In this document: piece after piece, positions 1-64,000 of the stretch
Numbering within the stretch: position 1 is the stretch's first letter
Layout: the number at the start of each line of letters is the position of its first letter
Assembly: GCA_002205965.3 (NCBI GenBank)
Contig: NADL03000001.1
Location: 868,001 to 932,000, forward strand
Direction of reading: 5' to 3'
Source: Kappaphycus alvarezii
Taxonomy: Eukaryota > Rhodophyta > Florideophyceae > Gigartinales > Solieriaceae
DNA: 64,000 bases
Notes under the pieces: generated by a model
The model's input: only the letters and a program-made list of their open reading frames with translations
The model's database searches: none
Told to the model about the DNA's origin: nothing
Position numbers and translations under genes: made by a program

Positions 1-1013
1 CGTAAACGAACCTGTCTTTAGTCTCGCAAATGTCCCTTTAAAAGCTCGCATGCCCCTTTCAGAGGCTTGTCGCGCCGATGTCGCTTGCCGTAGTAGTAAT
101 AGACGCAGCTGTACCATCACTCGCTAAAACATTGTCCTGTGAAGATTTGATTAGGAAAGGGTATTGTCCCTTTGAAAACGCTGAATCTACCACGCATCGT
201 CCCCCATGCTGGTCGAACAATGCTTTAAGCTTCTTTACGCCACCCATTCAGCTATTAAGAATCGTGCATTGAACCCGGCGCGTTGATCGAACAACATATC
301 ACCACACCGTTTGGTGCAAAGACAAAAACGTTTCCGACATAATGCGTGAGTCCATCCATTGTAGAACATATTCTGAATAAAACACATCCAGCCTGCTCTA
401 AGTAAAGTTTAAGACCGTCTGCCACGCAATATACGTCTTGCAGCATTGAATATTTTCTTGCAAAGGAACTCTTGAATTGCACAGCTTCTTCAACAGTTGG
501 CATTCTAACCATCGCCAATGGGTCACGCTTGAGAACTTTGAGCAGTAAGCGCCTTCCAAAACGAAGAAAAAGAGAACAGACAGACCCGGTGATCCCGAAT
601 AACATACAGAGAACATAATCGGCTCCCCTTGTTCTGTTCCATGATAAAATTAGTCCAAGACAATGAGCGCACACAAAGTTCTCGGCCTGCCGGACTGATT
701 AGATGGATCGAGCGGTCTAATCATCCCGTCTGGTGAATACGGTGTGTGGCTGTTATAAAGCGGACCAAATCTCTAGGATATAATGAAATCCTCGATAGTC
801 AAAACCTGTCAATGTGATTAGCGATTGATCACATCCAGACCCAAACAAAACCGCAAAGGTCGACATGTGTGGACTCTGTAAAGCCCTCCTTCGTATGCGG
901 CGATCACGTCTCCTCCGGGCATCGGCAGAAATTTGGTGCCGAAAGTTGAGGCGCGCCTCAGCATCGTGAAGACAAAGATGGTAAAGTAAGAGGAAACTAG
1001 TCAAAGAGCCCAT
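1..1013 (-). mobile_element. PIF/Harbinger-type DDE transposase, cut by left window edge
   Basis: The coding strand runs leftward from an ATG at 1013 and leaves the window. Three consecutive pieces (1013-753, 674-255, 247-59) match, in order, parts of one DDE_Tnp_4 transposase family. They are an Arg-rich N-terminal segment followed by SGCDQSLITLTGFDYRGF, a helix-turn-helix-like stretch ending LFLRFGRR, and the catalytic core. Visible core motifs are YCVADGLKLYLE (first Asp), a VGNVFVFAPNGVV strand with SMHDS, and CVVDSAFSKGQYPFLIKSSQ (second Asp). The third acidic residue would lie outside the window. Established knowledge: Harbinger transposases cut and paste DNA and usually need a SANT/Myb partner. 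The pieces lie in different frames, so this copy is probably inactive or the sequence carries indels. No terminal repeat was found near 1013. The family call is firm, completeness unknown. Confidence 0.8.
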
Positions 1014-2640
1014 TAAGAGAGAGGGATCGACACTGTGTTTGCTTGAGCAGTAACCGTCGTGTCATTGAGAATCGTGAGTATGAGGGCTAGTAGGAGGGTG
1101 GATGCCACAGGATTTGTCAAGTCACAATCTACGATCTGTGATTTCAGCAGTCGATCCGGAAAAAGCGTATCAAATTTACCAACTGGTACTATTTTACGTC
1201 TGGAGCAAAATGATTTCAGGAGACGCCCAATATTGCCAGTCCAGAGAGTCGCTGGCCTCCAAGTCCCAACATCCAATTCCCGCACCTCTCACCTCCACCC
1301 CCCCCCGCCTCTGCATCCAGAAACCCACACGCAACCGTCCCACCACCCTTCCAGTCACATCGTCAACCCACACCCACCACCCCAACCCAACCCCCGACCA
1401 ACAAAACTCCACAAATTACTGTACAGTACCGTTCCTGCCGCCCACTACAGTACCGTACACCCCATACTCGCACACCACCGGCCCCCCAACACAACACACC
1501 GCACAGCACAATATAACACAATGAAGCACCTCCCCTTCCAAACCTCCCCTAACCCCGCACATACCAAACACCTTCCAGCCGTCACCGCCACTGTCACCAA
1601 CTGAAAACCCTGCACCGCCTTTGCATCCCACCCTTCCGAATCCACCAACACCTTAGTCAGGAGTCAAAATAAATTTTCACTACACAAACCGCCACTCACC
1701 CACACTTCAACCCCTACCTCCCCACCACCCCATCCACACCACCACCCGCATGTCCCCGTCCAACCCCTCCCACCACCCCACACCATCACCCCCATCCCCA
1801 ACTCCATACCACCCAATTCCAGGTCCTCCATCCGCCATTCACATCACCATCCACCACTGCATCGCACCCTTTCTCCCACTAGCCCTTCTTTCCCGCTCAT
1901 GCCCCACTATATCGATCCTTTGAACACGTGGAGCGATCTAATCTTTAAAATCTATCTATAATAGACCATTCGGTTGCATGCTACACGAATTACTCAACAC
2001 CACATCGCATTTTTCTCTCAAGCTTACACTCACAAATATCTCTACCCACTCCAGCCGACGGCATCGTTTCCTCGTACCAATGCATACTCACGCATCCGTT
2101 CTACACCAGACCAAACATTACTTTCATGCATCTCATCTAGCACCTTGCAAACCCACCTACTCTCACTTGCAAAACGCACCCATCCTCCGTACCCAACATC
2201 GCGCAATCCACGGCGCCTAAGGCTCCCATCAATCCTCCAACAACCTACACAACACGTGCCGCCCCGTCAATCAGTAACCCGATCCGACACTCCCATATAC
2301 GTCCCAAACCCTCTCAACGCCTCGTCACACAACAGATTAACTTAACAACTCAACATGCAACCAAGCTCTCCAACTACCTCACGTTTACCAGCCCATGCCC
2401 GATAACCGCGCAACACGCCTAAACCTCACCAACCATCATGCCATCGAAAAATACATGGCACACACATACTATCCACTCTCCACCTACTTCCCGCCCCACC
2501 AATTAAGCAGCCATCGTCGCCGACTTCTACCCTCCCTTCTCCACTACCCCCACCCCCTTCGACCCTCCTCCACTCCACCCGTCGAACCCGGTCGTCCGCT
2601 CGAAGACACCAATCTCACAAGCCAAGGATGCTTCTGTTGG
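1014..2640. other. G-poor, C/A-rich non-coding stretch
   Basis: From about 1260 to 1860 the plus strand is almost free of G and consists of CCACCC, CCCCA and CACAC-like runs. G stays scarce to about 2640. The frames here translate to Pro/Thr/His-rich or Gly/Trp/Val-rich strings, the signature of composition rather than of a protein. The minus strand has several GGGG runs and could form quadruplex structures. No gene is supported. It lies just downstream of the acidic hypothetical gene on the minus strand. Confidence 0.55.
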
Positions 2641-2695
2641 CTCGCCTGATTTGTAGCAAACTCGATCCAATCATCGCGTTGCAGCGATACATTCT

Positions 2696-4132
2696 TCACC
2701 ATCTTAGCTTCCCGTCTTTCCCGTTCACCCGAACCTCCGCGTCCATATCTGGTATTGCCACCAGTTCTCCCTCTCCATTCCCATTCCGTCCTTGCTTTCC
2801 CCGATCCCCTAACACATTAAATATCGACCGACGTCTGCTTCCTGATCCTGACCGTTCCCCTGCTATCGTCCTCGCGCGATGTCGCAGTAGCGTCGTCCTT
2901 CGACTTGGGAACACGACGGCGGCCCAAAGTCACTCTCCGTAAACGCACTTTCAGATCCGTCATCCCGTGCTGCTTCTCCATCTCTCAACGCCACCATGTT
3001 GTGTCGCACTACCTGAAGGTCTTGTCTCGAGCTCGCATTCGAGTTGCGTTTCGCAATCGTGATTTTCATTCTCGATTTACGCTGAGGCGGCGTACTCTTG
3101 CACATTGTAATGTCCGTGTTTAGGTCTCATGCTGCCATCTGTGCTTCTGTCACCCTCCACCACTTCCCCACTGTACTCTCTTCCCTCTACCTCCTCAGCT
3201 ACTCCAGCAAATGCTACGTTTCCTCTTCGTTCATCCTTCTTTTCGCGATCTCGAATGATGACATCTTCCCCATCTCGAAGCGACACCTTTGCAAACGACC
3301 TGCCAAACGACCTTACTTGTACCGCCTCCTCCTCATCAACTCGTTCTGCTCCCTCGATCCCAAACTCGTCTTCCTCATCATCTGAAAGGTCATCGTCGGC
3401 TACCCAGACGCGCTGCTCAACTTGGCGCTGCCGTCCACTCGAATCATCTTCCTCGAAAGTCGAAGCTCTTCCTCGCTACTGCTAGTGGTAGTCAAACTTT
3501 GGATTTCGTCGCAGTCGGCTCTTTCATCTTCACTCAGCCCCTCGTCACCACTTCCGCTTGTACCACTTTGCACTTCCTCGGAAGAATTCATAAAACTGAA
3601 GTCGCCACCTGATGGCATGGAATTCAAACGTGTATTGATCCGGGTGCACTCCCGCAAGTCCTCCTCACTCATAACACCACCCCGGAGCAACTCAAATGCG
3701 CAAGGACTAGTCAGCGGCCTCTTACCATCTGACCGTCACTTTCCGTGCATGGCGTCTCAAGTCCACTATCACAACCTTCAGCAGGACTCGGGTCCAAGCC
3801 GTCACCGGGAATCATCTCGGCAACATCACTCTCGGCTACAAACCTTGCGCGCTTCTTTCCCGGTGGACGCAGGAACATCCTCGTTCGGAATCCGTATACT
3901 GGGAACACCCTCCAGGATTCTTCTGATACGACAGTGTGCTGGAAATGTTCTGACAGGGAGCGAGGGTTGTTGGAGGATCCGCATAAGGCTCACACATCAT
4001 GCGTTGCTCAGCAACCTGACCGCGATGAACAAAGACTCTGGCCTTGGGAATTGAAGGACCAAACACGACGAGTTGATCAGAGAAACCGACTCCCTTGGTG
4101 GACCCTGCGGGTCGAGACGTCTCTCGAGACAT
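2696..4132 (-). CDS. Hypothetical acidic, Ser/Glu-rich low-complexity protein, broken frames
   Basis: Not recognised. Successive minus-strand segments have protein-like but disordered composition. An opening MSRETSRPAGSTKG at 4132 is followed by PPGKKRARFVAESDVAEM near 3860. Next come acidic stretches with SSEEVQSGTSGSGDEG, then DDDLSDDEEDEFG near 3370, then REKKDERRG. A lysine/arginine-rich tail (PPQRKSRMKITIAKR) lies near 3070. The reading frame changes several times. Possible donors (GTAAGAGG near 3727, GTAGTGCG near 3010) suggest introns, but indels are also possible. Acidic blocks followed by a basic tail are common in nuclear and nucleolar proteins, but no domain supports a function. 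The opposite-strand frames are mirror images of the same low-complexity DNA. The start at 4132 is a guess; the frame is open to 4405. A non-coding repeat-rich region remains possible. Confidence 0.35.
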
Positions 4133-4405
4133 AACTTTGCAAGTGAACCAGGAGAAAGTTTTGGGTAGATGCCAAAAAAAGAATCTTGGAGTTCGGCGAA
4201 AGAGGGTGATTTTTTGGCAACAACTGAAAAGTAATTCAACGTGGCGCCACGCACGAGAAGGTCGTTGATCTATTGGACGGGTGTGTTGCAGATTTGCAAG
4301 ACGTGAACAAAAGCGAAAGACAACAAGGCTGACGCGCGTTACACCCCAACGAGAAACCGCCTGATCGGTGCACACCCGCGCTCGCAACACGGTATTCGCC
4401 AACAA

Positions 4406-5392
4406 CCGTCAGTCAAAACAAACCAAACAAAAGGGGACAAGACGGTGTGAAAAGGTTGCAACCCTCCCACCCCCTCCCTCTTCTCCGCAGGCAAAGTGCA
4501 GGGGACGGGAAAGGAATGGAAGCAGATGGCGTCGCCGCCGTAGGGTATGGATGATTCCCACACCGCTAGCGAAGGGTGCTTGCGATTCAGCTGCAGTTGA
4601 ACTGCATCAAATCCTAGGCCTGTTTTCGGTTCACGACTGGAACCGGTATGGAGGAATATCGCAATTTCCAAAAAAAAGGCAAAAATTTGGATTCTATGCC
4701 GTACCACGACGTTTTACCTTCTGCCAACCAGACAGGCCCTATCCCATACCTCCCAGCGCGCAAGATTAACCTTTTCTCTCTTGTTGAACGCTCAAACTGA
4801 CAGCCAAAAAGGTCCACTCAAAATTCCCTCCTGTGCCTCACACAAGAAAAAATTATAAATTATCCAACTCTTCAATCGGCTCAAACTCGCCACAATTAAC
4901 CGCGCCTTCTCACGACTGCTACCAGCAATTTGTTGAAGCAAACACTCACTGAGACACACGTCTTTTGAATTCTATAGAGTTGGAAAGCAAACACGACGGC
5001 GGCATGCAGTCGGGTGAGAAATTTGAAAAAAAAGGATTTCCACGGCGTGACACAAACAGCCACACAGGCATACACACGTCTCCTTACCGACTGACAGAGG
5101 GAAACACGCAAGATACAATCGGCTGTCCACACCGTCGCAAGTCGCTATGTGGAGTACAACAGGCAGACGGCGGCAGGGTTATGGTGCGTTCCAATGAAAC
5201 TGATGGGTGGGAGAGTGGAGAGGGTGTGTGCTTTCTTGTAACTCTATTTCTCACCCTGGTTTACTAGGAATGTTGAGGCAATTGTCGGGCAAAAGTAGCT
5301 GCGGTTAGAGTGGCAATAGCGGCTGTTTAAGGGACAGAGAGCGAAAGTACGGGTCTAACAGGACTATAACGAGTAGATCGCTGTTGCCGTTG
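4406..5392. other. Stretch with no supported gene
   Basis: Open frames here are short and overlap on both strands, without a recognisable domain, signal or intron. It may include upstream sequence of the acidic minus-strand gene. No repeat or RNA gene was seen. Confidence 0.4.
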
Positions 5393-5530
5393 CAGTGTAC
5401 TGTACAGCACTGTACAGAACTATGGGTACAGTACTTTGTATTGTACCCATAATACTGTACTTTGCTTCGGTTGTCCACTACAGTACAGATCGAGAGGTGC
5501 GTTGCAAAACACAGTACAGTACTTTACAGC
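5393..5530. repeat. Palindromic GTACTGTAC array with hairpin
   Basis: A cluster of TGTAC, CAGTAC and GTACTGTAC words, each self-complementary or nearly so. Inside it, ATGGGTACA (5422-5430) and TGTACCCAT (5442-5450) form a perfect 9-bp stem around an 11-nt loop. The same words recur at 6.2, 7.2, 9.9-10.1, 24.5 and 24.65 kb, so this is a dispersed family rather than a chance palindrome. Confidence 0.75.
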
Positions 5531-5559
5531 GGCATGAATGGCCTGGAACGCGCAAGTTG

Positions 5560-6120
5560 GACTTGTGCGAGTGCAGCAGGATTACGATGGTCCTGAACGG
5601 AGGATCACCCAGTGGTGCAAGATTGTGGTGGTTTTAGTTTGTGTGGGTGCGCAGCGTAGGGATTAGGAGTGTGTGTGGTACGAGTCGCGGGAGTAGGGAC
5701 TATATCGACCGTCAGAGTGTTTAGAAAGACTGGTGGGGGAATGTCAAGGGTGAGTATTGGGGACATAAATGTATGCTAGGATTTTTTACTTTTCTAGAGG
5801 TTGACGGAATGAGTTACATACGGGGTATGAAAAATGGAGGTTTGTCATGGCGGAGAGTTCCTTGACGGATAAGGTTATCAAAAGGGAAAGATGTGCCTGG
5901 AGAGGGATGTCGAGGGGATTGTTGAGGATTGATTGTCATATGAGGTGTTGTCACGGGTGGGCGATAGGAAAGGGCGTATTTTTTTGTCCAGTACTCTTAA
6001 ACCACTCCATTTTCAAGCAGTGCTTATTGATGGTTCTGGAGGGAAATTCCTTTTTCGTGGTGTTGAGAGTCATAGGCATGCCCGTTAGGAAGGATTCGGA
6101 CTGAAAAATCGGGCCCTCTA
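5560..6120. other. G-rich, C-poor stretch
   Basis: The plus strand here is rich in GGG, GTGTG and GGGAG words and poor in C, the reverse of the skew at 1.3-2.6 kb. The two skewed blocks bracket the acidic hypothetical gene. No coding region is supported. Confidence 0.45.
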
Positions 6121-6175
6121 TAGAGCCGGTTTTGATTTATTTTTCCATCAAAAGATCAAAAGGGCAGATTGTTAT

Positions 6176-6240
6176 GCTGTACAATACTGTACATATGCAC
6201 CCTGTATGTACAGTTATATACTGTACAGCTCTGTACAGTC
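6176..6240. repeat. Palindromic GTACTGTAC array
   Basis: Several copies of CTGTACA, TATGTACAG and ACTGTACAG in 65 bp. Same dispersed palindromic family as at 5.4 kb. Confidence 0.7.
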
Positions 6241-6249
6241 CACTAGGAT

Positions 6250-9200
6250 GACAATTCTCGGCTGGCACTTGCGGGGAGCTATTGAGGTCAATGTCAATGT
6301 TATTCCTAGGCTGGTTTGACATGCGAATGTCCCCAGTAGATACTGAACGCATTAAACTTCTTTCTTTCTTCAACATGACAAATTGTGAGATGGCAACAAC
6401 GTACTAGGCTGTATGTGCAGTATGCATTGTAAGCGGTTTATACTTGCCGCGGGATGTGAAAGCTTTACGTTTTTTATTGCGTCTTTCCCGATAACCGTTG
6501 GATCTACAGCGGAGTTTGGAGAAAAACGCCGTAGTGTCGAGCTACGGTATGTCCAGAGCGAAAAAGCCCAAAAGTTGGCTTTATTCCATCTAATGGTTTT
6601 ACTGTAATGTTATGCCATCAAAGATCGCCCTAGCTAGCAAAAAAAAAAAAAAATTACCATAATGGAATTAACCCAGTGTCATTCTAGCATTATTTTTTTT
6701 AAATTTTGCAAATACATTTGCAGAGCTCACACCCACTCACCTCAATCCCTAATGGCACATGTGGCCTCACTTCAAGAAATGACATTACTTTCCAAATAAT
6801 AAATTACCATAAATTGTTCCCGATTTGCATGCCGTACAACCGGCAGGCTTATCTTGTCACCAGATCCAGTTGCAATCTCTAAAGACCATTTAGAGGCCGA
6901 CAACATTGGATCCAGGCTGATTGGACAAAACGCTCATATTTGAGGCATTCAGTACTCTCAGTATCACACGATAATATTGCATCAAAAATATCCTAAAAGC
7001 TGGGAATTTTATTCGAGGCGGGATCATGGAATCCTTACCAGTCCACTATGTCCTCTCGTTCCAAGTGAGGACGTTAAACCCTCACCAATTATTATAAAAG
7101 ATTTGAAACACCACAGTATTAATGCCCAAGATCGGCATGGTCCTCGAGCAAACTTGCACCATCCATTACTACCTGTGGTGATACGGTACTGTACAGTACT
7201 GTAGGTACTGTACAGTACTGTACAGTACAGTACTAGAAAGCACTTTTCTTTTTCCAGCGATTTCAATAGCAGAAGCTTACGGTATTGCAGCAACATTACT
7301 GTGCCGCTTTACAAGAACTGCGATGAAGTTCTTCTCGACATTGCCCAAATATTAAGATTATGCAATTAGATGAGTTTGATTTGTGTAGCCATCAGCATCA
7401 CAACCGACCATATCTTTCAAATATTAAATCACCCCACATTTTCCCCACATCACCCTCCGCATGGTAATACCGTACGGAGAAAAGGTTTCACTACTGTAAT
7501 GCGTTGTATGTTACAGCACAATACCATAGCCGAAAACAATAGTAATGATATACTCTACAGTACGCCCCATAATTCTACGCAGTGCAGCCGAAGGATTGAT
7601 TGAAGACCCATTTTGGTTCACATCTCGAGATCTGGGCATGGATTTGCGTTTCATTTTTTCATCATATACTGTACATAGTAATGCAATTTTGTAGCACCTG
7701 ATGTTATTGCCATTTTGTCAAAAGTAAGAAAATGTCCAAAACTTTCATTCTGCGCCAGAGTAAATTATTAATAACCACACTCTGTGCATCTCGCGGCGCA
7801 GTGGTTCCCGCCCTTTGATTTGGGCTGCATTTTACGAGATCCCAGATTGAATTTTTGACAAGAATAATGACAATTGAGCTCATCCAGATCAAAAAGTGAT
7901 CGTTGCATGTCAACTGTACAGTCCAGCATCAATTTACTGTAAATATCATCAATACCAATACCGTACCACCCCCTATTTTACACATGACTACTATAAATTA
8001 CAGGGCAGTATCGTAACATCCGAGAGCTACACACAGCAACACGACCGTGGCCAGCACTCGTTAAACCACGTTTGCACATGGTGCAGTAAATCCGTCTTCC
8101 ATCGGCTACTCCAGTCCCAGCCCATGATTCCCAGCTAATCCGCCCCGAACTCAAACCCTAACCATTGCTCCCATACCCCACCTTCTCCAGCCACTTACAG
8201 GAGAATGGGATAAGTTTACATAAAATGAATTGCTGAAAGTGCCGTAAATGCTATTTTCGTAATTTGCGAGTGAGAGAATGAAGGTTTCATGTCGTTGGTA
8301 ACGAAAGTGCTTACGGCCCTTTACACTTGAGCAAGATTTCAACGTGAAATATGTACATTTGAAACTAAAAACTGCACGTCTACGTTATCTCTCCATCATC
8401 AATGCAGTTCCAATGTAAAGTGTTCTGCCTCATGGCCGTTACCTCGGCGCACTCTTAGTCGAATCCGTTTTCAACAAGAATTGGAATGTGTCTGTCGGTA
8501 TGAGGCAATGGTCGAACGACAACCATACGAGCCAGAACGGCGGCTGCAACACCAGACTAGATGGCGTAGCAGAGGCGCAGTCTGATGCATTCAAGAGCAA
8601 TCGCCGCGGAATAAACGGTGTGAAAGGTGGCCATGTCAAAGTCACGCGAGGTTTCACGTGCGCGTAGCGACTGTGCACAAGGTGTATCCACAGCAAGGGG
8701 GGTGCACCGGAAGGGTAGGCCCGAGAGCTTGTCAGAGCCAGAGAGACAATACGCGGAGCGCACTCCGCGACGAAAGTCACTGAGCTTATCGTTGAGGGCT
8801 CGGGTGCGGGTCCGGTGAGGGTAGTTGCAGATTGGGGGTTTGAGCGGGCATATCGACTGCGAACAGTCATTTCGAACGCTGTGTGTAGGTGCGATTAGGT
8901 TTTGGAGGTTTTAGCTTGGTTGACGATGTGAACATGTCAGCATGGCGCACTTGGGAAGCAGGAAGCAGGTGGCAGTTACTTTTATCATTGCGGGGCGGCG
9001 TGCATAATCGCACAGATAGCGTGCAAGGGTATTGTACTGCGGACTGTGGTGCAGCAATGCCCACTGCCAAGACGAAATTTGCAGAGATGCTGTCGGTTGT
9101 TCTCTTCCTAAACAATTCTAATTACTGTAACCGTGGAATGCGCATGCTCACTCCCTCTGGAGGGCCTCAATACAGATTCATTCTCACAGAATGAAATGCC

Positions 9201-9357
9201 AATCAACATACAAATTGTAATATGACATGAAAGAGACTAACAAGAAATATGGATTAGCAATTCTGAGTCCCGCTAAGAGCAATGTATGTATTGGTGTGGG
9301 TTTTTGATGGCCACTGGAAGGGATTCTGGTTTTTTCTCGCACCTCTATTTGAGGGCT
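6250..9357. other. Mostly non-coding stretch with no recognisable gene
   Basis: Apart from the array at 7.2 kb this region holds only short frames. The longest (8870-8439, minus, 143 codons; 8889-9194, plus, 101 codons) show no domain or family motif that I recognise and overlap frames on the other strand. The sequence is mixed, with A-runs near 6640 and isolated ACTGTACA words near 7670 and 7915. No RNA gene was found. Confidence 0.45.
7185..7235. repeat. Palindromic GTACTGTAC array, near-perfect decamer repeat
   Basis: Tandem copies of the decamer GTACTGTACA, briefly interrupted at about 7203. As a tandem of a palindromic unit it can fold into hairpins of variable register. Confidence 0.8.
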
Positions 9358-9445
9358 TCTATTTTTATTTCTTTCTTTCTGCTTTTCTTTTTCTTTTTTC
9401 TTTTTTTCTTTTCTTTTTCTTTTTCTCGTTTTTCTTTCTGTTTTT
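9358..9445. repeat. Polypyrimidine (T/C) tract
   Basis: About 90 bp made almost entirely of T and C (TTTCTTTTTC-like words) on the plus strand. The Phe-rich open frames across it are a by-product of this composition. Confidence 0.85.
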
Positions 9446-9480
9446 TACCTCAGGGTTTAAATTTTACCAGTCACTGAGGG

Positions 9481-9610
9481 TATTGCCCCCTTGAACTTCG
9501 AGATAAGCACCGAAAGTCCAAAGAGACAAGAGACACCTGAAGTATAATGCGTATATCCCCCTTGAACTTCGGTATGCACACCGTAAGTCCAAGGAGACAA
9601 GGGACGCCAC
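9481..9610. repeat. Tandem duplication of a ~71-bp unit
   Basis: CCCCCTTGAACTTCG followed by CACCG-AAGTCCAA-GAGACAAG-GAC occurs twice, starting at 9481 and 9552. The copies differ by scattered substitutions, so the duplication is not recent. The flank to 9800 is GTGTTGG-rich and includes a TTTATATAG box near 9762 that could be a promoter element, but no gene is attached to it. Confidence 0.7.
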
Positions 9611-9867
9611 TGCTTTGAGGACAGAAGACAGGACAAGGCAACGTGGTGTTTGTGGTAGTGTTTGTGATATTGGGGTGTTGGAGTGTTGGTGTTGGGGTGT
9701 GAGTCTTTGGGTGGTGGTGTTGCTGGCCGGTCGAGGCTCGCACCCCAGTCGACCAGCCTTTATATAGAGATTCGCAAATATCTAAAATGCACAATTGGTA
9801 CTAATTTCCTAGCAAAATACAGAAAGCAGCCCTTAGACCCCCCTATTTGCCTGTTTTAAGGCGCACC

Positions 9868-10078
9868 TACTGTACTGTTGTGCAGTGCACGCTACTTGTG
9901 GCCCAGAGCCATGCACAGTACTGTACATGGCTGTCGGGACCATAACTTGTGGCCACAGGACACCGGCCACCATGAGCCACATAACAGTATGGGGCTGGAC
10001 AGTTCGGAAGGGCAGAATTCAGCATATTGTGGTAACTTGCTGTACTTTACTGTATTGTACTGTACTGTACAGTTCTGT
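9868..10078. repeat. Palindromic GTACTGTAC words, three clusters
   Basis: TACTGTACTG near 9868, CAGTACTGTACATG near 9917 and a run of TGTACTGTACAG at 10041-10076 belong to the dispersed palindromic family. A separate 12-bp palindrome, GCAGAATTCTGC, lies at 10143-10154. Confidence 0.65.
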
Positions 10079-10587
10079 AATGAATCCCATATTTTTCTTT
10101 CAAGCTTGGTACCTGTTTACAGGTATTAGGGAATTTACGGCGGCAGAATTCTGCAAATTAATTGCTGAAATTCTGCACCACGTGTACACCTGGCAATTTA
10201 ACTGCAGAATTGGAATTGGTGGGTGGCTGAAAAGGATCCGCAGTTTAGGCGCCCGAGGGGAGCGGCAGGAATGAAGGGAAAGTGGTGGCGCGTTGCGTGT
10301 GCGCAATGCAGACGAGTGGAGGGAAGGGAAGGCGCCGCGGTTGGCGGCGTCGGCAGGGCTGAGGTAAAGGTTGCAATCGTCACAGCATGGAATAGCGTTG
10401 AAAACAACAGTATCCAACGGCTTTTTGATTCTATGCAGTATCGCTGCTTTAGTGTGCTACTCGCAAACGGCGAAAAATCTAAACATTGATCATTTAAGGG
10501 ACTTTAAATTACTGTTTGTACATATGAATCTATATTTTTGCAAATGTAAAACATATTTTTTTCTCCCATTGGTCTGGGATTATTCTT

Positions 10588-10992
10588 TTAAACCCCGATT
10601 TCTTTAAATCTAGTTTTTTTCCACTGCGCTTCCAATGGGCCCATCGTCGCTTTATTTTTTGCAATTTTCAACGGCAACCCTGCTGACTCTATAGTTCCGC
10701 ACCATACTTTACTTGGAGAAATTTGAAGATTGAGTTCATTTCTTAGAACCCTTGAGCTTTTCGTCGAGTTACTTGCTGCCCTAAGCAATCTTCGTTCGTC
10801 TCGTACAGTCATTTTTTTCCGATTTGCTCGAAATTTTTTGCTTCCATAGATTGTTGGACTCTTTAAGAATGAAGAAACAACCGCTCGCGATCGACCAAGC
10901 AGCCTTGCAATCGCCTGAATCGATAAACCGGCTTCTCTAAAGCCCGAAATTTTGGCTCGCTCCTCTAAGCTCAACTGCGTCCCCTTTGGCAT
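10588..10992 (-). mobile_element. Tc1/mariner transposase, N-terminal part only
   Basis: The ATG at 10992-10990 opens MPKGTQLSLEERAKISGF, then GLSIQAIARLLGRSRAVV. This is the first helix-turn-helix of Tc1/Tc3-type transposases, which binds the terminal repeats. A second DNA-binding region follows with DERRLLRAASNSTKSSRVLRNELNL. The frame ends at 10588 after about 134 residues, whereas a full family member has about 340. I found no DDE/D catalytic domain downstream, so this is a 3'-truncated copy unable to transpose by itself. It shares an opening with the copy at 40.5 kb (MPK/MPR, then ET/GTQ.S..ER.KI) but is clearly a different lineage. Terminal inverted repeats were not found. Confidence 0.8.
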
Positions 10993-12318
10993 CGTTGATA
11001 GACCGGCTTGCTGTTCTCCCTCTCTTAGGGTCTCTAGAGCTTGGTAGAAAGTGAATGGAGCGTGCTGGAACGCTCTTAAAGCTTGTTAATTAATGATTAA
11101 GGGGGCATGTCGTATGGCATCAGTCACCCCCTTTTTATGTTTCTAAAGTATTACACCGATGCCCCGTGTACGTTACCGTTTAATGGTCATCTCTCTAACG
11201 TTATTTTATGCAAGCTTTTCATTGGTGGAAACGGTTTTTTAATTGGCTGTTTGGAAGTAGCAAATATCAGCGAAACAGGGGGTGCCGTATGGCATCAGTC
11301 AGCAGTGTATGCTGTAGTCGCGACGCGAGTAGCGGCGCAGCGAAGGAAAGAGGAAGTAAAGCGAGAGTGTCGCGTTGGGTGGCGAGTTGCCGTTGTTGGT
11401 GTGATAGAGGCTGGTAAAGGGAGTTGCAAAGGAACACTGATGACCGCATTAGATCGCGCACAGCAGGGGATAGTCGGGAAGGAGGCGCGGTCAATGGGCA
11501 GCAAGACCCCCGAGGTGGTTGTTGAATCCTCTCCTCGTTATCATAGATCTTTTACTGGGCACTGCTTAAGTACCCTCGAAATCACCCGGTAAATAGTATC
11601 CGCCGGCGGCGCAACAGACAGTAAAATTCATAATAAATTTGGGGCACTGGGCGGCAACCCACCACACCCAGTGAAACCGGCCATCACAGTTGGGATGGTT
11701 GTCTCGTATTTCTCCCAGCGGCTGAGTGGGCGAGACTAGTTAAATACTACAGTGCAAAATAACATACACGTGTATCTAAAACGCTTAATATTCCAAATAA
11801 AACCCACCGTCCCGCATGGTGCGACCTTTTCGCTTGCGCGTATAACCACCGCCACAGGAATCATGCCGTGTGGCCATATTTGCTGAAATGGGACGTCTTA
11901 ATGGAGTGGCTAGTGCGGTTATTTCCCGCCGACGTTCCAATGTAAACCGCTGTAGTCTGCACAAATCTCAAGTCACGCAACATGCAACCCTCTATGAAAA
12001 CTGTTTAAACCGTCATTCTAATCTTTAATTTTCCCTCCTCATTCAACACTTATCACCAACACAAAGATCAACCCGTGACAGACAACACTTAGCGGTGCTT
12101 GTAACCCCTCCCAAGCTCCACTCTCGATGGGGCAACCGATCCTGTCCGATTGAAACAGAACTCCTGCTTGCTCAAATTCAGATGAAGCCCGCAGAACACC
12201 GGATATTAATTCCCTCCCCGTAGACCCAATCGAATCTATGGTTACACAACATTAGAAACCAACACACCTATCCCTCTCAGAATCTGATGAGCAAACTGAT
12301 AGACCAACAAAGGTACTT
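10993..12318. other. Intervening stretch; repeated 16-mer, no supported gene
   Basis: CGTATGGCATCAGTCA occurs at 11111-11126 and again at 11286-11301. The first copy sits in the loop of a hairpin with AAGGGGG/CCCCCTT arms. CACTGGG and CCCAGTG near 11646 and 11670 form another small stem. An ATG frame at 11107-11592 (161 codons) has no recognisable motif and spans both repeats, so I do not call it a gene. Confidence 0.45.
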
Positions 12319-13881
12319 ATGCCATCACAGGGGCCGGGTAGGCCGCCTAAATTTACGTATGCTAAGGACTTGATAAGTTTAAGAGAAGTGGATGCATATC
12401 AGGCACACATAGCTCCAAACGGAGCTAAGCTAAAACTGTTCGAGACTGCAGAGTCCAAGGCTAACGCTACTCTTAAGCTAAACAAAAAAGTAAACTGGAA
12501 GTCAATGCAAGATCGTTATGTACGATTATAGCGCAGATTTGATCGTAATGAGCGTTCGGAAAAACTGATGAGTGAGACTGGGGGGAATATGAAAAATGGA
12601 GTAGTTACTGGCCACATTGAAAGACGACAGGGAGGATCTTGCGGAGGAAAGGAAGTCTAAAAGTGGCATCATAATACAGAAAGACATAGCTAAGGAGCGA
12701 CTTGGGTCTTTTATGAGAGCTCGCGCTACTTTCAGACGGTCAACAGATGATGCCTGTTCTGCTTCTAATGACATAAATAGCCGCGAAGCAACCTCACTCA
12801 GTAGTACTGTAAAAGGTGTTGTAATGGCACTAAGGACACCGAACGCAATTGAAATCTGGTATATGTTCGCATTTTGCAATAATTGGCTCAAGCGATGAAC
12901 GAGGCGAATCGAAAACCGGGCGTTGATGGCAATAGGCGGATATACAGCGTTGTGAACTGGTGCTTTGAGTTATTTCATTTGAACAGACCTGAAAGTAGAG
13001 GATCATCACAGGTAGCAAATGAGTATCAATTGGGAAACAACAAGACATTTTGCCAGAACTCATCCCGTCAGTGTCTTCGAGCAGATTTAGCAATAGCTTG
13101 GGCGTGATAACCGGGTATATTGTAGCCAAAGATATGCTGCAATTGGGACTTGTGCCAGGGAAGAATCTGGGTGGAGCATTATCTCGGTTGCAAACAAACT
13201 TTGGTAGGTATGCATTGCGTGCAGTTGACACACCAGGGATTGATGTTGATGAATGGGTGTCCCGTCAATATGATTTTGTATATCTTGCGAGACTGACTGG
13301 CTTTGATTTGGATGGCGATGAGGTTGACCACGTGGTTGATTTGGATTGCGGACGGAAACGCATTGTTAATAGCTGCGACGACTTGCCGTACGTCTTTGTC
13401 CAGGTGCTTTGGAAGCTTGCGTCGAGTGTAGAGCGCGATCTGTCAGCATTAAAGAAATCAAGCGCTTTTAAGTAAATCCCAAGGCAAAAGGCAAAGTTCG
13501 CAACCGGAGAAGGAAGAAGAGTTTTGATGTGAAGGTCAAAAAGAAGGTCGGAGACAAGCAAAAGCCGAAACATTTGACCGATATGACTGAGGATATTTCG
13601 TTTGTTAGAGCTATAGAACGGGCGGCAAACCAAGGCATTGAAGTGGAAACGAAAAATGAGAGCTAGATCAGCACCGCTTGCAGTAGTACAAGAAAGAAAG
13701 AAGCTCTTTACGAGCGTACTGAAAAATAGAGGCTGCTGCAAACTTGGAACTTGAAAAAATGAAGCTTATGATGGACACAATGGCTAAACTGATCAATTTG
13801 GGAGGGAACAAAATTCTTCTAGCAGAGAAACAGTTGGGTCGCCCGCATCGAAGTAAATTTGGCTCAGATTTAATGTTTTAG
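12319..13881 (+). pseudogene. Trihelix/SANT-like DNA-binding gene, probable Harbinger accessory ORF, decayed
   Basis: The ATG at 12319 opens a basic GRPPKFTYAKDL segment, then NKKVNWKSMQDRYVRLQRRF. That matches the third-helix region of Myb/SANT (trihelix) domains, where WKSVQDRYKRL-like strings are typical. A charged coiled-coil-like stretch follows (LKDDREDLAEERKSK, KDIAKERLGSFMRARATF). Further on there is an unassigned segment (13050-13475), a Lys/Arg-rich tail (GKVRNRRRRKKSFDVKVKKK near 13500) and a final helix LELEKMKLMMDTMAKL near 13750. The pieces lie in several frames, so the gene is broken here. Harbinger elements carry exactly such a second ORF, and a Harbinger transposase faces it 0.7 kb downstream. 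That pairing is inference. A solitary host trihelix gene is the alternative. Confidence 0.55.
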
Positions 13882-14583
13882 CTGCTCAATTTAGAGTTCA
13901 ATGTTAGCTTTCATTATTAGATAGTGCTGGAGAATTTCTGTGGTGCATACAGAGTAAAAAAAGGAAAGTTTGAGTTTATTTTACTTCATCGAGCACCAGA
14001 CCTAAAATTGGGTGAAGTTAAACATTTGTATATTATCTTAAGAAAAGGATGATGTTGTAGGAACCTATCACAGATTGCTATATCATTCCTTTGTATTGGA
14101 AGAGTAACAGTAGTGCTTCCATCATTCCAACACTACTTTGGTTTGTCAAAAAGATTACACCATACGACATAACTTGGTTTTTTTTAAAGCTTATAGAGCC
14201 TCAGGGCCAATTCTAACGCACAAAAGTCCAGCAAAGTATGACTAGTGCGGCACAAAATGGTACATGAGGACCTGCAACACCCAAACAATGCTTAATACTC
14301 ATTTCTTCCGCACTTATTCTCCAAACTGGTGCAATTTTTGTCAGAGTGCAAGTAACACTAGTTTGGATGGTAAAAAACCGACTCACGTCACCAAGATACC
14401 AATTTCCTTCATAAAAGAAAGCGCAGTGAGCAAGAAAAACGAAGGGGGAGGGAGCTGAATAACACGCATTTTCCTAGGGAAATAAATTGTCGTCCAGTAG
14501 GTTTTTGCCTCTTTAAAAATCCATTCAGCTGTTATTCTTACTGCTGCCATGTCAGTGTTAAAAGAACTTTGGGCAGGAGACAA
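13882..14583. other. Spacer between convergent Harbinger-like genes
   Basis: AT-leaning sequence with no coding signal beyond short frames. It separates the SANT-like gene from the transposase fragment that reads toward it. Confidence 0.4.
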
Positions 14584-15012
14584 CTAGGAACCCTGAAACG
14601 GGACTTCCAAGTAGGATATCCAATTATACCCACAATCGCCGCATATACAGTACTCATTACTTCCTAAATGGAGAACCGTCTCCGAGTTCACATCAGGTCC
14701 AGATCTCGAGTAAAGATTCCAGTCATGTCTCCTGCCCTCCACAGGGCCATAAGCATGAATAAACAACCCATCTTGGGACGTGACTACATGAAACCGTAAA
14801 TCGTGTTTGTTTGTGAAAACACCGTTGTAAACCACATTTTGAAACGCACTGTCGTCGGGACGCGCGATCTGAAATATGGTACCTTCTGTGAAGCCAATGC
14901 AATTATCAATGCCCCCCGTCCTTTCTTTGATTGCGTGTACATATCTCGCTGCACTGACCTCTGTAGTACAGTAGCACCTTTGGAGTACAGTGCGGACTGT
15001 AAGACGTGTCAC
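14584..15012 (-). mobile_element. PIF/Harbinger DDE transposase fragment
   Basis: About 140 residues of the catalytic core of a DDE_Tnp_4 transposase. IDNCIGFTEGTIFQIARP occupies the first-Asp position, which reads Glu here. FTNKHDLRFHVVTSQDGL, YGPVEGRRHDWNLYS and a closing ICGDCGYNWISYLEVPFQG (second Asp, normally GDxAY) follow. The N-terminal DNA-binding part and the end with the catalytic Glu are absent, and the first codon is not ATG, so this is an internal fragment. It differs in sequence from the copy at 0-1 kb, being closer to the GPVEGRRHD subgroup. It faces the SANT-like gene at 12.3-13.9 kb, which suggests both come from one element. Confidence 0.75.
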
Positions 15013-15039
15013 CTATGGGGAGGCTGTAAGCCGGGGAGA

Positions 15040-16480
15040 GTGGAATGGACCGCCATGGCCCATGTGGGACACCAGGTGGACCATTAGGTAATTGATTAGA
15101 TATTTTAGAATAGATAGCTCCTATTGGTGGATCGAGGAGGTGGCGGTAGTGGGGCCACTTGTCCTTTAGGAGAAACGTACAGTAGTTGTAGTAGGGTAGC
15201 TCACCTTATAAGGAGGACGGTAGGAGTGGGAGTAGCAAAGTCGTAAAAGGAAAGCACCCTTTGGCCCCCAACTCTAGGTCTTCAAGCCGTCGACACCTCT
15301 AAAGTGACCCCTTTATCCCCCTTAAGGTTAATCGCCCGCCCAATAAACCTACCCCTTTACTAGTGCTTCCCTCGAAACCTCCTTTAGGCGAATATCCGTG
15401 CTCCTGCGGTGCTCGTCTGCGTTCTAGGTACCCTTTTGTTAGTGGCTACCGACGCACCCTGTTGGTCTTATACCAGAACCTCTGTGAATTTAGCATTGAT
15501 TGGGCTCATAATTAGCGTTTTCCACTCATCCACAAATGCATCTGCTGTTTCTCAGAATATTTCTGATAACTGGGGCGAATTTTTACTAAACATGAGCTCT
15601 AGGTCTTTCTAACGTTAAGGATTGGAAATTCGTTTAAGTAAAACACATGTTTCAAGTAGTTGTGTAGTTGAGTACATGTTTCTCTGCGTTGTGTAAGCGT
15701 CGCTTCCGGATGTTTTGATTCCGAAAATTTCGAGGATGCCACTTTTAGGAACCTAAGTGAATTAAGCACTGCTCATCACCTATGTTTGCGAAGACTGGTT
15801 CAAATGTGATAGTGGAAATTGACAAATTGCGTTTTCAAGTACACGAGATGATTTCGTCTAAGGTCTTTGTACTTGCTACGTGCTGTGAGAACGAATGATA
15901 GCTGTACGCCAGTGGTGGCTCGCCTGTTAACAGCGTAGTGTAGCGCTATTTTCCAAAATTGGAGCCGCCGTTACTTTTCCGCTCTGGTCTCACGGATGAG
16001 AGCTCTTTTCCGAACATGGGACATCTCTCTTCGCGTTGTCGCTATCTCTGGCGGTAAAGCCTCTTGAGTCTTACAAGGGGATGTAATATTCACGTGACGA
16101 ATCACCTTAATCAACCATCAGCAATTGAGATGGTTTCTCACGTGACTGATGCTTTGATCAAAGCATTACAGTAAACTTACAGAGAAAATGCAGAAGTTTT
16201 GCTGAATTCTGTTGTATCGTAAATTCTATATTCTCTCTGTCGCCAGTGTATACCCGCTATTTACTATAGTACAGTACACATCGTGCCAACCGACGTGCGC
16301 TACATTAAAGACGCTGCGTACGAGTAAATACTACAGTGTGCCTAATAAATATAGAAACTTAGGCTTTTAAAGCATAATCCCCGTTCAGGCAAAGATAAAT
16401 GCACGCATACACTACAAATGTACTCTAACGGACTCTAAAACAGTATAGGACAGCGGCTGACTTGAAAACTAGATCGACTT
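15040..16480. other. Non-coding stretch with a palindrome cluster at 16090-16166
   Basis: No gene is supported. At 16090-16097 and 16138-16145 the palindrome TCACGTGA occurs twice. Between the two lies a stem of AACCATC (16113-16119) and GATGGTT (16129-16135). Just after them is a perfect 18-bp palindrome, ATGCTTTGATCAAAGCAT (16149-16166). The spacing looks like a regulatory or transposon-end region. A near-repeat TGCCTA...ATAGAAACT occurs at 16339 and 16509. Confidence 0.5.
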
Positions 16481-16814
16481 AGTAAAAAAGGAAAAGTTAC
16501 TGAAAGGGTGCCTACAAAAATAGAAACTGTAAAAATGGTAAAGAACCAGCTATAAATTATACTTTAACATGATCTAGTAGTCTTTTTTGGCTTCAATAGC
16601 CTTAAGAATCTCACACACAACTCCTACGCATTGACACGACCAATTTCAGACGCACCCTTTCGTCAATTATGGTCCATTCAGCCTCAATAGCCACTTTCAG
16701 GGTAGCAACGGAATCATATTTTCTTCCCGGTACTGTAAATAGCACTTGATAAGATTCCTCATGTGTTCTGGATATTTTTTTAGTCAGGTAAGTAGGCGGG
16801 ACAATCCATTGCAG

Positions 16815-17518
16815 TTATATTTTTGTTAGCAACCCATACACTAGTATGCTAAGAAACATGGATTGGGGAATTGTCCTGTTGAAACACCCAGTCAGATCCG
16901 TGTTTGATAGCTCCAAAAACCAGCATATTTTTCTGCAATGTCTGACAGTAGCTCTCAGACGCCTGCCTTCCATTAAGATATACGACAGGATACTTGTCAA
17001 AATATGAAAACATGCCCAAATTATAACAGAACTGCCACTATTCTGGCACCGGCCCAATAATTTCCGTTCTTTACGAAACCAAGCCAGTAATACTTCAACC
17101 TATCTGGTTTGTCCAAAAAAAATTTCATCAGAAAGTATGATTTTTCGAAGCATCGAGGTCTTTTCCAACCATTTCCGTTGTCCAATCAATCCTTGCTTTT
17201 GTTGGACGCCGTAAGGCAAGAACTCTTCTTGAACTTCTTGTACATTAAAGTGCTGGTTGCGTGCAATATCTGCTGCACTCTCTTTTTCCCTATTGGTAAA
17301 CCGAGAAATGCACACAACTGTCCGCCAGATTTTTCCTCCTTGTGTGCCTCGCTGAGCAAGTTCTTCCTGTAATTTCGGGACATCTTTGGGAGGCGGCCGC
17401 TGCGTTTTGCTTTGTTATACTTCAAAGGGGCCTGAATGAACGTCCACACAACCTTATTCGAGTGGTTGATATTAGTTGCAATTGAATTGATGCCCTGTCC
17501 AGCGCATTTGAGCCTCAT
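16815..17518 (-). mobile_element. Tc1/mariner transposase, decayed copy
   Basis: The coding strand reads from 17518 to 16815 through at least three frames. The first piece has SGRLPKMSRNYRKNLLSEA and then a linker-like LCAFLGLPIGKKRVQQILHA, the second helix-turn-helix of Tc1-type transposases. The next holds KIILSDEIFFGQT, the SDE motif of the first catalytic Asp. The last reads GSSVIIWACF, the conserved strand after it. The final catalytic part is poorly preserved. First and second Tc1 domains are therefore visible, but the gene is broken and inactive. It is distinct from the copies at 10.6 and 40.5 kb. Convincing terminal inverted repeats were not found. Confidence 0.75.
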
Positions 17519-18034
17519 GATTTCCCCCTTACTTCTTCTGTTAACAACCTCCAGTGTGTTATTTTTTTGCGTTTGTTCTGCTTTGGTGCGGGTTGACGCG
17601 TAGCTAAAGAGGTTTTCTTTTGTATATTAGTAGATAAAGGGCACGCATTTTGTTTAGCAAAACGTTTAGGTCGATAATTTTACAACGGCTTTATAGTTTA
17701 TTTATCACCCGTATGAAAAGTAAAATGTTACTGTTGAACCGAATGTAAAGTACTATAGTATGGTGCAAACTACCCTATTCTAACGCTATTCTTAATCTAT
17801 GGAGTACATGCGCCTTTGTAAACTTCCTTCTTTCTTTTTTATAGTATAATCCAATGTGCTCTGGTCGGAAGTTTTGAGTAACTTCGAAATCGCATAGGTT
17901 TCTATATTTACTACGCGCACGTAATGAATCGGGCTCAAAGCGCGAACGTGCCGAATTAACCAAAAAGCGGATTTGCACTCGGAACTGACATCCTTGTGAC
18001 GCAACATGACGACGGGCCCCCCACCATATCCGGC
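17519..18034. other. Upstream region of acylphosphatase, no gene seen
   Basis: AT-rich to about 17850, then mixed. It probably includes the promoter of the acylphosphatase gene, but no TATA box or other clear element could be assigned. Confidence 0.35.
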
Positions 18035-18424
18035 ATGCCGGATCTCTACTCTGTCAAGCTCAACATAAAGGGCAGAGTCCAAGGCGTCTTCTACCGGTAA
18101 GCTAGTCCCGTGTCGACGCGGCGTACCCCATAGCTATATTTTGTACGGTCACGCGCTTACCGAACATCCTTCAAACTTGCATGCCACCTACAGCGCTTCT
18201 GCCACCAAGGAGGCGCAGCGTCTCGGCGTTGTGGGGTATGCGATGAACCTGCATGACGGTAGCGTCGAGGTGCTTGCACAGGGTTCATGGCAACAAGTGC
18301 AGGACATGATGGCATGGTGTGCACAAGGCCCTCCCATGGCTTTGTGGAGGCGGTTGACAAGGTTTGTCCGTTGGACAAGGTGGATGCTTTGGAGCATGAT
18401 GCGTTCCGTGTGAAGAGGGAGTGA
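18035..18424 (+). CDS. Acylphosphatase, two exons, one apparent -1 indel
   Basis: Acylphosphatase hydrolyses carboxyl-phosphate bonds of small acyl phosphates in the cytosol. Exon 1 (ATG 18035 to 18096) encodes MPDLYSVKLNIKGRVQGVFYR with the signature GRVQGVFYR and its phosphate-binding Arg. A 97-bp intron follows (GTAAGC at 18097 to CAG at 18193). Exon 2 restores that Arg and continues ASATKEAQRLGVVGYAMNLH, with the catalytic Asn, then DGSVEVLAQGSW and AWCAQGP. At the C-rich run at 18329-18331 the frame shifts by one base. The other frame carries the expected SHGFVEAVDKV and ends EHDAFRVKRE with TGA at 18422-18424. One missing C would give the family consensus GPSHG, so a homopolymer assembly error is likelier than a pseudogene. 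Expected length is about 95 residues, usual for the family. Confidence 0.88.
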
Positions 18425-19202
18425 GGTAAGTGTTGTCGCACTTTTGTTTTATGGTGGTGCGTTGGGTTGTGATAAGTGTGGGTGTGTGGCGTCTATGGAG
18501 GTTCGCTGCGGATGTCAATTTCGATAACACTTGTATTTTTTGAACAATCCGAATCGTACCGGCTTGCCCTTGCTTGGGTTTCAAAGTCGTTGCCGATGTG
18601 TTTAACGTGCTGAAGCGACGGAATATCCACCAACCACATGTGCCCGTTTGTGACATTCATCCATCACACCGAGACTAACCAGTGTTGCGCATGATTCCTG
18701 TCAGCAATTTTGGTCTGTGACAGATTTCCCTTTAGCACGCGGGACTTTCAAGCGCCCTAATTCGGATCGCGACTGATTGTTCGCAGTAGGCATTCGCATT
18801 TGACCTGTCTCCTCCTTTGCCGTCCCTCCATTCTTTGTACACTTTGATTCTCAATGCCTTGAGTACGACGTGGAACTTTGTGCCAATTCCTGGTTGTCAC
18901 CAATGCCTTTCCATCTGCACCTCCTCCTTTCCCTCTTGCCCGTACAATGCCTTCGATGCCACCGATGCCCTCCTCCGCAACCAAGAACAGTCTACCCTAC
19001 CTCTACCCCTACTACTCCTCTTCCTACGGTCTGTAATGCACTGCACAGTCCGCTAAGGCCGTGGACATCTTGGACCGCATTCCTGGGAATTGCATGCACA
19101 ATCCGCCATATTACTCATAAGGCTCTTCCGAACTGCAGCAAACGCAAGGAACGCTGAAGCAGTTCACACTGCCTTCCCCGGAACATTCTTCCCTCTGCAG
19201 TC
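18425..19202. other. Spacer between acylphosphatase and LINE
   Basis: No coding motif recognised. GTGT-rich just after the acylphosphatase stop, then T/C-rich sequence near 18810-19030. Opposite-strand frames of 70-120 codons have no family motif. The 5' part of the LINE may begin near the end of this stretch. Confidence 0.4.
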
Positions 19203-22200
19203 TTGCGACGTTTAATGCGTGGGGAAGCCATATGGCGGTCTCAGACAAGGCAATGCCAAGGACTCCGAGACGTATCCGTCGCGCCAGTGCAGGCGAATGG
19301 AGCGAATTTTGGCGAGAAGCCATTCAAGCACACCAGAACAGAAAGGCGAATTGTCCGACTTCGCCCGCAGCACACCGAGACAGACAAAAGGCGCGATCCA
19401 AAGTTTGCCGGGCAGCCCACCTAGCCGCGGATGCGCAATACGGGCGTGCGATGCGCACCCTACATCAGTTGCGCAACGTGGACGTGCGTGACCCACAAGT
19501 TTTAGAAAGTCTACGTAAGTGGCACCCAGCACCGCACTCTCCTGTCACAGTCATCGAAACGAGACCTCCCGCTCCCGATGGAAATTACTGAGAGGCGGTT
19601 CTACTCGCCGTCCGACGCCTGAACCCGAACCCCGCTCCGGGTCCGGACAGAATGCCCCCTCGGCTTTTCGTTTGCTGGCCAACACAGCGTGAGTCCTGAA
19701 GAAGGTGTGACGGACAGCTCGGCGCTAACTGCGGTTGTGACGAGACTGGCCCAGGAGGACCTCTTACAAAGATTTTTATCATTGTAATATGTATGTGCAA
19801 CACTATGAACACTATGAAGTCGCTACAAAACTAATGAATAGGGTGACTACTTCTGCGTGTCGCGGGCAAGATAGGTATTACTGACGCCGCACTTGTGGAT
19901 CAAATAGCGTAGCTTAGTTTCTGGTATGAGCGGGTCTTCATCCCCCCGTAGAACATCCGCTGCGCGATGCGACAGCTGCCGCGTATTTCTCTATGACCTT
20001 TGATGACTTCTCAGAAGGTGATTCTAACGAGTCAAAAGCCAGCGGCACAAAATCACATCCTACCTTGATCTTCCAGGCATGAGGTCGCAAGGAATGGCAG
20101 CCACTTTCGTGGCTAGGTCGCTCTTCTTTCGCTTGTCTGCTGCGTTGGCAACGGCTCGCGCTTTTCGTGCTCCCAATGACATATAGCACTATATCCTGGA
20201 ATGGCGAGGATACGGTGATGTCGTAGCCACTGGAGAGGGGCGGGGTGTTCAATGCGTCGGATCGCGGGTGCGCCAGAATATCGCGGGTCGCGCATTCAGT
20301 CCGGGGAGTAGGTATTAACCTCATATTGAACGCCAACTCCTGCTGCTTTAAACAGCTCTCTCCCAATTACTCTCACAACTGCTGTGTGCCGGTTGGCCAC
20401 CCGAGACCTTTGTTGCAAAGGTCTGCTGCATGGTCCCAAAGAGATCCATGGGCCTATGGCACTCAGCGCACTGCAGCGGTGCGGTATCGTCAAACACGCG
20501 AATTCCTAGGTGACGGCGTAGCATCACTGTCCACATCTCGTTGGACGTTCGGTTGACTACGCGGGGTGTGCAGTGAGGAAGGCCCCTGCCTGCGTTTCCA
20601 AGTATGCATGACGTCGAATTCTTTGCCGAATATCTGCTTCTGAATGCGATATGGGTTTGGCAAGCCCGTAGGAGGACCTCTCAGACGAGACAATCCCTCT
20701 GATCTCTTCTGCGACACTGCTGCCAATCCAACCTCGGCACATAAGATCCGTTCTATTGCTATTGGGACGGCCTTACGGCGACTCGTAAGGAAGGTGCTTC
20801 TACCACAAGCAATCGAAGACACGAGGGAGTAGCTTTACTCCTGCAAGTGCCAATGGAGTGCCCTGCGGACTGGATTCCATTCTGCACGAGGCACGGAGAC
20901 TGGTCGAGCGCCAACAAGACGAGGAAGAGTACGCACTGGAATCCGTGGATGCACCAAACGCATTCAATCGGTTCTCGAGACAGCATGATAAACTTGCCGC
21001 CGACCAAGGTACCGTCGCTACATCGTTTTCTGAACATGGTGTACGCTCGCAAAACCGTCACTCATGCTGCCTACAGCATCCACACAAAACATGCAGCCAA
21101 GAAGGGATGCAACAAGGGGATTATGCAAGCATGCTGCTGTTTTCCGTAGTAGTGCATCCATTAGCAACGGAAATTGCCGAGCGAACACAGCTCGGTCTAA
21201 TAGATGGTATGCGGACGACTGCACCCTCATAGGCACTCAGACAGAGCTCGAAAGGCAGTCGACATCCTCAGCTCCAGAGGACCTGATCACGACTTTATCT
21301 GAATGATGCGAAACTCGTCTATTCTGGCCGCGCCAACCCGGCAACTGGACATCGCCACTACTACACCGCTTCCCAATTGAAAACTTTTCCACCCGAAGGC
21401 ATCGTATCGACCTTGGGGCCCCAATTGGGTCATCCCAGTTTATGAGGACTTTCTCAATGAGAATATTAGGGGATGCAAGCACACTTTGTCGCTGATCGAC
21501 GGTATCGGAGACGCCCGCATTCGGTTCCACCTTCACCGGGTATGTGCCTCGGCTTGTAAGCTTCAACACGTGGTGAAGCTGACTCCGCCGAGGGTGACCA
21601 CTGCCATTGCACTGAGATTTGACGAGAGCAATTGGAATTCTACATACGCCCCAGCAACGTGCCGATGACTGTTTGCAATTCGATAGCAGGTATCCCTACC
21701 TCTCCGCTACGGCGGCCATGGCTTCACACCTGTGGCGACCCTCAATTTCGCAGCATATGCTGCGAGCATTGATGCTGAGCAGCTGCGAAGCCCTGATGAG
21801 ACTGGTGCGACTGAACACCGTGCGCAAAGATACGCTGAGGCGGATAGAAACCTCCGTGACTTTGTCCGACAGCTCCCTATGTCCCTCGGTAACGAACATG
21901 ACGGTCTTCCGGAAACACTGACAGCAGCCAGCCTTGCTGCCAAACCCGATAATACACACAGATTCGATATCGATCCTGGTGTGAGTCGGCGCAAAGTCCT
22001 GGAATGGCGACGAATGGACGAGGTTGCCAAACCCCGCATCGTATTCAGAAATAGATATTCGGCGAAGAATCGCCGCCACGCATATCTGGAAAAGCAAGCA
22101 GGAAGCCTTCCCCGCCGCACACCCTCAGTGGTCAACCGAACGTCCAACGAGGTGTGGTCAGTGATGCTACGGCGTCACCTGGGAGTTCGCGTGTTTGACG

Positions 22201-22787
22201 ACACCGCACCGCTGCGGTGCGCAGAGTGCAAATGGTCCATGGATTCCCTAGGAGACCATGCGGCTGATTTTTGTATCAAAGGTCTGGGGTGGACCAACCG
22301 GCACACAGCAGTTGGGAAAGCACGCGGGTGAGAGCTGTTTAAGGCAGGAGTTGGCGTCCATACGAGGTTAAGTACCTACTCCCTGGACTCAATGCGCGAC
22401 CTGCAGATATTCTGGTGCATCCGCGGTCCGACGCAAAGAACACCCGCCCCATCTCCCAGTGGCCTACGACATCTCCGTATCCTCGCCATTCCAGGAGAGC
22501 TATTTGTCAATGGGAGCACGGAAAGCGCGAGCCGTCGGCAATGCAGCAGAAAAGCGGAAGAAGAGGGACCCAGGCACGAAAGTCGCTGCCATTCCTGGCG
22601 GGGTCCTGCTGGGACGATCGAAGCTAGGATGGAATTTTGTGCCGCTAGCTTTTGACTCGCTTGGATCACCCTCTGAGACATCATCCAAGGTCATAGAGAA
22701 ATACGCGGCAGCTGTCGCGTCTCACAGCGGATGCTGTATTGGCGGAGTGAAGACTCGCTTGTATCAGAAGCCTAGCTACATTATTTA
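19203..22787 (+). mobile_element. LINE (non-LTR retrotransposon), interrupted by an inverted LINE copy
   Basis: The 5' part (19203-19785) includes an AMRTLHQLRNVDVRD-PQVLESL-KWHP segment, typical of the region before reverse transcriptase in this LINE group. After an insertion, the reverse transcriptase resumes near 20740 with IRSIAIGTALRRLVRKVLL, then GLDSILHEARRLVE, VDAPNAFNRF, GMQQGDYASMLLFSVVVHPL and the catalytic WYADDCTL (YADD codons at 21208-21219). The C-terminal part (21732-22787) has a CX2CX9HX4C knuckle (CAECKWSM...DHAADFC). After it comes a region reading YDISVSSPFQESYL...LGWNFVPLAFDSLGS, which resembles the restriction-like endonuclease of R2/CRE-type LINEs. Several frame changes mark it as inactive or error-bearing. 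Clade is inferred from domain order only. Confidence 0.8.
19787..20735 (-). mobile_element. 5'-truncated LINE copy inserted antiparallel into the other LINE
   Basis: The minus strand repeats the C-terminal half of the surrounding LINE. Near 20640 it has the counterpart of the FRNRYSAKN region, then VMLRRHLGIRVFDDTAPL with CAEC, then YDITVSSPFQ and PLAFDSLESPSEKSSKVIEK. Most residues agree with the host copy (VMLRRHLGVRVFDDTAPL, YDISVSSPFQ, PLAFDSLGSPSE). It lacks the reverse transcriptase, as expected of a copy cut short at its 5' end during target-primed reverse transcription. The 3' tail extends to about 19787 and ends in a short A-rich stretch. The host LINE reads continuously up to DLLQRFLSL and resumes at KIRSIAIG on the far side. 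Exact target duplication not resolved. Confidence 0.75.
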
Positions 22788-23211
22788 GTCCACATGTGCG
22801 GCGTCTGTGATTTGTCGTGCCCCGCAACGCGCAGAATTCATTTACCCGATTCAAAATAAAATTGGTAGTGGCTCCGTAATGCTGCTCACACGTATAACAG
22901 TGAGAAGCTTAGCTACGAGTATGTATCTGGTTTGGGGTTACAGGGGAAATATTGCTGGTAAGGCGCCGTCCAGCCTACCTAAAGTAATCTATTTTCGGAA
23001 TAATTTTGTACAGATTGTTGACTGAGATTCACAAATGGGCGGCAGAGGCCTCGTGTACAACCTAAAGTCTGGCAATCGCTGGACGAGCAAAGCTGGATTG
23101 CAACGTAACCTGGGCGAATTCGCGAATGGTGCCAGCCAAAGTTCAAGAATTGGAGCCTCTGGATGACAAATCGTCGTTGCTCGCAGCAAGGCAGTGAGAT
23201 GACGAGGATAT
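22788..23211. other. Spacer, unidentified
   Basis: Between the LINE 3' end and the RRP36 3' end. A plus-strand segment near 23110-23190 reads MVPAKVQELEPLDDKSS, which looks protein-like but belongs to no family I recognise and has no proper start. Nothing else seen. Confidence 0.35.
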
Positions 23212-24204
23212 TCACACTGTTAGGCTAGTGGCAAAAGTGCCAAGACCCGCAAGGACTACCACTGGCTTGATTAACGAGGCACATGGCGTGTTTGTGAAGT
23301 ACTGCAGCAATTGCGTAGCTCTGTAGTGCGTACGTGCGTCGTAGCTCCTCCCGACGCTAGCCAAATCAGCATGGCGGGAATGTCTTTTATTTTTCACGAG
23401 ACGCACAGCTTGGAACCCTCCCGACATGTTTCGGACGGGATCCTGCAGCGTTTGTGATACACACAATTTCCGCAAATGAGCCCCGGTGAATGTTGGTTCA
23501 TGACTCAGCTCGATCAGGTTCGTCCTTCTCGCTGGCAGAAGCTTTCTGTCCTTACCGGCGAGGCGCCTCCTGCGTTTTTCAATGTATTTCTTGACCCCAC
23601 CAACTTCCTTTAGCTCCTTGAATTTTTGCTTCATCTCCAAGTTGCGGATGTCCTTTTCCTTCAGAAAGAAGGGCTTCTTGCCCGCTTCACTGCTTCTCTC
23701 CTCCTTTCGAAAGTCGGCCAAAATCTTCCTCCTCCGCAGTAGACCCTTCCTTCGATGTTCCTCTCGTCCATGGCCCTCAGTTCTCTCTCCATCTCCCCAT
23801 CCCCTTCGTTTTTCCTCACCTTATCCTCCAACAGTTGCCTTCTCTTCTGTTTCAGCCCCGTCACAAACGCATAATTCCGCTCAATGTGCTCCTCCCGTAA
23901 TTCGCCGCAATGTTCCTCAAATCGTGGGTCAAACCCATTTTTCACACTACGTTCCTTTCGCAAATCAGCATTGTCAATTCCCAAACAACGCTCACGACCA
24001 ACTGGGACTGGACGACGTGAAGAGATTTCTCGCGGCTCATTCTTTTCGTGCGCTTTGCTACACTCTTGGGTGGACGAGGCACGTGATAAGAGGTAGGTGA
24101 AATGGTGGAGGCACGCTTGAGTTTGGCTTTTTGGGCAAGACGCACGCGCTCACCAGAGTTGGCTCGTGGGTGTCGAGGGGTGGCGGTTGCGGAGGTTGGG
24201 CCAT
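23212..24204 (-). CDS. RRP36: rRNA biogenesis protein RRP36 homologue
   Basis: RRP36 is a nucleolar component of the small-subunit processome needed for early pre-rRNA cleavage and 18S production. The conserved blocks appear in order on the minus strand: NEPREISSRRPVPVGRER (the E(I/M)SS(K/R)(R/K)PV motif), then GFDPRFEEHCGELREEHIER and NYAFV. A charged coiled-coil follows, then EAGKKPFFLKEKDIRNLEMK, KFKELKEVGGVKKYIEKRRR and KDRKLLPARR. These are hallmarks of the family from yeast to human. A frame change near 24050 (short A-run) and another near 23770 interrupt it. The ATG at 24204-24202 is my best start. Family members end soon after LPARR (about 23530), but the frame stays open to 23212, so the true stop is uncertain. 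Divergently placed from PAM16. Confidence 0.85.
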
Positions 24205-24451
24205 GGCGAATTGGATTCAAATACAATTCGGAGGGGAGTCGGGCGTCGTGTAAAGAAGGAAAGCCAAGGTGGGAGTATCGGAAGAACCAAGACCACAGCT
24301 TGGAGAATTAGCAAGGCGTGGAAGCGCCCGCTGGACTGGGCGAGCTGAGGGAGGATGGGTGCTGCGACTGCTTTGATCAAAGGCCAATAACCAGAGTCGA
24401 TGGCCGCCGGGACACTAACAATTTTGGCTGGATTCGGACCATAATATATAG

Positions 24452-24524
24452 TGTAATACTGTATTGTACACAGTACACAAAGATTTGCTCGTGCCGCACT
24501 GTACTGTACTGTACTATACTGTAC
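24452..24524. repeat. Palindromic GTACTGTAC array in divergent promoter
   Basis: ACTGTATTGTACACAGTAC followed by tandem ACTGTACTGTACTGTAC and ACTATACTGTAC. Same family as the arrays at 5-10 kb. Confidence 0.75.
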
Positions 24525-24640
24525 GCGAACGATCATGGCGTCAGGTCTAAATGTACTTTTCGTTTAAATTTCGGCAATACTGCAGTAGGTTTCTGACCAA
24601 TCGTTGCCCTACGGCGATTGCTCAACCATCCCAAATATTG

Positions 24641-24677
24641 TATGTACAGTACTGTACAGTACTGTACAGTACAGTAT
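24641..24677. repeat. Near-perfect tandem decamer GTACAGTACT
   Basis: Three and a half uninterrupted copies of a palindromic decamer, 260 bp upstream of the PAM16 start codon. It can extrude as a hairpin or act as a cluster of RsaI-type GTAC sites. Confidence 0.8.
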
Positions 24678-24939
24678 GAGTAAGCTCGATTATCGCCCCC
24701 GAGTGGGACGACAAACGTCTCAGCGTCGTCAACATCACCGCACGATTTTTGCAGCAGCGCGTGGATCAACCGGGGATTGTCTAGCGAGTAACCATCACAT
24801 CCGAAACAGCAACAGGGCAGCCATCTTTGAAGCCGGCTTACCGAATTGACACCTCACGCGGCGTTGCAACGGCCAAAGCGTTAACCAAGAAACCCTCACG
24901 TCATCCCCCAAGCCCCACGAGCTTCCGTGTCCTATCGCC

Positions 24940-25336
24940 ATGGCCGGCCGTATTATAGCGCAAATTCTAATCATGGGAGGCGGTTACGTCGCCCGAGCAT
25001 TTATTCAAGCCTATCGCCAGGCCCTAATTAACAGCTCCCAAGGCGGTGGTGCCGCCGCGTGCCGCTGCTCGCCTTCGCGGCAGACTCACCGCCGAGGAGG
25101 CCTCCGAAATCCTCGGGGTAAGGAAGGAGGCAGGACTGAAGGACATTTATACCCGATACGATCGACTGTTTCAAGCAAACGACCCGGCAAAAGGGGGAGC
25201 ATTTACTTGCAAGCAAAGATTCACAATGCTAAGGTACAACTAGAAAAAAGAGGCTATTGCAAGAGGAGAAGTGCCGCCACCGCCGCCAAAACCACCCTCC
25301 GAGGGTGGAGCGTCGTCCTCGTCAACATCCGCTTGA
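24940..25336 (+). CDS. PAM16: Mitochondrial import motor subunit PAM16/TIM16
   Basis: PAM16 (TIM16, Magmas) is the degenerate J-protein that recruits and restrains PAM18 at the TIM23 import motor on the matrix face of the inner membrane. The ATG at 24940 (context GCCATGG) begins MAGRIIAQILIMGGGYVARA, then FIQAYRQALINSSQGG, the family N-terminus. The J-like domain follows: LTAEEASEILGVRKEAGLKD, IYTRYDRLFQANDPAKGGAF, YLQAKIHNAKVQLEK. The tail is EAIARGEVPPPPPKPPSEGG with TGA at 25334-25336. The normal HPD tripeptide of J domains is absent, as in all PAM16 proteins. Three single-base frame changes occur: in the GC-rich run near 25045-25060, the T-run at 25202-25204 and the A-run at 25244-25249. 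With those read across, length is about 130 residues, normal for the family. No intron is seen. Confidence 0.9.
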
Positions 25337-25356
25337 TGCGACCCTGCTGGCACTTG

Positions 25357-28300
25357 TTAGTTTGGATCACTGCTTTTTTTTTCTTTTGAGAAGGCTCGTA
25401 GGTTTTTTTTGCGGGTTTTGACCACTTCATTACGACCCTGCCTTCTCCGTTCATTTACTGTCTTCGGCGGTGCCGGCCTCAGGCGCAGTGTCCTGACGTT
25501 TACCGCAGCGTTCGTTCGCGCTTCCGAGCGTGTGCCGCCGCTGCTTGCTCGCTGATGCGCTTCCCTGGTCTTTGTTTGCAGTTCTAACAGCAAGCGTTGC
25601 ACCTGTTTCTCATCCTCTGTTTAATGTTGGATCAAGCAAATACGTTGGCTAGCCTAACAATCGATGCAGATTTGCGCACCTGCCGCATGTCCGCTTCGCT
25701 TAATTTGAAATGGTGCGACATTAGCGTGGATGCGGAATGATCTCCGAACTGGCATCTTGGTGAGCAGCTCCTGGCTGTCCTGCATATGTCCTCTGGGAAT
25801 CCAGCGCGTGCCGCAGTATGGATTCCGTAGCTAGTTTCACTTAATGTTCCGGCTCGCACCTTGTATGTAAAACTTCCTTGACGCAGGAGGCATAGAAGGA
25901 TTTCTTGCTTGCCGCTCATTTGAGGCGCCTGCGGCCCTGTTTCAAGATGGACAGCGGTTATTAAGGGATTCACTGTTTGCTAGTGCACCAAGTCAAGAAA
26001 GTGTGTGGTTGAAGAGAGTAAGAACATTCGGGCGCGAACTCAAGTACTCCGCAACTGCATAGGGCAATAGAGAAGCCGTCCAGAGTGGATGTAGATCTTC
26101 CCAGTTCGTCGATAAGAACAAGGGTGTGAGGAGGAATAGGAGAGGAGCTGCTCTCACTTCGCCCTGGTGCTCTGGACTGATGCCCCACGTCTTCATGCCC
26201 ATTCACGCCGTGAATAATCGCTGCGATATCCGACATCTCTTGGGAGAAGTCGGATTGCTGCCTAGTGACATCCCCAGCTCTGGTAAAACGAGTAGCTAGC
26301 CTTCGAAGCAGCCGCACCGATGCAAATTTCGCTGGTACCATACATCCTGTGTGCGCCATGATAGTCATCAGACCAACCATTCGAATGTACGTTGACTTCC
26401 CGGCCTCGTTTCGTCCGGTTATGATGTGTAAACAAGATGTGTCATCCAGGAAAACATTGTTCGGGACTGTGTCGTGTGGCTTCAAGCTTAACAAAGTGGG
26501 ATGATATCTTGTAATGCAATGGGGCCGGACGCTGTTAACTTTGGCCGTTCTGTCTGTGCGTGGCAAACTGACGAGTATGATACGAACGATGTAAGCATAT
26601 CTAGAACTGCAATGCTGTCGCAAAGGCGGTGTAACGCAGTGAAGACTTCAGCTCTGAAAATAACGGTCAGGAGCGAAGCCAGTTCGAATTCTTGTAACCG
26701 CCAGATATCTTGCAAGGAGTCATGGAAGCGAGCATTGAGCTGAGCCAACTCTGTTGTAGAGAATCTATGCACCTTTTTGCCTTCATCAATCTGAACAAAC
26801 TCATCCGGAAAGTCTTTCGTGTCAAGAACTTTTGCCGGGATTGTAAGATGATAACCTCTCTTGGCTTGCATGCAAAGATTGAGCTTGGGTAAATGGTACT
26901 TGGTCCTCAATTCGTTGGTTAAAGTATTCATATCTTCTACATTTTCGCTCAGAGTTTTCCGAGAGACATCGAGGCGCCCTTTACATATGAAACAGTGCGA
27001 TCATCAATAAGTAGAGACAGGGTAAGTGCATCTCACGTAGTAGAGATTATTGTCAGTGGATTCATAAAGCCAGGTTTCAGAAAGTCTCTTTTGAACTTTC
27101 GTTTTCAACATGACGATTACGTGAGAAAAGAATGTTGAACAAACCGTTACGACCAAAACCATGGGCACCCTGCATGCGCATCTTTTCGGACTGCTTTGCG
27201 GGCAAGGCCTCCGGTCAATAACCTCGGCAATTTCCTTTTGCACCTGCGCAAATGCGGCGCTGCGCATGCTCTCTGCTATGGCCTTGAGAAGTGACGACTG
27301 ACATTCTCGAATAGTTTCCAGAAGTGCAGGTATTGTCTCAATTGCGGCCTTGACATTCAACACATCTTGGATCAATCGATGGAGGGTGGTGAGGAGAAGA
27401 AGAATTTTTTGTTCCTTTCGACCTCCCCTCATCACTATTCTCATCAGAGTCCAGTCATCACTATCTTCCTTTGAACCACTTTTTGTCCCTTGAGATTCCG
27501 CCCGAGATTGCCCTATCGATCTTAGTCTTGCATTCTCCTTGCTCATTAAGGATGCAATTGTACTCTCTAAATCTGGAAACCTCCTTAGAGCACCGACAGT
27601 TGCGAAATACAATTCCTCCCGTTGCTCAACTCCTCTACTGCGTCCTGTCTCATTAGAATGGTCGACAGTTCCGAACAGGGTTCCAGCAACGCGCGCCGCA
27701 AAAATCGTTTCCCGGACCGAGTCCTCGTCTTATCCATAACCCTTAGCAAACACGCGGTGTCCGTCACTCCTCCAATTCCAGCGCTTGCACGGGAATTGGT
27801 TACAACTTCCAACCCTTCTAGTGCCGACCAATCCAAAAATACAGCGTCGTCATTTGGACGAAGACGAATCACTAAACTTCCCGGTATGAACGAACGCTCA
27901 TCCACATGTTCGACATATCGAATCAGCGCTCCACAAGCTGCTAGCGCAAGATAACAAGTTGATTCGCCCAAATTTGTAAGATTCGGACATGAAACGCTGC
28001 TTAACTTTTCTGCCACCAAGGCGCCGTAGGTCTCATTGAAGTAGGCACGCCCTACAAATGAACGCTGTCATCCTCCCGCGTAATCCGCGCACAATAAACA
28101 AAAACAAACACATCAAGTACTAAGCGTTAGGTACAGCCTTTTTCGCGACCCTGCCTAACACCTTATCTAAAAACCTACCTTGACCTCTTTCAACAAACTA
28201 CACCCCGCAATTGCACGATCCATACTACCCCCGCAGCCCCTACGCTCATCACAATATCAACCGGGGCGAATACACACAGCGCCGTGAGCAGGGTGGCAAA

Positions 28301-28498
28301 GGTATTGGCATCAGCAAACTGGCGCAACTGAACGTCGAAGCCGCGCAAATTGTATGCGCAAAAGCCAACATCGCGAACGTTATTATCAATAAGCGCAATG
28401 ATGTAGGCATCGTGACCAGGGGCTGTGGTGGCAGCACGTGTGCCAGTGCGTGTGCGTGTACCGGTGCGTGTTCGTGTGCCAGTAGCGGTGCGAAGCAT
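25357..28498 (-). CDS. MSH4: Meiotic MutS homologue MSH4
   Basis: MSH4 pairs with MSH5 to stabilise meiotic recombination intermediates as crossovers; it lacks mismatch repair activity. From the ATG at 28498 there is a Thr/Gly/Arg repeat, then the N-terminal block VGFCAYNLRGFDVQLRQFAD. An intron follows (28178-28065, GT-AG, 114 bp), then SFVGRAYFNETYG. Core blocks are IRLRPNDDAVFLDWSALEGL, TRTRSGKRFLRRALLEPCS and ILMRQDAVEEL. The clamp blocks are GRLDVSRKTLSENVEDM and LPKLNLCMQAKRGYHLTIPA. The ATPase has Walker A GRNEAGKST, then TIMAHTGCMVPAKFASVRLL, and Walker B LIDELGRSTSTLDG. The C-terminus has SFTYKVRAGTLSETSYGIHT and probably LDPTLN-TEDEKQVQRLLLEL, so the stop is either 25632 or 25357. 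Frame breaks occur, one at the C-run 28228-28232. A second intron may lie at 27.17-27.0 kb. Confidence 0.88.
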
Positions 28499-29898
28499 AC
28501 TTGAATGAGGTAACCTGGGAAGACGGAGGGGGGTGATAGATTTCAACTGGGGGCTTTTGGGAGGAGATTGTTTCAGGAGGGAGGGGAGGAGAAGATTTTA
28601 GCGATCGTGGTAGGATGGAATGACACGGTTTGTTGAAGATCGGTTTTAGCGACGAGTTCTGGCAGGAACTTTCGGTTCGCAAGCCAAAGGGGATTGAGCA
28701 GTATTGCGTTCCGGTTCTACATCAACTGTCGCTTAGATTATCCTTCTAGTACCTTCCGAAACATACTGGCCAGGATCCGAGTGCTCATCCGTATCTACAT
28801 CGTCGATAACGCATTTGAACTTTTGGCAGTGCATGCGTTTCACCACGTTGTAGTAAAATATGCGCATGTATGTATGCTCTTTAGAACCTCCTCAGACACT
28901 CCTCCTACGTCATGAGATAGAAGTAACTTTTAGATTGGACTTTTCCGTTCTTCGGCGACTTTGGAGAATGAGCGAGGACGTATTTTACCTACCGGGGCAA
29001 TAGCTACGGTTTGAGAACAATTTCAGGTGACGCCCCCGTACGTACGATATCAGGTTTGTACGCCATTTCTTCGGGGTCCTCGCGCAGCTTTTAGATCGCC
29101 GTTAACGTGCAAGCTCTCGTTCTATCAACCTTGGCTGCAGCCGGATTTAGTGGAGTGTCATCTGCGTCGGGAGCTCACGTCGGACTTTTCCCGAACTGGG
29201 AATGGCGTGTAACTCTCTTCCTTGAGTAGGATTCGAGAGTCCCAGCGCATCATGCTAAAATTTTACTCAGGCTGTCCTTTCGACAGCAAGCGAAGGATTC
29301 TGGTTGGGGCTGTGTTTTTAATTCTACTCAAGGGCTCCTATTAAGGGCATTCATCTCTGTCGCCATCGCGTTGTGTACAAACTGTGGTCACAGCGGGAGG
29401 TCTTCAAATTACTATATACGTTTAAACTCGTGATTTTGATGGTGAAAATTCTCCCTCTCCTTCTGCTAATGAGGGCGGCAGTTAATATGTTACGAGTTGA
29501 AGCCTGTGGCTTGTTTATTGGAAGGTTCCCCTGGGTGGGTACTCGGACTACGTTGACCTGACAGTTGCGCCATTTCACTGCTTGCAAAGCGGATGAAAAA
29601 CAAACAGAAACCGCTACGGATAGAGGGAGATGAATTGGGGTGTTTTAATGATTGAAAAATAGGTTAGCCGATGTTCTACAGATAGATAGCCGTCCGCATC
29701 TCTAATCCATAAAACACTCAGATTCTAATCCTACACGCAAGGGGGAAATTTGGGGTGTTTTTAATGCATGAAAAATATGGTCAGCTGTTCCCTAAGGGAA
29801 CGCAAGTACACTTGAAAGTGTACGACACCCTTCAATTATTATACATCCCCGCATGTGACCATTAATAATAAAAACAAATCTATATTTCAAATCAAAAA
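28499..29898. other. Spacer between MSH4 and the Copia fossil
   Basis: No gene recognised. An imperfect direct repeat, TTGGGGTGTTTT-AATG...TGAAAAATA, occurs near 29636 and 29750. Next to the second copy, GTACACTTGAAAGTGTACGACA near 29806 resembles the ends of the Tc1 element at 40.4 kb (CTGAAAGTATACGACA). It may be the remnant of another transposon end. Presumably also contains the MSH4 promoter. Confidence 0.45.
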
Positions 29899-30233
29899 TG
29901 TTAGTGACGTGTCCACTGGATCGTGATCTGCCGGTCTGACTGTCAAGTTCTTATCGTCCGCACCGTCGTCCGCTTTGTGCTGCACGCAAACACCCCTAAT
30001 TTATAAGGTTGCATTGCAGATCTGGGTCTCTCTCCACCAATCAGCGACCCTCCGCTGACCTGGTAGTTCCGCATATATCCTCACCACCCTTCACTAGAAG
30101 GGGAGGACGACAGGGAGTTGAGTAAAAGTAATTGTTTTCTTTGTTATTCATCCTAGGTAAGCCGGTCGGCCTTGCTCTCTCCATCTAAGCTACTCTATTC
30201 AGTCACCCCCCCAACTCTCTTCCTACCTCTACC

Positions 30234-30679
30234 TTCAATCTGTTGGTCTGGCTAAGAGGAAGAAGCTTGTTTTGTGTTGCGATGACTTTATTGTCTTGAT
30301 ACGATCTCTTTCCTGGAACTCTTATACAGTTCACGAGCATGCCAGTTTAGCAGTGCGCAATTGCAGGAATTATTGCCAAACTTTGTTTTATCAACCGCAA
30401 GGGTCTGCTTTCTGCGCAATGAGATTGAACACACATATAGATCCCTATATTACACAAAGAAATACTCGCATATGCGACCGCATATGCATACAACAACATA
30501 CAACATTATGTAAACGCATGAACGTGTAGCCCACTTGGATTGATTACGTGATACTTATGAAATGTCTCATCACGTGTCTGACAATATGTTATCTCACGTA
30601 ACTTCACTACTTGTCTAAATGAAATAGACCTAAACAACTTGTGTCTTCCACGCTGGACAGCAATGTTACCTCAACACCG
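30234..30679. repeat. 445-bp block present in 5' LTR but absent from 3' LTR
   Basis: The LTRs align up to CTACCTCTACC and resume at TCTTCCACAA. Between these points the 5' LTR has about 445 bp and the 3' LTR only about five. Whether this is an insertion in one LTR or a deletion from the other cannot be told; no clear terminal repeats were seen. The block has CACGTG-like boxes near 30574 and repeated CATATGC words. Confidence 0.65.
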
Positions 30680-30746
30680 TCTTCCACAACCATCGTCTAA
30701 AACATTTCCATCAGTGTGCTTTGTTCCAAACACTAGATTGTACTAG

Positions 30747-33541
30747 TGTCCAAAGGACAAGCAAATGTGCTCATATGAGTACAGTAATGTATTCATATGA
30801 GTACAAATGATTTCAAATTACCTAGATTTTTTATTAAAATTATATACTGGCACGCTGAATCCCTGAAAAATAACTTCCCCTAACTATAAAAGAAGTAGTT
30901 TCATCCTCATTCACAACAACCGCTGTGGCCTAATGGGCTTCAAGTAAAGAATGAACAAAGAAATCGTGAGTCCGACTCGCTGCGCTCCACAGGAGGGCAA
31001 AAACTTCCTTCAGGAAGGTCGACATTTCTGCGACAGCTGCTACCTCAGTTTGCCTTAGCGCGCCCACTTGAACATGAGCAGAGGGGTTAATTCACTGATC
31101 ACTCATAAAGGGGAATAACGCCATAGGTAAGTATGCTAATTCCGCAAGTCGAACGACGCGAATCAGAAATGTAGGCGGCTATAGTCAAGGACTCAATTTT
31201 TTTCATTTTTACTCATTCAACCTACATAAAATGTAAGCGTAGACAAGTAAACATCACTATAGAGTAGTATAAAGCATCTTCTAATTATGACAGAAGTGGA
31301 CATCGCGTAAGTGATTTTGAAAGCAGTTACGTCCTGTCTCTGAATGGCATATCCAAACCTCTTTGTTCAGTTTCAGGCACTCAGAGCAGAGAAATTTGGA
31401 CTTCTTGTCAGATTTGCAAATTTTGCATCTGCTTTGAAACGCCGCTTTCGTTGGGGCCCCATTCTCCTTTGCGCCTTTTCACTGTGGGCACCAGGTGGAT
31501 TCCAGTACCGCAGGCCAATGAGGGAACAGAATCCTCTGGAACGTCAATGTCAGATCTGCGGAGGCCAATAGCATCAAATGAATTGTCAATGAGTTGCTCT
31601 GCAAGTTTTGCATAAAAATCTTTTTGAGACATGCAATTTCTTGCACCCATCAAACCCTTGTATAGCAGCCATGAGTCAACGATGCAAATTGCAAGCAAAG
31701 ATGTATTAACCCTCAACGACCAATCATTGACTTCGAATTTCTTCTCCAATCCAAGTCATCCTGTCTGCATCTGTTATGCCTGTCAATCTGGGAGCACGTT
31801 TGATAATATGTGCTGACAACCGCTGGAACTGGAATTTCCATTTCCACAAGTAGCGTTTCATTACCAGCAGATCTCCAACGAGACCTTCTGATAGGCTCTG
31901 ACGGAAGTGTTGTACCGGAGGTGCTGACAAAGTATCTTCTGTCTCTATCCATCCACAGAACGGCCATCATAGAAGGGTGGCTTTCCGTCCTCGGACTTAC
32001 CATACAGATATGATCTCCGCGCCTGAAAGTTCCAGCCCTGACAAAAATGACATAGGAAACTGCCTTGTCGCATTCTTGACGACACCTGTAAACCTCAGTC
32101 CATATTCAAAAAGCGCATTTGCTGTGGCCACAGAAGCAAATGCAGAGTCTGCACAGACAAGTCGATTTGAATGAAACCAAGGCTCTGTAAGGCGAAGAAC
32201 AATAGCAGTACCATGAGGGAAATTTGACTCGTAACGCCGATTACTGCTGTCAGATGCTGACAAAACAATCTCCAAATTCAATACAATGCCACTGACACCG
32301 CAGCACGCAGTCTTGATCTCACATCCGTTTTCAGGCTTACGGTCAATGGCGACATAGTGCGGTAGTCCTTCTGACATCCAATCCCCCCCATTCCGTACCA
32401 GCGTGACATGCTTTCATCCACGCAAATTCTCTCCGATGGCGAAAAACTTGACCTCCTATGCCGTTTTATGGCCTCCACGAATCCGCTGACCAAAGACCAT
32501 CTTCTGTCAGTGCTTTCAGTTTCAGTGTAGCGGCTGAATGTAATACATGAAACCAGTGCTTCGAAACGGTTCCTCGAAATTATTTTTCCAAAAGCCGCCA
32601 ATGGAATGTATTTGGATGTAGACTGTGTACTCCAAAGTGACCTTCTGTTTGTAAACTCGAATCTGCATAGCAATATGAGAATTCCAAAAAACTTTAGAAT
32701 TTCACCAGCTGTTGTACGCATGTGCCCACCATTAGCGAGTTTCCGGTTTGTAAGTTCGGTAATTGTGGAAAGGTGTTCGACGGGAAACATGCAAAGGAAA
32801 AAATCATACGGGTCTTCTCATACTCGGTATGACCTTGTATGTACGTGTTCCCTGCTGGACCAATTACCTTCCATGGCCGATATGCCGTTGATCCATTCAA
32901 CGGTAATACTACCTCCTGATTGGTCCAAATTTTTCCATGCACTTCTTTGCATACCCCTCCTACTCCGGCCATCCCATTGGCTTCTTCTCGAGGTTCTTCA
33001 ACAGAAGGTTGACGATTCGGTAGCTCGACCTCAGCAGCAGTTGTCTCCATTTCATTGGACGTTGCTAGGCCACCTTCAGATGCTTCTCCTGGCTTGATGT
33101 TGACGAGTTTCAAGCTGACGCGCTTTGTCTGTCCTGAATGGACCAGTCTGCGGTGACCGAAGTCTGACGTCTTCCGGTAGATGTGTCAACTTCGATGCTG
33201 ACCACGGTTCCGTTGACGCGCTTACTTCTCCAAAGGGAACCGAATAGTCGCTTACACTCAGCCGCTGACGTGACAAGGGTTGCGCGAGTGTTGACAAGGT
33301 TTCCGGGCTGTTGACGGGGGTCATTTGGATTCGTCATTTTTGGTTAAATTTTTCGATGTTGACAAACTTGTTGTGTGTTCGAATGAACAGTTGAGGAGTA
33401 AACTCCGAAGTTTTGCACGGTTGACTACCTAAGGGTGCTATTAGATATGGTGAAAAGCTAATGGTGTCATTATGTTAATTTTTTTATAAAATCTAGCCGT
33501 TAGAAATATGGACTCATATGAGTACAATTGTCCTCTGGACA
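30747..33541 (-). mobile_element. piggyBac-type DNA transposon, complete-looking, CTAG target duplication
   Basis: The ends are 14-bp terminal inverted repeats, TGTCCAAAGGACAA at 30747-30760 and its complement with one mismatch at 33528-33541. Just inside lie subterminal CTCATATGAGTAC repeats, at 30770 and 30792 on one side and near 33512 on the other. CTAG flanks both sides (30743-30746 and 33542-33545) and occurs once at the matching site of the uninterrupted 3' LTR (near 40269), which fixes the insertion. The single gene inside occupies most of the 2.8 kb. The family normally duplicates TTAA, so CTAG is unusual. Eight bases (ACTAGTGT) are shared by both flanks, but only the 4-bp reading gives flush inverted repeats. 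Confidence 0.88.
31281..33337 (-). CDS. piggyBac transposase with C-terminal Cys-rich domain
   Basis: Reads from ATG 33337 to TAG at 31283-31281. The N-terminal region holds CKRLFGSLWRSKRVNGTVVS and TSTGRRQTSVTADWSI, a chromodomain-like opening, then an acidic linker. The DDE_Tnp_1_7 core follows: LTNRKLANGGHMRTTAGEIL, FGILILLCRFEFTNRR, SRNRFEALVSCITF. Catalytic Asp positions are ICVDESMSRWYG, LVCADSAFASVATANAL and CIVDSWLLYKG. The end is a Cys-rich zinc-binding domain, CKICKSDKKSKFLCSECLKL with WICHSETGRNCF, which binds the terminal repeats in this family. Length with frame changes read across is about 650 residues, near the family norm of about 600. The frame changes at a few places, so activity is doubtful unless those are assembly indels. 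It lies antisense to the Copia element it sits in. Confidence 0.85.
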
Positions 33542-36500
33542 CTAGTGTGCAGAGTACTCCCGTGCCACCTAGAGTACAACGACAATCCAGATTTAGTGCT
33601 TTTGAAGTCACTGCTGTTTTTGATCATGTCAGGTGTACCGCAAAAATGAGCTCAACTGCAAGAAAATTATGAACTTTTGCTTAGACGCGTTAGTTATGTT
33701 AAAATATACCATGGTTTTTCTAAAGAGATCCTTTCTTTTTCCGCTGCTGTTTTAGAGATGTACCGGATAAGTTCGGATGCACCGACGCTACTAGGATTGC
33801 TGACATAGGTTGAGGAGCTAATAAGATCTATGCTAACCTCACCAAGCGAGGTATACAGTAAATATATCTTCAAAAGGCCTTTATTTACTGTGGCAACTTT
33901 GCACGACTTCATGTTCTTATATGGTTGCAATGGTGTTCCTTCAGATGTTCTTGACCATTTGGGCCTTTCTCAGGGAGGTAAGTATAATCGGAGTGTGAAA
34001 ACACACACCTGGCTAGTTACAATGTCACGCTGTGACGATAAAACGATTAAGAATGTGTTGAAGGCATAAAATGAAAGTAGAAATGCGATCACCTCTACAC
34101 TATTCCATCGAGCCGTGTTAACAGCCAACAGGATCAATCTGCACAACGAGCAACTCCTGTGATTTACCCCTGCGTAATAGAAGATGCTTCTGCGCCCGTC
34201 AATGGTGCCCAAGAATCTGAACTTGGTCCTCGTGAAACTTCGGATTTTACAGCAAAACAAGATGCGAATGTCTCGAGAAAAGCAACGAATGTATTTCAAT
34301 TATTTCAAGGGTGGAAAGTTCTCTGCGGACATCCCGCAGTCTATAGATTTACTATCAGGGATTACAACGTTTGTGCTAGACAGCACAATCTTACTCCTCG
34401 GCAGAAGGCTGAATTTTTCGCTAACGCTCTGGCAGACCCCGCTTGAACCTTCTTCTTTAATAATGCAAGAGACAATATGACCTTTGCAGAAATGGCGAAC
34501 ATGATGATAGAAGAGCACAATAGCGATTCACGGCAATTGAAAGTACAAAAGATGCTAGAAACACTTTGTATTGACAAGCAAATGTCTGAAAATGGAATAA
34601 TTAGCCACTCTATGGTTTGAAAAAGTTAGTGGATATCATTGACCGATTGACGCCGCAGTGCCAGCCTCATTTCTGTTCGGATGCGAACAAAATCAACTAC
34701 CTACGCAAATCCGTGTTAAGTTTTTCGTGTGCTCTAATACCTATTGGAAATGTCATTACCGCCAATTACTCTTTTCACAGTTTTGTCACAGCTCTCTGTG
34801 AACATCTGCAGCTCAAGAATGGAGTGTCTTCATTCGGAAGTGACTCTGTTATCGCTAGCGCTAACGGTACTTGTGTCAATAGTACATATCACCAATACTA
34901 TGGCCGACATTCCAAATCCGTCAAGAAGCATAGGAATCCCTCAAACCGGTCCTCGTACTAAACTGGACCTCCAGAAATGGAGGGAGAAACCTCACCTTTG
35001 AGGAGTGTAGACAAAAAGGGATTTGTATTCGTTGCGAAGAAAAGTGGAGCCCCGGCCACCGATGGAAGCCAGGAGCTTTCAGAGCTCAGATTCGAAACCG
35101 CATTAAGAACGGACAGTCCGCTATCTATATAGTGGACGAGATGATATCAGGAATGGAGGGAGAAATCCAAAGCGAAGTAGGCATGACAGGTGAGCTCCTG
35201 GGTCAGTCGCTCCGATCACCAATTCAAACCACGCTGCTATTCCCTCTGAGCTTGAAATACTCGATCAACTCTCCTTTAACAACAACGTTTATTATAGCGA
35301 GTTAGATAAAGCAGCTGATAAGAACTGATTCCTTTCCCATTTTGGCGATACTATCACACAGAAACCTGATGAGTGTGTCACTCAGCCCGATATTGACAAG
35401 GATTTTCAGAAAGGCGTCGGCGAGGACAGCCATTAGATCGACGCCCTGACAGATGTCCCCGTGCCCATAGGAGCACGAACCCAAAGCAGAAAGACTATAT
35501 CAATATTAACGTATCTCACGTGTATATGTCAAGGCTGCATAAAGAGAATAGGTTGTCAAGAATGGAAAATATTAAGTGTCCTAAGTTCCTCGTTGATCCT
35601 GGATCACCAAAGTTGTGTATTGGAAAGAAAGAAGTAAGCAGGATCTTCTTCGAGATAGGTAGAAGAGTAACTGTGCTATCTCCATCGAGACACAGATTTT
35701 TATTCGCGGAAACTTCTTTCAGATCTCTGGAAGGATTAAACTACACCGATACACCCCAACAGGATTACCGCCAATCGAAGTTTGGATGGATGTCGTCCGT
35801 GCAGATGTACCCGCAATACTAGTGTTAAACGTATTAGAAACAGAATTGCTAGTGGCTGACACCGTATTTAACAGGCTAGTTAAGCGCAAAAGCATGAAGG
35901 AGGCAGGAAAACCGGACGATTACATCGAAGTGTGGTTAGTGCCACGATATTGCTCGAAAAGCATGCCTACCTATGCCCTAATGGACTTTACAACCCCCTT
36001 TTTCTTTACCTGATCTCAGTTGACGACATTACATAAGCTGTACTTTCATCCCTTTGCCGAAAAACGTTTCAACCTTTTGAAGCGGGCTGGACCAGAAAAT
36101 GCTACAGCTGAAACCTTCAAAAATCTCCAGGGTATATTGAATCGTTCTGACGCATGTCATAGAACCAAATTGGCTCCAAAAGGTTTCGAGTTTCCTTTGG
36201 GGTAGAGAATGTTCGATTTAACGAGAGAACTATCTTAGACGTACTCAAAATTGACGGAAACAAAGTTCTTCACATTGTCTACGAAGGAAAGAGATTTAGT
36301 GCTGCCCGTTTCCCTTTCAACATTTCAAGTGAGTCGCTTTGGTCTACTATATTAGAGTTCTGGGTTTTCATCTATAAAGAATTTCCTAACCGAATTCTGG
36401 TCGATTGAGGCAGTAACTTTGGACCTCTTTTCGTCCACCTAGGTGCTTTATCGAATGTGATGTTCAAAAAGCAGGTATTGAAGCACACTATAGCCTCGGT

Positions 36501-39500
36501 CTGGGAGAATGATATCATCAACCTCTACAGAACACCTCTACAGAACACATATCGAAAGACGATGTGTGCACATCCAAAGTGCAACCCTTGTCAAGCTCTT
36601 GCAGCATTCGTGAAAGCGATGAATGACACGCTTGACCCTGAAGGGCTGGTACCATCCGCTTCAGAGTTTGGTGAGTATCCGAAAGTTGTTACACCGTCTG
36701 AGGAAGTATCAGTGCGACCGTCTCTCAAAGAAAGGGCTCTAATTACCAACACAGCCCGCAATGAGATGGACAAACATATGTATTCGCTCCGCATTCGTCG
36801 GGCCTTGCAACAAAGCACACCTCAGTCAGCAAACCGTACCTGCAAACCTGGTAACTTCTTTCTAGTATGGAGGGAGAAGATTATCAACAATCGCATAGGA
36901 GAATGGCTGGGGCCCTTCAAACTCATGTATGTTGACACATCAAAGAAGCTTATCTACGTACAAGATGTTAAGATTGGTGCGGCAAGGCCATTTAATACAG
37001 CACAGGTGAAGCACTAATTACAACCTGAGCACCTCTCGCATTGATTTATAAGCACACTAGGGAAAAATCGAGAAATTTGGTACTAAGTATGCAGAAAAGG
37101 AAGATATGTACTTGACAGAAATGGTGCACCCAACAGATCCTAGAGCCCATTCCGAGGAGATGAAAGATGCAAAAAGAAAGGAGATCAGTAAAATTCTGGA
37201 GGAATATTCAAGTTAGTCCTCCGTGAAGAAGTACCACCCGATAGCAATGCTCTACCAGGACGATTTTTTCTTTCCATTAAATCAGCTGAAAATGGGAGAG
37301 TAAAGTACAAGGCTCGGTATGTTATTGGAGGCCACCGGGATAAGTTTAAAGATATCATGGTTCATTCGACATCTACTTTACAAACTCAGTCTATAAGGTT
37401 ACTTCTAAGCCTTGCATCGATGTTTCAGTTTGACATCTGGACATCAGATATTAGAAAAGCTTATCCTCAGTCTGCCGAGCAATTAGCCCGAGATTTCTAT
37501 ATAACCAAGCCAGTACCGGCATTTGAACTCGATCCTTCCTAGTTCTTACAACTTCTGAAACCTCTACATGGCCTGTGCGAGTCAGGATACCTATGGCATG
37601 AAACTTTTGACCGTCAACACCGCGGAGATCTCACAAATGAAACCACTAAGATCGGATCCAGCTCTTTATACCTTCATGGTCGATGGTTTGCTAAAGTGTC
37701 TATCTGGCGGGTACGTAGATGATCTCATCCGAGCTGAAGATATGGAATTTAAGCAATTATCCATGAAAAAGAACGAAAGTTTTGAAATGTCAGACGATCA
37801 CTCTCTTCCCTGTTCATTTACGGGGTTCTCACTGTCGAAAAATAGGAATGGTGATATCATCCAAGATCCAAATGAGTACCTAAGGAAGCTGGAAAAGTTA
37901 TCTCTTGCTGCATCTTCCCCTATGTTACGGTCTATGCGTATGCGTCTTGCCTGTATTTCGAATACCCATCCAGACTGCCTATTAGAGATATCAAAGCTGG
38001 CACAAGTTACTGAGGAGATGTTCAAGGCCACGTCCGCTTATTATATTCGCCAACTTAACAAGGCTGTTGCTTTTGCTACCGATAATCTTACGTCTATTCT
38101 TTTCCCGCGCCTCCAGCAGGATTTTCCACGCATAGTCGGATACTTCGATTCATTTTTCGCGAAAAACCACGATCTATCATCGCAACTAGGACACATCGTC
38201 TTTCTTACTGATGAAACTGGGTCCGCTATTCCGATCTAGTAAAAATCCTATAAAGAAAAGAGAGTAAAAAGGTCCGCAATGGCCGGGGAAGTAATCGCCT
38301 TTAGCGATCTCTTCGATGTGTCGGCTACGTTAGCTGAGGAGCTGTTCCTGCTGCTAAAACACCGCATTCTCATGCATCTGCTAACCGATAGCAAATCCCT
38401 CTTCTAAATCACATCAAAGGGATCCAGAACATCTGAAAAAAGGATAATGATGGACATCGTAGCAGCTCGCGAAGGTTCCAGGGATAGAGTATTCCCAGAC
38501 ATCGGCTTCGTGCGCAGTAGTGAGAATGTAGCTGATGGACTTACCAAGAGTATGTGTCAAAGAATGTTGCAAGGAATTATAATGAATGAATACGTCCGGA
38601 TAAACCCTGAACAATGGATTATTCGGAACTAGACTCTTCCAAGCAGATAATTGGAATCTTTTATTCGGAAGATGAAGACTTTGCCTTGTGGCTGGCAACT
38701 TGATCTAATATTAATCGAACGCTTTCAATTTTCAAGTCGTTTGCCTCCGGCCCACCGCAAGATCTTATTAGACGTTCGCTTAGGCGTTTCGGAAACCTTT
38801 CGGCTCTGTAGAATATCAATTTACTATCTGCTTTGACAACCACAACGTGCTCAACTACTTTCAACTGTTGCAAGTGAACGATAAATAAGCCCGAATGAAA
38901 GGATGAGATATAATTGAACATGTCAAGGCAGGGATTAACAAACAAGTGAACCTTTTGAACTTCGGCCTTTACAGCTGCTCTGTGCGAGAGCCTGGGAATT
39001 TCCTTAATCTTAATCAAATGAGACATATTCTCTTCCATTTAGACTTGCAGCTCTACAGCAATCGACTTTCAAGGGACAATATACACGACATTATAAGTTC
39101 TGCAGACATAAAACCACCGTCCATTTTTCCGTTTGGCTTCACAAAATCACTGCTATATCCCCTTTCATGATGCTTCGATATTCCCGGTATAGAAGAACGA
39201 CTCTGAGGCCCTTTTACTGCCAAGACCATACCCGGATTCTCTAGACAACAACCAACAGCGGCGTATCTAATCAACTTCTGCTTATAAAAGAATTGGCTTC
39301 GGCGATAATGCGGGATTATTACAATCGGAGTGGCTGGAACCTTAGTACCACTCAAATATGGCAATGGCCTACTTGACAATTGCCTCCAGACCTGACTCCT
39401 CTTGTGGACAGTCGCAAACTTCCGGCGTCAATCCGATGAAACGATTCCCGTCCCCCATCAATTCTACCGCTTTCGTACATGATGTTCTTAGGTAATATCA

Positions 39501-39860
39501 CTCCAGGACACTCACTTCTATCTCAACATACGATTGGTTCGTTCGTTAATGTATTTGAGTTAGCGGATAAGCCTCTTGTAGATCCTGATGCAACAGCAGT
39601 TGACCAAAGATGCGCATTGCCACCGCGTTCCTTGGACATTGTGCGATTGCTTCAATTACCAAATTGCAGACAACAAACAACGCAGGAGCGATCCAAACCG
39701 TCTACAATTTGATAAGTAACAGCAAGTGCAAACGTTCAAAGGAGCGCCAGGAGTTAAACTTAATAGAATGAACGCGGTGCTTTGGGAATGGAAAAGAAAG
39801 TTGGGTATTGCGGAAGATAAGTGTGAGTTCCAATTTGGGGAACTGAGAGATCGGAGGGAG

Positions 39861-40312
39861 TGTTAGAGATACGAGTCCAGTGGATCGTGATCTGCAGGCC
39901 TGACTGTCAAGTACTTATCGTCCGCACCGTTGTCCGCTTGCTGCATGCAAACACCCCTAATTTTAGCCAAAACATAATGTTGCATTGCTGAATCTTTCTC
40001 CACCAGTCACCGAAGATTCCGCTGACCTGGTGGTTCCGCATATATCCTTACCACCCTTCCACTAGAAGGGAGGACGACAAGGAGTTGGGTAAAAGTAATT
40101 GTTTGCTTTGTTACTCATCCTAGGTAAGGAGGTCGGCCTTGTTCTCTCTATCTAAGCTACTCCATTCAGTTACCCTCCTAACTCTCTTCCTACCTCTACC
40201 TGCCATCTTCCACAAACCCTCGCCTAAAACCTTTCAACCAGTGTACTCTGTTACACATACCAGATTGTACTAGTGTGCAAAGCACTCCAGTGCCACCGAG
40301 AGTACAATGACA
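39861..40312 (+). repeat. 3' LTR of the Copia fossil
   Basis: Starts TGTTAGAGATACG and ends GTACAATGACA. Contains the uninterrupted form (ATTGTACTAGTGTGC near 40264) of the site occupied by piggyBac in the 5' LTR. 452 bp long. Confidence 0.85.
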
Positions 40313-40389
40313 AAAATCGGTGGTACGCAAAACAAGTCAAACAATATTTTGTTTAACCTCAATTCAAAATAAACCAATAAAAAAACAAT

Positions 40390-41605
40390 AGGAGAGTCAA
40401 ACCCGCCTGAAAGTATACGACAGTAAGTAACTATCTTTGATTGCTGCCAAAAAACGGCATATATAAGGGTAATTAAGGCCCCAATCTCCTTCTCTACATT
40501 TCGCACAGTCCAGTAGCACTCAACAATGCCAAGAGAAACGCAATTTTCCGAGCTGGAGCGCGGAAAAATTATTGCGTACAAAGAAGAAGGCCTCACTATT
40601 TCAGCGATCTCAAAGAAGGTGGATAGAAGTAGGGATGCTGTGAAAAGGTTCTTGGATAAACGACACAGCTATGAAGAGGACCAAAAATCCGGTAGGCCAC
40701 GCAAAATTTCCGAAAAAGCAGAGAGAAGGCTGATGCAGGCAGCGGAGACAAAACAACGAGCGAAATCAGGGATGAGCTCAGTTTGGACCTATCGGTGTCC
40801 AGGACCCGCCGCTATCTAAGCAACGATGCTAATATTCGTTTCGAAAAAGTACAGAGCGCCCGTCTCGCACTAACGCTCACAAAATTGCTCGAGTTCGATG
40901 GGCAAAAGACGACGTCACACGGGACTTGAAAAAATGGTCCAGTGTTGTCTTTTCTGACGGAAAAATGTTTTCTTTGGATAGGAAGGCTGTATGCACAGCT
41001 ACTGGAATTATCTGAGGCGTGATACTGAGCTTCTAACACGTCTCCAGCAAAGAAGGGCTAGTATTATGGTTCATGGGGCGTTTTCTAGTGATTTTATGTG
41101 GGATTTGTATGTTTTTACAGGACGAAAGACTTTAAAAAGTTATGTTAGGGTAGTGGAAGAGGCATTTTTACCGAAAGCAGACGATTGTATGCAAACTACG
41201 TGGATTTATCCGCAATAAAGTGCTACAATTCATATGAGCAAGAAATCGATGGACTGGTTTTCGGCCGAAGGATTACGTTTAAGGACGTGGTCAGATCGCT
41301 GGCCTGATCTAATCACAATCACAAATCTTTGGAGCGTGGGAACGAGGAAGGTTTATGCCAATAAGCGCCACGTTTCTTCCATTTCTGGTCTTAAGGACTG
41401 TGTTTTGAGTAACTAGAAGGAACTACCGCTATCTCTTCCGCAAAAATTAGCGGTGTGTATGCAAAGGCGTTCAATTTAGTTTAATTGTTAAGCAGAGAGG
41501 CCATACGCACTATTAGTTTGGCCTTTCATATGGTTTTAATGCTTCAATTGCTTTGAGATTTAAAAGTGTCGTATACTTTCAGTCGGGGTCATTTCTTTAT
41601 ACTTA
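40390..41605 (+). mobile_element. Tc1/mariner element with terminal inverted repeats
   Basis: CTGAAAGTATACGACA at 40407-40422 is matched by its exact complement at 41567-41582. Similarity extends outward through ACCC(C)G. TA dinucleotides lie near both presumed ends, as expected for Tc1 elements, but the precise borders are uncertain by several bases. It lies 80 bp beyond the Copia 3' LTR. Confidence 0.8.
40526..41416 (+). pseudogene. Tc1/mariner transposase, all domains visible, frames broken
   Basis: The ATG at 40526 opens MPRETQFSELERGKIIAY and the helix-turn-helix EEGLTISAISKKVDRSRDAV. The GRPR-like linker reads KSGRPRKISEKAERRLMQAA. The catalytic part continues in other frames: KWSSVVFSDGKMFSLD (first Asp), then the strand SIMVHGAFSSDFM, then SYVRVVEEAFLPKADD. 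The end reads KSMDWFSAEGLRLRTWSDRW and PDLITITNLWSVGTRKVYAN, which corresponds to the PDLNPIENLWG motif. Total length of about 300 codons matches the family. Frame changes near 40800 and 41220 and stops in between leave it inactive in this sequence. The coding strand reads outward from the left inverted repeat, in normal orientation for Tc1. Confidence 0.8.
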
Positions 41606-44586
41606 AGGTGTGCAGTACACTTTTTAACAGAGTATAAAAATTCCAAAAAGAACAGAATGAATCAAATTGATAGCATTTATATTCTTGGATTTATTGCTAG
41701 AATTAAAAATTGAGGCTTACGATCCTAATAGGGAAGATATATAATTGTTAGATGCAAAAAGCTTTAAAATACACCTGAAACCCAAAACGTTGATATCATA
41801 ATACCTAAAGCTCAGAGAGCAGACATTGCGGTGTAATATAATCTTTAATGCGCTTTTAAACAGTAAAGTAGAATTCCTCGAGAATTTCTGTGTTGTTCCA
41901 TAATAGATATGGCTCAGTTTACAGTGGAAACCAGGGCTATTAAATTATTTCCTCACAATAATTGACGTCAATTCGTTGAAGTACTCGAATAGGTATTCAT
42001 GGGGAGCTTTTGGAGGAATAAATTGATATTTGCATTCCTTTCAACTACAGAAAGGTTCAGTATTATTATCAGTATACTCCAAAAACTCGAATAATTCGTT
42101 AACTCTTGGCTTTGGCTCAAAAATTCAATATTCTTTGAACTCCCTTACAAGTCCTATTTTTGATTTTAATTGACATACAAATGAATCCATACCATCTCTT
42201 GTGGCTGTTCATCTAACATATACGTATTTTTCCTTCCGATATACATCGGAAGGAAAAGTACTACAAAAAGTTGAATAATTCCCTGCAGAAATGAAATTCA
42301 ATAATAACAATAATAGTGCTCAATGATATCTAGCTCCATGGAAGCAATGTGAAGGAAATAGGAACTTTGTATTATGATGAATTCTTATTTATTGTCATTT
42401 TGTCCAGAAGTGAATGGAAACCTCAGCGATTATTAATAATAGTCCAAGCATTCAATTATTTATCATTTTTTACTGATGAGCCAACATTTAGATTATTAGT
42501 ATCAACTGGTCGAATTTTTCAAACATGTGGCGAAAGTTTTATGAACTAATGTATTATTTAATAATTTTTGCGACATAAATTAGTACCTTATCGTCGTATC
42601 ACTGGCCATGAAAGGATAAATAACACGGAATTTGGACGCTATAATCGCGGTAAATTTATCTCCTCTCGGCAATTAACAACGTGTTTTTTCACAACAATGT
42701 CCCAATTACCAATTTAGACTGGTCAGATGTTTTCTGATGAAATTTTTTTTAAGAAACGACTTATTAGAGAAAATTTATAAGAGCAGCATCATCGTCCATA
42801 ATAATAAAAATGTTTGCGAAGCCATTTATGTTTAGAAAGTTAAATTTTATCCAGAAATAAGGTTCTAATGAAGTTTTTTGTCCCTGCAAGAGGCATGAAA
42901 TCTGGAAGATTACTGGGTTTTGAAATTTTGAGAAACATAAAGTTGAGGGCAATGCAAAAGTACTGGAACGTAATTTCAAATTGATTAAAAATGTAGTTTT
43001 TGAGCTGAAATACTTGGAAGGTTACAAAGTTATCCTTTAAGATAGCAACCTCTTGGAGGGAACTTGTCGGAGTGTTTGCTGAGCTAAAATGCATAAATTT
43101 TTGCCATTTGTAGGACAATAAATATATAAATTAACTATCGAAGGTACCCAAAGAAAAGAAAATGAGCTCTAAATATGATACCTATTGGTTTCATTTTCTG
43201 TGTGTAGAATGAAACCATTTGATTTGGAGCACGAAAAAGCACCCATAAATTATTGTATGTAACGTGCTTGAGTTAGCTGCCTGCAAATTATCATAAAGCG
43301 GTAATCATTTACATAAAATAGGCAGCAAATGAAAGGAAGTTGTCGAAGAATGGAGAGCTAGTTTAATTTTCAGATGATTCTTAAAATGTTATTTAGATTA
43401 ATTACTTTATTAAAGTCCATTTTTTAATAGTAAGGATTTTTTTGGTTTGCCTGTGTCTGAAAGATATCAGAAATTGTCGTCTAGACTCTATTGTGAATTT
43501 AAAAGTCTTTCGATGAATAATATACCAGAGTTAATTAGCTCAGAAGATCCCCACAGTGTGTAGGTCGTTATTCGGATCGAATCAAAAAGGTTTTTTATTG
43601 AAATTGAAACGGAATATTTCCCGCAAGTGCTTCTTTCGAGATCTTTTTGAATGATTTAAAGACTACACCTGATGTCTTGCTCAACAAAAATATGTCCCTG
43701 TATAAATGTATTCAAGTAAAAAAGCTTAAAGAGATCGGAGAGTACTATTTGAAAGCGGCGCTTTATTGAATTCTGAAGTCTACAATATTAGAATGATCCA
43801 TACCAGAATTGTCCCGTTCAAATGACCTCTGAATACAATGTCATATAAGTACGGTCCCCACAGTTGAAACTAATTGCGATATATCATAGATTATATCCGA
43901 ATATACATACCTATCATAGTTGAGCGATTACAATTGATTTTGGTTCATTCTGCGCATACAATGGCCTACAGGTAGATGAAAAGATATCTGTCGACAGTAT
44001 AAAACCTGGGCAAGAGGTGTTTCTCCAAAGAGAAGAATCTCCGCCCACCTTACAAAAGGGAAAGGACGTTTTCTATTGACCTAAATTTATGAAAAAAAGT
44101 TAATTTGTGCGTTTGAACGCGATTGCGAGGCCAAAATAATCAGTTTATTTGTCAGAAACATATTTAGGATTTTCAAGATTATGTGCCTTCAAGAGGAATG
44201 ATGAAAGTCTTAAGCAAAAGTCTTTAGCCATCTATTTCGCGATCTTCAAAGAATCTTTTGAAACAGCCTTTACGAAATATAATACCGCAAATTCTGAGAG
44301 TATCATTTTATTGCTGGTACGTCTAGCGGGGGAATTTAACTTCTAATTTATCATATCAGGTGCTTACTGGAATTCATAAGCGTAAACTTTGACCTCTGTA
44401 ATTTAAAAAATTCTTCTCACTTTGGCCGTAGCTGTAGTATAATTGCGGATGGTACAGTGGGAGGACCGTTTACGAAATCGGATTAGGTACTTACCCATGT
44501 GCGATCCGGATTGACGGTGAGAGTATTCATTGTATTTGACAGTGTAATGTAGCTAACTGTAAGTAGGTAGATACTTATTAGCTTAC
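41606..44586. other. AT-rich gene-free block, first part
   Basis: Base composition drops abruptly after the Tc1 element to roughly one third G+C. Frames are all under about 95 codons, on both strands, with no domain. No satellite period and no RNA gene is apparent. Contains one notable hairpin at 42228-42257. Confidence 0.6.
42228..42257. other. Perfect 13-bp hairpin
   Basis: TTTTCCTTCCGAT (42228-42240) and ATCGGAAGGAAAA (42245-42257) are exact complements around a 4-nt ATAC loop. Such a stem is unlikely by chance in AT-rich DNA. It might be a transposon end, a small RNA precursor or a secondary-structure element; nothing adjacent decides. Confidence 0.6.
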
Positions 44587-44965
44587 TGCATATATTTATT
44601 TGAGTCTAAAACCCCGGGACGGCCTGTACATAAGGCCGCCGCCGACCTCAGCCGCTGACAGTAAAAGTAAGGCAATTTATCTGTGAAGCATTACTTATCG
44701 GTAAACTGTCCTCGATTAGCCGTCATTCATGCTTGGTTTCCTTCTTTGCGCCCTTTTTTAGGTCGTTCCCACTGTTTACCGCCCAGACGCGCGTTTAAGA
44801 CGGATTCTTTTCACCCTGGGTTTGTCGCCCCCTTCCTTTTCCGCGGCGTTCCCACCATTGAGCCCTGTCTTAATTCGGTATCTACGGTACGAACCTGCGC
44901 TATCGACGCATTTGGTGATCCTCTACCTATTACCGCGAGCGGGGTTGCGTAGAGTAAATAATGCA
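44587..44965. mobile_element. GC-rich island with imperfect inverted ends (candidate short non-autonomous element)
   Basis: Within the AT-rich block about 380 bp is markedly richer in G+C (CCCCGGGACGGCC, GGCCGCCGCCGACC). The left edge reads TGCATATATTTATTTGAG then AACCCCG. The right edge, on the complementary strand, reads TGCATTATTTACTC then AACCCCG. This suggests terminal inverted repeats of about 30 bp with gaps. No coding region. A solo LTR or a foreign fragment are alternatives. Confidence 0.4.
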
Positions 44966-47900
44966 TTTTAGCTCAAGCAGCTGTAAATTTTTGTATTGTT
45001 GATATCATAGAAGCATTTCTATCTGCTTTGAGCAGAATTTATAGCTTATCAGACGCTTATTCAAGAATTTTGTGAGACTTGTGAAGATTAGGTGCCAATA
45101 AGATCTGCAAATAGTAAATCAGGCTTTCGTTGAAGAATTTCGAAGATTCGAGTGGAGTAAGGAAACTAATACAGTACTTAAGCTTTTCCTGCAAAGATGG
45201 GAGTTATATAGTGAATTAATATTGAATTTCATTTACACAATTAGATCTCTTGTAGAGTTGCTATTTGACATAGGGTCTCATTTTCAATTAAAGTTACTGC
45301 GCTTCGTGCACTTTTATATATTTAATTTGCGTTGAGAAATCATTTGCGCTGTAATAAAATAAGAACTTGAAATCAATGATTTTCAGCCAAATAAGATAGA
45401 GTGAAGGATAAGTATGCAGCGGAAATAAGAAAACTGGGCCTCCACTATCAGCCTCGCGCACAAGGACGAGAAATCACCGCAATTATGATATCTACGTAAA
45501 ATATATGCATCCAAGCCAAGTAGAACCCCTATTAATACCGCAACAGATGAATTGCATGCGGAATGGAAACAAAATATGAGTTTTAACATAACCACTACAT
45601 ATGAAATCCATGAGAATTCTCTCTGACAAGTATGAATAATTAAGAGTAGCTGCGGTTTCATGTGAATACAACCAGCGCTGTAGCACATCAACTCAGAACG
45701 GCCTATCACCATAATTATCCTTCTCAACGAATAGCAAAGGGGCGGTGAATGCATAGACGCATCTTTTTCTCGAGTAAAATACGTCTAGACGGTATGACCG
45801 TTAAGTTATTTTTGAGTTTTAATAGACAAGAATACACCACTTCCGTCCATTGCAGAACGAAAAGAAATATTTTGAGTTTAATCCGGAAGTAACTTAATTT
45901 GTAACGGACATGTGTCTTAAATAACTGAATGAAAATGCCAACAAGCTTCTGAATGGTACATTGAAGCACTTGAATGGTACTTTGAGTGCGAAAATGACGG
46001 TAATTATATGAACATAACCCAAATTGCAGCTCATAGTAGAGTAAATGAGGTGGTGAAGTAATATCGCTTTGACAAACGAAGAACATTCCCAACACGTAAA
46101 ATTTCCATTATAGTTTTTGGTCGAAAAAAAAGTAGTAAAGTTTATTCGAAGGAACAGAATTTGGCCGCGGACCACGATAGAAAACTATTATGGAACAGAA
46201 GAAAAGTCTATTGCGCGTCGGTTTGATTAAAAGTAACGAGTAGTCGGATGGTCAAAGAAAAGAAGTGATTTTCTGCGAACGGAAGCGAGTTCTGATTTGC
46301 TCTTGCGCAAAGGTATAGACGTAAACTTTAATTTAATTTTAAGTGAGTCAGATATGTTCTGACCATAATTGCTTTTGAATAATCGTATCAACTGAAATTA
46401 ATTCCTGATGATCAGAATTAAGAGGTAAACCTCTGAATCCCATATTTTATTACTGCGAAAGCTTAATTGCAGCATTAACCTCAAAAGTGATGCGATAAGA
46501 TATTACCGAGCTGATTATGTATTTTGCAGCATCTCTAAGGTGTCTACCAGGCATTGTGGTTCTCACGATACTATGTGTAACTACAGAAGAGGCCATTCAA
46601 GTACAAGAAAAGTCGATTTTAAAGTTAGATTCAGCAGATTAATAACGTTCAAATTATCATATAAAGTAAATGGTAAGGATTGGACAGAATAGCCTTACCA
46701 TTTATGTTCCAAGGGGAGATATATCAACTAACACCTATATATTGATAAAACATTTTTTTGCCGAGGGGTGGATAAGAGAAACCTTCGATATGTGCTGTCA
46801 TATTGCGTAACACAAAATCAATCGGCTGTATTTGTGGAAAGGTGGGACTGGGAGGGAAAATTGACTAATTTATTGTTATAAACTTTGTTTTTGACTTATC
46901 GAAGCCATTTTACTAGATTGAAAAGCTTACATGGATTCCGTAAACGGGTTTGGGAGATTATATAGTATCCTTTATTGTATGAGAAATATATTGAGGCAAT
47001 GCTGGAGCTCTGCCATGGTTGTCAGCGCTGACCTCATTTTACGCATTGAACAGGAAGTTTTATTCATTGTATTTGGCGCATCTGTTATTCATCTCTTGTT
47101 TCGCGGCATATTAAAGCTGTATCTCATCTTAGTATTACGAGACCTTAGAGATTACAGCCCACAGCCCTGAAAGATGCGAAAAGATGCGTTAGACATGTGG
47201 AAGTGCAGCAAACTTACATATTGATTACATATCTTGGATTTAGTAAACATTTCAGGTCTGGTAGGGTTCAGTCGTATAATTTTTCAATTTGAAGGTCTAG
47301 AATAGATTGATTACTCAATTTTCACAAAAAATGTATTATTAATGCGAAATATTTCTGATATGTGCTGAAACTAAGCCCTTGTACAGTATATAAACGAGAG
47401 GTGAAATGTAACGAAATAGACAGAGGGACAATAAAGTTATCGAAAGTGGCCAATTTAAGCAATATTCAAAAACGAGTCAAAATTTTTATACCAAAACATT
47501 TCATGAAATGATACTTTTTTTCTTCTATTTTTGTATTTGGCGATAAGAAAAAGCAAAAAACAAGAAGTAATATAGTTTTCTACCTCCAGTTAGGAAAATA
47601 TTTTTGCGCCTTCCAATTACCTTTTTTACAGATGAGAGGAATCCAAAAGGGAGAAGGTACTTTCGGTGACGTCAAACAAAATTTTGGAGAGAAATCTGAC
47701 ATCACGGACTTTCACAAAAAATTGTAGTTAACTGAAGCAGACTTCAGAAGCTGGTATAGGTATAGATATAATGAAATAAAGTTATTAAAACGTTCGGCTA
47801 CGATTTCCGACAAATTCAGCCACATTCTACAGCCAAAGAGACGACATCACATAAAATGCTTTTTCAACTCGAAAATTGCATTTAAAAATGCCACCAAGCA

Positions 47901-48280
47901 GAAATAATTGTCCCATTTGCCTCCCGAATTCCAGAAAATTCGAAAAATTTCTGGAGTCTGGTGAAAAGATAGGTATAAAATTATTACCCGGAGTTCAGTT
48001 CGCTAAAAAATTGAGAAATAACTAAGATTAATGTCAATGAATTTAAAAATGAATTTCTCTACAAATGGTTCCGCAGAATCTGGTGAAAAAACTTGAATTG
48101 AGTATATAAAATGGGAACTCAGTATATCGCAGTGTTCATATGGTGAAATTTTTGAAGATGTGGTTTCAAATATTTTTTTACGTCTCTACAAGTTTCCTTG
48201 TAACATTCTTTTGTAAATGGAATTGAGAAGTTTTTAGCATGAATCCAGACAGCTGCGAATTCGTTTTAGGCCTCGGAAGA
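44966..48280. other. AT-rich gene-free block, second part
   Basis: Again about one third G+C with only short, unrecognised frames (longest about 123 codons, minus, near 45.4-46.1 kb). No repeats longer than a few tens of bases seen by eye. Some similar short phrases recur near 47.95 and 48.08 kb (TCTGGTGAAAA). Confidence 0.5.
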
Positions 48281-48922
48281 ATTGTAAGAAGAACACGTTT
48301 ATTGTCTACGACAGAGAAGGAGCTTGTTTTCAACGTTCATCTCATCTCGACTGACAACACCCAACCTTCGCTTCATCTCGCTCGGCGCCCGCGCACGGCG
48401 TGGGCGCCGGACCTTCATCCGGCTCTTCCTGAGGAGATTGCCCGCCACGGCTGCAGAGCTCTCGCTGCAACGTTCTTGTCGATGGCCACATCGAGTGGAT
48501 TGCCTCTCCGCGCCCCCAGAGCACGTGGGACGAACTAGGAAGGGTGTATAAGGATGGCTCTACTACTCGAACAAGGTTTGCGAAGTCCTCCGTACCCTGC
48601 CGCACTCAAATCTTCCGTCATTTTGACGGACTGTGAGGGTTGTGGTCTTCACAGCCTTGCGGGCTTGTCGTCAAGCTCTCTCGTCCGGAGTTCTCGCCGT
48701 TGTCGTCGCCGTCTCTGTCTGTAAGCCTATGTGCTTACAGCGGGAATTTTTTAAGCCTTCTGAATCCCCGGTTCAGGTGGTGGAGTTTTCTTCCGGTCCC
48801 TTTTTCGCTTGAGGGGGCAGTCGGTTCAGCCATTGCCCGGAGTCGTCCGTCTAGCAGAACCCGAGGTCCTGTGTAGTGCGGACTTGTCTTCAAACAATAA
48901 AGCGTCATTCTTCTTCTTCTTT
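48281..48922. mobile_element. GC-rich island with terminal inverted repeats (candidate MITE or solo LTR)
   Basis: A 640-bp GC-rich segment lies in AT-rich DNA. The left end reads AAGAAGAACACGTTTATTGT; the right end on the opposite strand reads AAGAAGAATGACGCTTTATTGT, giving about 20 bp of imperfect inverted repeat. Near the right end AATAAAG resembles a polyadenylation signal. Frames inside (99 and 75 codons, plus) are Arg/Pro/Leu-rich with no known domain. The inverted ends favour a non-autonomous DNA element; the polyadenylation-like box would also suit a solo LTR. Confidence 0.5.
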
Positions 48923-51900
48923 ATTGAAAATAAGAATGATATAAAGTATGAGTGTAAAAGATTTTTGATTCTTCTCTCCAGATAAAATGCATGAAGATAT
49001 TTATAACATATTTTTCTGAGGCGACCATCCGGAATTTTTGAAAAATGATATATAATTGGTGAAAATGGAGCATATTCTTTTTCCTTAATGTAATATATAG
49101 AAGCTCCATTTCAGACAAAGAAATAAAATTTGTATTTTTTTGAAAATATGGGGATTTACTCCCCTTAAGGCCCCGCTTAGAATAATTGAGAGCAACATGG
49201 TTTCCTTTGGGTCCGAAGTTACTGTATAGAAGGTAACTTTAAAGAGGGATATGAAGGTGTCAGAGACTTCATTTTTGACGCTATGCAGGTATTTTTGCCT
49301 AAATGTAAGCCTATGTAGAAGGAGAAATGTGCGCCAACTGGAAACGAGAAGCTGAATGAACTGGTAAAGAACGGAACAAAGAGAATGTATTATGTTATAT
49401 ATCGCTTTTGAATAAAATAGAGGCTATCAAGTACGAATTGTGCTAGTAAAATTGTACTTCATCCTGACGCTAGATTATAAAGCACGTAAGAAACTCGGAT
49501 AACAGGTATCTTATAAATCATACCATATTTAACCATAAGATAGAACCGGGTGGCGACAAATTGAAAGAAAATAAAATACGAGTTAAAAATCGTATGACTA
49601 AAAAGGGGTACATTTCTATTAGGTGCGATAACTATCAAATAGTCTACACAGCAATGATCCGTAACCACATCTTTTAGAATATATAATTTACCCTAACCAA
49701 TTTACGATAAAATAATCGGCACATTGACTGGAATTCACATTCACAGACACAATTGTGACCAAAGTTATAGTCAAATAGTCAATAAGCCCACTTTATGCCA
49801 AAAGAAGTTACTGCAGCAAGAGCTCTGCAATGTATCATAATATACATTTGAGAAAGAAAATTTTCAGTGTTAACGGATCACAAAGGTACGGGAATAGTTA
49901 TATCGTACACAGAAGTTTTCAAAATTAACGATACTAGCAAACGTATAATGAGTAACTAAATATAATTGAAGTACTCGGGAAAGGAGTTTTAATTTATGCA
50001 ATGTACACTCCAGAATTATTTTCTCAGATCTGCTCATCAAGTAAACCAAGTATAATGATTCCAAATGGCCCAAAATAATTTTAGCACGACAAAATGTCTA
50101 AGTCAAAATTTTTTGAGGGAAGTCCTTAGCACTCTCTTGAATCAAATATACTTGTGCGGTAGTGTAACAGTAATAATTTTATCTCCAAATAGCCGTGTTG
50201 AAACGTAAATTACATCCTGATGTAAATATGTCCGTTTCCATGGCGCAGAAGGGGGTTTCAAATCTAGTTTAAGTCTGCCTGAATTAAATACGAGCGCGTA
50301 GAAGGGGGTTTCAGTTTAGTTTAAGTCTGAATGAATCAAATGCGAGAAAATAATAAATATATTTACTGAAACTGGTTAAAAGTATTCCAAGGCTTGTGAC
50401 GGTAGGGTAAAAAGTTTATTCGCACTACAACTCGTTTCGATTCGATTTTTTTGTGTCAATTTTATTTAATGTTTACGTGTTTCAATTGTTTTTTTCAAGT
50501 TCTGGCCCATGAAATAATAGTAGATGAGTGTTTTCTGAATTTTTGAGGCCATTGAATACACTACTATTTGATGAAGTTTCCATCTTTCACTAAACTTCCG
50601 GTGTCAAAAAACAATTGAATTTTTTCGTTTTTCCCCTCTTTCCGCGTAACTCTGTCACGGAAGATCCGGCAAGTCACCATTTGTTCCTTATTCGGCTGCT
50701 TTCATATGTAACTATTTTTCGAAGATCTGAACAGCACTCCTTATGATTCCATTGTCAAAAAAGTTGCAAAAAATTGTACACTTATTTGGCTGCCTCTAAA
50801 TAGCGCTATCAGTCTGTAGTGGTATGAAAAGATGGTTGCGTTGTAAAAATATGAGAATTTTTAGTTTTCTGGGAGTCGAACACCAGGCAGGCCGAGCAAA
50901 CCCCATTTTTCAGAGTAGAAGATATACAAGCCAACACAGTGCTATTTTTTGTGGTGTCTTTCGATCTTCTCGATGATACAGAATCAAACAAAAAAGGGTT
51001 CCGCAGCGTGATTTTGCTATCGAATGTCTCTACAGCCAGAACAGGGGTTGGGAAGAATTACAGCTTACGGTAGACCCATGCATGTTCTAGTGTCATCAAA
51101 TCTAGCTCATCGCTCGGATTAAAATCATGATAGTAGTCTATCAAGTTCCTACAAACGTTATTGTGACATCCAACTGAAAGATGTTAGTGCCTTTGCTTGA
51201 GAAAGTATTCTTTAGGGTGCTTAGATCCCCATGGTGGGGAAGATTAGGATTTTTATCCATTTAAATGGCCTGAAAGTTTTCTAAAAAACGGTAATGGAAC
51301 AAATTATTACATTTTTTGTGCTTATAAGGAAGATTTTTCCTAATAGTTTCACCTTTGAACCAGTAGCAGTTTATGAATTAAGCCATACAATGGATCTCTA
51401 GCGTAGAGCTGGTTCAAGGTTAAACTAATGGGAACCTTTAACCTGCAATAAGATTGAGAGTGCTTCATATTGGCATTGACTGAATGGGACGCACATACGG
51501 GTAAATTATACGGAAGAGAGACGCGGAGATCGAATATGCAAGAATAATGGATCCGAATCGGGCCTATGGGGTTCAGAAGGAGTTAGAGGTAGGAAGACGG
51601 GGAAAAAATAAAGGTAAAGCTGTTCATATGAGACGTGAGCGATCAATATATCAGAGAGGAGGGTCTCTAAGCACTTTGAGTTAGAATAAATATGGACTGG
51701 GGCAAGAAGGGATAGCGGGATCGTCGAAATCATGTTGGACGAGTATATTGAAAGGAGTATTTGAAACAGGAGAAGGAAAGGGATATTTTGAATACGGTGT
51801 CAGATCTATATTTAAGGCGTGTCAAGTGGTTTCGATTGCAAGAAGAAGCAGTTTGAATGGTCTGATTGGAAAATAGGTGATGAAGCGGAAAGCGAAACTG

Positions 51901-54900
51901 CTAGAGTGGAGAAGGATACGTCAAGTGCTACTTGCTTCAAGCTGAATTGGGATTTCGGTGCTCTTGGAGAAGTGAGACTAATTAACTCGACCGACATTTT
52001 CTAAAGGGTTTTCCAAACCCCAAAGATATTTGCAAATGTAACTAATAAATTTTTCCTGGTGTGAATGGCGAAATAATCGTCACTTTCTTACCAAAATGAG
52101 TAGCTCCAATACCACAATCCTCATTTTAAGACGATAGTTAACCTTCGACTTCGAGGATCTTTTTCCCCTATAGTAAGCTACTTTTTAGACCTAAAATATA
52201 GAAAAGATCCAGTTAAGAGAATCAAAAAAGCTCTGTTTGTTTGTATAGGCTAAAGCTTAATTTCCTATTACTCGTCCTATTCGCATCTCTAAAATAATTT
52301 TTTTCCTTTTCGAGCTTAAAATTAATGCACCCCAAACAGTTTTTTCCATATTGCCTGGGTACACAATGATTTATCTCTCGTGTTCACCTAAAAACACAAG
52401 GACACATAGCTTTTGAATCCCAGATTCGCTTCTGTGCCACCACTATTCGGGTATTTCTCCTGTTTTTTCTGGCTACTTCTCATTTCCAGTCATTACGTTT
52501 ATTTAACGATTTAATGGAAACATTCTGTTATTCACTTCAGTCCTTCTGAATTCTTTTCAAGAATATGTTGCCAGTAGTATATCACGCAGTAGAATCTATC
52601 CTAATATTATATATGATAATGGATGACAAATATTCCCATTCACTCGAGAACAATAAGAAAATACTACATTCATGAAATTGCAGCTCTATACCATCATGAA
52701 TGGGACATCAAAGATGTTTAGAGCACTTAGAGGCACAGGGTTCAAAAAATATTGTTGTATTTTGAAAAATATTTGAGACTCTTCGTGTCTGGCTACCAAG
52801 TATCTCACAGGGAAAATCAACTTAGATGGAAGTAATTCAAAATCAACAGAGAGATGATTTTTTGGCCACCGATTGCAATGATTTTTGAAGCATAAGGACT
52901 ACATAAAGGGCGTTAGCGTAGTTTATGTCTATTTGTATAGGATATGGTATTCATAAAGAGTGAAAAGATAATTAGAGACTGCGGAATCATTGGAAAACAA
53001 TTAAATCTGTGCACCTTGAAATAGCGCTGTAATTTGCACGAAATTGAAACATTTCCATGCAAACGCTTATGAAGGAAGCCTCGCATTGCACAAAACTTTC
53101 TAATTTTCTTCCACGACCTGTTTATTACATACGATATTTGTGTAATATACATAACCAGTCTTATTTTGTGCATATATTGTACTTTTCCAAGAACAATGAT
53201 AATTTTTGCGAGTCATAAGCTTTACGAAAGCACTTAATTGAAAAAGATCTGTCAGATTCTTTTATACAAAAAGGTAGGAAAGTAGTGACAATTGATTTCA
53301 GCTTTCTGAAATTCAAGGATAGAGCGTAAGAGTAAAATGGGGCAGAAAACTATTAGAAACCAGTGAATGCTACAATTTGATTACATTTTATATTTTTAAT
53401 GTCTTCTTGAACCCTTACAGAGCTAAAAATTAAAAATAAATATTTAATTTAAATCTTCTTGAAATTGCCTAGTTTGCACATAGTTCTGGGTAATCAAAAA
53501 ATTGGAAGAGATATAGGCGTACCGTGAAGATTATTGACATATTTTCTAATGATAGACAAAGAATAGCACTGGGAACTATTTGAGTATTGATTGTAAGCTA
53601 GTCTTCTGGAAGAAGAGCTGAGTCATACTGTGCTTTTGCAATACTCTCATTGTCAAAAACATTTTGAGAAGATGCTATGGGTTCCAGGCTAATAAAATGC
53701 GACTGCAGTGAAAAGGCAATGGGAAGAAAATTGCAGACGAGCAAATCCCTTAAGATATCTACTTGACAAATATCTATACCAAAATATTCCTGGATGATGG
53801 AAAAAAGAGTTTCCTTAACTTCATTCAGGCAACGCATTACCCGTACCGTACCAAGAACCTTGAAGGAAGTTTGATAAATACTACAATTTTAAAAATTTAG
53901 AAAATATTTACTTAGTCAGTATTTTATGTCCCTCTTTAAATGATTTTGGTTTTTGCTCTTCTTACAGTCTTTCTTCCCGAAAAAATAATCTTCCATATAG
54001 AGACAGTAAGTATCAAAATTCGAACTAAATAGAATAACAGTGGTTTCTAAAAAAGCCTTGATAACCACTACTGGAAGCAGTACTTCTCTGCTTCGGGGCG
54101 GACAAGTTGCTCATTTTCCTCAAATTCGAGGTTCAAATATGCAAGAAAGGATTTGTTGTCAATTTTTTCAACAATTAAATTTTTAGACCTGCATATGTTA
54201 TCGATGTAGATCTTTGGTGCGTTACAAAAAATTCGCAGACATTACACTGGCGTTTTTTATTGGTGCACTTACATCGGTCCCTTTTGTAACTACGGTATTG
54301 TAGACTAGGCAGCGGCCCACAGTGCGACGCTGGATTCTTACAAGTGGGAAATAATTGAATGTATGTAATTTTGCGAGCCAGCGAGAAATGGGGCAGGTTG
54401 CTGGTATGGACAATTTACACATCATCTGATAGGACGGAGGTCGGTCTGGGTGTCTCTTGTTTACTTAAATTTGGTTACTTCCGGCTGTTTCTGATTGAGA
54501 GGGAACTAATGACATTGAAGGCAGCAATAAGCGACAAAAAAAGATAGTATTTGAACGAATATTTTTCGTTTTGTTAGATAAAGTTCACCGAAAGATGTCA
54601 TTACATACCCTGGGTTTCCGTACGCGTCATCTGCTGCAATGAGAGCCCACTTTGGCATTATGTTAACATTATGAGTTGATTGAGCTTATTCAACTGAGAT
54701 TCTGTCGAGTCATGAGCAGAGCTATCATGTGTAGCAAAAAAGGTTGCAGTTTGCTGTAGCAGCAGCAGCATACACACAAGGCAACAAACTTTTTCGGTTG
54801 TAGCAATTCCTTGGATCTGCATTGTCTGATTTTTCTGGATGTCATTCCGAATTTTATATACAATCTAATAACGCTGCAAATACAAATAAATTCTGTCCTG

Positions 54901-55169
54901 AAAGCAGTTATTTGTCTCAATCTGCTAAGATTCTTCATTATCATTATATTATCATTATCCTCATTATTATAAGGAAATACAATAGGATATATTTTATTAG
55001 TCATATCAAGAATTATTTTATGAAAACATAGATGATTTTTAGTTTACTTTATGACGATTATTGAATAGTGTTTAAATACGCTCGTGGTAAAATGAAGCCC
55101 TAGTGAGCTCTTATTGTGAATTTCATCAACAAACCGGATTTTGGGATGTCGTTGTAGGTGATCGATTGA
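48923..55169. other. AT-rich gene-free block, third part
   Basis: About 6.2 kb at roughly one third G+C. The longest frames are about 104 codons, without motif. A 53-bp unit is tandemly duplicated at 50243-50348 (GCG.AGAAGGGGGTTTCA twice). Near 55.0 kb composition begins to rise toward the second Copia fossil. No RNA gene or known repeat otherwise. Confidence 0.55.
50243..50348. repeat. Two-copy tandem repeat, 53-bp unit
   Basis: GAAGGGGGTTTCA followed by TAGTTTAAGTCTG and GAAT.AAAT.CGAG occurs twice in a row with few differences. Confidence 0.7.
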
Positions 55170-56720
55170 CCGTTCATCATGAGTTCAGGTACCACTACTC
55201 GTAAGCAGGCCGTTGTGCCCTATGATCGCCTCTAAAACCGCGTTGACCCCTCTCGTCTTCCTAAAGGTCCACAAAAGGGAATTATTGATTTTTCCAACGA
55301 GAAACTTGGCAGGATCCCGACAACTTCGGCATCCTCCCAGCAGATGCCCGAAAGTAACGAAGTTGAAGAACTTTTGAAGTCTCTCCTTCCATCCCCGTTT
55401 GTAATACTAACAGACGCATTTTTTCAGACCTATTCTCTTTGCTCTTGCTACACTACACAGTGTAGCAAAATTTTATGGATATATTGAGCCCCAAGAGCCG
55501 ACATACTACCTAATTGCTTTAATTGATGAAGACCGAACCCACAAGAATTTTGCAGTTCACGTTTGGTTTACCGATTTCCTAAGGTGCGATAATGATACCA
55601 CTCTTTTGTCAGTGGAAAAATTCAAGGCAACTAGGCGTCTTCTGAATAGCTTTGGGCGTCCTCTTGCGTCGCCCATACGCCAGGAAATTTTTATTGAAAA
55701 AGATCCCCTCCTACGCAACAGTATCGCGCGGGAGAAAACCGAGCAGCAAGACCTGGCATGGGACCTAAATTAGTTAATAAAAAAGAAGGAGATTTTCGTT
55801 TTCCTAGTCATAATCATGAAAAGAAATCCCCCCAGTTGGCACAAAAAATAAGGCAAATGACTGTCATAAAGAAACCAATATCTTTCAGTACTTCAAGGAA
55901 AGCAGATTGAATAGAGATTTATCGCAGTCTATCGGCACCATAGTTAGAGATTACAATGTATGTACCCGCCAGCACCGGCTCAGTGAGAGACAAAAGGCAG
56001 AATGTTTCATCAACATTTTGGTCCAGCACGAAACCTCTTTTTTAAAAATGCTAGAGATGACATGGCTGTAATTCAATTGGCACTTGTACTGTACTGCCAT
56101 CAGCGGAGCTGTTTTAGTACTCTTTTATGATCCAATTTTCGTTCATGCTGGAGCACTGCTATCAGCAAGCACTGTACTGTTGTAAACATTTGTCCGCTTA
56201 GCTCGGACACGATGATGACGGATCGGTACTGCACTGACTACGTGAGATGACAAGGATATTCAGCACAAAGCCTGGTTTCATCACAGCTCTTAGAGAACAG
56301 TTGCAACTTAAGAATGAAGTTATGATGTCCTTAAATTCATCAGAAACTCAACCTGCTCAAGACAGCATCTTCCATCAACAGTATAGTAGGCGTCCATAAT
56401 TAGTACAGAAGCACGTAAATCTCTTGCACCTCCCAAATAAATCTGGAACTCTCTCCGCACCAGATACTTCTGTTGAGAGCCGCTGAAAGGGTGTCATCGA
56501 TGCGAGCAGAAATGGTGCCCTGGTCATAATACGTCCGAAACCATGAGCAAGAGTGCCTCAATAACGGCGACGCCGCTGTTCATATTTTTTCTGACCTTCT
56601 CAATTTAATGGACGGAGATCAAGCTATGAATTTACCACAGCTTGAAGACAAAAGAGATAGTGGAAGAGAAGAGAACGTAAATTTCAGTGGAATACGGAAT
56701 GAGATTAGATTTAGTTGATG
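55170..56720 (+). mobile_element. Second Copia-like fossil, gag part only, broken
   Basis: Shares with the gag region of the Copia fossil at 34 kb a block reading RDYNVCTRQHRLSERQKAE (there RDYNVCARQHNLTPRQKAE). It also has a Cys/His knuckle ending CPGHN (there SPGHRW). No LTR, protease, integrase or reverse transcriptase is visible. About 200 bp near 56.06-56.26 kb looks foreign to the element. Heavily broken, and older or less complete than the first copy. Confidence 0.65.
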
Positions 56721-56779
56721 GTATACAATGCACTGGGGATTAATTCATTGACGGTGCTGTCGAACATTTAGACAAGAAC

Positions 56780-57790
56780 GTCAGTAGCTGTCCAAGTCCA
56801 GGTGACCCCCAGGATTCCTGGGAAAATCCCCAAGGTTCCACGTTAGAAAAAAAGCCGCAGGATTCCTGCGATCGGCTAGACCAATTCCTGGCCCAGGTTT
56901 CCCGGACAGGGAACTTGCGCAAAACCTGGGAACTCAATGAACTCTTAGGGAACAAACAGACGCACATTGGGGGCCCAGGAACGACCCATGAATTTTAATC
57001 CTGGACATGCGACCAGGGTAATTACCCAGGAAATGGGGTACTATGCTCCCAGGACTACACCCAGGGCTACCCGTGGCCTGGGATAAAAAGTCGGCGTCGA
57101 GTTACATACAGCCCAGAACAATCCGATTAATACCAGGATTACCCCAAGTTTGCTTAATCTGGGCATGTAGTCTGGGGAATAGCCCAGGAATTTACGTTTG
57201 TGCTCCCAGGATTAAGCCCAGGGCCAACAACGGCCTGGGATCAAAAGTCCTCGTCGTGTTAAATACAGCCCAAATTAAACCCAATACTCCAGGAATACCC
57301 CAGGTTTGATGAACCTGGGCATAGTACCTGGGGAGTAGCCTAGGGATGGGTTACTATGCTCCCAGGTTTACGCCCAGAACAGCCGGCGGCCTGAGATCAA
57401 CAGTCTGCGTAGTGTTGATACAGCCAAAATTAAACCCAGAATACCCAAGGAATAGCCAAGGTTTGGTGAGCCTGGACACGGGACCTGGGAGTAACCCAGG
57501 ATGTGGTGTGCTATACATCCAGGATTTCGCCCAGGGTCTCCCATATCCTACAAAAACTCCGACTCGTGTTCGGATACAGGCACATGGCAAACCCCATTAG
57601 TCCAGAGTTGCCGAGGATTATTAAACCTGGGAATTGATCCTGGGCGTAGTCCAGGATTTGATATTATATGCTACCAGGATTTATACAAGGTTTCTAAACC
57701 TGGAGAAATTATATTTCGAGATCACACCAGGAATCCTGGCACCAAATTCCCGGATTGCCAAATTACTGGAGAATGGGGGGCCCTGAGAGC
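56780..57790. repeat. Satellite array, ~156-bp period, dense in CCAGG/CCTGG
   Basis: A unit beginning near TATGCTCCCAGG recurs at about 57045, 57202, 57358, 57515 and 57670, a spacing of 155-157 bp. A partial, more divergent unit lies before 57040. Units share TACGCCCAG, GGCCTGGGATCA, TACAGCCCA.A.TAA and AACCTGGGCAT segments and differ by perhaps a quarter to a third. Each unit carries many CCAGG, CCTGG and CCCAGG words in both orientations. The open frames across it are repeat-derived and not genes. Confidence 0.85.
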
Positions 57791-58429
57791 ACCTCTTTTG
57801 GTATTTTAAGATCTATAGGGGCCGAATAATAGGTCCCTACTTTCTATATCATTTTTAGGCTCTCTACATCCACCATTCTCCACTGGACATGATACCAGGG
57901 GTACACGTTCTGAACAGTCATGTGCCTAGGAGCAGGCAATGCACTCCTGGTCCAATAACTGAGCTTTTCTATATCCTCAGTCCCATGACCAAGAATACTG
58001 TCAGTTCTTGGACATATGACCTAGCAGATTCGTTATCTCAAGAAGAAGAACGCGCTCCAAAAAGCCTAGAAAATTGTAGATTCCCGCCGCGGATATGCAA
58101 TACAATGGCCGTATCAATAGTCATATTATTAGTACGTACCTTCCATCAGTCCACGTGCTGCTGTAGCAAACATACAAATGAAAAACTGCATAATACCTTT
58201 CGGTCAGTACTGCGCTGCTGTAATATTATATTCATAACCATTCCCCAAAACGTACCTGCACTGAAGTGGCCAAGCACTCGAGTAAAAACAATTCATTCAG
58301 TCCAAAAACAAACAAAGTCTTAGTTGCAACTATCCTTAATGCTTTGGGGGCATTATAGGGGCTGGGACTTACCTTATTTCAAATGCTGATGCCGGCTCCC
58401 CTTTAGGTGATGGGGCATCACGGATGTTG
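57791..58429. other. Stretch between satellite and minisatellite
   Basis: One frame of 144 codons (57889-58323, plus) has no recognisable domain. A few CCAGG words near 57.9 kb suggest it includes a worn satellite edge. Confidence 0.35.
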
Positions 58430-58985
58430 TGGGAGGACGTCCAAAGAAGGGCAGTGACGGAGGTGAGGTGGAGCGAGCGGGGAGCCACTGCTGTTGCACG
58501 CCGAAGAAATCGGTAGTTTTGGCGGAATTTGGGAGGTAGCCAGCAGAAAACCACCGAGAAGGGCGGCGGTGATGCCTGTGATCATTGGCGGGGAGGGAGC
58601 GGAAAGATTTTAAAATACGGCGGTGATGGTTGCGATGATTGAGGAGAGGGAGCGAAAATTACACGGAAAGGGCGGCGGTAATGTTGGCGGTCAGTGGTGG
58701 GTAGGGAGCGGAAAGTCACAGCAGAGGGAAACGGTGATATTGGCGACTGTTAAGGGAGGGAGTGGAAATTCGATTGCAAAGGGCAGCGATGAATCACCTC
58801 ACATCGGTTCGTTCGACGCCCAATTCTGAAGTTTGGAAGAGTAAGCGGAAATGATATGTCAAAGGGGAGCTGTGATGTTGACGATCGTTTGGGGGGAGGG
58901 AGAGGAATGCTACGGCAGAAGACGACAGTGTTGACGGCGATCGTTTGGAGAGGGAGCTGGAAGCCGTGCAAAAGAACTGCTTAAT
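58430..58985. repeat. Minisatellite, ~54-bp unit, GGCGGTGAT...GGGAGCGGAAA
   Basis: GGGAGCGGAA-like phrases recur at about 58480, 58595, 58648, 58704, 58758, 58838, 58898 and 58952, mostly 53-56 bp apart, each preceded by GGCGGTGATG-like sequence. The units are diverged. The plus strand is strongly G-rich. Confidence 0.8.
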
Positions 58986-59580
58986 CTGCGTGATGTGTGG
59001 GGGATTGGGAAGGGGATGAAGTGTGATGATTCGAATTGAACACCCTCAAGTTGAGAATTGAGACCTCGGAAACCCTGCAAAGTGTTTTCAAATTTGGAGA
59101 TACTGCAGTTTGCCCGCCTTGCCATCAAGGGGAATATTAGGCATCTTGTTCTGCCAAGTGTCCCTATCCAGCGTAATTAATAACTGTAAACCCTCCCAAG
59201 AAGTAAATATGATACTGTAACCTCGTGAGATATCAATCCACGTAATCATTCATAATATGTTCTTTTTCCAGTAGGGAGATATTTCTTTAATAAACTTCTA
59301 TGATATTTCCTGCCCATTCCGAGGAGGAGACGAGTATGGCGTGACTCATCATAAGCCTGAGTTGAAATCAGATGAGTTGAAAAACCATTGTTGAAAGTGT
59401 ACCCAACAAGAACCTGGAGTGGGCTTAGCCGTAGGCTATCATGCGGGGGTCCATACCAGATTGCCAAGTGTGAGGTCAATCTATCATAGACTGGTACGGG
59501 ATCAGGGTTTCGTCAAGCATGGAAAGAATGATGTTTGAGGGTCATCTGTTCCCCCATTCGTAATTTAAAATGCGACTTAA
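58986..59580. other. Spacer before the TNP2-like element
   Basis: No gene or repeat recognised; short frames only. The left end of the transposon probably lies here, but no inverted repeat was identified. Confidence 0.35.
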
Positions 59581-62500
59581 TTGTTACATCCTACAGTTTT
59601 CCATATAGAAAGTATGGAATTAGAAAAAGATACTTTAATTCACACAATAATGTATAGAAAAAAAAAGTTCCCCGTAAATTGCTTCAATCACATTTATGCC
59701 TCAAAGACGGATTTATGGCCTTTCATCAGTACAGCAAGCTCCCTGGAAGAGTTCAACTTCGATACTGACTACTGAATGGGTAAACGGAAAGCTCAAATGA
59801 TTCTAGGTCCGAGGGCGCCTTGTCCCTTCTCATCACGAGATGCATTGGCGCTGGCAATTTGAACTTCCAAATGTAGCTACCCCCAATTTCAAGGTCATCC
59901 TCTGCAAGAGTGGTGAAACAGAGAACTTCAATCCCACGAAAGCTCGGGGCCATGGCAGATACCTCTCTATTGATAGGGAAATCTCTCGCGAAAACAGATG
60001 AAGCTGTCGACTTGGTCAATCAAGCGAAACTAGAAGAAAAGTTTCAACGAACTTGTAGCGGAAGCATGTATTTCTCTGCGCCATGCGAAAATTGCAAGGG
60101 ATGCCGATAATAATTCAAGAGATGATGTAAACGGAAGGATTGGGGTATTTCAATGAAGAAGAACGGAAATGTGGAAAGAGTACAGGCGAGGAGCGGCTTC
60201 AATTGATATGTTCCCCTTCTTTTTGCCCTGCGACGGCTACTCGCTTCCCATCTCTGAGACTACTACAAAAAGAGGTTGAACTTCGTGAATCGGATGACGG
60301 GTTTGTATCAGGGGAATAGATATTCATTAATGCCCTTTCTTCAAGCACAAACTTGAACGTCGTACACTGCCACATCAAGAACACTTTGATGCTTTGATCG
60401 ATCAGATGAGAAGGGTTAGGACTTGTGATATTCTGAATTTTCATCGATCGAGATGTGTTCCCAACTACACCCGATTCAAGCTGAACTTGGACACCAGTGT
60501 ATCCCGGTCGCTCGTAATGCTATTATGTCGGATTCTAACCCTAAGTCCGCTGGCGCAGTATGGAGGAAGATGGGGAGCAGTATATCGTATTGATGTTTCA
60601 ACTATACAGCGACAAATCGGTAACGTCTCTGAAGCCTTCAAGAATAACATTTTATTATTCCATGTCGCTGTATTCAACTTTGCTGAGGAGTGCCGCGGCC
60701 GACTCATAGCAGACGGAAGTACAATAGTCGCGTTCCTTCCAACCAAATCGACAGGTTTGTTGGATGGATCAGACCAGTTGAGTATGCAAGAAGCTATCGA
60801 TCTGGTCATGCGACCACTCAGAGAAGTTGCCAAATCAGGATTCTTGGCTGTCGATGCAGATGGTGTGAAGTGGCGGTGCCACAAAGTCATCGCTAGCTAT
60901 TGCGCGGACCTCCCGGAGGCAAAGCAGCTACTCTCGGTTCGGTCCGGTATAGCAAAATCTCTACCCTGTCATCGGTGCCTCGCGGAAAACTACAACTTTC
61001 CGTACAGGACTGAAGCCGATCACCAGAAAGTGGAGCATCCAGAAAATGTGCTATATCAGTATCATGACCTAATGCACCAGGCGACAAAGGATGAAAAATC
61101 CAAACCAGAAATTTCATGTGAACGGAAACGGGAGGCCAAAGATATGTTGAAAGATCTTTCAGTACATCCTCGTGGACAATACTGCATGATTTTCCGTTTG
61201 TCGGGATCTTTCCCGAACTTGATATATACAGAGTATTCGCATTCGAACCACTCCACAATTTTCACCTCGGAGTCTCAAGATGGTTGAAACAGACAGCAGT
61301 GGATAGATTGGGATCCTAGATTAAGTTTTCTTCGGCACTTTCCGCACGTCCATCAATTCCTCGCACCTTCAAGAATATGAGGACCAAGATTCTTCGGGAG
61401 CTCAACTACTTCCTGTCATTCGTCAGTAAGCATCCAGTCGGATATAACGTTGATGTTCTCTCCATTGATGGTGAAAAGGAATGCCTCATTGTGAACAGGA
61501 CGCGAGGACGGTTTGTCAGGAATGCTCGAAGCAAGGACTGAAGAAAAGTTGACCAGGTCTCGCCTTTTCTGGGAGCTATGATGGATCTATTCTGTGATGA
61601 GGACCGTCAAGCCCCTCTGAAGAACGTATTCGCGAAGTACAGTGACTCAGTTCGAATTGTTACAAGCATCTCTGGGAATGTATGGCATGAGGAAAGACTT
61701 AAGTTCGCTACCGAGGCAATCAAACAATTCGAGGAATTGGAGTGAAGGTTATAGGAGAACATCAAAATTCAAATATGGGCACGCTTAAGTGGCACATGTT
61801 GGACCATGTCGTTGACGATCTGAGAAGGTTAGGGGTCTTCAATACAATGACGCAGGGCTGTTAGAGTATGCCCATGTACTGTACAAGCGACTATACAACC
61901 TGACGTCCAAAAGACGATCTTCCGCTTCGGCTGAAACAATCAGTCGTATATCGAAACCAAGCTTGAATGTCATTGAGGGTGCGGAAAAAAGTGGACGAGG
62001 AGTACACAGGACCAGAGCAACAGCAGCAAAATCAGACACAGCTCGCCTTGTGCAAGGAGGCTTTACAATTCAGCTGCGCGATTTCCTGGGCTTTAGACAC
62101 GGGGACGGCTCGGGAAAGGTCACATCGCAATCGCAAAGATAAATAGGAAGGCAAGGGCTCAAAAATTCCGAGATAGTATGCTAAGAATGCTTGATCATAA
62201 GCGACTGGAAAATTTCAAAACGACTATTCTTGCGGTATTGGAAGGGTCGAGTGCCGAAGGACTGCCAAGCTCTAATATCAAGATTTAGTTTGCTCCTTCT
62301 GCTTTTGTTTCCGGATACGAAGTTCCGCATCTCTCTGATTGTCCTAAGAATACGGGAACTGCATCTGTTGGGCATAACAATCGCAGAATATCACAGCACG
62401 TAGTTCTGCTCCAACCTGGTACAACACAAAGTATCCAAAATTGACTCCGTAATGGTTGAGGATGGTAATATGGAGAGTGCTGGACGGATCCCTGTATGGT

Positions 62501-62976
62501 TCGGGAAGTTGTGGGGGCTTGTTCGTCTCATCAGCTGTGGACGAAAACGCCAAATTCAGCTATGTGTATTTCACACAACCGAGCTAACTGTATGGCATGC
62601 GTCTATGGCGTTATCGGTGAGTATTGTCTCATTCAGTATTACGACGTTCTTGATGAGAAAGACTTCCCAGTAGATGGAGTAGATAGAGCTCTGATTGCAT
62701 CCGTCTACGTTGGTCAAAGTCTGTAGAGAACTCGGAGATGGTAGCACAGGCATATGATCTATGCCCCTTGATAGTATCAGAGGTCTTGTACATCTAATCA
62801 GAGGTGATAATGACTCGACAACTCCGACCAAATACCAAGAGAGCAAAAAGGAGGAAGGAGTTATGTGGATATGGGAATTACTGGCAACCAGAAATGTCTA
62901 TGTCAATCGCTTCTATCGCCACAAGGGCATCAGGTTCATTTTGAAAAAGAAGAGTAGTAACAGAGGGTATCTGTAA
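59581..62976 (+). mobile_element. TNP2/Plavaka-like (CACTA-related) transposase gene, broken
   Basis: The longest piece (60337-61287) reads in order ADGSTIVAFLPTKS, RPLREVAKSGFLAVDADGVK, YCADLPEAKQLLSVRSGIAK and CHRCLAENYNF. This order, with a D(L/Y)PEA motif then a CX2C pair, is typical of large TNP2/Plavaka-type transposases. Later frames carry RVFAFEPLHNFHLGVSRWLK near 61225, NMGTLKWHMLDHVVDDLRRL near 61780 and GVIGEYCLIQYYDVLDEKDF near 62610. A WYVNRF-like end (NVYVNRFYRHKG) closes it at about 62940. The H-rich LHNFHLG motif probably belongs to the catalytic fold. Several frame changes and stops make it inactive here. Closest named family is inferred. The reach of the 5' part (59581-60336) is uncertain. 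Confidence 0.65.
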
Positions 62977-63434
62977 ATATTGCGAACAATGGGCCATATC
63001 TGCATGTAGTAAGGAGATGCTTAATAATGAAAGTGAGGCTTAGATTGTTGTAGTCTTTTTGTAGTTTTGTTCTCATTACTGCAACTTGGAAAAATAGTAG
63101 TTGCACTATCACATGGGAAATAGAGGCGTTCAGCAAATTGGCACTTGAATATCACGTGACCAATGAAATAAAGCAGTCATAGAAAACACCATTGCGATGA
63201 TCAGAATCTTATAATTTAAGTGGTTGCGTGACCAAGATGAAAAAGTTCTGCTTGGAATTTGAATTGCCTTTTTTGATGCTGACGGAAGTTTTCAAGACAA
63301 GACGTTCTTAACTAGAAGTGGAGAACAAAACTTTGTCGCGTGACCAAGGACTGAACAGAGCTTGTTTACGCAATTATTCGGATACTTTTGTACTTTAATA
63401 AGCATTACACTATCATTCGTTCCCTGAGAAGTAG
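62977..63434. promoter_or_regulatory. Three spaced CGTGACCAA boxes upstream of an unassigned frame
   Basis: CGTGACCAA occurs at 63155-63163, 63227-63235 and 63339-63347, all on the plus strand; the first is part of TCACGTGACC. Spacing is 72 and 112 bp. Placement just ahead of the ATG near 63435 suggests a promoter, but no experiment or known factor supports it. Confidence 0.4.
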
Positions 63435-63840
63435 ATGTCGGAGTGGTTGGGGTCGTATTGTTTTCGTCGATGGAAAACGTGTCCTTATTGAACAGGATCC
63501 GGGTATTTGCCTAAAGCTTTGTCGACATTTGCTGCGTATAATGGTGATTTTGTGTATGAGTGGATTCCCGGGACAATTCAGAAGAGGTTGGAGGTGTTGC
63601 AAAGTCCACCAATGTATCATGATGGTTCGGATGCTTGTTAGTTGTATAATGTGGTAGGGGGTGGGAAGTGCGCTCAGTGGACAGGCGGCTCCGTGTGGCG
63701 TTTCTCATGACATTAAGGAATTGTACTGCTTAGAAGACGGTAAATGGGCAAGTAGTCGAACACGTGTTGTAATTTTGCCTTTGTCTCGTTTTACAATAAC
63801 GTTTACTAGTGTTTGCGGACGGGACTCGGACAGTAAATAG
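63435..63840 (+). pseudogene. Unassigned coding-like stretch, broken
   Basis: From an ATG near 63435 one frame reads MSEWLGSYCFRRWKT, then LPKALSTFAAYNGDFVYEWI, PGTIQKRLEVLQSPPMYHDG and LYNVVGGGKCAQWTGGSVWR, with two in-frame stops. Another frame continues HDIKELYCLEDGKWASSRT. The composition and codon-scale continuity look like real protein. I do not recognise the family; it has the feel of a repeated-element or secreted protein gene, which is only an impression. It may continue beyond the window. Introns could explain some breaks but no clear splice sites were seen. Confidence 0.35.
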
Positions 63841-63938
63841 TCTATTATATAAAAGGTGAAGCTACAAAATCCGTCGCTCTTGTTATCGGCGATTATACAG
63901 GAAATATGAAATATTATACATCCTCTACTCATAAGGGC

Positions 63939-63958
63939 AGGGACCACGCATGGTCCCT
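63939..63958. other. 8-bp hairpin
   Basis: AGGGACCA and TGGTCCCT form a perfect 8-bp stem with a CGCA loop. Short; function unknown. Confidence 0.45.
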
Positions 63959-64000
63959 CCCAACAGGCGGGTGGGAAGAGTGAGCACTGCAAATGTGCCA

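Follow-up and report, generated by a model that had tools for sequence, protein, structure and literature searches.

The window, a stretch of 64,000 nucleotides of Kappaphycus alvarezii DNA (contig NADL03000001.1, positions 868,001 to 932,000), contains a transposon that has inserted into an old LTR retrotransposon, within its 5' LTR. The LTRs of this target, which the initial annotation had called a Copia fossil, were recognised through the direct repeats D1-D3, and no Pfam hits were obtained in two of its ORFs. Table 1 shows the features of the locus, together with insertions found elsewhere in the genome. The left junction of the transposon reads ...ATTGTA CTAG followed by the element end TGTCCAAAGGACAA..., and the right junction reads ...TTGTCCTCTGGACA followed by CTAG TGTGCAG.... 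Both flanks were CTAG, as the initial annotation had claimed for a piggyBac element with a CTAG duplication. Two of the transposase pieces matched DDE_Tnp_1_7, the piggyBac transposase domain. The flush 14-bp inverted repeats starting TGTCC that it had described were also found; since one mismatch separates the two repeats, the ends are flush, not perfect. The window copy is frame-broken, its transposase ORF pieces being spread over different frames. Another insert, some 440 bp long (30242-30682), is present in the 5' LTR but missing in the 3' LTR; it has TACCTC-like words at both borders.

Table 1. Features of the window (positions in the window) and insertions on other contigs (contig or contig:position)
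Feature	Position	Strand	Remark
5' LTR of the target LTR retrotransposon, element inside	29899..33584	+	TG...CA bounds by eye
Left target-site duplication CTAG	30743..30746	.	flank of the element
CTAG-targeting piggyBac-superfamily element	30747..33541	- (transposase strand)	2795 bp
Left terminal inverted repeat TGTCCAAAGGACAA	30747..30760	+	14 bp
Subterminal palindrome TCATATGA	30771..30778	.	left end of the element
Subterminal palindrome TCATATGA	30793..30800	.	left end of the element
C-terminal transposase fragment	31408..31749	-	alone without Pfam hit
Transposase fragment	31997..32377	-	DDE_Tnp_1_7 profile positions 145-247, E 2.6e-12
Transposase fragment	32278..32790	-	DDE_Tnp_1_7 profile positions 9-139, E 1.3e-20
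N-terminal transposase fragment	32694..33113	-	alone without Pfam hit
Subterminal palindrome TCATATGA	33514..33521	.	right end of the element
Right terminal inverted repeat TGTCCAGAGGACAA (minus-strand reading)	33528..33541	-	13/14 identical to left
Right target-site duplication CTAG	33542..33545	.	flank of the element
3' LTR with empty site	39861..40312	+	bounds by eye
Empty target CTAG, 3' LTR	40270..40273	.	single CTAG
Short right-end/right-end family 2 elements	C15:133317, C48:414604, C715:542268, C754:115143, C758:277832		spacing 432-437
Long right-end/right-end family 2 element	C728:690986		spacing 1812
TA pairs of the L078/L079 lineage	C681, C836, C675, C450, C658		CTA/TAT; TTA/TAT; CTA/TAG; CTA/TAG; CTA/TAC

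The genome searched for other copies was the window's own (336 Mb, 884 contigs). We found 105 stretches matching the window element (family 1), with 40 of 595 candidates scored; nearly all scored copies were 96-99% identical, and one was about 81% identical. Thirty-nine regions (L009-L047) were retrieved, and in 35 of them both ends could be paired: 29 CTAG/CTAG, 1 TTAG/TTAG and 5 unequal. Left out were L023 (5494 bp, in which ends from different copies were mis-paired) and L032, L045 and L046, each with one end missing. Exact-end patterns were also run genome-wide, with a non-T demanded at one outer flank position, a constraint that thins the sample and leaves the four target bases untouched. 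CTAG preceded 53 of the 76 exact left ends listed for family 1 and came after 80 of the 92 exact right ends listed, while the reversed control pattern for these ends gave zero matches genome-wide. Outside CTAG, no base attained half of the listed copies, the pattern-constrained position excepted. From the window alone longer duplications can be drawn, up to ACTAGTGT, as had been pointed out; the tables from other copies settled the duplication as CTAG because no base beyond it reached half. There was a slight excess of A ahead of CTAG and of T behind it, which may be partly due to insertion beside other elements of the CTAG kind, since these start with TGTC. CTAG elements were indeed seen in the CTAG adjoining the ends of other CTAG elements (L010, L011, L014 and others).

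Some of the family 1 flanks (CTAGTGTCTATCCGACC) turned out to be the ends of a related second family. Locus L081 holds this family whole, reading CTAG, TGTCTATCC...AATAGACA, CTAG, and the transposases of the two CTAG families are 51-52% identical. The left ends of the second family gave 261 matches, with CTAG at 87 of 100 listed; the reversed control for the left pattern matched 8, so a few left ends may be chance. The left-end list includes clusters of seven ends each at C113 and C466, all CTAG, and the 87 CTAG left ends are therefore not 87 independent sites. For the right ends there were 122 matches (control 0), with CTAG at 77 of 100 listed. Among six family 2 pairs, five were CTAG/CTAG and one was ATAG/ATAG (C455). 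Six more family 2 elements had a right-type end at both borders, five of them with CTAG/CTAG and one with CTAG/ATAG (C715); the five short ones are probably miniature derivatives.

Tabulating the flanks of other copies, as the initial annotation had proposed, thus showed CTAG dominant at both ends in two families, while TTAA was absent from all 368 listed ends (76+92+100+100). In the window, the background share of 4-mers is 0.20% for CTAG and 0.44% for TTAA. The binomial chance of CTAG at 53/76, 80/92, 87/100 and 77/100 ends is below 1e-120 each, for copies that are not fully independent.

Two other piggyBac lineages were analysed in the same genome. The best DDE_Tnp_1_7 scores belong to the lineage of L078 and L079 (loci L078, L079 and L084-L086; contigs C681, C836, C675 and C744), the ends of which are TCCCCTCGTCTGTA. 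TA was found at the border, by eye, in 19 of 24 ends listed (control 1). Five of six pairs repeat TA with unlike neighbours (Table 1), and the pair at C744 is without TA on one side. This lineage appears to duplicate only TA, not TTAA, so that the target seemingly varies among the piggyBac lineages of this genome. A third lineage (L082, L083) has ends like TTATCCCTTAATTCCC, with TTAA inside the repeat. Its duplication seems to be TA, with one side mutated in L082; since the second Asp is lost in L082, that locus does not encode a working enzyme as read.

With an invariant CTAG target, sequence alone cannot separate duplication of CTAG from duplication of TA, whereas targets that deviate from CTAG allow the distinction. 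In three insertions the same deviating word stands on either side of the element: TTAG/TTAG at C699 and C31, and ATAG/ATAG at C455. The 59 pooled family 1 pairs comprised 42 CTAG/CTAG, 2 TTAG/TTAG and 15 unequal pairs. Five regions were retrieved for the partner of a variant end; four gave the partner (C67, C658, C15 and C811, all unequal) and C620 (L087) did not. The 55 pairs not chosen for variant flanks, the window included, were 42 CTAG/CTAG, 2 TTAG/TTAG and 11 unequal. Two of the 59 pairs share flanks with another pair, and the ends paired at C695 and C780 lie more than 4 kb apart and possibly come from different copies. Shuffling of the right ends gave a permutation p of 0.009 for the two concordant variants in family 1, and of 0.005 when the picked, shared-flank and over-long pairs were removed. 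When the six family 2 pairs were added, p was 0.0007 for three concordant variants, and 0.001 once the six further right-end/right-end elements joined. For both families together, p was 0.0004 to 0.001, depending on which pairs were kept.

Transposons that duplicate TA and prefer CTAG were considered as a type. It could be proposed that only TA is duplicated here and that insertion strictly prefers CTAG, in which case the inner G and C would be part of the element ends. One piggyBac lineage of this genome appears to duplicate TA alone, some variants are asymmetric (for example ATAG/CTAG and GTAG/CTAG), and the unlike 4-mers in 11 of the 55 unpicked pairs are, each taken singly, compatible with TA duplication and a CTAG preference. 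However, the concordant variants (TTAG twice, ATAG once) agree at each of the four positions, even at the inner right base that such a scheme assigns to the element. An asymmetric variant is also found on the right with the left intact (C811, CTAG/GTAG), and asymmetric variants strike inner as well as outer bases. We consider duplication of TA alone improbable. The four-base duplication, a 4-bp palindromic target as in the piggyBac superfamily, is well ahead of it, though not beyond doubt, and we read the unequal pairs as the product of later mutation, inner and outer bases having been hit on both sides.

Empty sites bear on a second alternative, that CTAG belongs to the terminal repeat of the element itself, which would insert without target duplication or with a duplication further out. 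CTAG is present in most listed copies and, being palindromic, would look like an inverted repeat at the two ends in any case. The natural empty site with a single CTAG that had been reported in the 3' LTR was seen there, within the sequence ...GATTGTACTAGTGTGCAAAG.... In a search with six joined flanks at once, 40 of 3946 candidates were scored. All 40 spanning matches belonged to the joined flank of L029, the surroundings of which are a repeat; the other five joined flanks had no spanning match among the candidates scored. Six of the 40 repeat loci were read, and each showed ...GTGGCTAGGC... with one CTAG. The empty-site evidence thus amounts to seven readings (six repeats and the window LTR) for two insertion sites, the empty sites read being paralogous sites. 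The single CTAG in these sites, the lack of any duplication outside CTAG in the flank tables and the agreement in pairs of the three variant 4-mers make it very unlikely that CTAG is part of the element. It is scarcely credible that the flanks were once TTAA and have since drifted, or that a few insertions were multiplied by segmental duplication: flanks are shared by two pairs of copies (L013/L015 and L018/L019), but the exact ends of family 1 are bordered by 56 different flank strings on the left and 83 on the right, drift to one same word is hardly expected of copies 98-99% identical, and no listed end has TTAA.

We are confident that the window element is a cut-and-paste transposon of the piggyBac superfamily and that the main integration target of its lineage is CTAG, not TTAA. 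Judged by its transposase sequence, it is a member of this superfamily and not a canonical TTAA element. As far as junction sequences can show, the 4-bp palindromic CTAG is used and duplicated, and the rare TTAG and ATAG insertions duplicate those four bases.

We then analyzed the transposases of related copies. PF13843 (DDE_Tnp_1_7) was matched in L023 (E 1.3e-43) and L081 (E 8.6e-46), and a C-x2-C...C-x2-C...CH...H stretch, a candidate for the C-terminal Cys-rich zinc-binding domain, was seen by eye at the end of both proteins. The DDD triad D268/D346/D447 was aligned in all three CTAG proteins by MAFFT (residue numbers are those of Trichoplusia ni (T. ni) piggyBac, checked against 6x67). 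The identity underlying this alignment is low: family 1 matched piggyBat at E 0.00078, and no hit to T. ni piggyBac was obtained from the family 1 protein at E up to 1. The initial annotation had described the catalytic domain as otherwise normal, which holds for the DDD triad but not for the residues around the target tetranucleotide, where the CTAG proteins differ from TTAA enzymes.

In structures of T. ni piggyBac, the tetranucleotide target is not base-paired, and recognition is of single strands. N440 contacts A(-2), the methyl group of T(-3) sits in a pocket formed by V414, L416 and Y439, and hairpin and target are arranged by the omega loop with R275, Y283 and K290 (PMC7351741). The same account explains the near-strict TTAA by a T0-A3 hydrogen bond that "cannot be satisfied" if the first base is a different one (PMC7351741). 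Among the three aligned CTAG proteins, N440 is replaced by Tyr, V414 by Arg, L416 by Phe and D450 by Asn, while Y439 is kept. The omega-loop region has an eight-residue insertion, and one residue is lost at K290. R275 is Tyr in the CTAG proteins, and is also Tyr in L078 and Asn in L082; since it is replaced in non-CTAG proteins as well, its change says little. N440 and V414 are kept in L078 and L082, from the two other lineages of this genome. Across the retrieved loci and the window, with overlapping loci counted, the CTAG families have the motifs YY...DRHN and RYFVS with a few single-residue variants, and the retrieved loci of the non-CTAG lineages, counted in the same way, carry YN..GG[IV]D..DQ. 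We infer that Arg 414 or Tyr 440 may read the new outer G or C; because many positions differ between the CTAG and other lineages, and R275 has changed in both, no residue is proven causal. The change of target is well shown by the flanks, and the residues named here are a proposal for its cause. The TCATATGA palindromes, which are present in both CTAG families (also at 554 and 576 of L081), might be binding sites of the transposase. Relatives outside this genome were not confirmed in viral contigs (three-protein and core alignments) or in prokaryotic contigs (three-protein alignment), which, with two peptide patterns per scan and a prokaryotic contig set, is weak evidence of their absence.

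The piggyBac superfamily is described as sharing TTAA, the DDD triad and a Cys-rich domain (PMC10954464). The statement in the initial annotation that its transposases are known for TTAA specificity is correct in the main, but other words are used at low rates, including CTAG by T. ni piggyBac. Among 23,417 insertions of T. ni piggyBac in human cells, 23,026 were at TTAA, 110 at CTAA, 100 at TTAG and 9 at CTAG, the first column of the table being taken as piggyBac from its TTAA heading row (PMC3499496). CTAG is therefore within reach of an ordinary enzyme, and what is new here is its status as main target. Like T. ni piggyBac (IFP2) and Myotis piggyBat, the CTAG elements have a DDE_Tnp_1_7 domain, the DDD triad and a duplicated 4-bp palindromic target with TA in the middle. 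Unlike them, they have CTAG as the main word, with TTAA absent from the listed ends, they carry the N440 to Tyr and V414 to Arg replacements and the omega-loop insertion, and they begin with TGTCC instead of CCC. Ends beginning CCC (or CACTA) are given for canonical TTAA piggyBac-like elements (PMC10813416), and the ends found here begin TGTCC or TGTCTATCC. Footprint-free excision is a further trait of the canonical elements; the empty sites read here are paralogous.

Pokey of Daphnia, another member of the superfamily, differs in inserting mainly at TTAA (88%), with about 12% at TTAT, ATAA or CTAA, the middle TA being kept (PMC3849761). Of the Pokey copies 7%, and of the mPok copies 23%, occupy the target site next to another copy (PMC3849761), and insertion beside the CTAG of another element is likewise seen here. 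Non-TTAA piggyBac types have been listed from animal genomes, where the authors speak of probable mutations (PMC10813416); CTAG is missing from the list given there, whereas in this genome CTAG is shared by two families. PiggyMac of Paramecium, a domesticated piggyBac transposase cutting at TA boundaries (PMC8086355), is comparable to the TA lineage of this genome; unlike the CTAG families, it is not a transposon and has no CTAG target. A family with CTAG as its main target was not found in the literature searched, most subscription journals and Repbase being outside its reach. In other articles that contain CTAG, the letters belong to a primer (PMC1939997 and PMC2956540), a Tol2 flank (PMC4818426) or a readthrough word (PMC10085805).

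The DDD transposase would nick at the TGTCC ends, and 4-nt hairpins would form on the flanking CTAG and then open. The 3' ends would join a 4-bp staggered, unpaired CTAG, and excision could be resealed via the CTAG overhangs. Since the middle TA is the same and only the outer pair has changed, a paired outer-base change from T0...A3 to C0...G3 would be the simplest mechanism, which changed residues beside the tetranucleotide might accommodate (Tyr for N440, Arg for V414 and a remodelled omega loop). We put forward tentatively, as a plausible but somewhat doubtful account, that a natural retargeting from TTAA to CTAG took place through this coordinated outer-pair change (T0/A3 to C0/G3) and a few residues (R414, Y440 and the extended omega loop), in a genome with at least two piggyBac targets (CTAG and TA).

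The piggyBac system is widely used for genome engineering. If the account is true, the target choice of piggyBac would be evolvable and perhaps exchangeable, and the view that a non-T base at position 0 is hardly accommodated would be countered. The CTAG lineage may be regarded as nature's experiment, in which comparison of its enzymes with TTAA enzymes points to residues that possibly set the target. For annotation, TTAA is unsafe as a filter for piggyBac elements.

Other features were also observed in the window. Pieces of a MutS-family gene lie on the minus strand at 25970-28019, apparently with introns. The piece at 27585-28019 matches MutS_III (E 2e-14), and the remaining pieces were judged by eye. 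Just outside the 3' LTR, a frame at about 40530-40790 resembles, by eye, the N-terminus of a Tc1/mariner transposase.
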